Shown: positions 1 through 53,302 of the stretch, piece after piece
How positions within the stretch are numbered: the first letter of the stretch is position 1
How the letters are laid out: the number at the start of each line of letters is the position of its first letter
Origin: Sphingobacteriaceae bacterium
Lineage (GTDB): Bacteria > Bacteroidota > Bacteroidia > Sphingobacteriales > Sphingobacteriaceae
Length of the DNA: 53,302 nucleotides
Reading direction: 5' to 3'
NCBI GenBank assembly: GCA_947459195.1
Contig: CANHCS010000004.1
Span: 1 to 53,302 of the forward strand
Notes under the pieces: generated by a model
What the model was told of the DNA's origin: nothing
What the model saw: only the letters and a program-made list of their open reading frames with translations
Database searches by the model: none
Made by a program: the position numbers and the translations under genes

Positions 1-651
1 AAATCTGGTGAAAGAGTGGCCATTGTTGGGCCAAGTGGAGCCGGAAAATCAACCTTGGCATCATTGATTCTAAGATTTTATGAGGCACAAGAAGGCAACA
101 TCTTATTTGATGGTCAATCTGCTGATCAATTCTCATTAACAGACATCCGAAATCAAGTAGCCATTGTACCACAAGACGTGCTTTTATTTGGTGGATCTAT
201 TCTGGAAAATATCGCTTATGGTAAGCTGAGTGCAAGCAAAGAAGAGATCATACAAGCGGCCAAGCGGGCAAATGCACATGAATTCATCAGTAGTTTCCCC
301 GAAGGCTATGAAACGCTCGTGGGTGAACGTGGTGTAAAATTATCTGGCGGGCAAAGACAGCGAATCGCGATTGCACGTGCATTATTGAAAGATCCCGCTA
401 TCTTAATTTTAGATGAAGCAACCTCTTCGCTCGATTCTGAATCGGAAAGATTAGTTCAGGAAGCTCTGGAAGAATTAATGAAAAATCGAACTTCTATCAT
501 TATTGCCCATCGATTATCTACGATCCGTGAGGCCGATCGAATTGTAGTGATAGAAAAAGGACGTGTGGTGGAAAGTGGTTCTCATGAAGAACTAATCAAA
601 AATAAAGAAGGATTGTATCGATATTTAAGCCAATTACAATTTGAATCCTGA
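1..651 (+). CDS. ABC exporter ATP-binding C-terminal part (partial, 5' cut by window)
   Basis: This is the nucleotide-binding domain of an ABCB/MsbA-type exporter, which powers export of lipids, drugs or peptides across the inner membrane. The frame is open from base 1, so the gene begins upstream of the window; the internal GTG near base 16 is not a start. Visible motifs, in order, are Walker A (GPSGAGKST, about residue 10 of the fragment), the Q-loop in VPQD, the ABC signature LSGGQRQR, Walker B ILILDEATSSLD with the D-loop, and the H-loop IIAHRLST. The tail is short and ends about 40 residues after the H-loop, as in half-transporters where the membrane domain precedes the ATPase. The substrate cannot be told from this fragment. 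Confidence 0.93.
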   Translation, partial: KSGERVAIVGPSGAGKSTLASLILRFYEAQEGNILFDGQSADQFSLTDIRNQVAIVPQDVLLFGGSILENIAYGKLSASKEEIIQAAKRANAHEFISSFPEGYETLVGERGVKLSGGQRQRIAIARALLKDPAILILDEATSSLDSESERLVQEALEELMKNRTSIIIAHRLSTIREADRIVVIEKGRVVESGSHEELIKNKEGLYRYLSQLQFES

Positions 652-681
652 TTTTGCGTTCAATCTTAAAAAGATAGAACC

Positions 682-1035
682 ATGTCGGATATTTCTTTTA
701 ATGGATTAGGCGCATTCGCCCTTTTTTTATTCACCTGCTTCTTGTTTGCCTTTGTTATCGTTTTACTATTGATGAGGCAGTTATTTCTTTATAAAAATGC
801 TCACCCATATACGGTTAGGAGCAATTCACTTTTTATTGTAGCAGCATTGTTTCCATTTTTTTCGAGTCTGATCGGTTTGATCATCATTCAATTCATCAAC
901 GATCCCGGAATAAACTGGTTAATGGACAACTATCTTGCCATTGGCATGATTGTTTTCTCACTTCTAATTGCCATTATTTGGGTGATTATGGGCTTAAAGG
1001 CTTTGCGAAAAAACTTTAGTCAAGTTGGTGTATGA
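682..1035 (+). CDS. Small integral membrane protein, unknown function
   Basis: A 117-residue protein with three strongly hydrophobic stretches, at about residues 10-32, 48-70 and 84-106, and a basic C-terminal end (LKALRKNF). This fits three transmembrane helices in the inner membrane. I recognise no catalytic or binding motif. It starts 30 bases after the ABC exporter and probably shares its transcript. Its last 20 bases overlap the 3' end of the convergent DUF1015 gene. The length, the good ATG and the clear membrane topology argue that it is real; the function is unknown. Confidence 0.72.
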   Translation: MSDISFNGLGAFALFLFTCFLFAFVIVLLLMRQLFLYKNAHPYTVRSNSLFIVAALFPFFSSLIGLIIIQFINDPGINWLMDNYLAIGMIVFSLLIAIIWVIMGLKALRKNFSQVGV

Positions 1036-2251
1036 GCAATCCTGAAAGAAATTTAGGCTCAAACCAGGTTGATTTGGGTGGCATTACTTCACCTGCATCT
1101 GCTACGGCTATTAATTCATCTATACTGGTCGGGTAAAGCGTAAACAAGACATCAAAAGCACCTTCATCCACTTTATTTACCAATTCATGAAGAGGAGTTA
1201 ATCCACCCGCAAAACTAAGTCGGGCATCAGTTCTGGGATCGGTAATACCCAATAACTTGGTCAAAACCTCATCTTGCAAAATAGCAACATCCAAATCCTT
1301 AACCGGATTGCCAGATAAATCACCTTTGTAAGCAATTTTAAACCATTTTCCAGCCAAATACATGCCGAATTGATGAAAGCTAATGGGCTTAAATTCCGCC
1401 ACATGCTTTAATTCTTCCAATTCAAATTGATCGGAAAGATGCGCTAAAAATGAATTCACCGATAATTTTCCCAGATCTTTAACTAAACGATGAAATTCAA
1501 AAATTCTGAGTTGATTTGTAGACATATAAACAGAACTGAAGAAATTATATTCTTCAGCTCCATGGTGTTTCAAATTCAGTTTACGACATTCGATGCCATA
1601 GGTAGATGCTGCCGCAGCACGATGATGCCCATCTGCGATATAGCTGTGTTTAAGAGATCCAAATGCCTGTGTGATCGTTTTTAATTGCTCTTCTTGATCA
1701 ATTTTCCATACCGAATGTATCGAACCCGATTTTTCGAATGACAGCAAAGCATCATGCTTAACAGTTTCTAAGATGATTTGATCAATTATTGTATCAGCTT
1801 GGTAGGTAATCAATACCGGATTGGCATCGATACCGGTTTGTTGTAAATAATCAATCAATCCACGTTCCCTATCCGCACGGGTTAATTCGTGTTTTTTGAT
1901 GGTATTGTTCAGGTAATCATCAATAGCCGAAAGCGTCCAGATTCCAGTTTGAGTAATCCCAAAGTGCTGAACTTGGTAAATATAGATCGAGGGCTTTTCA
2001 TCACGAATCAACCATGACTTCTCTATGAATTCCTCGAAATTTTCATTGATTTTCTTAAAAGCCAATTCAGTTTTAGAACCCATTAAAAAACGGTTTTCTA
2101 ATTTCGGAACCAGCATATTAACAAAAGAACGTGCCTTTTGGCTTCGAATTTCTCGGGCAGTTGGCAAATCGAGGTTTTCTACCTCCAAAACCACATCTGC
2201 TGCACAAGCTTGATCGGGGTGAATACCTTTAAAAGCTTTGATTTTGGGCAT
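1016..2251 (-). CDS. DUF1015 family protein
   Basis: A 411-residue soluble protein of the DUF1015 family (COG4198). It shows the N-terminal KAFKGIHP start, the HELTRADRERG segment at about 121-131, and the IADGHHR motif at 205-211 that marks the family. The length is normal for it. It is the last gene of the run rpe-serC-serA-DUF1015, only 9 bases after serA. From memory, this neighbourhood with serine genes recurs in Bacteroidota and some other anaerobes, which suggests a role around serine or phosphoserine, but the biochemical activity is unknown. No signal peptide or membrane segment is visible. Its 3' end overlaps the plus-strand small membrane protein by 20 bases. Confidence 0.9.
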   Translation of the reverse strand: MPKIKAFKGIHPDQACAADVVLEVENLDLPTAREIRSQKARSFVNMLVPKLENRFLMGSKTELAFKKINENFEEFIEKSWLIRDEKPSIYIYQVQHFGITQTGIWTLSAIDDYLNNTIKKHELTRADRERGLIDYLQQTGIDANPVLITYQADTIIDQIILETVKHDALLSFEKSGSIHSVWKIDQEEQLKTITQAFGSLKHSYIADGHHRAAAASTYGIECRKLNLKHHGAEEYNFFSSVYMSTNQLRIFEFHRLVKDLGKLSVNSFLAHLSDQFELEELKHVAEFKPISFHQFGMYLAGKWFKIAYKGDLSGNPVKDLDVAILQDEVLTKLLGITDPRTDARLSFAGGLTPLHELVNKVDEGAFDVLFTLYPTSIDELIAVADAGEVMPPKSTWFEPKFLSGLLIHQLD

Positions 2252-2260
2252 AAAGGCTTT

Positions 2261-3214
2261 TTATGATTGCTTAAAGAAATCGATGATCAAATTTGCCAAC
2301 TCCGTACCAATTCTTTCCTGTGCTTCATTGGTAGAGGCACCGATGTGTGGCGTTAAGGATACTTTAGGATGTGATAAAAGTGTTTGCAATGGAGTAGGTT
2401 CATTTTCGAACACATCTAATCCGGCGAAGGCCAGTTTACCACTATCCAGAGCCTGCAATAAGGCTTGTTCGTCGACAGTCCCGCCACGTGAACAATTTAC
2501 CAGTCCGGCACCGGTTTTTATTAGTTCAAATTCAGCTTTACCGATCACAGGTTTTTCTGAGTAAGGTACATGAAGGCTGATGAAATCAGATTGGCTAAAG
2601 AGCTGATCTAAACTCGCTCTTTTTATGGGCACTTCAACGTTGGTATTTCCACTTAATTGAAGTGTCAATGTTGCCGGAACTTCATTAAAATCATAGGCCA
2701 ATACATCCATACCTAAACCCAGTGCAATTTTTGCGGTTTCACGGCCAATACGACCAAAACCGATGATTCCAATGGTTTTACCACGAAGTTCAATTCCTTT
2801 GGCATAAGCCTTTTTCAAATCATTGAACCTAGTATTTCCTTCCATTGGCATTTTTCGGTTGGCATCCTGTAAAAAACGGATACCGGTAAACAAATGCGCA
2901 AATACCAACTCCGCCACCGAAAGAGATGAGGCAGCCGGAGTATTGACCACCGCTATTCCTTTACTTCGGGCATATTCCACATCGATATTATCCATACCTA
3001 CCCCACCCCGACCAATCAGTCTAAGATTCGGACAGGCATCAATCAATTCTTTTCGCACCTTAGTGGCACTACGAACCGTTAAAGCATCATAATGTTGTAA
3101 GGCCGATGCCAATTGGTCTTGAGGAACGGTTACTGTAACGACTTGGAAACCAGCTTTTTCTAATAAAGTTTTACCGATTGGATCGATACCGTCGTTAGCT
3201 AATATTTTAATCAT
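2261..3214 (-). CDS. serA: D-3-phosphoglycerate dehydrogenase
   Basis: Catalyses the first committed step of serine synthesis, NAD-dependent oxidation of 3-phosphoglycerate to 3-phosphohydroxypyruvate in the cytoplasm. It belongs to the D-2-hydroxyacid dehydrogenase family. The Rossmann motif IGFGRIGRET lies at about 151-160; the catalytic triad is visible as Arg243 in NCSRGG, Glu272 in ENEPTP and His290 in LTPHIGA. At 317 residues it is the short form without the C-terminal ACT domain that gives serine feedback in E. coli SerA, so feedback must act differently or be absent. It lies 16 bases after serC and 9 before DUF1015, in one operon. A related hydroxyacid dehydrogenase activity is possible in principle, but the serC neighbour supports SerA. 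Confidence 0.93.
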   Translation of the reverse strand: MIKILANDGIDPIGKTLLEKAGFQVVTVTVPQDQLASALQHYDALTVRSATKVRKELIDACPNLRLIGRGGVGMDNIDVEYARSKGIAVVNTPAASSLSVAELVFAHLFTGIRFLQDANRKMPMEGNTRFNDLKKAYAKGIELRGKTIGIIGFGRIGRETAKIALGLGMDVLAYDFNEVPATLTLQLSGNTNVEVPIKRASLDQLFSQSDFISLHVPYSEKPVIGKAEFELIKTGAGLVNCSRGGTVDEQALLQALDSGKLAFAGLDVFENEPTPLQTLLSHPKVSLTPHIGASTNEAQERIGTELANLIIDFFKQS

Positions 3215-3230
3215 GAGAGATATTGGTCAA

Positions 3231-4298
3231 TTAAGCGTGTTTCTCAGCAAATTCCTGCATGGCATCCACTAATACGTGTACACTGGATATTGGCAATGCA
3301 TTGTACATGGAGGCACGGAAGCCGCCCACACTGCGGTGGCCTTTAATTCCTACGATGTCACGGTCTTCGGCAAATTTCAAGAAGTCTTTTTCCAGTTCCG
3401 GGTTTTCCATAACGAAACAGATATTCATGTTGGAACGATCTTCAACGGCACAGGTACCTTTGAACAATGGATTTCGATCAATTTCGGCATAAAGTGCTCT
3501 GGCTTTAGCCAAATTCTCTTGTTCAATTACTGGCACCCCTCCTTTCGATTTTAACCATTTCAGGTTAAGCATGGATACATAAATGGAGAAAACCGGAGGC
3601 GTATTGTACATTGATTCGCCTTCAATATGAATTTTGTAATCCAACATCGAAGGAATTTTTCGATCTATCTTCCCTAAAATTTCATCCTTCACAATAACCA
3701 ATGTTACACCTGCAGGGCCCATATTTTTTTGTGCACCGGCATAGATCAGGTCGAAATCAGCCACATTTACCTGGCGGCTGAAAATATCGGATGACATGTC
3801 GCAAACCACCGGAACCGGTGATTTCGGGAATTGATGCAGCTCAGTGCCGTAAATGGTGTTATTGGAGGTGCAGTGGAAATATACTGCATCCTTCGGAATG
3901 TCATAATCTTTAGGAATAAAGCTATAATTCTGTTCTTTTGAAGAACCTACCACCGCCACTTCGCCAAATAACTTAGCTTCTTTAATGGCCTTATTGGCCC
4001 AAACACCGGTATCTAGATATGCAGCTTTTTGTCCATCACCCAATAAATTCATGGGAACCATTGAAAATTGAAGACTGGCTCCACCTTGTAAAAATATTAC
4101 TGAATAACCAGCAGGTACATTTAATAAGGACCTCACCAAACGCTCTGTTTCGGCAACAACCTCTTCAAATTCAGAAGTACGGTGTGAAATTTCTAAAATG
4201 GATAAACCGGTTTGATCCCATTCTAAAACCGCTTGAGCAGCCTGTTTAAATACTTCCTGCGGCAGAATACAAGGGCCGGCACCAAAATTATGTTTCAT
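3231..4298 (-). CDS. serC: Phosphoserine aminotransferase
   Basis: A PLP enzyme converting 3-phosphohydroxypyruvate and glutamate to phosphoserine, the second step of serine synthesis; it also serves pyridoxal phosphate synthesis in some bacteria. The N-terminus [13 protein letters not shown] is the typical SerC opening, and [10 protein letters not shown] follows at about 39-48. The PLP lysine is Lys191 in [11 protein letters not shown]. The C-terminal [14 protein letters not shown] segment is also typical. At 355 residues it is normal length. It sits 6 bases after rpe and 16 bases before serA, so the two consecutive pathway enzymes are co-transcribed. Confidence 0.96.
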
Positions 4299-4304
4299 AA
4301 TGTT

Positions 4305-4955
4305 TTATATATTTTTCAATTGATGGATCATTTTTTCGGGATCTTCAGCCGCAAATACAGCGTTCCCTGCAACCAAAACAGAAGCTCCTGCGTTCACTAG
4401 CTTGGCGATGTTTCCTGGTCCTACACCACCGTCTACTTCTATTAAAAGATTGGGATTAACCGCGTTGGCCAGTTGTTTTAATTTATGTAGTTTCTGATAG
4501 GTTTGCTCAATAAAAGACTGTCCGCCAAATCCAGGGTTTACCGACATCACTAGTACCAGATCCAAATCAGGTAAAATATCCTCGAGTACGGAAACCGGTG
4601 TATGCGGATTGATGGCTACACCGGCTTTACAACCTAAGTTTTTGATGGCCTGAACGGTGCGGTGCAAGTGAGTGCAAGCCTCATAATGTACGGTGATCAC
4701 TGCTGCTCCAGCCTTTTTAAAATCGGCTAGGTAACGGTCTGGATCCACGATCATCAGGTGCACATCCAAAGGTTTTTGTGCATGTTTGGCAATGGCCTGC
4801 AACACGGGAAATCCGAAAGAGATATTGGGAACGAACACCCCATCCATGATATCGATGTGTAGCCAATCGGCTTCACTACGGTTCAACATTTCAATATCGC
4901 GTTGCAGATTGGCAAAATCAGCGGAAAGAACCGAAGGGGCGATGAGGTGTTTCAT
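4305..4955 (-). CDS. rpe: Ribulose-phosphate 3-epimerase
   Basis: Interconverts ribulose 5-phosphate and xylulose 5-phosphate in the pentose phosphate pathway. It is a TIM barrel of 216 residues with family motifs WLHIDIMDGVFVPN (about 31-44, metal-binding His and catalytic Asp), the VDVHLMI-type segment (here PLDVHLMIVDP), SVNPGFGGQSF, and VDGGVGP near 174. It is the first gene of the serine operon. A perfect TATATTTG promoter box lies exactly four bases before the ATG, so the transcript is predicted to start at the ATG itself. The pnp terminator lies just upstream, which isolates this operon from pnp. Confidence 0.96.
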   Translation of the reverse strand: MKHLIAPSVLSADFANLQRDIEMLNRSEADWLHIDIMDGVFVPNISFGFPVLQAIAKHAQKPLDVHLMIVDPDRYLADFKKAGAAVITVHYEACTHLHRTVQAIKNLGCKAGVAINPHTPVSVLEDILPDLDLVLVMSVNPGFGGQSFIEQTYQKLHKLKQLANAVNPNLLIEVDGGVGPGNIAKLVNAGASVLVAGNAVFAAEDPEKMIHQLKNI

Positions 4956-4959
4956 TGTT

Positions 4960-4967
4960 CAAATATA
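4960..4967 (-). promoter_or_regulatory. rpe-serCA operon -7 box (TATATTTG)
   Basis: On the minus strand the sequence reads TATATTTG, a perfect match to the Bacteroidota -7 element TAnnTTTG. Four bases separate it from the rpe ATG. Using the spacing seen at rnpB, transcription would start on the A of the ATG at 4955. I see no convincing TTG at -33. Confidence 0.6.
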
Positions 4968-4980
4968 GCTAATCCGACAT

Positions 4981-5012
4981 AAAAAAAGCCCCCGATAAAT
5001 CGAGGGCTTTTA
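4981..5012 (-). terminator. Rho-independent terminator after pnp
   Basis: On the minus strand an A-flanked stem AGCCCTCGA / TCGGGGGCT (one mismatch, five-base loop) is followed by seven T. It lies 4 bases after the pnp stop codon and before the rpe promoter. Confidence 0.85.
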
Positions 5013-5016
5013 AAAA

Positions 5017-7146
5017 TTAGGCTTCTTGTGTTTCCGGTTTCGGAGGGCGAGGCAGCAAAGCTTTACGTGAAAGCTTCAGTTTACCTTGCTTATCCACATC
5101 CAGTAATTTAACGGTTATCATATCGCCAACGTTGAAGATACCATCCATGGTTTCATGGCGAGTCCAGTCAATTTCAGAAATGTGTAATAAACCGTCTTTA
5201 CCAGGCATAATTTCTACAAACGCACCGAAAGGCATGATGGTTTTTACTTTTCCTTCGTAAGTTTCACCTACTTCAGGTTTAGCAGCAATGGCTTTGATAC
5301 GTCCAACGGCAGCATCAATGGCAGCTTTGTTATCTGCAAAAATCTCCACAATACCCTGGTTGTCAACTTCTTCGATAGAAATGGTAGCACCAGTTTCACG
5401 CTGCATTTCCTGAATGATTTTACCACCTGGGCCAATTACAGCACCGATGAATTCTTTATCAATTTTCAGGGTAACAATACGTGGCGCATGTGGTTTGTAA
5501 TCTTCACGAGGTGTAGTAATGGTTTTCTTCATCTCGTTCAAGATGTGCAAACGGGCTTCTTTAGCTTGTTCTAAAGCAGCAGTTAACACTTCCCAACGTA
5601 GACCATTGATTTTTAAGTCCATTTGACAAGCTACAATACCTTTTTCGGTACCCGTAACTTTAAAGTCCATATCACCCAAGTGATCTTCATCACCTAAGAT
5701 GTCACTTAAAATGGCGTATTTACCGGTTTTCTCATCCGTGATCAAACCCATGGCAATACCAGAAACTGGCGCTTTGATTTGTACACCGGCATCCATCAGG
5801 GCTAAAGTACCCGCACAAACGGTAGCCATAGAGGATGAACCATTAGATTCTAAAATATCAGAAACGATACGGATAGTATACGGATTTTCCTCAGGCAATA
5901 CTTGTTTTAATGAACGCATGGCCAAGTTACCGTGACCAATTTCGCGACGACCGGCACCACGGTTAGGGCGAACCTCACCGGTGGAGAATCCTGGGAAATT
6001 ATAGTGTAATAAGAATTTATTGTAACCATTGATAAAAGCTCCGTCAATCATTTGCTCATCAGACTTAGAACCTAAGGTTACTGAAGTTAAAGATTGCGTT
6101 TCGCCACGGGTAAATACCGCAGAACCGTGAGCAGCTGGTAAATAACCTACTTCGCTCCAGATTGGACGTACGGTACGGGAATCACGGCCATCTAAACGAA
6201 TTCCTTCGTCTAAGATCAAGTTACGTACCGCATCGTATTGTACATCGTGGAAATATTTCTTAGCTAAAAACTTGGTCACATCGTCGATTCCTTCACCTAA
6301 AGAAGCAATAAATGAAGCTTCGATTTCTGAGAATTTAGCTGAACGCTCGTGTTTGCTGGAACCTGATTTTGCGATGGCATATACCTGTGCATAAGTATCA
6401 GCAAAAGCTCTTTCTCTTAATTCAGGATTGCTATTTTCGTGGCAGTATTCACGTTTTTTAGTTGAACCCACCATTTCAGCCAGTTCACGTTGCGCCTGAA
6501 CCTGAATTTTAATGGCTTTGTGTGCAAATTCAATCGCTTCTACCATTTCGGCTTCAGAAATTTCTTTACACTCCCCTTCCACCATCACAATATCGTTGGC
6601 AGATCCGGCTACAATAAATTCTAAAGTCGCACGCTCTAATTCACTCATTAATGGGTTGATCACCAATTTACCATCAATCTTAGCTACACGAACTTCAGAA
6701 ATCGGTCCGTTGAACGGAATATCAGAAACCGCCAATGCTGCAGAAGCGGCTAAACCGGCTAATGCATCAGGCATGATATCTTTATCGGCAGAAATCAGGG
6801 AAATCATCACCTGGGTATCTGCATGGTAATCTTCTGGGAACATCGGGCGTAAGGCACGGTCAACCAGACGAGAAATTAATACTTCGTAATCTGATAAACG
6901 AGCCTCACGGCGTAAGAAACCACCAGGGATACGGCCTGTGGCAGCGTATTTTTCCTGATAATCTACAGATAAGGGTAAGAAATCTACACCTTCTTTAGCA
7001 GTTGGGGAGCTTACTACCGTTGCCAAAAGCATGGTGTCTCCCATTTTTACGACTACGGAACCATCAGCCTGTTTTGCCAATTTTCCGGTTTCAATTTCGA
7101 TCATGCGGCCATCGCCGATATCGAAGGTTTTTTTAATTGGATTCAT
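5017..7146 (-). CDS. pnp: Polynucleotide phosphorylase
   Basis: A 3'-5' phosphorolytic exoribonuclease of RNA turnover that works as a trimer. At 709 residues it has the full family layout: two RNase PH domains (about 1-230 and 310-540) joined by an all-alpha linker, a KH domain (about 553-610, with [11 protein letters not shown]) and an S1 domain (about 620-690, with [15 protein letters not shown]). Strong landmarks include [20 protein letters not shown] and [14 protein letters not shown]. It lies downstream of rpsO in the classical rpsO-pnp order. A hairpin sits in the leader just before its start and a terminator follows its stop, which suggests mRNA-level control. Confidence 0.98.
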
Positions 7147-7160
7147 GTTGTTTTAATTTC

Positions 7161-7188
7161 GACACATTTTTCCTCTTTTGAATGTGTC
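7161..7188 (-). promoter_or_regulatory. Hairpin in the pnp leader
   Basis: GACACATT at 7161-7168 and AATGTGTC at 7181-7188 form a perfect 8-bp inverted repeat with a 12-base loop, ending 14 bases before the pnp ATG. In E. coli the pnp leader folds into a stem cleaved by RNase III and then used by PNPase to shut down its own synthesis. A comparable role here is inference from position only. Confidence 0.45.
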
Positions 7189-7216
7189 ATCTATATTGGG
7201 TTGTTTATTTACAATC

Positions 7217-7247
7217 AAAAAAGCCATCCCCTAATGAGATGGCTTTT
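7217..7247 (-). terminator. Terminator between rpsO and pnp
   Basis: On the minus strand AAAAGCCATC / GATGGCTTTT forms a perfect 10-bp stem with an 11-base loop, with a run of six T that starts inside the stem's end. It lies 17 bases after the rpsO stop. It may be a partial terminator, because pnp follows with no clear TAnnTTTG promoter of its own. Confidence 0.85.
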
Positions 7248-7263
7248 CAATTTGGGTTAAGAT

Positions 7264-7542
7264 TTACTTAATGATATCTCTTAACTCGAGTGCTTTGATA
7301 ATTGCACGATATCTGTTGATATCTTTCTTGTACAGATAAGCCAAGATCGCTCTACGCTTACCAACTAGTTTTTGCAAAGAAAGCTGGGTAGAAAAATCTT
7401 TTTTGTTCTTTTTTAAGTGCTCGGTCAGGTGCGCAATACGTGCAGTGAATAAAGCTACTTGTCCTTCGGCAGAGCCGGTATCAGTTGCAGATTTGCCATG
7501 TTTAGCAAAAATGGCTGATTTAAATTCGTTACTTAAATACAT
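7264..7542 (-). CDS. rpsO: 30S ribosomal protein S15
   Basis: Binds the 16S rRNA central domain and is needed early in small-subunit assembly. The 92-residue protein shows the family segments TGSAEGQVALFTARI, LTEHLKKNKKD and LQKLVGKRRAILAYLYKKD. The length is normal (89 residues in E. coli plus a short C-terminal extension). It is followed by a terminator and then pnp, the conserved rpsO-pnp arrangement. A perfect TACATTTG box with a TTG 20 bases upstream lies ahead of it, giving a predicted 40-base leader that could hold an S15 autoregulatory site. Confidence 0.98.
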   Translation of the reverse strand: MYLSNEFKSAIFAKHGKSATDTGSAEGQVALFTARIAHLTEHLKKNKKDFSTQLSLQKLVGKRRAILAYLYKKDINRYRAIIKALELRDIIK

Positions 7543-7586
7543 TACTTGAATAATATTAAAGCGTTAAACATTCTATTAATTGTTTG

Positions 7587-7617
7587 CAAATGTAGGTATT
7601 TGCATTCAAAATCGCAA
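7587..7617 (-). promoter_or_regulatory. rpsO promoter (TTG, 20 bp, TACATTTG)
   Basis: On the minus strand a TTG (7615-7617) is followed after 20 bases by TACATTTG (7587-7594), matching the two Bacteroidota promoter elements (-33 TTG and -7 TAnnTTTG). The predicted start is near 7582, about 40 bases before the rpsO ATG. Confidence 0.6.
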
Positions 7618-7642
7618 CAAATGAGCCAATTAAAAAATTACC

Positions 7643-7650
7643 CATATTTG
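7643..7650 (+). promoter_or_regulatory. Thioesterase -7 box (CATATTTG)
   Basis: Matches TAnnTTTG in five of its six defined positions and ends four bases before the ATG at 7655, the same spacing as at rpe, folB and the aminotransferase. Predicts transcription starting at the ATG. Confidence 0.45.
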
Positions 7651-7654
7651 CAGC

Positions 7655-8077
7655 ATGAACAATCCTTCAGGTCTCAGCGTATTTAGTAGCGAATTTAAGG
7701 TTCGCCCTGATGATATCGACATGTTCAACCATGTGCACAACAGCACTTATTTTGATTATGTGCTGGCAGCCCGTTACGAACAAATGGAAAAGCATTATGG
7801 CATGGCCATGGAAGAGTTTATGAAAATGGGCTTCGGCTGGGTGGTAAAAACTGCGCATGTGGAGTACAAACGACCATTAAGTATGGGCGATGAATTTATC
7901 GTACATACCGGCATTTCTGAAATCAATACCAAAGGCTGTAAGGTTATTTTTGAGATCATCAACAAAAAGACCAATAAAATTTCTTGCGATGGCTGGTTTG
8001 ATTATGTGATGATCGACTTGCAAACCGGACGAGGGGCAGCGGTTAGTCCAGAAATCATCGAAAAGTACGCTATTTAG
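7655..8077 (+). CDS. Acyl-CoA thioesterase, hotdog fold (YbgC/4HBT type)
   Basis: A 140-residue single hotdog-domain protein. The N-terminal VRPDDIDMFNHVHNSTYFDY segment (about 17-36) carries the Asp and His positions seen in 4-hydroxybenzoyl-CoA thioesterase and YbgC-like enzymes, and VEYKRPLSMGDEF follows. It probably hydrolyses a fatty acyl-CoA or related thioester in the cytoplasm; the substrate is not predictable. It stands alone between rpsO (divergent) and ddl (convergent). A near-perfect -7 box (CATATTTG) ends four bases before the ATG, predicting a leaderless mRNA. Confidence 0.88.
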   Translation: MNNPSGLSVFSSEFKVRPDDIDMFNHVHNSTYFDYVLAARYEQMEKHYGMAMEEFMKMGFGWVVKTAHVEYKRPLSMGDEFIVHTGISEINTKGCKVIFEIINKKTNKISCDGWFDYVMIDLQTGRGAAVSPEIIEKYAI

Positions 8078-8084
8078 TCCTTCA

Positions 8085-8133
8085 TGTCATGCTGAGTGTA
8101 TGTGAAGCATCCTTCGACAAGCTCAGGATGACA
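8085..8133. repeat. Interspersed palindromic (REP-like) element
   Basis: TGTCATGCTGAG at 8085-8096 and CTCAGGATGACA at 8122-8133 form a 12-bp inverted repeat with one mismatch; the loop includes CTTCGACAAG. From memory, the TGTCAT..CTGAG / CTTCGACAAGCTCAGGATGACA pattern is a common extragenic palindrome in Sphingobacteriia and other Bacteroidota. It fills the 57-base gap between the convergent thioesterase and ddl genes, where it may also end transcripts from both sides. Only one copy is in the window. Confidence 0.65.
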
Positions 8134-8134
8134 A

Positions 8135-9118
8135 TTACAATATCACTTCAATCAATTCCGAATAAAAATCCTGTATGGTACGCCCAGTGGCCCTGACCTG
8201 CTGCGGAATAATGCTGTTCTCTGATTGTCCGGGCACGGTATTGATCTCAATAAAATAGAAATTACCGGTGCCTTCTTCTAAAATATAATCAATGCGCACT
8301 ACTCCCCTGCAGTTCAGTTTGAGGTATACTTTATTAGCAATCTGATTTACGCGGGCCACTTCTTCTGCATTCATGCGTCCAGGTGTAATTTCTTGCGATA
8401 CGCCGGGTGTGTACTTGGCTTCAAAATCAAAAAACTCTTTGGAAGAGATGATCTCAGTGGCTGGAAGCACCTTGATACCATCTTTACCTTTATATACCCC
8501 GATAGTGAATTCCCGGCCCTGGATGAATTCTTCAACCAGCACCTGGGTATCTTCGGCGAAAGCCTTATCCAAGGCTTCCTGAATTTCGGCAGGCGATTTA
8601 ACCTTGTTCATACCAATGCTGCTGCCGCCATTATTCGGTTTTACGAAATAAGGCAGTTTTAATTCTTGTTGTATGGTTTCCGCATTCGCGGGATGATTTT
8701 CAAAAAACTGACAGGATCTGGCCACATGCAATCCCGGAATATCCTTGACAATGGCTTTGGTATAGCCTTTATTCATGCTGATGGCCGAAGTAAGTGCATC
8801 GCAACTGGTGTAAGGGATTTGCAGCATGTCGAAATAACCCTGCAGTTTTCCATCCTCGCCAGGTGAGCCGTGTAAGCCCACAAATACTGCATCGAATATG
8901 ATTTTTTTGCCAGCTAACTCAAGACTGAAATCATTCTTATCAATTTGATGCTTTGCACCCTGCTTGTCCTCAAAATACCAATTTTGTGGCGTAATAACAA
9001 TCTTATAAACATTAAATTTAGAGGCATCCAGGTTTTGCTCAATAACTGCTGCACTTTTGAGAGAAATCACCGATTCTCCGGTGAATCCTCCTGTAACCAG
9101 GGCGATATTCTTCTTCAT
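8135..9118 (-). CDS. ddl: D-alanine--D-alanine ligase
   Basis: Makes the D-Ala-D-Ala dipeptide for peptidoglycan using ATP. An ATP-grasp enzyme of 327 residues from the preferred start. Landmarks are LVTGGFTGESVISLKS near the N-terminus, GLHGSPGEDGKLQG, FVKPNNGGSSIG (ATP loop), FIQGREFTIGVY, and FIEINTVPGQSENSIIPQQ, which carries metal-binding Glu and Asn. The ATG at 9118 is preferred to the upstream TTG at 9127, because a perfect TATATTTG promoter box lies across that TTG and its predicted transcript start is at 9120. It is divergent from the PASTA-mltG operon, so both flanks concern the cell wall. Confidence 0.96.
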   Translation of the reverse strand: MKKNIALVTGGFTGESVISLKSAAVIEQNLDASKFNVYKIVITPQNWYFEDKQGAKHQIDKNDFSLELAGKKIIFDAVFVGLHGSPGEDGKLQGYFDMLQIPYTSCDALTSAISMNKGYTKAIVKDIPGLHVARSCQFFENHPANAETIQQELKLPYFVKPNNGGSSIGMNKVKSPAEIQEALDKAFAEDTQVLVEEFIQGREFTIGVYKGKDGIKVLPATEIISSKEFFDFEAKYTPGVSQEITPGRMNAEEVARVNQIANKVYLKLNCRGVVRIDYILEEGTGNFYFIEINTVPGQSENSIIPQQVRATGRTIQDFYSELIEVIL

Positions 9119-9124
9119 ATGCCT

Positions 9125-9132
9125 CAAATATA
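9125..9132 (-). promoter_or_regulatory. ddl -7 box (TATATTTG)
   Basis: A perfect TAnnTTTG on the minus strand, with six bases between it and the ATG at 9118. The predicted start at 9120 gives a 2-base leader, and makes the TTG at 9127 an unlikely start codon because it would lie outside the transcript. Confidence 0.6.
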
Positions 9133-9188
9133 ATTGAAATTTACGGTGCTGCCAGCTGCACTTACTTCCAAATTCCTGATTTTTCGAT

Positions 9189-9196
9189 TAAGTTTG
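9189..9196 (+). promoter_or_regulatory. PASTA-rhodanese-mltG operon -7 box (TAAGTTTG)
   Basis: A perfect TAnnTTTG on the plus strand. The predicted transcript start is near 9201, 14 bases before the ATG at 9215. It lies downstream of the TTG at 9134, so that longer reading of the gene is unlikely. Confidence 0.55.
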
Positions 9197-9214
9197 AATT
9201 ATAATTACATACAG

Positions 9215-9982
9215 ATGAGTTCGTTCTTCTCCTACCTTAAAACCAAAACCTTTCGTAAAAACCTGTATTGGGCTTTAGGCTCTGTATTTGCCTTTTTACT
9301 AATCATTTTTTACAGTTTGAGATTTTACACACATCATGGCGAAGGCGTTCCGGTACCAAAGCTGAAAGGACTGCCTATTGAGCGAGCAATAGAATTACTG
9401 GAGAACCAAGGTTTTCGTTATCAAATTGATTCGGTTTACCAATTAGACAAAGAACCTGGCATAGTGATTGAACAAGATCCGGATCCAAATACGAATGTAA
9501 AACTGAATAGAACACTTTATCTTACCATCATCACTCGTCAGGCGCCCGACATCCGATTCCCTGAGATCAGCGGTAAAACTTATTTAGAGGTAGCCGCCAC
9601 CCTGAGTAATTATGGTCTCAAATTGGGTGACACAACTTATGTAAATGATGTGGCAAAAGATGTGGTGCTTGCTTTCCGTTTCAGGGGACGCGATCTTCAG
9701 GCCGGTAACTCTCTACCAAAAGGTTCTGTCATCGATCTGATCTTAGGGGATGGAAAAGGTGCCAGTGAAGTAGATATTCCAAACTTATTAGGCTTAACAC
9801 TCGGTGAAGCAAGAATGGCGCTCTTAGGCTCATCTTTGAAAATGGGAACCGTCAACTTTCAAGGAAGCGGCCGCGATACCATCAATTCGAAAATCATAAA
9901 ACAGTATCCGGCACCTACCGATTCCCTGAGTAAAGTGAGTATAGGAAGCAGTGTGAACGTAATTCTTTCTGGAGGAAAATAA
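9215..9982 (+). CDS. Membrane-anchored triple-PASTA protein
   Basis: A 255-residue protein with a short basic cytoplasmic N-terminus, one transmembrane helix (about 20-40, WALGSVFAFLLIIFY) and three consecutive PASTA domains filling the rest. Recognisable PASTA cores are VPVPKLKGLPIERAIELLE, FPEISGKTYLEVAATL and VDIPNLLGLTLGEARMALL. PASTA domains bind uncrosslinked peptidoglycan or lipid II and are usually tied to PknB-type kinases or penicillin-binding proteins; here there is no kinase or transpeptidase domain. The ATG at 9215 is preferred because the promoter box lies at 9189-9196. Its stop overlaps the next start (TAATG). The setting beside ddl and mltG supports a cell-wall sensing or scaffold role. 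Confidence 0.9.
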   Translation: MSSFFSYLKTKTFRKNLYWALGSVFAFLLIIFYSLRFYTHHGEGVPVPKLKGLPIERAIELLENQGFRYQIDSVYQLDKEPGIVIEQDPDPNTNVKLNRTLYLTIITRQAPDIRFPEISGKTYLEVAATLSNYGLKLGDTTYVNDVAKDVVLAFRFRGRDLQAGNSLPKGSVIDLILGDGKGASEVDIPNLLGLTLGEARMALLGSSLKMGTVNFQGSGRDTINSKIIKQYPAPTDSLSKVSIGSSVNVILSGGK

Positions 9983-10287
9983 TGACAGACATCAGTCCGG
10001 AAGAATTAAAGCAAAGTCTTCAAGAAGGAAAAGATATACAGCTTTTAGATGTGCGAGAGGCAATCGAGTTCCACACCTTCAATATTGGAGGTGTTCATAT
10101 CCCGCTCGGTCAATTACCACAAAGTATAGAAGATCTGGAATGGGATCCGTCAACCGAAATTGCGGTGATTTGCCAAAGAGGTATCAGAAGCAAAACTGCT
10201 TGTCAAATTTTAGAAATGGCGGGTTTTAAAAATGTCAGGAACCTAAATGGCGGTCTATTAGCCTGGAGAAAAACGTTTAATTTATAA
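9982..10287 (+). CDS. Rhodanese-domain protein
   Basis: A 101-residue single rhodanese domain, cytoplasmic, without a signal peptide. It shows LLDVREAIEFHTFNIGGVHIP, and the active-site loop CQRGIRSKTA with the persulfide-forming Cys, then GFKNVRNLNGGLLAWRK, like GlpE/PspE-type single-domain sulfurtransferases. It transfers sulfane sulfur, with an unknown acceptor. It starts on the last base of the PASTA gene stop (TAATG), which implies translational coupling, and mltG follows after 4 bases. Its place inside a cell-wall operon is not explained by its chemistry. Confidence 0.93.
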   Translation: MTDISPEELKQSLQEGKDIQLLDVREAIEFHTFNIGGVHIPLGQLPQSIEDLEWDPSTEIAVICQRGIRSKTACQILEMAGFKNVRNLNGGLLAWRKTFNL

Positions 10288-10291
10288 ATCA

Positions 10292-11344
10292 ATGAGCAAG
10301 AAATCTGGTAAAAAACTAAATACAAGTACGAAAATAGGCTTAGCCTTTTTGCTTTTCGTATTGCTGATCGGGGGAATTTATGGATCATCCTACCTCTGGA
10401 AGTTTATAGGTGGCAATGTAAGTGATAAACAAGAATACCTTTTCGTTCGTACCGGATCGGATTTTGAAGATTTAATGCAAAATCTTCGCGAAAATGAAAT
10501 TTTAATTGATAGCAATAGCTTCAGATGGGCAGCCGGAAAGATGAATTTTAAAAAGATCAAACCCGGTAAATACCGATTAGAAGAAGGGATGAGCAACCGC
10601 AAACTGATCAATATGCTTAAATCTGGCAATCAGGAACCAGTAAAACTGAATTTTCAAAACATCAGGCTAAAAGAAGAATTCGCCGGGGTGATAGCCCGCC
10701 AACTGGAAGCCGATAGTTTATCTATCATTCATTTACTGGATTCTACCGCTTTTGTAAAGGCCCATGGATTTACTAAAGACGAGGTATATGTGATGTTCTT
10801 GCCCAATAGTTATGAACTGTATTGGAATACGAATGCCGAGCAATTCTTTGAACGCATGTATGAAGAATATCAGAAATTTTGGACCGAAAAAAAGAAGCAA
10901 AGAGCCGAAGAAATAGGTCTCACTCCTGCCGAGGTAAGCATTTTGGCATCAATTGTGGATAGTGAAGCATTGGTAGACAGCGAAATGCCGACCATTGCCG
11001 GACTGTACCTGAACCGTTTATTCACAGACATGAAATTAGAATCAGATCCTACGGTCATTTTTGCTACCAAAGATTTCAGTATCCGCAGAGTGCTAAATAA
11101 ACATTTACAAACGGCTTCTCCCTATAATACTTACCAAAATAGAGGTTTGCCTCCAGGGCCGATCAGCATGCCAAGTATAGCTGCAATAGATGCAGTGTTG
11201 AACTATAAAAAGCACAATTACATTTACATGTGTGCGAAAGAAGATTTTTCAGGCTACCATAATTTCGCCACCAATATGACCGCACATTTAGCGAATGCTA
11301 AGAAGTTTCAGCAGGCCTTGAACGACAGAAATATTAAGAAATAA
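10292..11344 (+). CDS. mltG: Endolytic transglycosylase MltG (YceG-like)
   Basis: An inner-membrane lytic transglycosylase that cuts nascent glycan strands and so sets their length. The 350-residue protein has an N-terminal transmembrane helix (about 14-34), a LysM-like region, and the YceG catalytic domain with ILASIVDSEALVDSEMP (the conserved Glu region), LYLNRLFTDMKLESDPTV and NTYQNRGLPPGPISMPS. The length is close to E. coli MltG (340). It follows the rhodanese gene by 4 bases and precedes ybgC by 3, so it is in the middle of a tight operon. Confidence 0.95.
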   Translation: MSKKSGKKLNTSTKIGLAFLLFVLLIGGIYGSSYLWKFIGGNVSDKQEYLFVRTGSDFEDLMQNLRENEILIDSNSFRWAAGKMNFKKIKPGKYRLEEGMSNRKLINMLKSGNQEPVKLNFQNIRLKEEFAGVIARQLEADSLSIIHLLDSTAFVKAHGFTKDEVYVMFLPNSYELYWNTNAEQFFERMYEEYQKFWTEKKKQRAEEIGLTPAEVSILASIVDSEALVDSEMPTIAGLYLNRLFTDMKLESDPTVIFATKDFSIRRVLNKHLQTASPYNTYQNRGLPPGPISMPSIAAIDAVLNYKKHNYIYMCAKEDFSGYHNFATNMTAHLANAKKFQQALNDRNIKK

Positions 11345-11347
11345 AGA

Positions 11348-11755
11348 ATGTATACCCATACCACAAAAATTAGAGTTAGATACGGTGAAACCGATCAGAT
11401 GGGTTATATGTATTATGGTAATTATGCCCAATTTTATGAGGTTGGACGAGTGGAAATGCTGAGAAGCCTGGGCATGAGTTATCAGGAAATGGAAGACTCC
11501 GGTATCATGATGCCTGTTCTCGAATTGAAATGCAAATACATTAAACCCGCTAAGTATGATCAGGAAATCACAGTTAAGGTGGTCATTGATAAAATGCCAG
11601 GCATACGAATTCACTTTGCATATGAGTTATATAATGAGGCGGAGGAGTTGATCAATCTGGGTGAAACGACCCTGGTGTTTGTTGATATGGAGAAAAATAA
11701 ACCTTGTTTACCTCCTGAAGAGTTTTTGAATAAAATGGCGGCATATTTTAATTAA
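11348..11755 (+). CDS. Acyl-CoA thioesterase, YbgC family
   Basis: A 135-residue hotdog protein. The N-terminal block VRYGETDQMGYMYYGNYAQF has the YbgC/4HBT pattern, with the Asp in place and the common His replaced by Tyr (MYYGNY), a substitution often seen in Bacteroidota members as I remember them. FYEVGRVEMLRSLG and CKYIKPAKYDQEI follow. It should hydrolyse short or medium acyl-CoA thioesters. It lies 3 bases after mltG and 2 before yihY. In proteobacteria YbgC belongs to the Tol-Pal envelope operon, so an envelope-linked role here is plausible but unproven. Confidence 0.9.
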   Translation: MYTHTTKIRVRYGETDQMGYMYYGNYAQFYEVGRVEMLRSLGMSYQEMEDSGIMMPVLELKCKYIKPAKYDQEITVKVVIDKMPGIRIHFAYELYNEAEELINLGETTLVFVDMEKNKPCLPPEEFLNKMAAYFN

Positions 11756-11757
11756 AT

Positions 11758-12744
11758 ATGAATTCTGTTCACCGATGGTTATTGAAGTTTAAACCTTATT
11801 TTCTATTCATTGAATGGACAAAGGTGCTTATTCTGCCGGGTTTCAAACCCCTACCCTTATACACTGTCGGTTTGTTTTTTTTCAAAGAGTTAGCCAAAGA
11901 ATCGCTGGTGAATAAAGCATCTTCATTAGCCTATAATTTCTTGTTGGCTGTATTTCCGGGTATCATTTTCTTGTTTACGCTCATTCCATACATTCCAATT
12001 TCAGATTTTCAAGATCAACTACTTTCACTGGTAGAAATGGTACTTCCTCAAAACGCCTACTTGGCTGTACAATCAACATTAGAGGATATCATCAAAAACC
12101 AAAATGGAAAATTACTCTCATTCGGTTTTCTTTTCGCTGTGTTCTTTGCTACCAACGGCGTACACAGTTTGATGCTTGCGTTCAATAAATCATCACTTAT
12201 TTTAGAGAACAGAACTTGGCTTAAACAACGATGGGTAGCAATAAAACTTAGTTTCATACTCATTTTAGCACTGATCCTGAGTTTAACCATCATCACTTTT
12301 AGTGAGTACTTCTTTGGTATTTTACGACGTGAAATCGGATTACTCAATCCGGGTTTCTGGATATTTTTAATAGAGGTCGCTCGTTGGCTCATCTTAACCG
12401 GACTTTACCTAATCACTATCTCTATTTTATATCGGTATGGACCTGCTACTCCCAAAAAATGGAAGTTTTTTAGTCCGGGTGCATGGCTAGCTACCATTTT
12501 GGCAATACTCACCTTTTGGGGTTTTGCATATTACATCAACAATTTCGGGACTTACAATAAACTATACGGTTCCATCGGTACACTCATCGTTATGATGATT
12601 TGGATGTACATCAATTCCTTGATTATCCTGGTTGGGTTTGAATTAAACGCCAGCATCGAACTCTCTAAGCGAAGCATCAAGATTGTAAAACCGCTCCCCC
12701 AGCGTTTTAGAAAAAATCTTGAATTGAAAAATCAACCTAAGTAA
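11758..12744 (+). CDS. YihY/virulence factor BrkB family membrane protein
   Basis: A 328-residue inner-membrane protein with about six transmembrane segments. The family hallmark LVNKASSLAYNFLLAVFPGIIFLFTLIP lies near residues 50-77 (given here in part: ASSLAYNFLLAVFPG), and IGTLIVMMIWMYINSLIILVG is the typical C-terminal segment. This is the family once called RNase BN, which is not the nuclease. The molecular function is unsettled; lipid or osmotic roles have been proposed for relatives. It is the last gene of the PASTA-mltG operon. The C-terminal tail is basic and cytoplasmic. Confidence 0.92.
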   Translation: MNSVHRWLLKFKPYFLFIEWTKVLILPGFKPLPLYTVGLFFFKELAKESLVNKASSLAYNFLLAVFPGIIFLFTLIPYIPISDFQDQLLSLVEMVLPQNAYLAVQSTLEDIIKNQNGKLLSFGFLFAVFFATNGVHSLMLAFNKSSLILENRTWLKQRWVAIKLSFILILALILSLTIITFSEYFFGILRREIGLLNPGFWIFLIEVARWLILTGLYLITISILYRYGPATPKKWKFFSPGAWLATILAILTFWGFAYYINNFGTYNKLYGSIGTLIVMMIWMYINSLIILVGFELNASIELSKRSIKIVKPLPQRFRKNLELKNQPK

Positions 12745-12816
12745 AATTATCTGGTACAACACTTGTAGGCTTAAAGGCAATTAAATATTTCTTTTTAATT
12801 AAATTATAAACGTATT

Positions 12817-13791
12817 ATGAAAACCTTTAAACTATGGCAGCCTGCATTAGGATTAATGATCGCTGCAACCATTACCCTCAGTTCTTGCGAAACTTTGAAG
12901 AATGAGGAGATTTCACCTCAAAATGAGGAAATGTTAACAAACTCCATTTCAACCTCGAGCCAAACGGTTATCACGCTGGATGACCGCACGAGTACCTCCT
13001 CTCCTTATGCCATTACCCTCGACACAATCATTGATAACGACAATGGCACCTGGACCTGGAGTTGGTCGGCACAAAATCCGTATCCGGGTGATGGCACCAA
13101 CGGGACGGTCCAAGATCTTGATCATTGGGACATGACCCTTGGGCATTACGCCACTATGAATGATATCGTAACGGGTGAAGTCAGTACGGATGGTATTACC
13201 TGGACTACATTCAGGCCTGAATACCGGATCGACATTAACCAATCTTGCTCAGCTGACACCGTCATTCAATTGAATTTAGGCACACGTGGTAGCCTGAAAT
13301 CATATTACAGAATTACCGTAAACAAAAGCTTTGCGGTAGATGATTCGGTTCAAGCCATTTATGTTTCGGGCCGTGAAGCGGGCTGCGGATTATTTAAGTT
13401 CAGTGGATTTGGTCGCCCAGAGGAAATAAGCACTAGCTGCAGTTTGGGCCAGGGTTATTATCTGAATAAAGATGATTTTGTGTGGAGCAGTAATGTTAAG
13501 GTTGGTGGATACACCTACACTCAAGCCGAGGCCAGGGCTATTTATGAAACGAGTAATAAAGGCGGTATCAGAGATGCTAAATATGCTTTTATCAATGCTG
13601 TGGTTATTAAAATGAGTGAAGCAACCATTAGCCGAACTGCAACTGTTTGGGCCGATCTCTTGATCGTGGATAATTACCTGAGCAGGTTGGGCAAATTAAC
13701 ACCATCCAATCTTCCGACAGGAAATGATGAAGCGAGAGACGCTGCCAGCCGCTTGAATAATTGGATAGACACACATCTGTGCGACAATTAA
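12817..13791 (+). CDS. Secreted lipoprotein, first of a tandem paralogue pair
   Basis: A 324-residue predicted lipoprotein with a type II signal (lipobox LSSC, Cys24). Two parts can be seen. The first (about 60-205) carries SSPYAITLD, WSWSAQNPYPGDG, NGTVQDLDHWDMTLGH and a YYRITVNK strand, and looks like a beta-rich extracellular domain. The second (about 215-324) starts CSLGQGYY, then VGGYTYTQAEARAIYETSNKGG and SRTATVWADLLIVDNYLSRL. It resembles the domain that often begins GYWKNH in secreted bacterial proteins, but the W-K/N-H positions are replaced. The next gene is a clear paralogue. No enzymatic motif is evident; surface binding or adhesion is a guess. The first member has HY where the second has a Cys (TLGQC). 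Confidence 0.82.
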   Translation: MKTFKLWQPALGLMIAATITLSSCETLKNEEISPQNEEMLTNSISTSSQTVITLDDRTSTSSPYAITLDTIIDNDNGTWTWSWSAQNPYPGDGTNGTVQDLDHWDMTLGHYATMNDIVTGEVSTDGITWTTFRPEYRIDINQSCSADTVIQLNLGTRGSLKSYYRITVNKSFAVDDSVQAIYVSGREAGCGLFKFSGFGRPEEISTSCSLGQGYYLNKDDFVWSSNVKVGGYTYTQAEARAIYETSNKGGIRDAKYAFINAVVIKMSEATISRTATVWADLLIVDNYLSRLGKLTPSNLPTGNDEARDAASRLNNWIDTHLCDN

Positions 13792-13804
13792 ATAATTGAT
13801 CTTA

Positions 13805-13846
13805 CAAACTTTCCGTACGAGTGACAGTACTTGTGCGGAAAGTTTG
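13805..13846 (+). other. Long hairpin after the first lipoprotein gene
   Basis: CAAACTTTCCG (13805-13815) pairs perfectly with CGGAAAGTTTG (13836-13846), and three more pairs extend it inward. No T run follows, so it is not a standard terminator. It may protect the 3' end of the upstream mRNA or set the ratio of the two lipoproteins. Confidence 0.55.
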
Positions 13847-13908
13847 GAATAGGTGTTGTATTAATCACCACAATTAACCTTTTCTAAAAACCTTAAAACC
13901 TTTATCAA

Positions 13909-14898
13909 ATGAAAAAAATTAACAAAATCTGGTCAATTACAGCAATTGTATTAGTCCTTGGTATTTTCATGAGTTCGTGTAAGAAAATGAGCCATGAGGA
14001 AGAAATTCCTCAAAATGTGGTAAACTCAGTGAGTAACTCCGGGCCTCAAACCCTTATTACCACCAATGCTTTCAATACCATTTTACCAAGTGTTAGTACC
14101 TCCTCACCCTATGTCGTTACCCTTGAAAGCATTAATAATAATGGAGATGGCACTTATACCTGGATTTGGTCAGTATTAAATCCCAACCCAGGTAACGGTC
14201 TCAACGGTACTGTTCAGGACTTGAGCCATTGGGACATCACACTCGGGCAATGTGCCACCATGGACGATGTAGTAAGTGCTTCTATGAGTGAAGATGGTAT
14301 TAACTGGATGGTGAATTACCTGCCAGCCTTACGACCCGATCCCAGCCAAAATTGTTTTACAGATTCGGTGATCAAATTCGATCTCGGAACGCGAAACAAC
14401 ATTAAATCTTATTATCAATTAACAGTCAGCAAAAATTTTAGTGTAGATACTAGCGTAACAGGAGTATATAAATCTGGGAATAATACCCGTTGTGGCACCT
14501 TTCAATTTAGCGGACTGGGTTGTCCGATTGTGCCAGAAGTCTCTTGTGCTTTTTCTCAGGGATATTTTTTCGCAAAACCAGACTTGATTTGGGCTAGCAA
14601 TGTGACAATTGGAGGCTATACCTATACGCAAGCCGAAGGCAAAGCCATTTGGAATACTTCCAATAAAGGTGGAATAAAGGATTCAAAAGCCGGATTCCTC
14701 CAAGTTGCTGCAATTAAACTCAGCGGAGCTAATGTTGCTCCAACAGCAAGTGTTTGGGCCGATGTGGCGATCGTAGAAAATTACCTCTCCGGTTTGAGCA
14801 AACTTAGTCCGACCAATTTACCAACCGGAAATGCAGCTGCTAAAGCAGCTGCAGGAAGAATTGGGGATTGGATTGACCAAAATCATTGTTCATTATAA
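13909..14898 (+). CDS. Secreted lipoprotein, second of a tandem paralogue pair
   Basis: A 329-residue predicted lipoprotein (lipobox MSSC, Cys24) homologous over its full length to the gene 117 bases upstream. Shared blocks include SSPYVVTLESI, WSVLNPNPGNGLNGTVQDL, SHWDITLGQCATMDD, YYQLTVSKNFSVD, CAFSQGYFF, GGYTYTQAEGKAIW, TSNKGGIKDSKAGF and LSPTNLPTGNAAAK. It has extra cysteines (TLGQC, LGCP) beside the shared ones (NCFTD, RCGTF, VSCAF, NHC), consistent with disulfides outside the cytoplasm. A strong terminator follows. This is a tandem duplication that has since diverged. The function is unknown. Confidence 0.82.
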   Translation: MKKINKIWSITAIVLVLGIFMSSCKKMSHEEEIPQNVVNSVSNSGPQTLITTNAFNTILPSVSTSSPYVVTLESINNNGDGTYTWIWSVLNPNPGNGLNGTVQDLSHWDITLGQCATMDDVVSASMSEDGINWMVNYLPALRPDPSQNCFTDSVIKFDLGTRNNIKSYYQLTVSKNFSVDTSVTGVYKSGNNTRCGTFQFSGLGCPIVPEVSCAFSQGYFFAKPDLIWASNVTIGGYTYTQAEGKAIWNTSNKGGIKDSKAGFLQVAAIKLSGANVAPTASVWADVAIVENYLSGLSKLSPTNLPTGNAAAKAAAGRIGDWIDQNHCSL

Positions 14899-14904
14899 TC
14901 GCAT

Positions 14905-14944
14905 AATGCATGAGGAGCCTGGAAAGCTTCTCATGCATTTTTTT
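14905..14944 (+). terminator. Strong terminator after the lipoprotein pair
   Basis: AATGCATGAGGAGC (14905-14918) pairs with GCTTCTCATGCATT (14926-14939) as a 14-bp stem with one G-T pair and a 7-base loop, followed by a run of T to 14944. It separates the lipoproteins from the XRE gene. Confidence 0.9.
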
Positions 14945-15053
14945 AAAACTTTAAAAGCTTTCTACATGTTAAAATTAAGATACCTGAAAATTATTTTTCG
15001 ACACCACACAATTTTAACCAATTATAATAGTTATTAATTATAAATTAAATACA

Positions 15054-15377
15054 ATGTATATGGAAGCGATTAAATCATCTCAATCTAAATATCAAAAAAG
15101 ATTGAGAAGTGCTCGTCTTAAGGAGTTAAGACATCTTTTAAAATTCACTCAAAAGGATATGGCCAAAATACTCAACATCACTCAAGTAGGGTATTTCAGG
15201 ATGGAGAACGGTGATAATGACATCACTGTCGATAAAGTTTACAGCTTATCGAAAGAATTTGGCTTATCTCCTACCTGGCTTATTTGCGGTATCGGTTGTA
15301 TGTTCGATCCCAAAATTAAAATGCAAAAATCGAAAGAGTGGAAACACGATGAACTGAATCACGACTTGGCCGTGTAG
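15054..15377 (+). CDS. XRE-family helix-turn-helix regulator
   Basis: A 107-residue protein with one Cro/C1-type DNA-binding domain at about residues 20-80: RLKELRHLLKFTQKDMAKIL (first helices), NITQVGYFRMENGDNDI (recognition region), and DKVYSLSKEFGLSPTWL. There is no ligand or protease domain, only a short basic-acidic tail. The ATG at 15054 or the next at 15060 could be the start. The upstream 100 bases are very AT-rich. It stands alone, with no toxin gene beside it, after a terminator. Regulation of the adjacent lipoproteins is possible but not shown. Confidence 0.88.
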   Translation: MYMEAIKSSQSKYQKRLRSARLKELRHLLKFTQKDMAKILNITQVGYFRMENGDNDITVDKVYSLSKEFGLSPTWLICGIGCMFDPKIKMQKSKEWKHDELNHDLAV

Positions 15378-15422
15378 CGTTTACCTCTTGTCATCCGATT
15401 TTAAAAATAGAAAATAAACGCT
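15376..15422. other. Inverted repeat between the XRE and DUF3050 genes
   Basis: AGCGTTTA at 15376-15383 and TAAACGCT at 15415-15422 are perfect 8-bp inverted copies separated by 31 bases, starting at the XRE stop codon. It could be a 3' hairpin or a weak operator; no T run follows. Confidence 0.3.
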
Positions 15423-15456
15423 GTAGCATTGAATACTGCTGCTTAACATTGCATTC

Positions 15457-16245
15457 ATGAGCACCAGCATTCAAAAAATTCAAGCGAAGATTTCGGAACT
15501 GCGTAATAAACTAACGGTCCACCCGGTTTACAGCAACATTGTAAAGAAAGAAGATTTAGAAATTTTTATGCAGCACCATGTTTTTGCAGTATGGGATTTC
15601 ATGTCTTTGTTAAAATCTTTACAGCAATCTTTAACTTGTGTGAGTACGCCTTGGTTTCCGGTTGGTAATGCTTCTACCCGCTTTTTAATCAATGAAATTG
15701 TGGTGGGTGAAGAAAGCGATGTGGATGAGGAGGGTAATCGAACTAGTCACTTTGAACTTTACTTAAAGGCCATGGAGCAGGCAGGAGCGAATACCGCTCA
15801 AATTCATTCTTTCTTGGATGAACTCAAAACTGGCTCGAGCATTCAAGCTGCCTTGTTAAATGCAAAAGTTTCTCCCTCGATTTCAGAATTTGTAAAATAT
15901 ACTTTTGAGATCATCGATTCTGGCAAACCACACTTACAAGCCGCTGTTTTCACTTTTGGTAGAGAGGATTTGATTCCTGATATGTTCATTGCCATGGTGA
16001 AAGACCTGAATGAAAGCTCAGGTGGACAAACTTCCATTTTCAAATATTATCTGGAGCGTCATATTGAAGTAGACGGCGACCACCATAGTCAACTGGCTTT
16101 ACAAATGACAGATGAATTGATCGATGGTGATGAGTTGAAAACAAAAGAAGCCTTAGAAGCAGTAAAAAAAGCGCTGCAGGTGCGCATTAAACTCTGGGAT
16201 GGGGTGATGAACACCATTCAGGCTAATGAATTGATACTTAATTAA
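15457..16245 (+). CDS. DUF3050 family protein (heme-oxygenase-like fold)
   Basis: A 262-residue cytoplasmic, mostly helical protein of the DUF3050 family. Visible blocks are LTVHPVYSNI, FMQHHVFAVWDFMSLLKSLQ, WFPVGNASTRFLINEIVVGE, ESDVDEEG, FTFGREDLIPDMF and YLERHIEVDGDHHSQLA. The conserved His and Glu residues within long helices are compatible with a metal site in a heme-oxygenase-like helical bundle, which is how I recall the family being described; its reaction is unknown. A weak -7 box (TAACATTG) ends five bases before the ATG, so the leader would be about one base. yajQ follows 32 bases later. Confidence 0.85.
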   Translation: MSTSIQKIQAKISELRNKLTVHPVYSNIVKKEDLEIFMQHHVFAVWDFMSLLKSLQQSLTCVSTPWFPVGNASTRFLINEIVVGEESDVDEEGNRTSHFELYLKAMEQAGANTAQIHSFLDELKTGSSIQAALLNAKVSPSISEFVKYTFEIIDSGKPHLQAAVFTFGREDLIPDMFIAMVKDLNESSGGQTSIFKYYLERHIEVDGDHHSQLALQMTDELIDGDELKTKEALEAVKKALQVRIKLWDGVMNTIQANELILN

Positions 16246-16277
16246 TAAACGGTTACCTTAGGGTCAAATATTAGCTT

Positions 16278-16769
16278 ATGCCCTCATTCGATATTGTTAG
16301 CAAAGTTGACGGTCAAACACTTGACAATGTCATCAACATCGCTAAAAAAGAAATCCTGAACCGCTATGATTTTAGCGGATCGAACAGTTCTGTTGAGTTG
16401 GATAAAAAAACCAATACTGTCTTAATTATCACTGAAGATGATATGCGCTTAAAAGCCATACAGGATGCCATCATTTCTCGCATGGTGAAACAACAACTCG
16501 ATCCGAAATGCATGGATATGGGCAAAGAGCAATACGCCTCGGGTAATATGATTCGTAAGGAGATCAAGATCAAGCAGGGAATCGATAAGGAAACTGCAAA
16601 AAATGTGGTGAAGAAGATCAAAGATAGCGGCCTGAAAGTACAAGCTTCCATTATGGACGATCAAGTAAGGGTGCAAGCTAAAAAGATTGACGATCTGCAA
16701 GCAGTTATTTCACTTTGCAGAACCGAAGATTTTGGTCAACCCTTGCAATACATCAACATGCGAAACTAG
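16278..16769 (+). CDS. YajQ family nucleotide-binding protein
   Basis: A 163-residue protein of the YajQ/DUF520 family with the characteristic start MPSFDIVSKVD, NRYDFSGSNSSVELD, the basic block RKEIKIKQGIDKETAKNVVKK, and the C-terminal LQAVISLCRTEDFGQPLQYINMRN-type end (here FGQPLQYINMRN). Xanthomonas and Pseudomonas members bind cyclic di-GMP and affect transcription, but whether that holds in Bacteroidota is not established. It follows DUF3050 and is convergent with the next gene, with which it shares the four bases CTAG as overlapping stop codons. Confidence 0.95.
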   Translation: MPSFDIVSKVDGQTLDNVINIAKKEILNRYDFSGSNSSVELDKKTNTVLIITEDDMRLKAIQDAIISRMVKQQLDPKCMDMGKEQYASGNMIRKEIKIKQGIDKETAKNVVKKIKDSGLKVQASIMDDQVRVQAKKIDDLQAVISLCRTEDFGQPLQYINMRN

Positions 16770-18076
16770 ATGGTTTTCACATCTTTCGCATCAAAATCTT
16801 CAATATCAGTAATATAAGCGTTGCTTACCAGGAAATCGAACAAAGGCTTGGCCTCTGGAGACACCGGCATGTTTTGAGTGTTGATAATGGTATTGCTCGA
16901 TTTGTCTAAATACGGATAGGCATATAACTTCACATTCTTGCTGAAGAGATCACTTACATAAGCCAATAATTCATCCGTATAGTTTTCACCATAATTTTTG
17001 GAATTGAAAATATTACGAAGGTTGGCAACATTGGTCGATATACCAACACTATTCGGTTTACAACGGCTCAGGAATTGAGCAAGTTTATGATTTCTGGTAT
17101 AATTGGAAACAATCACATAATTGCCCGTTTTATACAGCTCTTCTGCCCTAACCGCAAAACTTTTAAGATCCTCCGCACTTAATTCATCCTGGTCTTCGAG
17201 CAAATTGGTCATCAAAACTTCTATCAAAACCATTACATTCTCATCCTTTAATTTTTGAGAACGTTTAAATTGCTCAATGGCAGTATTTAAAAGATGAAAA
17301 TTAGGAGTTGATTTTTGACCATACTTGGTGCGCAAGATCATCACATCTTTTTTGTAAAGCAGATCTTTACTCTGACAAGCTTCGCCTTCAGGATTAAAAA
17401 TAGCGGCACTGGAGAAACCTTTGGCAATCAAATAAAGATTTACCAGTCGATCGTCGGCACCGGCAAAAGCTGGCCCATTTAAACTGATCATGTCAATCTC
17501 TACAGAACCGATGGCTAAATTATCTACCAGCGATTCGATCATGGTTTGGATATCCTGATGATAAAAATAGGCGGCATAAACTAGGTTTACACCCAGAACA
17601 CCCAAAACATTTTGTTGTAAACTGGCATCGCTATCAAGTAAGCGAACGTGAAAAACGATATCATTTGAAGGACCGCCTGGTTGCGTTTGAAAGCGAATGC
17701 CTAACCAGCCATGTGGATCATTTGACTTATTAAAATTGAGGGTGGTAACAGTATCTGCAAAAGCAAAAAAGGTTTTCTTTGCATACTGAGGACCATCTAA
17801 ACGCTCGGTGAGCAATTCGAATTCATGCTGGAGCATCTTCTCCAAACGTGATTTGGTGACATAACGACCCGAACTTTCGGTACCGTAAATGGAATTACTA
17901 AACACCATATCGTAGGCCGACATGGTTTTGGCAACGGTACCAGATGCAGCACCCGCGGTAAAGAAGTTACGGGCTACTTCCTGTCCGGCACCTATTTCTG
18001 CAAAAGTACCGTAAATGTTTGCATCGAGATTTATTTTTAAAGCTTTCCTTTTCGTTTCTAATATTTCGCGGGCCAT
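16766..18076 (-). CDS. Conserved protein of unknown function
   Basis: A 436-residue protein without a signal peptide or transmembrane helix. It opens MAREILETKRKALKINLD and soon shows YGTFAEIGAGQEVARNFF and GAASGTVAKTMSAYD, strongly conserved in homologues I remember from many Bacteroidota. Later segments include GWLGIRFQTQPGGPSNDIV, LGVLGVNLVYAAYF and NGPAFAGADDRLVNL. I cannot assign a reaction; the two Gly-rich segments suggest a nucleotide or cofactor site. Any receptor label would be wrong, since there is no export signal or barrel. A perfect TAAATTTG box ends four bases before the ATG (leaderless prediction). Confidence 0.85.
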   Translation of the reverse strand: MAREILETKRKALKINLDANIYGTFAEIGAGQEVARNFFTAGAASGTVAKTMSAYDMVFSNSIYGTESSGRYVTKSRLEKMLQHEFELLTERLDGPQYAKKTFFAFADTVTTLNFNKSNDPHGWLGIRFQTQPGGPSNDIVFHVRLLDSDASLQQNVLGVLGVNLVYAAYFYHQDIQTMIESLVDNLAIGSVEIDMISLNGPAFAGADDRLVNLYLIAKGFSSAAIFNPEGEACQSKDLLYKKDVMILRTKYGQKSTPNFHLLNTAIEQFKRSQKLKDENVMVLIEVLMTNLLEDQDELSAEDLKSFAVRAEELYKTGNYVIVSNYTRNHKLAQFLSRCKPNSVGISTNVANLRNIFNSKNYGENYTDELLAYVSDLFSKNVKLYAYPYLDKSSNTIINTQNMPVSPEAKPLFDFLVSNAYITDIEDFDAKDVKTI

Positions 18077-18080
18077 GCCC

Positions 18081-18088
18081 CAAATTTA
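18081..18088 (-). promoter_or_regulatory. -7 box (TAAATTTG) of the conserved unknown
   Basis: A perfect TAnnTTTG on the minus strand with four bases before the ATG at 18076, predicting a transcript that begins at the start codon. Confidence 0.6.
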
Positions 18089-18115
18089 CAAAGAATTATG
18101 AATGGCCTAACATTT

Positions 18116-18154
18116 AAAAAGAAAAGACACCCGAAGTATATCGAGTGTCTTTTC
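18116..18154 (-). terminator. Terminator after hsp20
   Basis: On the minus strand GAAAAGACACTCGA / TCGGGTGTCTTTTC forms a 14-bp stem (one mismatch, 6-base loop), followed by five T. It lies 22 bases after the hsp20 stop codon. Confidence 0.85.
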
Positions 18155-18176
18155 ACAAAACCAAACTAAAATACAT

Positions 18177-18617
18177 TTAAATGATCTCAATTTCGCGGGT
18201 TTGATACTTCGCCTCTTCTCTTTTGGCTACATCGATCTTCAAAATTCCGTTTTCATAAGCAGCCTGAATTTTAGACTGATCTACAGAATCTGGTAAATTA
18301 AATGAACGAACAAAAGATTGGTAACTGTACTCCCTGCGGCTATAATTTTTCTTTTCTTCTTTTTGCTCCGATTCTTTGTCGGCAGCAATACTGAGCACGT
18401 TTTTGTCCAAAGAAATTTTGAAATCATCTCTTTTTAAGCCAGGAACTGCCAGCTCAATGTGGTAATTTCCTTCAGATTCTGAAATATTTACAGCCGGCAC
18501 CCTCGAAACCATTCTGTCTGAGAAAAATGTGTCATTAAAAATGTTATCGAACACATCACCAATCCATGGGTTTAAAGCGGTTCCTTTGTTTTCGTTTGAA
18601 AATTTTACAAGTGTCAT
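18177..18617 (-). CDS. Small heat shock protein, Hsp20 family
   Basis: An ATP-independent holdase chaperone that forms oligomers and binds unfolding proteins. The 146-residue protein has a short N-terminal arm and an alpha-crystallin domain at about 40-135, with VPAVNISESEGNYHIEL, AVPGLKRDDFKISLD, FVRSFNLPDSVD and AAYENGILKIDVAKRE. The tail contains the I-x-I anchor (IEI). Unusually for this window, a full Shine-Dalgarno sequence (AGGAGG) lies 7 bases before the ATG. A small palindrome lies about 110 bases upstream, and a terminator follows the gene. Stress induction is expected from the family. Confidence 0.95.
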   Translation of the reverse strand: MTLVKFSNENKGTALNPWIGDVFDNIFNDTFFSDRMVSRVPAVNISESEGNYHIELAVPGLKRDDFKISLDKNVLSIAADKESEQKEEKKNYSRREYSYQSFVRSFNLPDSVDQSKIQAAYENGILKIDVAKREEAKYQTREIEII

Positions 18618-18623
18618 AATTTA

Positions 18624-18629
18624 TCCTCC
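18624..18629 (-). promoter_or_regulatory. Canonical Shine-Dalgarno site of hsp20
   Basis: The minus strand reads GGAGGA (within AGGAGGA) 6-7 bases before the hsp20 ATG. Most other genes here have no recognisable Shine-Dalgarno, as expected in Bacteroidota, so this site is exceptional and may make hsp20 translation depend differently on the ribosome. Confidence 0.6.
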
Positions 18630-18724
18630 TATTTATTGGTTTGTTTAACAGATTTCAATAGGCATACCAATACAAAATAATAGTAGAAATCAGGACAGAA
18701 TGACATCAAAAAAGATGTTTAAAC

Positions 18725-18739
18725 GACTGATTGTCAGTC
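18725..18739. promoter_or_regulatory. Short palindrome upstream of hsp20
   Basis: GACTGA-TTG-TCAGTC is a perfect 6-bp inverted repeat in the 150-base gap between hsp20 and mgtC. It could be an operator for hsp20. The rest of the gap holds a poor -7 match (TTATTTTG on the minus strand at 18673-18680) and nothing else I recognise. Confidence 0.3.
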
Positions 18740-18767
18740 AAATAGTGTCAAAAGCGGAAATATTGGC

Positions 18768-19412
18768 TTAACGTGAAGTTTGAGCCAGGTTAAAATGAGC
18801 TATTTTATTTGAGCTCAAAAGATAAGTATCTAATTTTTTGATACGATTTTTACGTCCAAAAACGAGCAGCGTAACCACTAGTTTATTATCTTGTTTGGCG
18901 ATCTCTTTCCTGGCGAATTTCAATTTTGATTTATTAAGGTGATTTTCAAGTGTTTTGAGTGAATCGAGCTTATTATCGTCAAAGGTGACGATCAAAGTTT
19001 TACGATGATGCACCCAATCGAGCAAATTCTCTAATCCATGAAACAAGGAAAGTATGAGCACCACTACCAAAGAAACAGTGATGCTTAAGTTGTAGTCGTA
19101 CATACCCACCACCATTCCAATGGCAGCAGCCATCCAAATAACTGCAGCAGTGGTCAATCCGGTAACCGAATAACTGTCTTTAAAAATTACCCCGGCTCCA
19201 ATGAAACCGATACCGGTGATGATATTGGCTGCAATGCGATCATCCCCCATGGTTTCAGACATCATCGTAAAAATGGTAGAACCGAGGGTAATAAGAATAA
19301 TGGTCCGGAAACCGGCAGATTTATTTCGGTATTCGCGTTCAAAACCCAATAAGGCACCGCAAGCAACAGAAATACCAATACGAGCAATATCAACTTGACT
19401 AAAATCAATCAT
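18768..19412 (-). CDS. MgtC/SapB family membrane protein
   Basis: A 214-residue protein with an N-terminal membrane domain (four to five helices up to about residue 130) and a small soluble C-terminal domain. Family signatures are ACGALLGFEREYRNKSAGFRT-type start (here GALLGFEREYRNKSAGFRT), TGIGFIGAGVIFKD and VTGLTTAAVIWMAAAIGM. In Salmonella, MgtC supports growth in low magnesium and inside macrophages by acting on the F-type ATP synthase; in free-living relatives the role is open. It lies 3 bases after glcD, as the last gene of folB-glcD-mgtC. Confidence 0.93.
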   Translation of the reverse strand: MIDFSQVDIARIGISVACGALLGFEREYRNKSAGFRTIILITLGSTIFTMMSETMGDDRIAANIITGIGFIGAGVIFKDSYSVTGLTTAAVIWMAAAIGMVVGMYDYNLSITVSLVVVLILSLFHGLENLLDWVHHRKTLIVTFDDNKLDSLKTLENHLNKSKLKFARKEIAKQDNKLVVTLLVFGRKNRIKKLDTYLLSSNKIAHFNLAQTSR

Positions 19413-19415
19413 TTT

Positions 19416-20819
19416 CTAAAATATTTTACCTGGATTAAGGATCATATTAGGATCAAAAACCTTTTTGATCTGTCGCATCAGTTCCAAGTGTACTTCAGTG
19501 TATTTAAGGTGCATGAACTCTTTTTGAACCAATCCAATTCCGTGTTCACCGGAAATGGTGCCTCCCAAAGCTACCGTTAGTTTAAAAATTTCAGCGATTC
19601 CGGCTTTGAGATCATGTTCCCAAGCTTCATCGCTCATATTCCCTTTAATGATATTAACGTGAAGATTACCATCTCCGGCATGGCCATAACAAATAGATTC
19701 AAAACCATACTGCTGACCTACCGCCTTGATACCGGCGATGAGTTTAGGCAAAGCTGCCCTAGGCACCACGGTATCTTCTTCCTTATAAACTGAATTCGAT
19801 TTAACTGAAACCGCCATCGTCCGGCGAATTTTCCATAACTCTTCCTTCTGAGCAGCCGTATCGGCAAATAAAACCTCCTGACAATTGAAACCCTCTAGAA
19901 CTGCATTAATTTTCTCACATTCAACAAATAAGCGCTCTAGGTCATCGCCATCTACCTCAATCAATAAAAAAGCAGCAATTCCATCTTTTAAATCGAAGTT
20001 CAAATGATCTTTTTCAATTACCCACTCCACTCCTTTCCGCTCCATAAATTCTAGGGCCGATGGCACCATTCCTGCTTTAAAAATTGCAGAAACGGCAGCA
20101 CAAGCTTCTTCATTTGAAATGAAGGAAGCCAACATTAAGAGGTTTTGAGTGGGTTTTGGAATTAATTTAGTGACTATTTTTGTGATGATTCCTAAAGTTC
20201 CTTCAGAACCGATCATCAATTGAGTCAGATTGTAGCCAGAAGCATATTTGATTGTATTTGCCCCGGTCCATATAATTTCACCATTGGGTAAAACCACCTC
20301 CAGATTCAGAATATATTCTCGGATGGTACCATATTTAACCACTCTTGGCCCCCCGCTGCCATGGGCCACATTTCCACCCAAAAAACAAGAACCTTTACTG
20401 GAAGGATCCACAGGATAATAAAAACCTTTAGCCTCCACTTCATTCATAAATTGCTCGGTAATTACTCCAGGTTCTACCGTTGCCTGCAAATTATCTTCAT
20501 CTATACTGATGATTTGATTGAATTGCTCCATTGAGATCATCAGACCACCATGTATGGCTAGTGCAGCTCCGCTCAAACCTGTGCCGGCACCTCTGGGCGT
20601 AACGGGAATGAGGTGCCGATTGCATAATTTGATCAAATCAGCGATCTGATGACTATTTCGAGGTTTTACGACTACTTCAGGATAATAAACCAAGTCTTCA
20701 GTTTCATCTCTGGCATACTTTTCCTTTTCGGAAAAATCAGTAATCACCGAGTCAGAACCGACAATTGCGACTATTTCAGCCAAGATTTGCTCATTGATGG
20801 GTTGATAGGAATGATTCAT
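19416..20819 (-). CDS. FAD-linked oxidase, GlcD/D-lactate dehydrogenase type
   Basis: A cytoplasmic or membrane-associated flavoenzyme oxidising a D-2-hydroxyacid such as glycolate or D-lactate. It has the PCMH-type FAD domain, with VVKPRNSHQIADLI, VTPRGAGTGLSGAA and the PVDPSSKGSCFLGGNVAHG region, and the FAD-oxidase C-terminal domain with YGHAGDGNLHVNI and ISGEHGIGLVQKEFM. About 467 residues, normal for GlcD. The ATG at 20819 is preferred over that at 20828, since it overlaps the folB stop as ATGA (translational coupling). There is no iron-sulfur partner (GlcF/GlcE) next to it, so its electron acceptor is unknown. Confidence 0.9.
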   Translation of the reverse strand: MNHSYQPINEQILAEIVAIVGSDSVITDFSEKEKYARDETEDLVYYPEVVVKPRNSHQIADLIKLCNRHLIPVTPRGAGTGLSGAALAIHGGLMISMEQFNQIISIDEDNLQATVEPGVITEQFMNEVEAKGFYYPVDPSSKGSCFLGGNVAHGSGGPRVVKYGTIREYILNLEVVLPNGEIIWTGANTIKYASGYNLTQLMIGSEGTLGIITKIVTKLIPKPTQNLLMLASFISNEEACAAVSAIFKAGMVPSALEFMERKGVEWVIEKDHLNFDLKDGIAAFLLIEVDGDDLERLFVECEKINAVLEGFNCQEVLFADTAAQKEELWKIRRTMAVSVKSNSVYKEEDTVVPRAALPKLIAGIKAVGQQYGFESICYGHAGDGNLHVNIIKGNMSDEAWEHDLKAGIAEIFKLTVALGGTISGEHGIGLVQKEFMHLKYTEVHLELMRQIKKVFDPNMILNPGKIF

Positions 20820-21178
20820 CGACTCCAATTTAATACAATTTGAGAATGACCAACCTCACCTGCCAAAGGCGGATGCATTTTTCGGATAACCACCCTGATC
20901 TCCTCTAAACCAGTAAATTCTGACTGAACTCTCTCGAGCATGCGCTGGGCAACTGTCTCTATCAGCTTTGCTGTTTTCTTCATCTCCTGTGCTGCAATAG
21001 AAAACAGGGTCTCATAATTCACCGTATTGGCCAGCTGATCACCTGCAGATTGGTTCTGGAAACTAACTTCCAGGTCTACAAAGAATACCGAACCAATCAA
21101 TTGCTCCTCTGGATAATAGCCATGATAGGCAAAAAAGCGCACTTCCTTTAAAGCAACTTGCTGAAATAGTTTAGCCAT
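20816..21178 (-). CDS. folB: Dihydroneopterin aldolase
   Basis: Splits 7,8-dihydroneopterin to 6-hydroxymethyl-dihydropterin and glycolaldehyde in folate synthesis. The 120-residue protein shows the family pattern: FFAYHGYYPEEQLIGSVFFV with the substrate-binding Glu, VNYETLFSIA with the Tyr, and VVIRKMHPPLAG with the catalytic Lys. It is first in the operon folB-glcD-mgtC. FolB releases glycolaldehyde, which can be oxidised to glycolate; the coupled glcD could use that, though this is only an idea. A perfect TATTTTTG box ends four bases before the ATG. Confidence 0.94.
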   Translation of the reverse strand: MAKLFQQVALKEVRFFAYHGYYPEEQLIGSVFFVDLEVSFQNQSAGDQLANTVNYETLFSIAAQEMKKTAKLIETVAQRMLERVQSEFTGLEEIRVVIRKMHPPLAGEVGHSQIVLNWSR

Positions 21179-21182
21179 TCAA

Positions 21183-21220
21183 CAAAAATAAGTCATGAAA
21201 TCAAATACTTCTTATTTTTG
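21183..21220. promoter_or_regulatory. Divergent folB / gcdH-like promoter with inverted repeat
   Basis: CAAAAATAAG (21183-21192) and CTTATTTTTG (21211-21220) are perfect 10-bp inverted copies. Each contains a perfect TATTTTTG box facing outward: the minus-strand box ends four bases before the folB ATG; the plus-strand box predicts a start near 21225. A second plus-strand box, TAAATTTG, lies at 21244-21251 with a predicted start near 21256. The symmetry could be just two promoters or a binding site shared by both. Confidence 0.55.
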
Positions 21221-21271
21221 GGCAGAAGAAAATCCTATTTTCATAAATTTGAGCAAACATCAAGAAAGCTT

Positions 21272-22477
21272 ATGTCTGAAAACAAGCATCACGTATCGCA
21301 AAAGAAAGATTTATTTGAAGCACCCGATTACTATTTGGTAGATGAATTATTAACCGAAGAGCATCGTTTGGTAAGAGACAGTGTTCGTGATTGGGTAAAA
21401 AAGGAAGTTAGCCCGATTATTGAAGATTATGCTCAAAGAGCCGAGTTTCCAAAACAGTTATTAAAAGGCTTGGGTGAAATTGGCGCCTTCGGACCTACCA
21501 TCCCGGTTGAATACGGCGGTGCAGGTCTAGATTATATTTCTTATGGTTTGATGATGCAAGAAATTGAACGGGGCGATTCGGGCATTCGTTCTACAGCTTC
21601 GGTACAAGGCTCACTGGTAATGTATCCGATTTATGCATTCGGATCGGAAGAGCAGAGAAAAAAATACCTACCTAAACTCGCTACCGGCGAAATGATGGGT
21701 TGTTTCGGTTTAACTGAGCCAGATTTTGGATCTAACCCATCGGGCATGGTGACCAATTTTAAAGATGCGGGCAACCATGTCATTTTAAACGGAGCCAAAT
21801 TGTGGATTTCCAACTCTCCATTTGCTGATATTGCGGTAGTTTGGGCAAAGAATGAGCAAGGAGAAATTCAGGGAATCATTGTTGAAAGAGGCATGGAAGG
21901 TTTCTCCACTCCAGAAACTCATAATAAATGGAGTTTAAGGGCTTCGGCAACCGGAGAACTGGTTTTTGACAACGTTAAAGTTCCAAAAGAAAATATTTTA
22001 CCAAATATCAAAGGCTTGAAAGGACCTCTGAGTTGTTTAAATCAAGCTCGCTATGGCATTGCCTGGGGTGCTTTGGGTGCAGCCATGGATTGCTATGATA
22101 CTGCCCTACGTTATTCTAAAGAGCGTATCCAGTTTGACAGACCAATTGGCGGATTCCAACTGCAACAAAAGAAGTTGGCCGAAATGATCACTGAAATTAC
22201 GAAAGGTCAATTGCTCAACTGGCGCTTAGGTGTTTTGAAAAATGAGAACAGGGCTACACCTGCACAAATATCTATGGCCAAGCGTAACAGTGTGGAGCAT
22301 GCCTTGAAAATTGCCCGCGAAGCACGTCAAATGTTAGGTGGAATGGGTATTACAGGTGAGTATCCGATCATGCGCCATATGATGAACCTCGAATCGGTGG
22401 TAACTTATGAAGGTACACATGATATCCATTTGTTGATCACCGGCATGGACGTAACCGGATTGAACGCTTTTGCTTAA
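21272..22477 (+). CDS. Acyl-CoA dehydrogenase, glutaryl-CoA dehydrogenase type
   Basis: An FAD enzyme of the acyl-CoA dehydrogenase family, about 401 residues from the ATG at 21272. It resembles glutaryl-CoA dehydrogenase in GAFGPTIPVEYGGAGLDY, RSTASVQGSLVMYPIYAFGS, CFGLTEPDFGSNPSGM, LNQARYGIAWGALGAA and in the C-terminal TYEGTHDIHLLITG, where Glu is the catalytic base. That enzyme oxidises and decarboxylates glutaryl-CoA to crotonyl-CoA in lysine or tryptophan breakdown and passes electrons to ETF; etfBA lie in the same window at 47-49 kb. The upstream TTG at 21218 lies within promoter sequence and is not the start. Substrate assignment is by resemblance only. Confidence 0.88.
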   Translation: MSENKHHVSQKKDLFEAPDYYLVDELLTEEHRLVRDSVRDWVKKEVSPIIEDYAQRAEFPKQLLKGLGEIGAFGPTIPVEYGGAGLDYISYGLMMQEIERGDSGIRSTASVQGSLVMYPIYAFGSEEQRKKYLPKLATGEMMGCFGLTEPDFGSNPSGMVTNFKDAGNHVILNGAKLWISNSPFADIAVVWAKNEQGEIQGIIVERGMEGFSTPETHNKWSLRASATGELVFDNVKVPKENILPNIKGLKGPLSCLNQARYGIAWGALGAAMDCYDTALRYSKERIQFDRPIGGFQLQQKKLAEMITEITKGQLLNWRLGVLKNENRATPAQISMAKRNSVEHALKIAREARQMLGGMGITGEYPIMRHMMNLESVVTYEGTHDIHLLITGMDVTGLNAFA

Positions 22478-23647
22478 TTATTGGTGATACACCGCAGTAA
22501 TGGGCTCCCTAAGATTGTAACGGGAGGCCATTACTTCTCCATAGGCACCCGCTGTTCTAATTGCGATCAGGTCGCCACGTTCACTTACCGGCAATAACAC
22601 TTCTTTACAAAAGGTATCGGTACTTTCGCAAATGGGTCCAACTACATCATATTTGAGTCCATCTGCTTGGTCAGAACTTCTAGGCTTAGAAAGATTTTCA
22701 ATTTGATGATAGGCCTGATAGAGAACCGGACGCATCAATTCGGTCATCCCGGCATCCAGGATCATGAAATTCTTTTTAATTCCTTTCTTAATGTAGAGTA
22801 CTTTGGTAAGTAATGCGCCAGAGGCGGCTACAAGAGCCCGACCCAATTCAAAATGCACCTCCTGGCCTTTTCTTCTATCCAAAAACTGATCGAAAACCTT
22901 GAAATAGGAATCGAAATCGGTGATGGCATTTTCATCTGGGTGATAATAATCTACACCCAATCCCCCACCCACATTTAAGACTTTCAGATCAAAACCACGA
23001 TCTAAAAACCAGTTATTAAACTCATTAACTCTCAAGCATAAACTTTTGAAAACATCTAGGTCTCTTACCTGCGAACCCACATGAAAATGAATGCCGACTA
23101 ATTCCAGGTGCTTGGCTTCCTGCAAAATTTTAACACAATCATTCAGCTCCCAAGTATTGATACCAAATTTGTTTTCTTCCAATCCGGTAGTAATATGCTG
23201 ATGCGTTTTAGCATCTACATTTGGATTGATGCGAATGGCTATGCGGGCTTTTTTCTGTTGTTTGGCAGCCAATTCGTTGATGATGCTCAACTCCTCCACC
23301 GATTCCACATTGAAACAGAAAATGTCCAATGCCAGGGCTTCTTGTATTTCTTTATCCGACTTTCCCACACCTGCAAACACCACTTCATCATTTTTAAAGC
23401 CCGTTTTTAGCGCCAGCTTTACTTCATTCCCACTTACACAATCGGCCCCAAAGCCCTTAGCTGCAATCGCTTTCAAAATAGGTTCATTGAAATTAGCCTT
23501 TAATGCATAGTGAACTTTAAACCCGTAGATATTGGCTGCTGCTGAACAGACGTTTAAAGTTTGCTCTAACAGTCCTAAATCATAAAAATAAAAAGGCGTT
23601 TCTTGCTTATTCAAATCAGCTAGCACTTCGGGTGTAAACATTTTCAT
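22478..23647 (-). CDS. lysA: Diaminopimelate decarboxylase
   Basis: The last step of lysine synthesis, meso-diaminopimelate to lysine, with PLP. Fold type III decarboxylase of 389 residues; the PLP lysine is Lys50 in VHYALKANFN. Further marks are GADCVSGNEVKLAL, HFHVGSQVRDL, LNVGGGLGVDY and the C-terminal GPICESTDTFCKE and GAYGEVMASRYN. It begins 2 bases after the lysC stop, so the first and last dedicated enzymes of the lysine branch are translated together. Its stop codon directly abuts that of the convergent acyl-CoA dehydrogenase. Confidence 0.96.
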   Translation of the reverse strand: MKMFTPEVLADLNKQETPFYFYDLGLLEQTLNVCSAAANIYGFKVHYALKANFNEPILKAIAAKGFGADCVSGNEVKLALKTGFKNDEVVFAGVGKSDKEIQEALALDIFCFNVESVEELSIINELAAKQQKKARIAIRINPNVDAKTHQHITTGLEENKFGINTWELNDCVKILQEAKHLELVGIHFHVGSQVRDLDVFKSLCLRVNEFNNWFLDRGFDLKVLNVGGGLGVDYYHPDENAITDFDSYFKVFDQFLDRRKGQEVHFELGRALVAASGALLTKVLYIKKGIKKNFMILDAGMTELMRPVLYQAYHQIENLSKPRSSDQADGLKYDVVGPICESTDTFCKEVLLPVSERGDLIAIRTAGAYGEVMASRYNLREPITAVYHQ

Positions 23648-23649
23648 CC

Positions 23650-24966
23650 TTATTCAAATAAACGATTGTGCAATGAACGCAAGGCTTCCACTTTGTCATC
23701 ATTTTTCACCAAAAGTGAGATATTATAGCTACTTCCACCATAAGAAATCATCCGGATAGGAATGTGTTTAAGCGCTTCGAAAACACGGGAAGCAAAACCA
23801 TGTTTATCGGCTCCAAAATCCCCTACCACACAAACGATGGTCTGATCTTTGTCCACCTCCACGGTTCCAAAATGATTCAATTCTTTTAAAATATCTTCCA
23901 GATGAAGAGTATCATCAATGGTTAAGGATACAGCCACCTCCGAAGTGGTGATCATGTCAATTGGCGTTTTGTAGCGCTCAAATACTTCAAAAACACGACG
24001 TAAAAACCCATAAGCCAGCAACATTCTGCTCGACTGCACCTTAATAGCCGTAATGCCATCTTTTGCAGCAATTGATTTGATCTTACCAGGCTCACTTGCT
24101 GTACTGATCAAGGTTCCTGGAGCATCAGGCTCCATCGTATTGAGTAAACGAACAGGAATTTTGTATTTCTGAGCCGGGAAAACACTCTGCGGATGCAGGA
24201 TCTTGGCTCCAAAATAAGCCAACTCGGCTGCTTCATCAAAAGACAGCTGTGCAATGGGTTTAGTCCCCTTCACAATTCGTGGATCATTATTGTGCATCCC
24301 ATCAATATCGGTCCAGATTTGTACTTCGGGCGAGCGGATGGCTGCACCGATCAATGATGCGGTATAATCGCTTCCTCCTCTACGTAAATTGTCAATTTCT
24401 CCGTAGGCATTTCTACAAATATATCCTTGAGTGATAAATAGTTTGACTGCTGGATGGGCAGCGATCATGGGTTTTAGCTGTTCAGCAATGAATTCGACCA
24501 TGGGTTCATGATCTTCATCCACTTTCATAAAATCTAAAGCCGGCAACAAGACCGAATTCACGCCTAGCTCCTCCAAATAGTAATGAAATAAATTGGTAGA
24601 TATCAATTCGCCTTGAGCCAAAACCATCTTTTCTTCCTTTGGAGTAAACAAGTCATTCGCCAAGGAGTTAATGAGACCAAAATGGTAATCAAGCGTACTT
24701 TTACCTTTTGATTTACCTGATTCACTCTCGAACAATTCATCAACAAAAGTGTCGTATTCATTACGCAATTGTTGGATGGCCCTTGCCGCTTGCTCTTTTT
24801 CTCCAGTTAAAAATAATGTTGAAATCGATACCAATTTATTGGTCGTGCCGGCTACGGCAGACAATACAATTAATTGAGACTCATCTGGTCGAATGATGTT
24901 TAATAATTTTTTCATCCGATCTGGACTACCCACAGAAGTGCCTCCGAATTTTAATACTTTCAACAT
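23650..24966 (-). CDS. lysC: Aspartate kinase
   Basis: Phosphorylates aspartate, the entry to lysine, threonine, methionine and diaminopimelate synthesis. It is a single-function enzyme of about 438 residues with no homoserine dehydrogenase domain. Motifs are VLKFGGTSVGSPDRM at the N-terminus, LRRGGSDYTASLIGAAI and WTDIDGMHNNDPRIV, followed by two C-terminal ACT domains from about residue 300 that usually bind lysine or threonine. The ATG at 24966 (MLKVLKFGG) fits the family better than the one at 24993. It is followed by lysA after 2 bases. I see no lysine riboswitch upstream. Confidence 0.95.
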   Translation of the reverse strand: MLKVLKFGGTSVGSPDRMKKLLNIIRPDESQLIVLSAVAGTTNKLVSISTLFLTGEKEQAARAIQQLRNEYDTFVDELFESESGKSKGKSTLDYHFGLINSLANDLFTPKEEKMVLAQGELISTNLFHYYLEELGVNSVLLPALDFMKVDEDHEPMVEFIAEQLKPMIAAHPAVKLFITQGYICRNAYGEIDNLRRGGSDYTASLIGAAIRSPEVQIWTDIDGMHNNDPRIVKGTKPIAQLSFDEAAELAYFGAKILHPQSVFPAQKYKIPVRLLNTMEPDAPGTLISTASEPGKIKSIAAKDGITAIKVQSSRMLLAYGFLRRVFEVFERYKTPIDMITTSEVAVSLTIDDTLHLEDILKELNHFGTVEVDKDQTIVCVVGDFGADKHGFASRVFEALKHIPIRMISYGGSSYNISLLVKNDDKVEALRSLHNRLFE

Positions 24967-25053
24967 GATGCCATCCAGATTTTTAATTGCCACAAATGAT
25001 TTATATACTTGCGAAATAAGGCTCTAAAAATAGCTAAAAACAGTCAATTTAGT

Positions 25054-26469
25054 ATGAAAAACAGAATAAAGTTCGGTACAGATGGTTGGAGGGCGATCAT
25101 TGCAGAAGATTTTACCGTTGAGAATGTTCAGAGGGTTGCCTATGCCACTGCCCTCTGGCTGAGAAAGAATTATGAAGAACCTAGTGCGGTAGTAGGTAAC
25201 GACTGTCGTTTTGCTGGTCAACTATTTGCAGATACTACCACTGCGGTATTGGCCTCACAAGGAATAAAGGTATTCCGCTCCAATAACGATTTTGTATCGA
25301 CGCCCATGGTATCGTTGGGTACGGTTAAATTAGAAGCCGATGCCGGCATCATTTTAACAGCATCTCATAACCCTCCATCATATAATGGTTATAAAATTAA
25401 GGCCAGTTACGGCGGTCCGGCTACCCCGGCGATGATTGATGAAGTAGAAGAACTGATTCCAGATAGCATTCAGTTAAATCTGAAGAGTCTCGAAGAATAT
25501 CAAAAAGAAGGCTTGATCATTTATGTAGATCTGGAGAGTATGTATTGCGATCATGTAGAGTCCAATTTTGATATGGATGCCATTCGTAACTGCGGCATGA
25601 ACTGGGCCTACGATGCCATGTATGGTGCCGGACAAAATGTAATGCGCAGGTTATTACCAGACTGCACTTTTTTGCATTGCGACCATAACCCCGGGTTCGA
25701 CGGACAAGCTCCAGAACCGATTCACAGAAATTTAACCGAATTTTCAGAACTGATCAAACTATCTGAGGGTGAGATTGCTTCTGGTTTGGCAACTGATGGC
25801 GATGCCGATCGCATCGGACTATACGATGAGAACGGCAATTTTGTGGATTCGCACCACATCTTACTATTGCTCATTCACTACATGAATAAGGTGAAAGGCC
25901 TCAATGGAGAAGTTTACACCACTTTTTCTTGTACCAACAAAATTCAAAAATTGTGTGATTTGTATGGAATCAATAATACAGTCACAAAGATCGGATTCAA
26001 ATACATCTGCGATTTGATGGTTAACTCCGGAAAACCTTTTTTAACCGGTGGCGAAGAGTCTGGCGGTATTGCAGTAGCGGGTCATATTCCTGAGAGAGAC
26101 GGCATTTGGATGGGTTTGACCATTTGGGAATTTATGGCTAAAACTGGCAAATCGCTCACCGACTTGATTGATGAAATCTATGATCAGGTTGGCTCATTTG
26201 CATTTGAGCGCTATGATCTACACTTAACAGAAGACTTAAAGCAAGATATTATAAAAAACTGCAATACAGGGTTTTATAATAATTTCGGAGAGTATGATGT
26301 AGTTAAAACAGAAGACATCGATGGCTTTAAGTTTCACCTAAGTGAAGAATCATGGGTGATGATTAGACCATCTGGAACTGAGCCTGTTTTGAGGGTTTAT
26401 GCCGAGGCGCCCAATTCGGCTGCGGCTTTCGAGATATTAGATGCCACCAAGAAACAATTAGTAGGATAA
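25054..26469 (+). CDS. Phosphoglucomutase/phosphomannomutase family protein
   Basis: An alpha-D-phosphohexomutase moving phosphate between the 1 and 6 positions of glucose or mannose phosphates; it feeds cell-wall sugars and glycogen. The 471-residue protein has four typical domains: IKFGTDGWRAII at the start, the phosphoserine loop TASHNPPSYNGYKI (about 102-115), the metal loop TDGDADRIGL, the sugar loop GGEESGGIAVAG, and the phosphate loop RPSGTEPVLRVYAE. The ATG at 25054 is preferred; the TTG at 25009 overlaps a poor -7 box (TATACTTG). Two respiratory lipoprotein genes follow, the first after 3 bases. Confidence 0.93.
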   Translation: MKNRIKFGTDGWRAIIAEDFTVENVQRVAYATALWLRKNYEEPSAVVGNDCRFAGQLFADTTTAVLASQGIKVFRSNNDFVSTPMVSLGTVKLEADAGIILTASHNPPSYNGYKIKASYGGPATPAMIDEVEELIPDSIQLNLKSLEEYQKEGLIIYVDLESMYCDHVESNFDMDAIRNCGMNWAYDAMYGAGQNVMRRLLPDCTFLHCDHNPGFDGQAPEPIHRNLTEFSELIKLSEGEIASGLATDGDADRIGLYDENGNFVDSHHILLLLIHYMNKVKGLNGEVYTTFSCTNKIQKLCDLYGINNTVTKIGFKYICDLMVNSGKPFLTGGEESGGIAVAGHIPERDGIWMGLTIWEFMAKTGKSLTDLIDEIYDQVGSFAFERYDLHLTEDLKQDIIKNCNTGFYNNFGEYDVVKTEDIDGFKFHLSEESWVMIRPSGTEPVLRVYAEAPNSAAAFEILDATKKQLVG

Positions 26470-26472
26470 GCC

Positions 26473-27111
26473 ATGAGAAACCTTTTTTATTTATTATTTC
26501 TTGGTTTAATTTTATCAGCCTGCAATCAGACACCTGATCAATTGCCCTATCTGGGCGAGAGGGCACCGGTGGAAAAGATGGTAGATGGCAAAAAAGTGAT
26601 AGACACCATTTATCAAAGTATTCCTCCCTTTCAGTTCAGAAATCAGGATAGCTTATTAATCAGTGAAAAGGATTTTGAAGGAAAAATCTATGTGAGCGAT
26701 TTCTTTTTCACCAGTTGCAACACCATTTGCCCCATCATGCATCGCAACATGTTAAAAGTTTACGAAAAATACAAAGGGAATCCTCAAGTCAAAATACTTT
26801 CGCATACGATTGATTATAAGTACGACCTGCCTTCTAGACTAAAAAAATACGCCACTAAACTAGGTATAAACGACCATCAATGGGAATTTGTTCATGGATC
26901 GAAGGATTCCATTTATCAGTTTGCTGCCAAAAATTACCTGGTTGCCGCCTACGAAGATCAGCAAGATCCACAAGGATTGGTTCACCAAGGCTGGTTTGTT
27001 TTGGTTGATAAAAACAGACACCTGCGTGGGGCTTATGATGGCACAAAAACAGATCAAGTTGAACAGTTGTTAAAAGACATGGACCTCTTGCTCCAAGAAA
27101 ATGAAAAGTAA
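26473..27111 (+). CDS. SCO1/SenC family copper-chaperone lipoprotein
   Basis: A thioredoxin-fold protein outside the inner membrane that delivers copper to the Cu-A site of cytochrome oxidase or handles redox stress. It has a type II signal (LSAC, Cys17), then the metal/redox motif SCNTICP (Cys82 and Cys86), and a His at 171 (GLVHQGWF) near where SCO proteins hold the third copper ligand. About 212 residues. It follows the phosphohexomutase by 3 bases and overlaps the cytochrome c gene by 11 bases, suggesting that the last two work together. Confidence 0.92.
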   Translation: MRNLFYLLFLGLILSACNQTPDQLPYLGERAPVEKMVDGKKVIDTIYQSIPPFQFRNQDSLLISEKDFEGKIYVSDFFFTSCNTICPIMHRNMLKVYEKYKGNPQVKILSHTIDYKYDLPSRLKKYATKLGINDHQWEFVHGSKDSIYQFAAKNYLVAAYEDQQDPQGLVHQGWFVLVDKNRHLRGAYDGTKTDQVEQLLKDMDLLLQENEK

Positions 27112-27520
27112 CTGGATTTTGATCTTTTTCATGACTATTATTTGTTTCATCGGCGCCTGCCAGTCGGAAGAGGAGATCAATTACAACCGATACTACACAA
27201 CCGGGAAGCAACTTTATGAAAGCAGATGTGGCAACTGCCATAACAATGATGGTAGCGGCTTGGCACTCTTGTATCCGCCCCTTACAGATACCACTTACCT
27301 CCAATCAAATAAAAACAAACTGGCTTTTATCATCAAAAATGGCCTCAATGGTGAAATTACAGTTAGCGGTAAAACTTATAATGGACAAATGCCAGCACAA
27401 CAAGATCTGAGTGATATTGAAATTGCTGAGATCATTACCTATATCACCAATTCATTTGGAAATAAACAAGGGCTGAAAAAAACGGAAGACGTAAACAAGG
27501 ACCTGAAAAACTGTCAATAG
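27101..27520 (+). CDS. c-type cytochrome lipoprotein
   Basis: A 139-residue mono-heme cytochrome c with a lipobox (IGAC, Cys20), so it is a membrane-anchored electron carrier on the outer side of the inner membrane or on the outer membrane. The heme site is CGNCH at 43-47; Met97 in NGQMPAQ is the likely sixth ligand; YPPLTDT and DIEIAEIITYITNSF are typical of small cytochromes of class I. It overlaps the SCO gene, which fits a role as electron carrier near a copper oxidase. The next feature is rnpB. Confidence 0.92.
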   Translation: MKSNWILIFFMTIICFIGACQSEEEINYNRYYTTGKQLYESRCGNCHNNDGSGLALLYPPLTDTTYLQSNKNKLAFIIKNGLNGEITVSGKTYNGQMPAQQDLSDIEIAEIITYITNSFGNKQGLKKTEDVNKDLKNCQ

Positions 27521-27571
27521 CAGTTATAGACAAATAAATTCTTATTCGAGTCTTAGATGGTTTAAAAGCCG

Positions 27572-27579
27572 TATCTTTG
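27572..27579 (+). promoter_or_regulatory. rnpB -7 box (TATCTTTG)
   Basis: A perfect TAnnTTTG. Four bases separate it from the first base of the P1 helix of RNase P RNA (27584), so it gives a spacing of four bases between box and transcript 5' end. I use this as the yardstick for other promoters. Confidence 0.7.
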
Positions 27580-27583
27580 TATC

Positions 27584-27942
27584 AGCAAGCCGTTCTATCG
27601 CTCCTGTTCATACAGGAGAGGAAAGTCCGGGCAACAAAGAGCATCCTGCTTCCTAACGGGAAGGATTCCGATGCAAATCGGGAGCCGGAAAGTGCCACAG
27701 AAAATAAACTACCTCAATTTATTGGGGAAAAGGTGAAAACGTGAGGTAAGAGCTCACGGCTTAGTATGGCGACATGCTTCGCGGTAAACCCCAGGAGTTG
27801 AAAGACCAAATAAACTGACGCTACAGGCCTGCTCGGTCAATGTCAGAGGGTAGGTCGTTAGAGCCTTATAGCAATGTAAGGTCTAGATCAATGATAGAAA
27901 TCCTGATTTTTCAGAATACAGAACCCGGCTTACAGGCTTGCT
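27584..27942 (+). ncRNA. rnpB: RNase P RNA (class A)
   Basis: The catalytic RNA of ribonuclease P, which trims tRNA 5' ends. The 5' AGCAAGCC pairs with the 3' GGCTTGCT to close helix P1. Universal core segments are visible: GAGGAAAGTCCGGGC after the P3 hairpin (27615-27633 region), GGCGACATGC, CAGAGGGTAGGTCG and ACAGAACCCGGCTTA near the 3' end. About 359 bases, a normal class A length. A TATCTTTG promoter lies directly upstream and T-rich sequence directly downstream. The remaining intergenic sequence on both sides (27521-27571 and 27951-28051) shows nothing further except a poor TATATTAG box about 50 bases before the response regulator. Confidence 0.96.
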
Positions 27943-27954
27943 TTTTTATTTTAA
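27935..27954 (+). terminator. 3' end of rnpB, P1 strand plus T run
   Basis: The 3' strand of P1 (GGCTTGC) runs directly into CTTTTTTATTTT. The closing helix or the stem just before it probably serves as the terminator. Confidence 0.55.
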
Positions 27955-28051
27955 AAAATTTTCGTTTAATTTAAATTTATTATTCTGTTTGATTGTGCTT
28001 CGCTATATTAGTGGGTATAAATCATCTACTATCTAAAACAGAATAATCCCT

Positions 28052-29440
28052 ATGACTAAAATCCTAATCATTGATGATGAAAGGGCCATTAGGAACACCT
28101 TACGTGAAATCCTGGAATATGAAAATTTCATCGTTGAAGATGTAGATAATGGCCCGGATGGAATCGAAAAGATCAAAAGTCAGGATTTTGACTTGGTGCT
28201 TTGCGATATCAAAATGAATAAAGTGGATGGTATGGAAGTGCTTTCACAAGGCTTATTGCATAAACCCGATTTACCCTTCATCATGATTTCTGGCTATGGA
28301 ACCGTTCAAACCGCTGTGGAAGCGAGTAAAATGGGAGCCTTCGACTTTATTTCCAAGCCGCCTGACTTGAATCGCTTGCTGATCACTGTGAGAAATGCGC
28401 TTGAACGGAAAAACCTCATCACTGAATCGAAAGTTTTACGCCAAAAGGTGACTAAAACAAGGGAAATCTTAGGAAAATCGGTTGGTATTCAAAAAATAAA
28501 AGAAACCATAGAGCGGGTGGCGCCTACCGATGCCCGAGTGCTGATAACCGGCGCAAATGGAAGTGGAAAAGAATTGGTTGCCCGGTGGCTACACGAAAAG
28601 TCAAACCGATCGGCAGCCCCTTTGGTGGAAGTCAATTGCGCCGCCATTCCCTCAGAATTGATCGAAAGTGAATTGTTTGGACACGAGAAAGGCTCCTTTA
28701 CTTCGGCTGTAAAACAAAGGATTGGCAAGTTTGAACAGGCAAACGGCGGCACCTTATTCTTAGATGAAATTGGGGATATGAGCTTATCGGCCCAAGCAAA
28801 AGTTTTAAGAGCCTTGCAAGAAAACAAAATCACCCGGGTGGGAGGCGAAAAAGAGATTGAAGTGGACGTAAGAGTGATTGCAGCCACGAATAAAGATCTC
28901 CAAAAGGAAATGGAAAATGGTAATTTCAGGATGGATCTCTACCATCGGATCAGCGTAATTTTGATCAATGTGCCACAATTGAGTGAACGTGTGGAAGACA
29001 TCCCCTTTCTTGCTCAGCATTTTTGCGAAGAAATCTGCACTGAATATGGCATCCCCGTCAAAAACATTACAGAGGACGCAATGGTGGCTTTAAAAACACT
29101 CCCCTGGACCGGGAATGTTCGCGAATTGCATAATCTTGTGGAGCGACTGATTATTTTGAGTGATCGAATGATCACCGAAGCTGATGTAAGTAATTATGCC
29201 AATCCTCAACTTACCCAGCATGCAAGTAGCAATGGAAATAATGCACCTATCAGCTTGATCAGTAATTTTGACCGATACCAGAGTTTTCAGCAATACAAGG
29301 AGGCTTCAGAGAAGGAATTCATCCGCTATAAATTAGAGAAGAATAACTGGAATGTTTCTAAAACCGCTGACGAAATCGATATTCAACGCAGCCATCTCTA
29401 CAGTAAAATTGAGAAATACAGCCTAAAAAGGAATGTTTAG
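28052..29440 (+). CDS. Sigma-54-type response regulator (NtrC family)
   Basis: A 462-residue regulator with three domains: a receiver (about 1-120) with acidic residues DDE at 8-10, phospho-acceptor Asp52 and Lys102; an AAA+ domain (about 142-370) with Walker A GANGSGKE (167-174), Walker B TLFLDEIGD and the arginine region FRMDLYHRI; and a Fis-type helix-turn-helix at the end (NWNVSKTADEIDIQRSHLYS). The sigma-54 contact loop reads GSFTSA (214-219) in place of the usual GAFTGA. No histidine kinase lies nearby, so it is an orphan in this window. Its stop codon lies 3 bases from the stop of the convergent mgtE. Confidence 0.93.
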   Translation: MTKILIIDDERAIRNTLREILEYENFIVEDVDNGPDGIEKIKSQDFDLVLCDIKMNKVDGMEVLSQGLLHKPDLPFIMISGYGTVQTAVEASKMGAFDFISKPPDLNRLLITVRNALERKNLITESKVLRQKVTKTREILGKSVGIQKIKETIERVAPTDARVLITGANGSGKELVARWLHEKSNRSAAPLVEVNCAAIPSELIESELFGHEKGSFTSAVKQRIGKFEQANGGTLFLDEIGDMSLSAQAKVLRALQENKITRVGGEKEIEVDVRVIAATNKDLQKEMENGNFRMDLYHRISVILINVPQLSERVEDIPFLAQHFCEEICTEYGIPVKNITEDAMVALKTLPWTGNVRELHNLVERLIILSDRMITEADVSNYANPQLTQHASSNGNNAPISLISNFDRYQSFQQYKEASEKEFIRYKLEKNNWNVSKTADEIDIQRSHLYSKIEKYSLKRNV

Positions 29441-29443
29441 GAT

Positions 29444-30793
29444 TTAAAGGAGGAAATAACTGGCCATGCCCAATAGGAGCATGAAACCAAAAACATCGGT
29501 AAATGTGGTAATGATGATGGAAGAAGCCACTGCCGGATCGATCCCTACCCTTTTCAATAAAAGCGGTATGGCCGAGCCGGTCACACCTGCAATGATCAGA
29601 TTACCAGTCATCGCCAGGAAAATAACTAAACCTAACATGGGATTTTGGTCATAAATAACTGCTACCGATAGCACGACCAAACCGGTTACCCCACCATTAA
29701 TCAAACCTACTGTAAACTCTTTTAAAACAGTTCGGTAAGCTTGATTATCGGTCAAATCGTTCAGTGAAATACGTCTTACCGTTACGGCCAATGCTTGGGT
29801 GGCTGCATTGCCGCCCATACCAGCAATCATGGTCATATAGCCGGCAATAATGCTCAATTTAGCAATGGTGCCGCCAAAGTGACGAATAACCGAGGCAGCC
29901 AAAAAAGCGGTCATTAAGTTTAAAATTAACCATGGCAGCCTACTTTTAACAGCTTCTTTCCAATTACCCGAGAGTTCCTCGTCTTCAGAAACCCCGGAGA
30001 TCTTCAAGATATCTTCGGTATTTTCTTCTTCCAATACGTCAATCACATCATCAAAAGTAATATGACCCAATAACTGCATGTTATCATCAACTACTGGTAT
30101 ACTGGTCAAATTATATTGAGAAATCAATCGGGCTACTTCTTCCTGATCGGTTTCTGCTTTTACGTATTCGAAATCAGTTTGTATTAGATCAATGATCTTG
30201 ATGCTGTTCTTTGATTTGACGATGTCTTTTAGAGAAACAATACCCATCAATAAATTATCATCATTCACCACATAAATGGTGTAGAACTCCTCCATCTCCT
30301 CAGATAGGCGGATCACTGCATCGAGGGCTTCTTTTTTGTTAGAATTGCTGTTCACCTTGATGACCTGCGTGTTCATCAAACCACCCGCCGTATCTTCGGC
30401 GTAGGTTAATAAGGTCCGGATATTGGAAGCATCCTCCTCATCGAGTTCGAGCAAAATCTCATTTTGCTGCTCCTCAGGGAGTTGGCTGATGATGTCTGTC
30501 GCATCATCGTAATCGAGTTCCTCAACAATTTCAGATCGTTTTTCCGGATTTAAATTTTCGAGGATCTTCTCTGGGTGACTTTCTGCATCCATCTCCGACA
30601 ATACATCGGAAGCTTTTTCAGCCGGTAGGATATTGATGATTCGATCGCGAGAATCCTGAGAGAGGCCCTCCAGCACGATGGCAATTTCGGAAGCATGGAA
30701 CTCTGCAAGCAATTCCTGGAGCGTTGCATCATCCGCTTCGAGCGCATCTTTGATGCGCAGCAAATCGTTTTTATCCAGCTCAAAAGATTGCAT
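29444..30793 (-). CDS. mgtE: Magnesium transporter MgtE
   Basis: A magnesium channel of the inner membrane gated by internal Mg. The 449-residue protein shows the full layout: N-terminal helical superfamily domain (to about 130) with repeated Glu/Asp motifs such as LDYDDATDIISQLPEE, paired CBS domains (about 135-255), a connecting helix and five membrane helices from about 285, with IAGMGGNAATQALAVTVR in the pore region. A TATTTTAG box ends four bases before the ATG. It is convergent with the response regulator. Confidence 0.96.
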   Translation of the reverse strand: MQSFELDKNDLLRIKDALEADDATLQELLAEFHASEIAIVLEGLSQDSRDRIINILPAEKASDVLSEMDAESHPEKILENLNPEKRSEIVEELDYDDATDIISQLPEEQQNEILLELDEEDASNIRTLLTYAEDTAGGLMNTQVIKVNSNSNKKEALDAVIRLSEEMEEFYTIYVVNDDNLLMGIVSLKDIVKSKNSIKIIDLIQTDFEYVKAETDQEEVARLISQYNLTSIPVVDDNMQLLGHITFDDVIDVLEEENTEDILKISGVSEDEELSGNWKEAVKSRLPWLILNLMTAFLAASVIRHFGGTIAKLSIIAGYMTMIAGMGGNAATQALAVTVRRISLNDLTDNQAYRTVLKEFTVGLINGGVTGLVVLSVAVIYDQNPMLGLVIFLAMTGNLIIAGVTGSAIPLLLKRVGIDPAVASSIIITTFTDVFGFMLLLGMASYFLL

Positions 30794-30797
30794 GTTG

Positions 30798-30805
30798 CTA
30801 AAATA
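30798..30805 (-). promoter_or_regulatory. mgtE -7 box (TATTTTAG)
   Basis: One mismatch to TAnnTTTG; four bases before the ATG at 30793, so again a transcript starting at the ATG is predicted. Confidence 0.4.
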
Positions 30806-30842
30806 AGCAATACCTGCGAATGTTTTGGTTTTTAAATGTTTA

Positions 30843-32942
30843 TTAGGGAATATTTGAAGATATAACTTGTATCCAGGCTTCGTTTTTCTTTAAAACATGA
30901 TACGGTAGTCCCAATGAACGAGCTTCCAACATCCATTTTTTGATTTTATAATCAGGATTGGTGCCATCAATCAATAAGCGTTTGAAGCTTACGCGGTCTA
31001 CTAAATCTTTAAGTTTTAAAACCGGATTGCCGCTCAAGAGCAAAATATCCGTTTTAATCATTTTGTTTAATGATTGACCGTTCATTTTAGCCCCCCACCT
31101 CATCACTTTAAAATTACCAAATTGCATCAAACCTTTTTGTTGGCAAAAAGCTGCTGAATAATAGGAAGCTCCGGGATCATGCCAGGTCATATATCTTGAT
31201 CCAAGATGTTCCAATGAAGGCTTAACAGAAAAGAGATAGGCTTTATCTTCCGGATTTAATTCGGTGACCAAATGAATCTTTTTACCATTAATAAAAGCGA
31301 TAGCACTGTTTTTACGGAGACTATAAAAAATGAGTTTTTGGGTAGCATTGGTACGGTACGCCACAAGGTTTAGACTCAATAAGAATAGTACTGAACAGAT
31401 CAATGCGGTAAACAGTAAAAATTTGTTTTTATAGAGGAATGCCAGCAACACAGAAAATACAATCAGGTACAGCAGCATCAATTGCCATTGATCGAACCAG
31501 ATTCCTTGCAGACTGGCAAATGGCATGGATTCTATCCATTGAAGAGCCTGATTAGTAAAAGTGATCAAGTGATAAAGGATGAGCCCCATTGGGTTCAAAA
31601 GAATGCCTAAGGGCAATAACAAAACAAATACTACTCCTAGATACATGATGAGCGTTACCGGAATGACAATCAAGAGGTTGCTGAGTAAGAAATACAGCGG
31701 GAACTGATGAAAGACATACATACTGAGCGGCGAAGTGATGATTTGAGCCGCAAGGGAAAGTGCCACATAAGCCCATGTGGCATCCAATATCTTATTGCTG
31801 AAATACATTTTTTCATAGATGATCGGATGGATGAATACCAAACCAAATACTGCCAAATAGGATAATTGAAAACCAATATCGAAGAGATACAAGGGATTGA
31901 TGAGCAGTAAAATAAAAGCTGAAACAGCTAATAAATTATAAGCATTCATAGATTTATTGACCGCTTTACCGATTATCACAAAACTCAGCATGAGAGCTGC
32001 CCGGTTTACAGATGGAGAGAATCCGGTGAGCAAGGCGTAAAACCAAACCAAAAAAATGAGAAGAAAAAGCTTTGCAATCCTTAGATTTTTATGTTGATCC
32101 AGCGGCTTAAGAAGGAAGGAAAATAATAAAAAGAAAAGCGCCACATGCATGCCAGATACGGAAAGCACATGCATGGTACCGGTTTTAGCATAAGCATTTA
32201 AAATCTCGGGACTTAAATCGGCACGGTAACCCATTATTAAAGTGGAGGCCAAAGAGGCAGCTTCCTGTCCATTAATATGAGTTCTAAACTGATCGACAAT
32301 TTTTCGCCTTAGGTTCAAGGCAAAAGCCATGATTTGATTTCCATACCCACTGTCTATTTTCAAAGTTTCATGCTCATTGATGAAACTTTGATGCAGTATT
32401 TTTCTAGTTTTTAAATAATATTTGAAGTCGAATTCATCAGGATTGTAGGGCGGTTCTACTTCCTGATAAGCAGCTGGAACCAGCATCATATCACCATATT
32501 TGATTTGAGATGCTCGATTGGTAACCACTTTAAGGGCAATCAATAAATTACCTTTCACCGTAACACGATCTGCAAAATGAACCCTGGCTTCAAAGCGTAA
32601 TATATCATTCCTGAGTGTTGGCTCTGAGTTTACACTAATGAGTAAGGATTTAGAACGGAATTTAGCAAAGTAAGACAGTTCTGATCCTGGTAACTGACGA
32701 CACGTGATCTGATATGCAAATAAAGCTATCAGCAGATGGGCTATCAACCCGATATAATGATTAAATAAATAAAGCCTTCGCTTTTGATAATGGAGCAGAG
32801 CACCCCAAAAAGCAACAATTAGGATCCCGCTGATGATCAACAATAATAAATTGGCATGATTGAAAGGATAATACCAAGCAAGAACAATTCCTAATATCAA
32901 TGGAACCAATAAACGAACGAATGGGATTTCGCCTTTGTACAT
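30843..32942 (-). CDS. comEC: ComEC/Rec2 family DNA-uptake membrane protein
   Basis: The inner-membrane channel that brings single-stranded DNA into the cytoplasm during natural transformation. The 699-residue protein has N-terminal helices, a soluble DUF4131-like segment (about 90-200), and the competence membrane domain from about 210, with the hallmark GTMHVLSVSGMHVALFFLL and GFSPSVNRAALMLSF. The C-terminal soluble part (about 540-699) has the position of the usual metallo-beta-lactamase domain, but no HxHxDH motif is visible, so it is probably not an active nuclease. It follows the HHH-barrel gene by 4 bases in a three-gene operon. Confidence 0.93.
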   Translation of the reverse strand: MYKGEIPFVRLLVPLILGIVLAWYYPFNHANLLLLIISGILIVAFWGALLHYQKRRLYLFNHYIGLIAHLLIALFAYQITCRQLPGSELSYFAKFRSKSLLISVNSEPTLRNDILRFEARVHFADRVTVKGNLLIALKVVTNRASQIKYGDMMLVPAAYQEVEPPYNPDEFDFKYYLKTRKILHQSFINEHETLKIDSGYGNQIMAFALNLRRKIVDQFRTHINGQEAASLASTLIMGYRADLSPEILNAYAKTGTMHVLSVSGMHVALFFLLFSFLLKPLDQHKNLRIAKLFLLIFLVWFYALLTGFSPSVNRAALMLSFVIIGKAVNKSMNAYNLLAVSAFILLLINPLYLFDIGFQLSYLAVFGLVFIHPIIYEKMYFSNKILDATWAYVALSLAAQIITSPLSMYVFHQFPLYFLLSNLLIVIPVTLIMYLGVVFVLLLPLGILLNPMGLILYHLITFTNQALQWIESMPFASLQGIWFDQWQLMLLYLIVFSVLLAFLYKNKFLLFTALICSVLFLLSLNLVAYRTNATQKLIFYSLRKNSAIAFINGKKIHLVTELNPEDKAYLFSVKPSLEHLGSRYMTWHDPGASYYSAAFCQQKGLMQFGNFKVMRWGAKMNGQSLNKMIKTDILLLSGNPVLKLKDLVDRVSFKRLLIDGTNPDYKIKKWMLEARSLGLPYHVLKKNEAWIQVISSNIP

Positions 32943-32946
32943 ACCT

Positions 32947-34971
32947 TCAAAATTGATACCTGATTTGAAACTTCAATTCAGAAGCTTTATTTCCTTTAAT
33001 TTCACTCAAACCGGTTCCAATATGATCCAGATTACTGTATCGGTATGAAACATAATTCAACCAGCAGTCTAATCCTTTCTGCAATCGATAGCGTAAATTG
33101 GCGAGGAACTGCATTCCTTCATTTTGAAAAAGCCTGATCGAAGTTTGGTACAATACATCCGGCTGGTAAGTGTATATCCTCGAATCGTAAGAGGGCACTT
33201 TAAATAAAGTGAAACGACAATTAAAACTGAACTTACTTTGTAGAGGTTTATATTGAAGTTCCTGATAAGTCAAATAGCTCCTTTCTAATTTAGTTTGGAT
33301 GGTCTCCAGTCGATTTCTGATTTGTATCATTTTATTGACCCAATACCTCAAATCCAATCGAATTCTTTGAGATTTTATCGTTTCCAAAAAATGAAAGGTC
33401 TGCTCTTGATCATCATTTTCTTGTTTTTGTTCTATTTTATAAAGTCCGATTACCTGCAAACGCTTGTTGGGCTGAAAGCTCAATTGGCTTAACATTTCGA
33501 AGCCATCGGATGGAGCATCCACACCATATTTCAACCATGGAAAAACAAAATAATCCACAAAGTAGCTCCACTCCCATTTGCGATCAAATTTGAAATTGAG
33601 TACTGCATAAAAACCATTTTCGTTGATAGATGAACTGGATTCTGATAAAGCAGCATTAAAAAAAGAATGGTAATTTTTGGGATAATTTCGATAGTGTAGA
33701 CCGAGTGATAATTTAGGACTCAAGCTGGTCAATAATCCAGCTAAAAATGCCGTGCCTCCTGAAGAACTATGAGCGATTTCCGAAAATAAATAGGAATTAC
33801 TAATGGTATAATTTGCGGATAAACCATAATTATTTAATGTTTTTCCATGGAAATCAAACAAATTATAGGGCTGATCTCCTGAGGCAAAAGGTTGATCAAA
33901 TGCAGAATGAAAGGCAATCAATCCTAAATTTAAATGACTTCTCTTCCACTCTAAGATTCCTCCAAAGCTTTTGTATTTTAAATTTTTCTGGTGCGCTATT
34001 TCGGTAGCTGTCCGGTGTAAACCAGTTAAAATAATGGAACCAATTTCCATGTTCTCATCCAGAGAAGCATCCAATTTTCGTATAGAATAAAAAGAAGTGA
34101 ATTTGATAGCACCAAAACCGATGGTATTGGCTAAACCTCTAAAAAATAATCCCTCATTAAAAGATGAATATGGTTTGAGACCAACTTCAGGCTTCACCAA
34201 GGTATGAACAGCAGAACTTTTACCGAAGCTCAAGCCAGACCATAAAGTGAGGCCTTGTCCGAATTGCAAATCATAATCGCCAATGACCAATTTTTGAAGC
34301 GGCCCAATTGATTTTAATGAAATATTAGCGGCTCGGTAATCGAAAAGACCTGCATGCTTAGAATAAAAGTATTCGCCTGGATCTTTCTCCAGATTTATTC
34401 CCGCACTGATGTGCTTATTCAATACATATCGGTACCTGATTAACAATTGCTGGGGAGAACCCTCGTACCTTGAGTGAGAGCTATCAGCGACTTGGTAACC
34501 TGCTCTCTTTTGCAAATCTTGTTTAAACCTGATAATTAGGTCGTGTTTCCCATCTATTAAATCAGTAATTTCTAGACCAATTAATGAATTTGGTAAACCA
34601 ATACTCAAAAATGGAAGCAAATGCTGAATATCATTTAAATCAAAATGTTCGATCGCCTGCAACTCTAACAAATCAGCTAAAACGCCATTTTCCTTTATGT
34701 GATTCAGCAAAGAGCTGATTTGTAAAGGTGATAGTAACATAAATTCTTTCAGTTCAGCTTCTGATGCAGTATTTAGATTAAGTGGGTGAGAGCGGTAGTA
34801 ATTGATCCGGTCCATCATCTCCGCATAATCGAAATTTTCGTCAGCAATATGAGATAAGGACTCGATCAACTCAGCCACTTGTTGCTCGGTATTTTGCTGT
34901 GCGATAATTGTCTTTGAAATCATTATCACCATCAAACAACAACAGAAAAATTGACTAAGATTAAAATTCAT
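32947..34971 (-). CDS. Helix-hairpin-helix domain fused to predicted outer-membrane beta-barrel
   Basis: A 674-residue exported protein. A signal peptide (about 1-25, ending near IIAQQ) is followed by a ComEA-like helix-hairpin-helix region (about 62-125) containing LNLNTASEAELKEFMLLSPL and LADLLELQAIEHFDLNDI. The rest (about 140-674) is rich in alternating amphipathic strands with aromatic residues (for example FRGLANTIGFGAIKFTSFY and LRYRLQKGLDCWLNYVSYRY) and ends KFQIRYQF with a C-terminal Phe, as in outer-membrane barrels. HHH domains of this type bind double-stranded DNA without sequence preference in ComEA. It lies between a PorV-like protein and comEC, with 11-base overlap and 4-base gap. 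Role in DNA uptake is inferred, not known. Confidence 0.85.
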   Translation of the reverse strand: MNFNLSQFFCCCLMVIMISKTIIAQQNTEQQVAELIESLSHIADENFDYAEMMDRINYYRSHPLNLNTASEAELKEFMLLSPLQISSLLNHIKENGVLADLLELQAIEHFDLNDIQHLLPFLSIGLPNSLIGLEITDLIDGKHDLIIRFKQDLQKRAGYQVADSSHSRYEGSPQQLLIRYRYVLNKHISAGINLEKDPGEYFYSKHAGLFDYRAANISLKSIGPLQKLVIGDYDLQFGQGLTLWSGLSFGKSSAVHTLVKPEVGLKPYSSFNEGLFFRGLANTIGFGAIKFTSFYSIRKLDASLDENMEIGSIILTGLHRTATEIAHQKNLKYKSFGGILEWKRSHLNLGLIAFHSAFDQPFASGDQPYNLFDFHGKTLNNYGLSANYTISNSYLFSEIAHSSSGGTAFLAGLLTSLSPKLSLGLHYRNYPKNYHSFFNAALSESSSSINENGFYAVLNFKFDRKWEWSYFVDYFVFPWLKYGVDAPSDGFEMLSQLSFQPNKRLQVIGLYKIEQKQENDDQEQTFHFLETIKSQRIRLDLRYWVNKMIQIRNRLETIQTKLERSYLTYQELQYKPLQSKFSFNCRFTLFKVPSYDSRIYTYQPDVLYQTSIRLFQNEGMQFLANLRYRLQKGLDCWLNYVSYRYSNLDHIGTGLSEIKGNKASELKFQIRYQF

Positions 34972-35758
34972 AGGAAAGCCCGATTTGTGAACCGAAACCC
35001 AGAGAATGCTGGCTAATGAAGGCTAAATCGAACTTGAAATTTTTAATAAACAAACCCAGACCGGCAGATTCTCTAATTGGATTCGTTTTAATCCCGGCTC
35101 TCAAAGTCAATGATTTAATCATTTGATAATCTAATCCCAGTTTTAGTGCGGCCTGGCTCACCGAGTTTTGTTCCAGCGCAGCTGCAATCATCAGCTGTTG
35201 ACTTACCGAATAAGCTGTGCCGAATTGGATACGTAAAGGCAGGGCCATAAAACTGAGGTTTTCACCAAAAGAGTGATTATTAAGATTACTTACATGCGCC
35301 CCCAGACTTAATAATGGACTCATTTTGTAAATCAACCCTGCATCAATGGAGTATGCCGAGGTTTTGCCATAAATACCAATACTTAATTGATGATAATGTA
35401 AAGCCAGTGCCGTAGCTATTTTAGGACCGAATGCACGCCCGAATGCAAAAGTTATTTCATGTTGTTTGTAAGTATCATAGCCATATCTGGAAAATCCGAA
35501 TCCAAGGACGTTTTGCTTGAAAGGTTTAGCCAAAATGAGCTTGGATGCAGAAATTTTTTGATCTAACAGTAATTTTTGATGGTCTAATGCCAAGGTAAAA
35601 CTGTCCACATCCAATAATCCAGCCTGATTTACGTTTAATGACCAGATATCGCCTATTGCAACACCTGCGTCTGCAATGGCTGTCATTCTCGCACCTGAAG
35701 GTGGCTGGGCATATAAACTTGCTGAAAACAAGATCAGGAATAGAGATGTTATCTTCAT
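34961..35758 (-). CDS. PorV/PorQ-like outer-membrane beta-barrel protein
   Basis: A 265-residue exported protein with a signal peptide (about 1-17, SASLYAQ) and a barrel-like pattern ending IGLSYEF. The start of the mature part, GARMTAIADAGVAIGDIWSLNVNQAGL, is typical of the PorV/PorQ/FadL-like family, in which A...GDxx....NPAGL-type segments recur (here NQAGL). PorV itself shuttles substrates of type IX secretion; the shorter relatives have no known role. It is first in the operon with the HHH-barrel gene (11-base overlap) and comEC, so it may assist or stabilise that barrel. A weak box TATATTTA lies five bases before the ATG. Confidence 0.82.
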   Translation of the reverse strand: MKITSLFLILFSASLYAQPPSGARMTAIADAGVAIGDIWSLNVNQAGLLDVDSFTLALDHQKLLLDQKISASKLILAKPFKQNVLGFGFSRYGYDTYKQHEITFAFGRAFGPKIATALALHYHQLSIGIYGKTSAYSIDAGLIYKMSPLLSLGAHVSNLNNHSFGENLSFMALPLRIQFGTAYSVSQQLMIAAALEQNSVSQAALKLGLDYQMIKSLTLRAGIKTNPIRESAGLGLFIKNFKFDLAFISQHSLGFGSQIGLSYEF

Positions 35759-35831
35759 TAAATTAAATATATTAAAATTAATTTAATTAATTAAATAGAA
35801 AATTATCGTTGAAAGATTGCGTTATATCAAT

Positions 35832-36206
35832 ATGAAAAAAGGGGGGAAAGAGATGCTGCAGATAACAAAATCGATAAAAAGATGTGAGGAATGTCTGCTC
35901 CAACCAAAGGAGAAAACGGCCATTGAATGTGGAATTAAATTGATCCAGCAGGTAAAAAATCCGATACTGATTTTAATTGAAAATCATCTAAGAAACGATG
36001 AGGTCAAAAAGATATGCGAAGTGCTCATTGAAGTACTCATTAGGTGCGGAAACCTGAGTTATAAAGACCGGCCCCTGGAGACCGTGCAACTAAGTGCCAT
36101 ATTAAATTATTGTTGTTTCATTCAGGAGGAATTCAATTTAAGCAAAGAAGTATCAGATTACTTGAATGGCATTTATAATGAATGGTATTCATTGGGGGAA
36201 AGCTGA
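35832..36206 (+). CDS. Hypothetical protein
   Basis: A protein of about 124 residues that I do not recognise. It has an N-terminal CEEC pair (KRCEECLLQPKEK), further cysteines in NYCCFIQEE, and mostly helical, charged sequence without signal peptide or membrane helix. The start is uncertain: TTG at 35817, ATG at 35832, or ATG at 35853, the last preceded by G-rich GGGGGGAAAGAG that could serve for ribosome binding. The gap before it (35759-35816) is almost pure A/T with the palindrome TTAATTAATTAA and is shared with the divergent PorV-like gene. Confidence 0.55.
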   Translation: MKKGGKEMLQITKSIKRCEECLLQPKEKTAIECGIKLIQQVKNPILILIENHLRNDEVKKICEVLIEVLIRCGNLSYKDRPLETVQLSAILNYCCFIQEEFNLSKEVSDYLNGIYNEWYSLGES

Positions 36207-36250
36207 AGTATTATTGAAATGTTGTAAATTGAGCCATCAAATTAATACAC

Positions 36251-36910
36251 ATGAGAAAATTATTTCTGGGCCTCTCTTTATTAATGATGAGTATGGCCAG
36301 CTTCGCACAGCAAAAAATTAACGAAGGGGTAATCACTTACGCTCTTGAATGGAACGTTCCGCCTCAAGCACAAGCCATGGCTGCCAATTTACCTACTCAA
36401 ATCAATGTTTATTTCAAGGGAGATACCTCGAGTATGAAAATTGAGTCGCAAATGTTTTCTTCGAAAAGCATTTTAAATGTACCCAAAGAATATGAACGTC
36501 TTTTGTTGGACATCCCAATGATGGGTAAAAAATTCTCGGTAATCTTTAGCCCTGCAGATCAGGAAAAAATGTCGGAGATGATGCCTCAAATGACTTTAAA
36601 AGCTAGCAATGAGAGCAAAAGTTATTTAGGATATCAGGCTCAAAAATATGCTGTCAGCGAAAGTCGGACCAACAGTTCATTTGATGTTTGGTTTACTAAA
36701 GACGTTGAGATCGTAGCGAATCCGCTCAGTCGTTTTTATGAAAAATCTTATGGTTTCCCATTGGAATTTACTTCTTTTCAAAATGGGATGTCTGTGAAAG
36801 CATCCGTAAAAGAAATTCAATCTACTAAAGTACCTGTTGGCACTTTTGTTGCTGGTACGGATTATGAGGAAATCAGCTTAGATCAACTCATGCAAATGAG
36901 CGGCAGGTAA
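36251..36910 (+). CDS. Exported protein, GLPGLI/DUF4412-like
   Basis: A 219-residue secreted or periplasmic protein with a clear signal peptide (about 1-19, MASFAQQ). The mature part starts NEGVITYALEW, and has YFKGDTSSMKIES, SYLGYQAQKYAV and FDVWFTKDVEIVANP. The pattern G-x-I-x-Y at the start, then a strand pair and a F-W-[FY]-T segment resembles the GLPGLI and DUF4412 families common in Bacteroidota, of unknown function. It lies 44 bases after the hypothetical gene, and a hairpin separates it from the LTA-synthase-type gene. Confidence 0.7.
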   Translation: MRKLFLGLSLLMMSMASFAQQKINEGVITYALEWNVPPQAQAMAANLPTQINVYFKGDTSSMKIESQMFSSKSILNVPKEYERLLLDIPMMGKKFSVIFSPADQEKMSEMMPQMTLKASNESKSYLGYQAQKYAVSESRTNSSFDVWFTKDVEIVANPLSRFYEKSYGFPLEFTSFQNGMSVKASVKEIQSTKVPVGTFVAGTDYEEISLDQLMQMSGR

Positions 36911-36916
36911 TTTCTT

Positions 36917-36947
36917 ATTGTAGCTGACAACTCTTGTTGGCTACAAT
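36917..36947 (+). other. Hairpin between two genes
   Basis: ATTGTAGC (36917-36924) and GCTACAAT (36940-36947) pair perfectly, with CAA/TTG inside the loop able to pair too. No T run follows. A possible 3'-end or leader structure in the 64-base gap. Confidence 0.45.
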
Positions 36948-36974
36948 TACCCTCACCTTATCAGACCCTAAAAC

Positions 36975-38840
36975 ATGTATAAGCACCTGGCTGTTCTGCT
37001 TCGTTTTTTTGTTTTTTGGTTAACGGTCTTTTCCCTTGATCGTTTAGTTTTTGTGATCTATTTCAGAGAAAAACTTCATTTTAATCAGTTTTCAGAGTTT
37101 TTAGCACCCTTTTATCACGGACTGCGGCTCGATCTGTCAATGGCTGCTTATTTTTCTTTATTACCGCTCATTTTTTATTTGATCAAGTGGTTTTATCCGA
37201 AATTTCCGGCAAACGCGTTTTTAACGAAGGTTTACTTGATTTTTATTATTTTCTTATCGACTATCATTACGATCGTCAACTTGAATATTTACCGGGAATG
37301 GGGAACTAAATTCAATTACAGGGCATTGGATTTCGCCATTAATGCGCCCAATGAGGCATTGGCTTCCAGCGCTTCTTCCCCCCTGATGCTCTCTTCGGGC
37401 ATTTTTATCTTTTTATTGATTAGTTCGATTTGGCTCTCAAAATCAATCATCGTTTATCAAATACCTAATGACGATTTAAAATTACCGGTCAAGATTTTAA
37501 GTTCAATTATCATACTTGGCATTACTTTTTTATTCATTAGAGGTGGTTGGCAATTAGCTCCAATCAATCAAAGCATGTCGTATTATGATCAAAAGCCCAT
37601 TGCTAATCATGCAGCGGTAAACACCAGTTGGAATCTTTTACACGATATCAGCAAAAATTTATCTAATCAGAAGAATCCTTATTTATTTATGGATTCAAAA
37701 GATGCGAAGCAATTAGTAGCGAAACAATATCCTGATTTACCAAGAGCTGAGCGCTCTATATTGAATCAATCAAGGCCAAACGTAGTGCTCATTATCCTGG
37801 AAAGTTTCCATGCAGACTTGGTGGAAAGTTTGGGAGGTGAAAAGGGATTAAACCCTCAAATGGAGGAAATAATTGAGAATGGATTGCTTTTTAATCAGAT
37901 CTATGCCACGGGTGACCGAACTGATAAAGGTACCATCGCTATTTTGAGTGCCTTTCCGGCACAGGCTACCCGTAGCATCATCAAGGAAAACGGCAAACAA
38001 GAGAAATTGCCTTCTATTTCACAAATTTTTAAAAAAAATCAGTACCACACCTCTTTTTACTATGGTGGCGAAAGTGAATTTTTCGGACTGAAATCGTATG
38101 TATTGAGCCATGCTTATGAGCAATTGATTGATAAAAATCAATTCGAGCGCAAAGACATGAACTCTAAATGGGGTGCTTTTGATGAAAAGGTTTTTGAGCA
38201 GCAATTGAAAGACCTTAATCGAACACCTCAGCCCTTCTTTTCCACTTTGCTCACCCTCACCAATCACGAGCCATTTGAAGTTCCCGGAAAGCCTAAGTTT
38301 CCGCTGGATGAAGGCCCTAATTTGATCAGAAATACAGCTTTTTATACCGATTCATGCCTCGGAGCATATATCAAGGCCGCTCAAAAAACACCTTGGTACA
38401 AAAACACACTTTTCGTGGTCATAGCAGATCATGGGCATCGTTTACCCAGCAATAAATATGAAATTTGGCATCCACGCAGGTACCAGATACCCATGTTGTT
38501 TTTCGGAGAGGTACTCAAGCCCGAATACCGCGGCAGCCAAATTGGTAAAATAGGCGGGCAAACCGACTTAGCGAAAACCTTATTGAACCAGCTGGGAATG
38601 GAAAGTCAAAATTTCAAATGGAGTAAAGATCTATTCCATGAAAAAAGTATGGATTTTGCTTTTTACAGCTGGGATAATGGCTTTGGATGGGTAGATAAGC
38701 AGCAGTACATCAGCTTTGATAATGTAGGGAAAAATGTGATTTCTCAGAAAGGTCAAAAGCAAAATTCATCATCCAAACCAATTCTTAAACAAGGAAAAGC
38801 TTATTTACAAAGCGTTTATCAGGAATACCTTGATTATTAG
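36975..38840 (+). CDS. LTA-synthase/sulfatase family membrane enzyme
   Basis: An alkaline-phosphatase-superfamily enzyme with five transmembrane helices (about 5-30, 50-72, 82-104, 140-160, 172-190) and an outside catalytic domain (about 265-600). Active-site marks are NVVLIILESFHADLVE (metal-binding Glu276), ATGDRTDKGT (nucleophile Thr, about 316) and VIADHGHRLP (metal-binding Asp and His). Relatives transfer phosphoglycerol or phosphoethanolamine groups to envelope polymers or lipids; Bacteroidota lack lipoteichoic acid, so the real acceptor is unknown. It is 621 residues, normal size. Its stop overlaps the stop of the convergent Nudix gene. Confidence 0.88.
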   Translation: MYKHLAVLLRFFVFWLTVFSLDRLVFVIYFREKLHFNQFSEFLAPFYHGLRLDLSMAAYFSLLPLIFYLIKWFYPKFPANAFLTKVYLIFIIFLSTIITIVNLNIYREWGTKFNYRALDFAINAPNEALASSASSPLMLSSGIFIFLLISSIWLSKSIIVYQIPNDDLKLPVKILSSIIILGITFLFIRGGWQLAPINQSMSYYDQKPIANHAAVNTSWNLLHDISKNLSNQKNPYLFMDSKDAKQLVAKQYPDLPRAERSILNQSRPNVVLIILESFHADLVESLGGEKGLNPQMEEIIENGLLFNQIYATGDRTDKGTIAILSAFPAQATRSIIKENGKQEKLPSISQIFKKNQYHTSFYYGGESEFFGLKSYVLSHAYEQLIDKNQFERKDMNSKWGAFDEKVFEQQLKDLNRTPQPFFSTLLTLTNHEPFEVPGKPKFPLDEGPNLIRNTAFYTDSCLGAYIKAAQKTPWYKNTLFVVIADHGHRLPSNKYEIWHPRRYQIPMLFFGEVLKPEYRGSQIGKIGGQTDLAKTLLNQLGMESQNFKWSKDLFHEKSMDFAFYSWDNGFGWVDKQQYISFDNVGKNVISQKGQKQNSSSKPILKQGKAYLQSVYQEYLDY

Positions 38841-39295
38841 AACGATTTTAACTTAAGCAATTCCAATACTTTTTGGTCTGTGGGAAAGGTTAGTTCCTCT
38901 AAACTTAAATCTGGCAAGTATTTCCACCTGAAAGCTTGTTTGATATCACCCGTCTGGTCAAAATCAAAAGCTTGTGATTTGAAGTTCAATTTTAAAACAT
39001 TTAAAGGCTTCACCAAATAGTAAACACTGATTACCTGACTATCGTTAAACACAGATTTGATAAAGAAATCAGTGGTATAAAAATGCTCTAACACTTCAAT
39101 TTCAGCATCACATTCTTCCTTAAATTCACGGATCAGACCATCCAGCAAGCCTTCCCCATATTCTAATCCGCCACCCGGGAACTTGCTGAAACGGAAACCA
39201 AATTCTTCTTCGTCGCTGATCAATATATTTTGCTGATCGTCCATCATCAAGCCGTAAACCCTCACATTGAAAGGATAATTCATGCTGTTATGCAT
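38837..39295 (-). CDS. Nudix hydrolase
   Basis: A 152-residue Nudix-fold pyrophosphohydrolase. The Nudix box G-x5-E-x7-REUxEE is seen as GGGLEYGEGLLDGLIREFKE(E), with FSKFPGGGLEYGEG before it. It cleaves a nucleoside diphosphate linked to another moiety; the substrate is not evident. Its start overlaps the end of the CDF gene by 8 bases (an ATG at 39283 is the alternative), so the two are co-translated. The stop TAA shares bases with the TAG of the convergent gene (TTAG). Confidence 0.93.
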   Translation of the reverse strand: MHNSMNYPFNVRVYGLMMDDQQNILISDEEEFGFRFSKFPGGGLEYGEGLLDGLIREFKEECDAEIEVLEHFYTTDFFIKSVFNDSQVISVYYLVKPLNVLKLNFKSQAFDFDQTGDIKQAFRWKYLPDLSLEELTFPTDQKVLELLKLKSF

Positions 39296-40262
39296 AGTGT
39301 TTTTGATCCTTAACTAATTTATCAAAAGTCCATTCAATATCTTTCTCCTTCGGGGCGGTTCTCACTTTACAATTTTCTACACTGCAATAGTGACAACATT
39401 TTGGGATACATGGATCGGCATGAATAAAAAATTCAGTTTCCTCAAACACATGTTTGTTCACTAACTCATCGATCAATGTTACCTCTTCATGCACCCTATT
39501 TAAATCATAATAATATGGAAGGGTCACATGGCAATCGATGTGCAAATCGGCACCATAGCGTTGTGTTCGAAAATTATGAATATCAATCCAAGCTGCTTTC
39601 CTGTTATCGTTCAAAACTTGTGCGATCTCTTTGATACGCTCCACATCCGATTCATCCATTAATCCCCCTACAGACTTACGCACCAATCGATAACCACTGT
39701 TTACAATATAAAACCCGAGTCCGATGGAAAGTAAACTATCCAACTGATTAATACCGGTAAAATAGATCAGCATCAGCCCGGCAACTAAACCCGCACTACT
39801 AATCGCATCGGTCAATAAGTGTTTACCATCTGCCTGCAATGTCATCGAATTTAATTTTCGACCAGAGCTTAATAAATAATAGGCTAAAATTGCATTCACC
39901 AAGCCAGTTATTGCAATAATAATGGCCCCCTGACTTAAATGAGTGATTTCGTGAGGGAAAAACAAGTTATAGCCAGATTTAAAGACGATCAGCATACCTG
40001 CCAATAAAATCAGCACCCCTTCCACAAAAACGGAGAAAAACTCTACTTTACCATGGCCATATGGATGATTGATATCACGCGGTCGGCTTGATAAGTAAAT
40101 ACTGTAAAAAGCAAAAGCACTGGCTATCACATTCACAATACTTTCTGCGGCATCAGTTAAAATGGCATTAGAAGAGGTGATAAAATAGGCCACGAATTTG
40201 GCGAGCATCAGTAGGATGCTCACACTTAGAGAAATAGTAATGACCTTTTTTTGCGGATGCAA
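39288..40262 (-). CDS. Cation diffusion facilitator transporter with Cys-rich tail
   Basis: A proton-driven exporter of divalent metal ions from cytoplasm. Six membrane helices lie in about residues 10-205, with TDAAESIVNV in TM2, HPYGHGKVEFF in the loop, and GKHLLTDAISS in TM5 (His148 and Asp152). The cytoplasmic C-terminal domain ends with an unusual cluster, DPCIPKCCHYCSVENC (Cys 285, 289, 290, 293, 298), fit for binding thiophilic metal. The start is TTG at 40262: an in-frame stop lies 24 bases upstream and no ATG lies between, and a TAAATTTG box predicts a 15-base leader. Metal identity is unknown. Confidence 0.9.
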   Translation of the reverse strand: MHPQKKVITISLSVSILLMLAKFVAYFITSSNAILTDAAESIVNVIASAFAFYSIYLSSRPRDINHPYGHGKVEFFSVFVEGVLILLAGMLIVFKSGYNLFFPHEITHLSQGAIIIAITGLVNAILAYYLLSSGRKLNSMTLQADGKHLLTDAISSAGLVAGLMLIYFTGINQLDSLLSIGLGFYIVNSGYRLVRKSVGGLMDESDVERIKEIAQVLNDNRKAAWIDIHNFRTQRYGADLHIDCHVTLPYYYDLNRVHEEVTLIDELVNKHVFEETEFFIHADPCIPKCCHYCSVENCKVRTAPKEKDIEWTFDKLVKDQKHYA

Positions 40263-40281
40263 TGTATTTTTTATTATTGAT

Positions 40282-40289
40282 CAAATTTA
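40282..40289 (-). promoter_or_regulatory. CDF transporter -7 box (TAAATTTG)
   Basis: A perfect TAnnTTTG on the minus strand; predicted start near 40277, 15 bases before the TTG start codon. The 109-base gap is shared with the divergent aminotransferase promoter. Confidence 0.55.
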
Positions 40290-40359
40290 AGGATCGAAAT
40301 CAGAAAAATCGATTCTAAATTAATTATTACAATTTATCTGAAGGATTAAAGCAGGTTTA

Positions 40360-40367
40360 TATATTTG
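40360..40367 (+). promoter_or_regulatory. Aminotransferase -7 box (TATATTTG)
   Basis: A perfect TAnnTTTG, four bases before the ATG at 40372, so the transcript is predicted to start on the A of the ATG. Confidence 0.6.
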
Positions 40368-40371
40368 CTAC

Positions 40372-41562
40372 ATGACATTAGCTCAAAGGATCCACCATCT
40401 TGCGGAATCACAAACCATCAAAATGGCTAAAATGGGCCGCGAATTGGCTGCGAAAGGAATTGATATCATCAATTTAAGTTTTGGCGAACCCGATTTTAAT
40501 ACGCCCGAATACATCAAGAATGCAGCAAAGCAAGCTTTAGATGAAAACTACACCTTCTATACCCCGGTTGCAGGCTACCCAGAATTGAGAAAGGCGATCG
40601 CAGGTAAACTAAAGCGAGAGAATAACTTAGCTTACGATTTTGATCAAATAGTTGTTTCAACAGGCGCAAAACAAGCATTGGCAAATGCCATCTTATGTTT
40701 AGTCAACCCTGGCGATGAAGTCATTATCCCTACACCCTACTGGGTTTCATATTCAGAAATGGTGAAATTGGCAGAAGGGGTTTCTGTGTTTATTGACACC
40801 ACGGTTGAACAAAATTTCAAAATTACCGCTGCGCAGCTGGAGGCTGCCATCACACCTAAAACCAAGGCATTTTTCTTTTCCTCTCCTTGCAACCCAACTG
40901 GGAGCGTTTACAGTCGTGAAGAACTGGCCGAATTGGTGAAAGTATTCGAAAAATATCCAGAAATCTACATCATTTCAGATGAAATTTACGAACACATCAA
41001 TTTTGGAGAAAAGCACGAATCTATTGCTCAGTTTCCTTCCGTTAAAGAACGAGTGGTGGTAGTGAATGGGTTCTCTAAAGCTTATGCCATGACGGGTTGG
41101 AGGATCGGTTATCTGGCCGCTAATAAAGAAGTAGCACAAGCTTGCGACAAGATTCAAGGACAATTTACTTCGGCAACTTGTTCTATTACACAACGGGCTG
41201 GCATCGCCGCCTGTGAAGGAGGCTTAGAAAGTGTCTTAAAGATGAAAGAAGCTTTCCTAAAACGCCGAAATTTAGTTTATGAACTTTTAAAAAACATCCC
41301 TGGTATCAAATCGAATTTGCCAAGTGGTGCCTTCTATTTCTTCCCAGATGTAAGCGCTTATTTCGGAAAAGCTCATCAGGGCGTAGTGATCAAAAATGCC
41401 CTTGACCTTAGCTTATACCTTTTGAACGAAGCACATGTAGCTATTGTTTCGGGAGAAGCTTTTGGTGATCCTAAATCGATCAGAATCTCTTACGCCGCTT
41501 CTGAAGAAAAGTTGAAAGAGGCTTTGTATAGAATTAAACTTGCTTTGGCCAAGTTAACATAA
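40372..41562 (+). CDS. PLP-dependent aminotransferase, aspartate aminotransferase type
   Basis: A 396-residue fold-type I aminotransferase of subgroup I-gamma, probably making aspartate from oxaloacetate. Marks are INLSFGEPDFNTPEYI, YTPVAGYPELRKAI, SSPCNPTGSVYSREEL, IISDEIYEHI and the PLP lysine Lys236 in GFSKAYAMTGWRIGY; the carboxylate-binding Arg lies near the end (SIRISYAAS). Prephenate or other acceptors are possible in this subgroup. It is a single-gene unit; its stop is 3 bases from the stop of the convergent permease gene. Confidence 0.93.
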   Translation: MTLAQRIHHLAESQTIKMAKMGRELAAKGIDIINLSFGEPDFNTPEYIKNAAKQALDENYTFYTPVAGYPELRKAIAGKLKRENNLAYDFDQIVVSTGAKQALANAILCLVNPGDEVIIPTPYWVSYSEMVKLAEGVSVFIDTTVEQNFKITAAQLEAAITPKTKAFFFSSPCNPTGSVYSREELAELVKVFEKYPEIYIISDEIYEHINFGEKHESIAQFPSVKERVVVVNGFSKAYAMTGWRIGYLAANKEVAQACDKIQGQFTSATCSITQRAGIAACEGGLESVLKMKEAFLKRRNLVYELLKNIPGIKSNLPSGAFYFFPDVSAYFGKAHQGVVIKNALDLSLYLLNEAHVAIVSGEAFGDPKSIRISYAASEEKLKEALYRIKLALAKLT

Positions 41563-41565
41563 CCA

Positions 41566-42813
41566 TTATTTACTCCTGATGGCTTCCACTGGATCTAATC
41601 TGGATGCCATGAATGCAGGAATAAATCCAGAAAGTAGACCGATAACAGTTGAAAGTACGACCGTGAGCACTACTTTGCTCATGTCCACTATAATTGTTAA
41701 ATCGGCAAACGCTTTACCCAGCATGGCCAATAAGAACACAATGGCCAAACCGATGGCTCCTCCCATTAAACAAAGGGCAACAGCCTCGAATAAGAATTGA
41801 AGCAAGATAAAATAGTTCTTCGCCCCCAAGGATTTTTGAATTCCGATGATGTTAGTTCTTTCTTTTACAGAAACAAACATGATGTTAGCGATTCCAAAAC
41901 CGCCCACTAATATGGAAAAACCGCCAATAAATGCACCGGCAAAATCAATAATACCAAACATTTGATCTAATTGTGCAGTTAAAATAGTGGACTTATTGAG
42001 CGCAAAATCATCTTCTTCTTTCGGACTTAAACGGTGAATCGAACGCATTAAACCCCTCAATTCACTCTCCACCTCATTAACAGCAATATTTTCTTTTCCC
42101 TTCACGGTAATTTGAGGTCCGTAACGTTCCTCTTCTAAATCGATGATATTTCGGGCAAAATTTAAAGGCAGGAGCATCGTTTTATCACTCGAAATACCCA
42201 ACATATCCTCACCTTCTTTTTCGAAAACACCAATCACTTTTACTTTTCTTCCCAGTACTTTGATCGATTTCCCGAGCGGACTTTCATTGGGAAAAAGTGC
42301 GTTGGCAATGTCAGATCCGATTAAAACAACCGGACTACCTCCACGACTCTCATTCTCCGTAAAATAACGACCATCCTGAAAATTGAAAACGCGGGTTCTG
42401 TACAAATCGTGGCTAGATGCTGCTAATTGAGCTCCTTCAACAGAATTACTACGATATTTTACCACACGATCTCCAATTCCAATTTCATAGGCAATTCCTT
42501 CAGCGGTTTGTAAACGTGCGGAAAGTTTATCAAAATCGCGGATTGTAGGAACCGGGCGTCGCATGTATTTCCACCAGGGATAATCTCCAAAACCACCCCA
42601 AGGCCATTTTTGGACGTAAATTGTATTACTACCTAGCTTTTCAACGCTGTTTTGCAAGTTATTTCTAAGGGTGTCGACCGCAGAAAACACTCCAATAATG
42701 GTCATGATACCAATGGTAATTCCCAATAGGGATAAAATGGTACGCAATTTATTATGACGAAGTGCGTCGAATGCGAAATTGAAACTTTCCCTTAATAATC
42801 TTAGAAACAACAT
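41566..42813 (-). CDS. ABC transporter permease, MacB/FtsX type
   Basis: A 415-residue membrane protein with one N-terminal helix (about 22-44, TILSLLGITIGIMTIIGVFS), a periplasmic MacB core domain (about 50-250) and three C-terminal helices of the FtsX fold, with ANIMFVSVKERTNIIGIQKSLGA and PAFMASRLDPVEAIRSK at the end, the usual motifs. Such proteins act mechanically with an ATPase and often an outer-membrane partner in export of lipoproteins, peptides or toxins. No ATPase gene lies beside it, so its partner is elsewhere. Confidence 0.92.
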   Translation of the reverse strand: MLFLRLLRESFNFAFDALRHNKLRTILSLLGITIGIMTIIGVFSAVDTLRNNLQNSVEKLGSNTIYVQKWPWGGFGDYPWWKYMRRPVPTIRDFDKLSARLQTAEGIAYEIGIGDRVVKYRSNSVEGAQLAASSHDLYRTRVFNFQDGRYFTENESRGGSPVVLIGSDIANALFPNESPLGKSIKVLGRKVKVIGVFEKEGEDMLGISSDKTMLLPLNFARNIIDLEEERYGPQITVKGKENIAVNEVESELRGLMRSIHRLSPKEEDDFALNKSTILTAQLDQMFGIIDFAGAFIGGFSILVGGFGIANIMFVSVKERTNIIGIQKSLGAKNYFILLQFLFEAVALCLMGGAIGLAIVFLLAMLGKAFADLTIIVDMSKVVLTVVLSTVIGLLSGFIPAFMASRLDPVEAIRSK

Positions 42814-42918
42814 ACAATCATAAGACGTTGAATTTATTAAAACGTTACAAGCAATTTAGTGTTTATTATTCAAGGTGTTAAACAAGCATTTCAAGATCAT
42901 TTTTCCATTTTTTTTTCA

Positions 42919-42926
42919 TAAGTTTG
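42919..42926 (+). promoter_or_regulatory. queA-ispD -7 box (TAAGTTTG)
   Basis: A perfect TAnnTTTG; predicted start near 42931, a 22-base leader to queA. The rest of the 139-base gap to the divergent permease gene shows only A/T-rich sequence. Confidence 0.55.
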
Positions 42927-42952
42927 CGCCCTGAAAACATTAAAAAAACGGC

Positions 42953-44002
42953 ATGAAATTATCACAATTTAAATTCAATTTACCCGAATCTTTAATAGCC
43001 CATACGCCTGCAGAAAAACGCGATGAATCACGTCTCATGGTTTTAGATCGTAAGACCGGAGCCATTGAGCATAAAATTTTTAAAGATGTATTGGATTATT
43101 TTGAAGATAAAGATGTGATGATCATCAACAATACCAAGGTATTTCCTGCCAGGTTGTACGGCAATAAGGAAAAAACCGGTGCTACCATCGAAGTTTTCTT
43201 ATTAAGAGAATTGAACAAAGAATTACGTCTCTGGGATGTCTTAGTTGATCCGGCTCGCAAAATCCGTGTAGGAAATAAGTTATATTTCGGCGATGATGAT
43301 TTGTTGGTCGCTGAAGTAGTTGATAACACTACCTCACGCGGACGTACCATTCGTTTTCTTTTTGACGGGACCGATGAGGAATTCCGCAGAAATATTGAAA
43401 TTTTGGGAGAAACTCCCCTACCTAAATACATTAAACGTAAACCTACCGACGAGGACAAGGAGCGCTATCAAACCATTTTCGCAAAAAATGAAGGTGCAGT
43501 GGCTGCCCCAACCGCTGGTTTACATTTTAGCCGCGAATTGATGAAACGTCTCGAATTGAAAGGTGTTGAATTTGCCGAAGTAACCTTACACATTGGTTTG
43601 GGTACCTTCCGTCAGGTGGAAGTTGAAGACCTCACCAAACACAAAATGGATTCTGAGCAATTCATCATTGATGAGAAAGCTGCCAGAATTGTGAACAAAG
43701 GAATTGAAGACAAAAGAAGAGTGTGTGCAGTAGGCACCACTTGCATGAGAACCATCGAGTCTTCTGTTTCTGCTTCAAGAACTTTAAAACCAGCTAACGA
43801 TTGGACGAGCAAGTTCATTTTTCCTCCTTATGATTTTAGCATTGCGAATGCCATGATCACTAATTTCCACACGCCTGAATCAACTTTACTGATGATGATT
43901 GCGGCCTTTGGAGGGTATGAGCATGTGATGAATGCTTACGAGATTGCTGTTAAAGAAAAATACCAGTTCTACAGCTATGGCGATGCCATGCTCATCATCT
44001 AA
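42953..44002 (+). CDS. queA: S-adenosylmethionine:tRNA ribosyltransferase-isomerase
   Basis: Transfers the ribosyl part of SAM to 7-aminomethyl-7-deazaguanine in tRNA, forming epoxyqueuosine at the wobble position. The 349-residue protein has the family start [21 protein letters not shown], then [14 protein letters not shown], the [15 protein letters not shown] motif, THIGLGTF-type [12 protein letters not shown], and the C-terminal [18 protein letters not shown] and YSYGDAMLI. It stands first in a two-gene unit with ispD 12 bases later. Confidence 0.97.
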
Positions 44003-44014
44003 CGTAACTGATAG

Positions 44015-44686
44015 ATGAAATACTATGCCATCATTGTTGGGGGTGGTTCGGGCACCAGGATGCAGCAAGAGCTACCTAAACAGTTCATCGAGCTGAAAGG
44101 TAAACCCATATTGATGCATACTATGGCAGCTTTTGCCCATTCTGCCATTAAACCCGAAATCATTTTGGTACTCAACGTACATTATCACCAACTTTGGGAG
44201 GATTTGTGTGCTCAGCATCAATTCGATATTCCTCACCAATTAATCAAGGGTGGCGAACAGCGTTTCCATTCTGTTAAAAATGGTTTAAAATACATCAAAT
44301 CGGGTTCCATTGTAGCGATTCATGATGCTGTAAGACCACTGGTAAGCGTTGAATTAATTAACAAAAGTTTTGAAGAGGCAGCTCTAAAGGGCAATGCGGT
44401 AACGGGGGTGCCCAGTAAAGACTCCGTCAGACTCTTAAATGGAGATGAATCAAAAGCCATTAATAGAGAAAGTGTTTATTTAATTCAAACACCTCAAACC
44501 TTTCAAATTGAGCAACTTAAGAAGGCTTATGAACAAGAATATCGGATAGATTTTACGGATGATGCATCGGTGGTTGAGCGAATGGGATATCCCATTCATT
44601 TGATAGAAGGAGCAGCAAGTAACATCAAGATCACCTATCCTGAAGACCTTCTTTTTGCAGAACAATTAATGAGCAGAAAAGCTTAA
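44015..44686 (+). CDS. ispD: 2-C-methyl-D-erythritol 4-phosphate cytidylyltransferase
   Basis: The third step of the non-mevalonate isoprenoid pathway: CTP plus MEP to CDP-methylerythritol. The 223-residue Rossmann-like protein has the nucleotide loop VGGGSGTRMQQELPKQFIEL, AIHDAVRPLVS, AVTGVPSKDSVR, IQTPQTFQ and FTDDASVVERMGYP. It indicates that this organism uses the MEP route. It follows queA by 12 bases. The final bases overlap the stop codon of a small minus-strand gene (TTAA shared). Confidence 0.95.
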   Translation: MKYYAIIVGGGSGTRMQQELPKQFIELKGKPILMHTMAAFAHSAIKPEIILVLNVHYHQLWEDLCAQHQFDIPHQLIKGGEQRFHSVKNGLKYIKSGSIVAIHDAVRPLVSVELINKSFEEAALKGNAVTGVPSKDSVRLLNGDESKAINRESVYLIQTPQTFQIEQLKKAYEQEYRIDFTDDASVVERMGYPIHLIEGAASNIKITYPEDLLFAEQLMSRKA

Positions 44687-44838
44687 TCGGCAGATTTCCT
44701 GATAATTTTAAGCAGTACCGCTATAGCAGCAATCACCAGTAAAGCATGAATAATACCACTGGTAGAATACCCACCGAAATAAGTGATTGCCCAAACAATT
44801 ACCAACAATACTGCGATCCAATACAAAAGGTTTCCCAT
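44683..44838 (-). CDS. 51-residue membrane protein, lmo0937 family
   Basis: Read directly from the minus strand: ATG at 44838, stop TAA at 44683-44685, 51 codons. The protein begins MGNLLYWIAVLLVIVWAITY, continues FGGYSTSGIIHALLVIAAIA, and ends VLLKIIRKSAD. Two hydrophobic stretches separated by FGGYSTSG, a small loop, and a basic tail match the short lmo0937-family membrane proteins found in many bacteria, whose function is unknown; some are stress-induced. It is shorter than usual gene-calling limits and shares stop-codon bases with ispD. Confidence 0.8.
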   Translation of the reverse strand: MGNLLYWIAVLLVIVWAITYFGGYSTSGIIHALLVIAAIAVLLKIIRKSAD

Positions 44839-44930
44839 GTTGATGACTTTATAGCTTATAATAAAGAAATCATGGATTTTGTTTTTATTGATTTTCCAGA
44901 ACGGCCAATCTGCAAATACGATTATGCAAC

Positions 44931-44963
44931 AAAAAACCCTTCCAACAAGTCGGAAGGGTTTTT
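44931..44963 (-). terminator. Terminator after the DUF2795 gene
   Basis: On the minus strand AACCCTTCC / GGAAGGGTT is a perfect 9-bp stem with a C-G pair more possible and an 8-base loop, followed by six T. It starts about 2 bases after the DUF2795 stop and isolates the 51-residue gene downstream. Confidence 0.88.
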
Positions 44964-44964
44964 C

Positions 44965-45186
44965 TTAATATTCATCCTCGTTAAAGAAAAAGTCATCTTT
45001 GGTGGGATAGTCGGGCCAAATTTCTTCGATATTTTCATAAGGCTCGCCATCATCTTCTAAAGCCTGTAAGTTTTCAATCACTTCAACAGGAGCACCAGAA
45101 CGAATTGCATAATCAATTAATTCGTCCTTGGTTGCGGGCCATGGAGCGTCTTCTAAATGTGAGGCTAATTCTAATGTCCAGTACAT
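44965..45186 (-). CDS. DUF2795 domain-containing protein
   Basis: A 73-residue acidic, soluble protein with the DUF2795 pattern: LASHLEDAPWPATKDELIDYAIRSG-type start (here PWPATKDELIDYAIRSG), VIENLQALEDDGEPYENIEEIWPD. From memory, homologues are conserved in Bacteroidota at this size. The function is unknown. It stands alone with its own promoter box (TATTTTTG at 45215-45222) and terminator. Confidence 0.9.
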   Translation of the reverse strand: MYWTLELASHLEDAPWPATKDELIDYAIRSGAPVEVIENLQALEDDGEPYENIEEIWPDYPTKDDFFFNEDEY

Positions 45187-45214
45187 AATTTTATATTTAA
45201 TTCTTATTATTTCG

Positions 45215-45222
45215 CAAAAATA
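45215..45222 (-). promoter_or_regulatory. DUF2795 gene -7 box (TATTTTTG)
   Basis: A perfect TAnnTTTG on the minus strand; predicted start near 45210, a 24-base leader. Confidence 0.5.
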
Positions 45223-45262
45223 TAATAATCTGAATTATTTTTTCAAGAAGTTTTTAACATTT

Positions 45263-45811
45263 TCAAACCCTTGGAATCCACTTGTTTTCTTCGATTTTAA
45301 AATCGAAACAAAGCATACGGGCTAACACAAATAAATAATCACTTAAGCGGTTTAAATAAATCATCACCGTTTCATCTACCTGGCTTTCTTCGCTCAAATG
45401 CACACAAATTCGCTCTGCTCTGCGACACACACAACGAGCAACGTGGCAATAGGAAACAACCGTGCTACCTCCCGGAAGGATGAAATGACGCAACTCAGGC
45501 AGCACCTCATTCATTTGATCGATCTCCTTTTCTAATAATTCAATGTCTTTCGAATACAAATCAGGCACTTTCATTTTAGATTTCTCGGGATCGGATGCCA
45601 AAATGGAACCAATAGTGAATAATCGATCTTGAATTTCTTTCAAAACAGACTGTTGGTGATCGCTGATCTGCTGATCGCGAATTAATCCAATGTAAGAATT
45701 CAGCTCATCTACAGTACCATAGCTTTCAATTCTTAAATGATGCTTGGGAACACGGGTACCACCAATCAATGAAGTTTGACCTTTATCGCCTGTTTTGGTA
45801 TAAATTTTCAT
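45263..45811 (-). CDS. Cob(I)alamin adenosyltransferase, PduO type
   Basis: Adds the adenosyl group from ATP to cobalamin to make coenzyme B12. The 182-residue helical bundle protein shows KIYTKTGDKGQTSLIGGTRV (ATP site), SYGTVDELNSYIGL, FILPGGSTVVSYCHVAR, the CRRAERICV motif and NRLSDYLFVLARM. Normal length. Its presence points to use of B12, since PduO-type enzymes serve salvage as well as synthesis. No cobalamin riboswitch is visible upstream. It lies 57 bases after chrA on the same strand. Confidence 0.95.
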   Translation of the reverse strand: MKIYTKTGDKGQTSLIGGTRVPKHHLRIESYGTVDELNSYIGLIRDQQISDHQQSVLKEIQDRLFTIGSILASDPEKSKMKVPDLYSKDIELLEKEIDQMNEVLPELRHFILPGGSTVVSYCHVARCVCRRAERICVHLSEESQVDETVMIYLNRLSDYLFVLARMLCFDFKIEENKWIPRV

Positions 45812-45868
45812 AAGGTCGAATTAACGAATTTTAAAAGAGATTTTAAGCCGTCAAACATCAACTCAGGG

Positions 45869-47092
45869 TCATATTAACACCGTGTGGAAATAACTAAAAA
45901 TTAAACCCAAAATGAGGTAGAGAAAAAGCAAATACGCAGTTTTAATACGAGTAAAAATTAACAATAGAAAACTGGAAAGCATTAAGCCAACAGAAAGCAT
46001 ATCGATTGTTTGAGATTGAAGCAGAAACAACACCGCGGCTCCAAAAAAGCCAACAGAAACAGCGTTGATACCGGAAAGAGAGTTTTTGATTTGGCTGATT
46101 TTTTTCAAATCGTTCCAAAAAGGAACAATGAAAAGTATTAAAATCAATCCGGGCAGATTGATACCCAACACAGCAACCAAGCCTCCTCCCAGTTGCCCCC
46201 ACCAATTATAACCTGCATTTTTTAAGCTCATAGCACCCAAAAAAGCAGAGAATGAGAAAGTTGGACCCGGCATGGCTTGCTGCAAAGCAAATCCTGATAG
46301 GAACTCGGCAGAACTGAGGTATCTTTTCATTTCCACAAATTCGGTATACATAAAAGGCACCAACACCTGACCGCCGCCAAAAATCAGGATGCCATTTCGG
46401 TAAAAGTTTTCGAATAAACGGATAGGCAAACTAAAAGGTGAAGTACGGTTGATGAGCGCTCCCAAAGCAGCGAAAAACAAAAGGACCCCCAGAAAATAAA
46501 TTAATTTACGTGTATTGATATTGGCAAAAAGTCGGGCCCGTAAAGCGGTTTCTTCAGTTGTAGTATCTAATGCAGAGCTCACAATGCCACCGATCAGAAT
46601 CAAAACAGGAAAAACATAAGCGCTCTTCAGGATCAAAGTACTGATGAGTGCACCAGCTGCCAAGAAATAACTGAGTTCTGTTTTGAGGGTGGATTGAGCG
46701 AATTTAAAGGCTGCGAATGCAACAATACCGATGGTAACTGGTTGCAAGAAAAACAAAGCACGTTCAAATACAGCTTGTTGATTAAATAAAGAAAAAGAAA
46801 TAGCTGCCAAGGTCATGATGGCGGCACTAGGAAAAATCCAGATCAAAAAAGTGAGAATGGATAAACTTAAGCCTCCTACTTTATAGGCCATACCCACCAG
46901 CGTTTGTGTAGAAGCCGGGCCAGGCAAAACCTGAGAAAGTGCATTTAATTCTAATAATTCTGATTCTGTAATGTATTTACGGCGCTGTACAAAGTCTTTG
47001 AGCATACAGGCTATGTGTGCCTGAGCACCTCCGAATGCCGTGAAAGTATAAACGATCACATCTTTCAAAAATAATAAGTGCCGCTTTCTCAA
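45869..47092 (-). CDS. chrA: Chromate transporter, two-domain ChrA
   Basis: A 407-residue inner-membrane protein with two homologous CHR halves. The first (about 10-190) has TAFGGAQAHIACMLKDF and LSQVLPGPASTQTLVGMAY; the second (about 220-407) has LIFGGGQVLVPFMYTEFVE and LQQAMPGPTFSFSAFLGAM. The paired FGG and PGP motifs define the family. ChrA exports chromate in resistant strains, but many housekeeping homologues have no proven substrate. It lies 10 bases after the TPR gene in the same unit. Confidence 0.93.
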   Translation of the reverse strand: MRKRHLLFLKDVIVYTFTAFGGAQAHIACMLKDFVQRRKYITESELLELNALSQVLPGPASTQTLVGMAYKVGGLSLSILTFLIWIFPSAAIMTLAAISFSLFNQQAVFERALFFLQPVTIGIVAFAAFKFAQSTLKTELSYFLAAGALISTLILKSAYVFPVLILIGGIVSSALDTTTEETALRARLFANINTRKLIYFLGVLLFFAALGALINRTSPFSLPIRLFENFYRNGILIFGGGQVLVPFMYTEFVEMKRYLSSAEFLSGFALQQAMPGPTFSFSAFLGAMSLKNAGYNWWGQLGGGLVAVLGINLPGLILILFIVPFWNDLKKISQIKNSLSGINAVSVGFFGAAVLFLLQSQTIDMLSVGLMLSSFLLLIFTRIKTAYLLFLYLILGLIFSYFHTVLI

Positions 47093-47102
47093 TCTGTAAA
47101 TT

Positions 47103-47438
47103 TTAATCGTCTTCGTAGTCTAAACCCATGAGCGAGTTATATACACCTTGCAATTCAGAGAATGCATGCCTATCATTGGCCTGTCGGGCTACCTGCATTC
47201 CTTTTTCATAAGTACGCTCAGCATCAGATTTACGATCTAAAAGCTCATACAACTTACCTAAGTGATAATAGGTGCCAACATAATCGGCATGATTTTGGAC
47301 CAAATCTTCAAAATAAGCCAAAGCTTTTTCCTGCTCATTTAGGGCAAAATATTCGGTAGCCAAGGCATATTTCAGGAACGGATCATTCGGTTCGTTTTTT
47401 AGGAAATCGATTAGCTTTTCCAGACGGTTTGATGACAT
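47103..47438 (-). CDS. Small TPR-repeat protein
   Basis: A 111-residue protein composed of about two and a half tetratricopeptide repeats: PFLKYALATEYFALNEQEKA, YVGTYYHLGKLYELLDRKSD and ERTYEKGMQVARQANDRHAF, followed by a short acidic tail. It has no signal peptide, so it is a small cytoplasmic adaptor. It lies 10 bases before chrA. The partner is unknown. Confidence 0.85.
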   Translation of the reverse strand: MSSNRLEKLIDFLKNEPNDPFLKYALATEYFALNEQEKALAYFEDLVQNHADYVGTYYHLGKLYELLDRKSDAERTYEKGMQVARQANDRHAFSELQGVYNSLMGLDYEDD

Positions 47439-47459
47439 TATTGTTTAGGCTTTTTTAAC

Positions 47460-47467
47460 TAAATTTG
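47460..47467 (+). promoter_or_regulatory. etfBA -7 box (TAAATTTG)
   Basis: A perfect TAnnTTTG; predicted start near 47472, 11 bases before the etfB ATG at 47483. It overlaps the TTG at 47465, which therefore cannot be the start. Confidence 0.6.
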
Positions 47468-47482
47468 CAAAAAATAGAGCTT

Positions 47483-48220
47483 ATGAAAATACTTGTTTGT
47501 ATCAGTAACGTACCCGACACCACTACAAAAATAACCTTTACCAACGATAATACAGAATTCAACACTGCTGGTGTGCAGTTCATTCTGAACCCTTACGATG
47601 AAATTGCCTTGTCACGTGCCATTGATCTTTGTGAGGGCGGTAAAGGAACTGTTACGGTGATCAATGTGGGTGATTCATCTACCGAACCTACCATTCGTAA
47701 AGCCTTGGCCATTGGGGCAGATGATGCCGTTCGCATCAATGCCATGCCACAGGACGCTTATTTTGTAGCGTACCAAATTGCTGAATATGCAAAAACCCAA
47801 CAATTCGATTTGATCTTAACAGGAAGAGAATCTATTGACCATAATGGTGCACAAGTTCCGGCAATGATTGCAGAACTATTAGATATTCCTTCTGTTTCTA
47901 TTGTTAAAAAATTAGATTTTGATGGAAAAACTGCCACTTTGAGCCGTGAAATTGAAGGCGGAAAAGAAGTAGTTGAGGTTGATGCACCATTTGTAGCCAG
48001 TTGTGCAGAGGGGGTAGCCGAATGGAAAATCCCAAACATGCGTGGCATCATGTCGGCCCGTACCAAACCACTGCAAGTAATTGAGGCAGCGGCTACTGAG
48101 CAATTGAGTAAAATCAATCAATATCAAACACCAGCTCCGAGAAGTGCTGTGAAAATGATTGAAGCGGATGATGTAAAAGGCCTCGTAGATCTTTTACACA
48201 GCGAAGCAAAAGTGATTTAA
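47483..48220 (+). CDS. etfB: Electron transfer flavoprotein beta subunit
   Basis: With EtfA it forms the FAD/AMP-containing carrier that takes electrons from acyl-CoA dehydrogenases to the membrane quinone pool. The 246-residue protein starts MKILVCISNVPDTTTKI, then FILNPYDEIALSRAIDL and GRESIDHNGAQVPAMIAELL and a C-terminal region PNMRGIMSARTKPL, all typical. etfA follows 44 bases later. The glutaryl-CoA-dehydrogenase-like protein at 21-22 kb is a possible electron donor. Confidence 0.95.
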   Translation: MKILVCISNVPDTTTKITFTNDNTEFNTAGVQFILNPYDEIALSRAIDLCEGGKGTVTVINVGDSSTEPTIRKALAIGADDAVRINAMPQDAYFVAYQIAEYAKTQQFDLILTGRESIDHNGAQVPAMIAELLDIPSVSIVKKLDFDGKTATLSREIEGGKEVVEVDAPFVASCAEGVAEWKIPNMRGIMSARTKPLQVIEAAATEQLSKINQYQTPAPRSAVKMIEADDVKGLVDLLHSEAKVI

Positions 48221-48264
48221 TTTTAAAAGAATGAACATCCCCATTGGGGTTAAAAGAAAACAAT

Positions 48265-49230
48265 ATGTCAGTATTAGTTTACGTTGAAAACACGGAAGGC
48301 CAATTCAAGAAATCAGCTTTTGAAGTGGTATCTTATGCAAAAGCCATTGCCGATCAATTAAATACCAATTTAGTGGCCTTATCAATTGGCCAGGTGGCCA
48401 ATGAACAGTTGAGTAATTTGGGTGGATATGGTGCCCAGAAAGTATTGAATTGCAATGGCATTCAATCTTTCGACAGCCAGGCTTATGCCGCTGTAATTGC
48501 CGAAGCTGCCACCAAAGAAAGCGCAGAAGTAGTAGTGATGGCCAATTCCTTTAGCGGAAAAGGTTTATCGCCACGTGTAGCAGTAAAACTCAAAGCAGGA
48601 CTTGCTTCGGGTGCGGTGGAGCTACCACAAATTAATGGCGGACAATTGAGCGTTAAAAAAACGGCTTATTCTGGTAAGGCATTTGCTATGCTTGCATTAA
48701 ACACCCAGGTGAAAGTAATCGCATTGAACCCCAATGCTTTTCAGGTGAAAGAAAATAGCACGGCAGCAACAATTGAAAACTTCCAGGCCAGCTCAGCTAC
48801 TTCCAGAATTAAGGTAAAAGAAGTGGTAAGAGCAAGTGATAAAATTTCTTTACCAGAAGCCGAGTTGGTTGTATCTGCTGGTAGAGGAATGAAAGGTCCT
48901 GAAAACTGGCATTTGGTAGAAGATTTAGCACAAGCTTTGGGTGCAGCAACAGCTTGCTCAAAACCAGTTTCTGATGCCGGATGGAGACCTCATGAAGAGC
49001 ACGTTGGTCAGACAGGAATCGCAGTAAGTCCGAATCTTTATATTGCAGTGGGTATTTCGGGTGCCATCCAACATTTAGCTGGTGTAAGTTCTTCTAAAAC
49101 CATCGTAGCCATCAACAAAGACCCAGAAGCACCTTTCTTTAAGGTAGCAGATTATGGTATTGTGGGCGATGCCATGGAGGTTTTACCTAAATTGACCGAG
49201 GCAGTAAAAGCCTACAAAGCTCAATCCTGA
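48265..49230 (+). CDS. etfA: Electron transfer flavoprotein alpha subunit
   Basis: The FAD-binding subunit of ETF, 322 residues from the ATG at 48265 (the TTG at 48244 is not supported). The C-terminal FAD domain is clear: [59 protein letters not shown] and [20 protein letters not shown]. The N-terminal half holds the adenine-nucleotide-like fold ([16 protein letters not shown]). It follows etfB by 44 bases and precedes the DUF151 nuclease gene by 22 bases. Confidence 0.96.
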
Positions 49231-49252
49231 TCAACATAGTGCTGAGGGGAAT

Positions 49253-49852
49253 ATGGAGAAAGTAAAGTTAGACATCGTCGGTTTATCCTACAGCCAAACA
49301 CAATCTGGCGCTTGTGCGCTGGTATTGGGTGAAGTGAACGGCCGACGACGTCTTCCTATTATTATTGGAGGTTTTGAGGCACAGGCCATTGCCATCGAAA
49401 TTGAAAAAATGACCCCTGCCCGCCCCCTCACCCACGATCTCTTCAAAGATTTTGCGCAAGCCTACCATGTAAACATTCTAGAAGTCATTATCTACAATTT
49501 AGTAGGTAGTGTATTTTATGCCAAGTTGATCTGTACAGATGGAAAGAAAAATATCGAAATCGATGCCCGTACTTCTGATGCCATTGCTCTGGCCGTTCGT
49601 TTCGAGTGCCCAATCTACACCTACGAATTCATCCTTGCTTCTGCAGGCACCATTATGGAAGGCAATGAGTTTGCTTACTTGGAAAACATGGTTCCAAACA
49701 CCGAAGAAAGCCCTGAGACCATCAAAAAAGTCAATTATTCTGACTTAAGTGATGATGAGTTGAAACAAAAATTGGAAGAAGCATTGAAGGATGAAGCTTA
49801 CGAAAGGGCTGCCAGCATACGTGATGAATTGAGCCGTCGTAAGAATTCCTGA
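49253..49852 (+). CDS. Bifunctional nuclease family (DUF151) protein with UVR motif
   Basis: A 199-residue protein with two parts: the DUF151 domain (about 1-140), with LPIIIGGFEAQAIAIEIE, RPLTHDLFKDF and DARTSDAIALAVRFECPIYT, and a C-terminal UvrB/UvrC motif (about 165-199, LEEALKDEAYERAASIRDEL). DUF151 proteins were described in plants and bacteria as nucleases for DNA and RNA; UVR motifs mediate protein contacts in UvrB/UvrC and ClpC adaptors. This two-part form is usual in Bacteroidota as I recall. It lies after etfA by 22 bases, though no functional link is apparent. Confidence 0.92.
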   Translation: MEKVKLDIVGLSYSQTQSGACALVLGEVNGRRRLPIIIGGFEAQAIAIEIEKMTPARPLTHDLFKDFAQAYHVNILEVIIYNLVGSVFYAKLICTDGKKNIEIDARTSDAIALAVRFECPIYTYEFILASAGTIMEGNEFAYLENMVPNTEESPETIKKVNYSDLSDDELKQKLEEALKDEAYERAASIRDELSRRKNS

Positions 49853-49882
49853 TTTATCTACATTCCTATATTTATCTACATT
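49853..49882 (+). repeat. 12-bp direct repeat upstream of nupC
   Basis: TTTATCTACATT occurs at 49853-49864 and again at 49871-49882, an 18-base period, in the 92-base gap before nupC. It may be a regulator site or chance in an A/T-rich region. A poor box (TATTTTTC) lies further down the gap. Confidence 0.35.
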
Positions 49883-49944
49883 TCTTCTGTATTGTTATTC
49901 TTATTTCTATTTTTCAGGACTAAATACTAATTGAAACCTAAAAA

Positions 49945-51219
49945 ATGGAAAGATTTACCGGCCTTATCGGCATCGTTTTAATATTCGCTATCGCTTTTTT
50001 GATGTCGAACAACCGTAAAGCCATCAATTACAGATTGGTGATCTCTGGCTTGGCCATTCAAATATTACTCGCCTTATTCATTTTAAAGGTGCCTGTTGGT
50101 AAAGAAATCTTTTCCTGGTTGGGTGCAGCAGTAACCAAAGTTTTAGACTTCTCTCAGGCCGGTGCCAATTTTGTTTTTGGAGGTTTGGTGAACAAAGAAT
50201 TAATGGATAAAGCTTTCGGACCGGGCAACGACTTTATTTTCTTCTTTAAAATCATACCTACCATCATTTTCGTGGCTGTATTGGTGAGTGTGGCTTACTA
50301 TTTGGGCATTATGCAGCGGATAGTAAAGTTTTTTGCTTTTATCGTTTACAAATTAATGGGTGTTTCTGGCTCTGAAGCTGTTTCGAACGTAGCCAGTGCA
50401 TTTGTTGGACAAGTGGAAGCACAAATCATGATCAAGCCTTACTTAAGAGGCATGACCATGTCAGAACTCCTGGCCTCCATGGCGGGAAGTATGGCCTGTA
50501 TAGCCGGCGGTGTAATGGCTGTTTATATTGCATTAGGTGTTCCAGCAGAGTACTTAATTGCGGCCAGTATCATGGCTGCTCCTGGTGCTTTGGTCATTTC
50601 TAAGATTGTGTGGCCCGAAACAGAAGTTTCTGAAACCAAAGGTGAAGTTTCGTTGGAAATCAAGAAAACCAATGCCAATTTAGTAGATGCCATCTCTCAT
50701 GGCGCAAGCGATGGTTTAAAAGTGGGTTTGAACGTGGTTGCCATGCTCATCGGCTTTATTGCCATCATCGCCTTGTTAGATTATGTTTTGGGTAAAATTG
50801 GTGCCGGATTGGGCAATCTTGGCTTAAGTTTAGCTGCAGTAGGAATTGACATCAACACTTTGAGCTTGAAACAAATTCTGGGAGCCATATTTTCTTTGTT
50901 TGCCTGGGCCATGGGTGTACCTATGAAAGATATCCAGGTGGCTGGTTCTTTAATGGGCACCAAAATGGTGATCAATGAGTTTGTGGCTTATTTAGACCTG
51001 GCCAAAATCAAAGCTACTTTAGATGCAAAAACCTTGCTGATTACTAGTTTTGCGCTTTGTGGTTTCGCCAATTTCAGTTCTATTGCCATTCAGGTAGGCG
51101 GTATTGGTGAATTAGCACCTGAACGTCGTACTGATTTGGCTAAACTGGGCGTTAAAGCATTGATCTGCGGTACACTGGCCTCCTATCTTTCGGCTACCAT
51201 TGCAGGAATTTTGTATTAA
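49945..51219 (+). CDS. Concentrative nucleoside transporter (NupC/CNT family)
   Basis: A 424-residue inner-membrane symporter importing nucleosides with sodium or protons. It has about 10 hydrophobic segments and the family signatures QVEAQIMIKPYLRGMTMSEL, ACIAGGVMAVYIALGVPAEY, AASIMAAPGALVISKI and GTKMVINEFVAYLDL and FANFSSIAIQVGGIGELAP. Length matches CNT bacterial members. A separate leader with a direct repeat precedes it, so it may be controlled independently of etfBA. DUF3667 follows 6 bases later. Confidence 0.95.
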   Translation: MERFTGLIGIVLIFAIAFLMSNNRKAINYRLVISGLAIQILLALFILKVPVGKEIFSWLGAAVTKVLDFSQAGANFVFGGLVNKELMDKAFGPGNDFIFFFKIIPTIIFVAVLVSVAYYLGIMQRIVKFFAFIVYKLMGVSGSEAVSNVASAFVGQVEAQIMIKPYLRGMTMSELLASMAGSMACIAGGVMAVYIALGVPAEYLIAASIMAAPGALVISKIVWPETEVSETKGEVSLEIKKTNANLVDAISHGASDGLKVGLNVVAMLIGFIAIIALLDYVLGKIGAGLGNLGLSLAAVGIDINTLSLKQILGAIFSLFAWAMGVPMKDIQVAGSLMGTKMVINEFVAYLDLAKIKATLDAKTLLITSFALCGFANFSSIAIQVGGIGELAPERRTDLAKLGVKALICGTLASYLSATIAGILY

Positions 51220-51225
51220 TACTTA

Positions 51226-52284
51226 ATGAAAAGATACCGTAAAGAGACCAACTGTTTAAATTGCGGGGCTACAGTAAATGGCAAATTCTGTTCGGAGTGC
51301 GGACAAGAAAATATAGAAACCCGTGAACCATTCTGGACTTTCTTGTTTCACAGTATTGGGCATTATTTTCATTTTGATTCTAAATTCATCAATAGCTTAA
51401 CTCCCCTGATTACTGAACCTGGAAAACTTACGCTGGCACATATCAATGGCAAGCGTGCTGCTTATTTTCCGCCGGTTACCATGTATTTGTTCATCAGCTT
51501 GTTCTTCTTCCTGATTTTATCCTCCAAGAAACCTAACCTGGAACCTGGAAAGATCAGTGAAGATGGAAATAAAGTGATAAAAATGGAGATAGATAGTCTT
51601 CAAGCTGTGAATAAAAATAAGGGGCTTTCTGTTCCTGAAAGGAAGAAGAATGAAAGCAGAATTAAAGAGCTCAGCTTATTACAAAAAAACTTCAATGATT
51701 TTAGCCGTGGTTTTCAAGATGGCTCTCAAAGCAAGGTCGATTTACAAATAGCAGAGGATTCCATCTATCAGAATTTAAGGACTTACGAAAATCAACAAGC
51801 CAAGCTGCCTGTTGAAAAGCGAGATACTTGGCTAGAGCAATTTTTCATAAAAAAGAACTTTCAATTAAAACAAGAATACGGCGATCAATTGTACAATAAA
51901 GTGTTGGAAGCCGTACAAAACCATCTCCCCAAGATGATGTTTGTACTGATGCCTTTGTTTGCCCTTATTCTGAGCCTCAGTTTTTATAAATCTAAGCTTT
52001 ACTTCATCGATCATCTGGTGAATACCCTTCATGTCCATTCTTTCTTATTCCTGCTTTATATCACTATTGAACTGATTGCTATGGCCTGGCCATCAGCTGA
52101 TGACTTTTTAATAGGAATTGGAATGGTGGTGAGCACTTGGTATGTTTACCGGGCCATGAGAACGGTTTACCAAAGAAGCCGCTGGCATACAGTTTTTAAA
52201 TTGGGATTGTTGGGATTGCTCTACTTCCTCCTCCTCAGCTTTGGGTTTATAGGCGTTTTTGCCTTTTCTTTTATCTCTTTGTAA
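51226..52284 (+). CDS. DUF3667 domain membrane protein
   Basis: A 352-residue protein with an N-terminal zinc ribbon (NCLNCGATVNGKFCSECGQ; Cys 10, 13, 22, 25), an amphipathic segment FWTFLFHSIGHYFHFDSKF, a hydrophobic helix near residue 90 (MYLFISLFFFLIL), a charged helical loop (about 105-220) and about four more helices to the end. This is the DUF3667 layout. The function is unknown. It lies 6 bases after nupC and probably shares its transcript. Confidence 0.9.
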   Translation: MKRYRKETNCLNCGATVNGKFCSECGQENIETREPFWTFLFHSIGHYFHFDSKFINSLTPLITEPGKLTLAHINGKRAAYFPPVTMYLFISLFFFLILSSKKPNLEPGKISEDGNKVIKMEIDSLQAVNKNKGLSVPERKKNESRIKELSLLQKNFNDFSRGFQDGSQSKVDLQIAEDSIYQNLRTYENQQAKLPVEKRDTWLEQFFIKKNFQLKQEYGDQLYNKVLEAVQNHLPKMMFVLMPLFALILSLSFYKSKLYFIDHLVNTLHVHSFLFLLYITIELIAMAWPSADDFLIGIGMVVSTWYVYRAMRTVYQRSRWHTVFKLGLLGLLYFLLLSFGFIGVFAFSFISL

Positions 52285-52286
52285 AT

Positions 52287-52320
52287 AAAAAATCCCGTCA
52301 GGTATTTCCTAACGGGATTC
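52287..52320 (-). terminator. Terminator after gltA (usable from both sides)
   Basis: On the minus strand AATCCCGTTAGG / CCTGACGGGATT forms a 12-bp stem with one mismatch and a 5-base loop followed by six T. It lies between the convergent DUF3667 and citrate synthase genes, and the stem could also end the plus-strand transcript, although the T run there is weaker. Confidence 0.85.
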
Positions 52321-52341
52321 ATGTTTATTTTAAGCTTGTAA

Positions 52342-53302
52342 TTAGCGTTGTGAAAGTGGAACGTATTGTTTGTTCACCTCTCCTACATACACCTGGCGTG
52401 GACGGCCAATTGGCTCTTTGTTTTCACGCATTTCTTTCCATTGTGCAATCCATCCCGGAAGGCGACCCAAGGCAAACAACACGGTAAACATGTCGGTTGG
52501 GAAACCAAGGGCACGGTAGATGATGCCTGAATAGAAATCTACGTTTGGATAAAGCTTACGCTCTACAAAGTAAGGATCGCTCAATGCGGCGGCTTCTAAT
52601 TGTTTTGCAATATCCAATACCGGATCGTTTACTCCTAATTTTGCCAACACATCGTCGCATGCTTTTTTGATGATCTTGGCACGTGGATCGAAGTTTTTAT
52701 AAACGCGGTGACCAAAGCCCATTAAACGGAAAGGATCATTTTTATCTTTTGCTTTATTGACAAATTTCGCTACATCTCCTCCATCGTTCTTAATCTGCTC
52801 TAGCATTTCAATTACTGCCTGATTGGCACCGCCATGCAGCGGACCCCAAAGTGCTGAAATACCAGCAGAGATAGATGCATAAAGGTTACAATCTGCAGAA
52901 CCTACGATGCGAACGGTTGAAGTAGAACAGTTTTGCTCGTGATCTGCATGCAGAATAAGTAAAACATTCATAGCGTTCACCACCACCGGATCGATCACTA
53001 CCTCCTCTGTACGCTGACCGAAAGTCATGTGCATGAAATTGGTAACATAATCATATTTATTTTGTGGATAAATGAGCGGATGACCCAAAGATTTCTTGTA
53101 GATCCAAGAAACGATGGTCGCCATTTTAGCCAATAACTTAATGATGGTAAGGTTTTGTTCTTCCGGTGTTTGATGCGGATTTAAAGATTCCGGATAAAAA
53201 GAAGATAAGGAACAGATGAGTGAAGAAAGCTGGCCCATTGGGTGTGATTTCGATGGGAAACCATCGAAAAATTTCTTCATGTCTTCATGTACCAGTGTAT
53301 GT
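52342..53302 (-). CDS. gltA: Citrate synthase (partial, 5' part outside window)
   Basis: Condenses acetyl-CoA and oxaloacetate to citrate in the TCA cycle. The frame stays open to the window edge (HTLVHED precedes the Met at 53280), so about 110 N-terminal residues are missing and the Met is internal. Visible landmarks are KSHPMGQLSSL, HADHEQNCSTSTVR, the catalytic His in ALWGPLHGGANQAV, the second His in GFGHRVYKNFDPRA, the Asp in NVDFYSGIIYRALG and the C-terminal LGRLPGWIAQWKEMRENKEP. It is a type II, gram-negative-style enzyme by these motifs. Confidence 0.97.
   Translation of the reverse strand, partial: HTLVHEDMKKFFDGFPSKSHPMGQLSSLICSLSSFYPESLNPHQTPEEQNLTIIKLLAKMATIVSWIYKKSLGHPLIYPQNKYDYVTNFMHMTFGQRTEEVVIDPVVVNAMNVLLILHADHEQNCSTSTVRIVGSADCNLYASISAGISALWGPLHGGANQAVIEMLEQIKNDGGDVAKFVNKAKDKNDPFRLMGFGHRVYKNFDPRAKIIKKACDDVLAKLGVNDPVLDIAKQLEAAALSDPYFVERKLYPNVDFYSGIIYRALGFPTDMFTVLFALGRLPGWIAQWKEMRENKEPIGRPRQVYVGEVNKQYVPLSQR

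Follow-up and report, generated by a model that had tools for sequence, protein, structure and literature searches.

The close packing of a PorV-like barrel gene, a gene joining a helix-hairpin-helix (HHH) domain to a long barrel-like region, and comEC raises the question of whether the middle protein passes DNA across the outer membrane, as a sequence-only reading of the window (the whole 53,302-nucleotide stretch analysed) had proposed, or serves another kind of transport. The broader topic is how competent bacteria that have no type IV pili bring DNA through their outer membrane. The window belongs to a Sphingobacteriaceae MAG of 1.8 Mb and 93.5% completeness, and a secretin search of this genome found none, in agreement with the expected lack of PilQ and in favour of a DNA pore of another type. 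The 674-aa HHH-barrel protein encoded between the PorV-like gene and comEC is named HHHB here; in the survey, G denotes genomes, f families, g genera and L loci.

The three genes lie on the minus strand exactly as first described. The open reading frames of the PorV-like protein (34961..35758, 265 aa) and of HHHB (32947..34971) overlap by 11 bases (34961-34971), and a gap of 4 bases separates the latter from that of ComEC (30843..32942, 699 aa). ComEC was identified by its Competence domain (PF03772, E = 6.4e-60) and DUF4131, with no call for a metallo-beta-lactamase domain. The MgtE-type Mg2+ transporter gene that follows comEC on the same strand after 49 bases (29444..30793) is unlikely to be an operon member, since just 3 of the 80 named loci have such a gene near HHHB. 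Upstream of the PorV-like gene, a weak promoter-like match (35802..35830, minus strand) agreed with the sigma-70 consensus at 10 of 12 positions; this consensus may not suit, as Bacteroidota promoters differ, and the region as a whole held fewer matches than its shuffles. The nearest public relative encodes the 674-aa protein with 86% identity (contig profile scan, 7-sequence alignment). Genes for a GLPGLI protein (36251-36910) and a sulfatase-family membrane protein (36975-38840) are often found beside the operon in Sphingobacteriaceae. The window also encodes a 282-aa PASTA-domain protein at 9134-9982.

The AF2 model of HHHB (57-sequence alignment, mean pLDDT 84.3, pTM 0.80) comprises, in this order, a signal-like helix (residues 5-24), helices at residues 27-61, the HHH helices at residues 71-121 and strands at residues 142-673. 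The DSSP elements of the model count 24 strands, which form the barrel region (residues 142-674; 32950..34548, minus strand) and run up to a final Phe. The barrel-like region of the sequence-only reading was thus modelled as a barrel, and HHHB is predicted to be a large outer-membrane barrel. The best PDB folds in Foldseek were the generic large barrels MtrB, FimD, BtuB and AlgE, all with low TM-scores (0.38-0.40 for MtrB). According to the strand alternation of the model, the inward positions carry 23 K/R and 21 D/E residues, a mixed lumen charge that does not favour DNA as cargo.

The HHH domain (residues 62-125; 34597..34788, minus strand) was matched weakly by HHH_3 in the window protein (residues 62-122, E = 0.0032, under the Pfam cut-off). 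It is considered real because 47 of 57 HHHB homologues match HHH_3, the best at 1.5e-10, and the family profile aligned with ComEA at residues 63-123 (E = 8e-5; PDB 8dss, 8dfk). The ComEA-like region had been correctly located, its fold being clear across the family. The DNA-binding hairpin residues, whose loss the sequence-only reading had named as counting against it, are missing: the sites of the ComEA G-h-G motifs read MLLSPLQI and EHFDLND, and the net charge of the domain is -7. Among the homologues examined, none kept G-h-G in the first hairpin and few lineages (f21, f23, f35) kept it in the second; the median net charge over 114 members was -2, with 10 members positive. HHHB thus has the fold of a ComEA-type DNA receptor, and neither the G-h-G hairpins nor the basic surface. 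Models of T2SS protein K (Pfam T2SSK_1st) matched the HHH region in 23 of the 57 members, and T2SS protein K employs the HHH fold within a protein complex. The HHH domain of HHHB probably serves protein contacts.

A ComEA-like protein of the organism is encoded elsewhere. A dedicated 300-aa protein on C38 of the same genome contains two HHH_3 stretches over threshold and a third module recognized by eye, is basic in overall charge, has an intact hairpin (KGIGPAFA) and scored above the NCBIfam cut-off for the ComEA repeat region, which rules out HHHB for this role. According to PMC8459023, the Riemerella anatipestifer protein RA0C_RS02645 is a periplasmic, transformation-essential HHH protein with three HHH domains; on that description it resembles the C38 protein, not HHHB.

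The product of the upstream gene yielded a confident 14-strand barrel in AF2 (pLDDT 91.6). Its best PDB folds were PorV (8gl6 and 6h3i; E = 2.1e-10 and TM 0.74 by query length for 8gl6), followed by FadL relatives. NCBIfam PorV_fam matched at E = 1.8e-14, under the curated cut-off, so that the protein combines the FadL-type barrel with the family signature of the PorV/PorQ superfamily and falls below the cut-off of the NCBIfam equivalog for PorV proper, the T9SS shuttle. In 59 of 80 named loci the gene immediately precedes HHHB, and it was adjacent to HHHB in 41 of 65 sampled genomes from many families, the open reading frames often overlapping. This conserved pairing agrees with the partnership that had been suggested for the two proteins, but the partnership is not universal, because the genes are non-adjacent in about one third of the SprA-positive and in all six SprA-negative genomes examined. 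In a Pedobacter subgroup (L039, L049-L051, L054-L058, L060, L066, L071-L073, L075, L076, L080), the HHHB-comEC junction is kept with no adjacent PorV-like gene, and the upstream positions are mostly taken by alaS and a MerR-type gene.

The best reading, which we hold to be about as likely as not, is a two-barrel transport complex in the outer membrane that is common among Bacteroidota and has HHHB as its large pore. Computation shows the gene order, the predicted folds, the conserved pairing, the lost hairpin motif and the distribution; the transport function, the physical contact of the two barrels and the part played by the HHH domain are inferred. The FadL/PorV-type partner would sit beside HHHB in the membrane, as PorV does with SprA and BamG with BamA; the solved SprA-PorV structures (6h3i, 8gl6) and BamA-BamG are precedents for such a pairing of a large barrel and a FadL-type one. 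The N-terminal HHH domain of HHHB, ComEA-type in fold, may now dock to a periplasmic protein or act as a gate instead of gripping DNA. The two genes became part of an operon with comEC in Sphingobacteriaceae; in other lineages they stand by themselves or beside porD. The low TM-scores of HHHB to known barrels weaken this reading, as does a genome in which HHHB decayed together with competence genes (see below).

HHHB was detected in at least 185 of 248 Bacteroidota genomes by a single-sequence search, some negatives of which are divergent copies, and in 168 of 197 Bacteroidia genomes by a barrel-only profile; it is single-copy in nearly all genomes throughout the phylum. ComEC was present in 244 and SprA in 191 of the 248 genomes. 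The initial absence of HHHB from f24, f20 and f19 proved to be a sensitivity artefact, as divergent copies were found, with a PorD-sized gene adjacent in f24 and f19. The profile search confirmed the absence from f3 and f4. The latter was taken as Flavobacteriaceae, since SprA of G021 matches that of Flavobacterium johnsoniae over its full length (4521 bits), and f3 is taken to be close to Riemerella, given that it carries an M949_1556-family lipoprotein whose name looks like a Riemerella locus tag.

The first alternative holds that HHHB is the ancestral outer-membrane DNA-uptake pore of Bacteroidota, handing DNA to a ComEA-like protein and on to ComEC, and that the RS04915/RS04920 receptor pair took its place in several lineages, among them Flavobacteriaceae and the Riemerella-like family. 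DNA uptake is a minority hypothesis, which we regard as rather unlikely; the identification of the gene itself is sound. The expected tracking of comEC held within a single family. comEC follows HHHB immediately, often with an overlap, in 47 of 80 named loci, nearly all of which belong to Sphingobacteriaceae, where the junction is close to general. Outside this family the genes next to HHHB are housekeeping genes, nearly all families keep HHHB although comEC is not adjacent, and tracking was rejected. Co-occurrence, the other sign of an outer-membrane competence channel, was likewise not found: 27 of the 29 HHHB-lacking Bacteroidia (20 listed, nine inferred as sampled handles outside the positives) keep an uninterrupted ComEC domain, the exceptions being a 0.5-Mb genome without one and G295, in which it is interrupted. 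About half have no RS04915 substitute, and HHHB-less genomes without a strong RS04915 match occur in the Sphingobacteriaceae genus g4 and in f56, f80, f81, f90 and f97. The degenerate hairpins, the acidic HHH domain and the separate ComEA-like protein speak against DNA as well. The fused protein as a DNA receptor or pore feeding ComEC is therefore weakly favoured by its barrel, its PorV-like partner and the Sphingobacteriaceae operon, and disfavoured by its hairpins and distribution.

Several observations nevertheless point towards competence. In G115 (L201, L202, L203), ComEC, DprA, the ComEA-like gene and HHHB are all broken, with HHHB reduced to a remnant, but SprA and the genes around it are intact; this looks like a recent loss of competence. 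Four f37 genomes without ComEC (G167, G207, G215 and G247) showed no HHHB, three of them re-checked by profile. Two of the f37 genomes were tested for HHH_3, which was missing or marginal. G033 and G091, two f2 genomes whose HHHB is intact, have dprA about 5 kb away from the PorV-like/HHHB pair, a linkage noticed after the fact. According to PMC8459023, RS02645, RS04915 and RS04920 of R. anatipestifer are transformation-essential proteins of a Bacteroidota species, RS04915 being an outer-membrane barrel. Flavobacteriaceae lack HHHB and have relatives of RS04915 and RS04920. Strong DUF5689 (RS04920-type) matches were found in 18 of 21 HHHB-negative versus 4 of 26 HHHB-positive genomes, and RS04915-type barrels in 14 of the 29 HHHB-negative and 34 of the 168 HHHB-positive Bacteroidia, associations that are uncorrected for phylogeny and in which f3 and f4 may represent one event. 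In f3 and f4, relatives of RS04915 and RS04920 were looked for beside comEC and not found there; they are located elsewhere. Most genomes inspected have the two genes side by side, often with a predicted nuclease; many Bacteroidia (L250-L269) have a conserved cluster that encodes an RS04915-like CarboxypepD_reg barrel, a DUF5689 protein of the RS04920 type and an Exo_endo_phos_3 nuclease. The consulted passages of PMC8459023 make no mention of a nuclease beside the transformation genes. The fuller claim, that HHHB with its PorV-type partner was an ancestral pilus-independent DNA importer displaced by the RS04915/RS04920 system in Flavobacteriaceae and relatives, appears unlikely to us.

According to the second alternative, the PorV-like/HHHB pair is a T9SS accessory in which the PorV-like protein would bring T9SS cargo to HHHB or take it away from there. 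The companion's membership in the PorV family suits this idea, as does porD, a T9SS gene identified by an NCBIfam equivalog over its cut-off, which is the divergent neighbour of the pair in most non-Bacteroidia loci (L170-L196) and thus in most deep lineages. Moreover, the PorV-like gene is adjacent to HHHB in 41 of 59 SprA-positive and in none of 6 SprA-negative genomes (Fisher p = 0.0016, few independent lineages). The SprA survey nonetheless rejected a tracking of T9SS by HHHB, which persists in f17, f11 and G002 without SprA and which the T9SS-rich Flavobacteriaceae (f4) lack although they have SprA. We hold such an accessory role to be quite improbable. Least probable of all is a channel for nutrients or polymers that has no link to competence or secretion and would scavenge nucleic acids or transport polysaccharides or lipids: generic large barrels as best folds and a FadL-type partner suggestive of hydrophobic cargo would fit, but no metabolic gene travels with HHHB, whose neighbours outside Sphingobacteriaceae are those housekeeping genes.

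The HHHB family is a phylum-wide predicted barrel that has no name in Pfam or NCBIfam, where the HHH domain alone is matched. Given the co-decay in G115 and the partly complementary distribution of HHHB and RS04915/RS04920, a deletion test would be worth doing. Should the DNA hypothesis fail, a two-barrel system that is near-universal in Bacteroidota and uncharacterised would still merit a function.

Among known systems, ComEA shares the HHH fold with HHHB, whose own HHH domain differs in being fused to a barrel, acidic and devoid of G-h-G, in a genome that encodes a genuine ComEA-like protein elsewhere. GspK also has an HHH domain, with T2SSK_1st in common with the 23 members mentioned above, but is an inner-membrane pseudopilin with no barrel. 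MtrB, FimD and BtuB belong to the same fold class of large outer-membrane beta-barrels; their TM-scores of 0.34-0.46, identities of 6-10% and lack of a common domain architecture set them apart. RS04915, a CarboxypepD_reg barrel with a length of about 900 aa, has no sequence relationship to HHHB. PorV (6h3i_F, 8gl6_F) resembles the companion in its 14-strand FadL-type fold and PorV_fam match (profile match to PDB PorV, E = 6.5e-6), whereas it is longer (about 367-400 aa versus 265 aa); the companion scored under the NCBIfam cut-offs for PorV, PorQ and PorV2 and is paired genetically with HHHB, not with SprA. BamG, matched weakly by 4 of 52 PorV-like members, differs in that no BamA is encoded at this locus. 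It is nonetheless like the PorV-like companion a FadL-family barrel accompanying a larger one, in its case BamA of the Bacteroidota BAM complex (PMC12611786).
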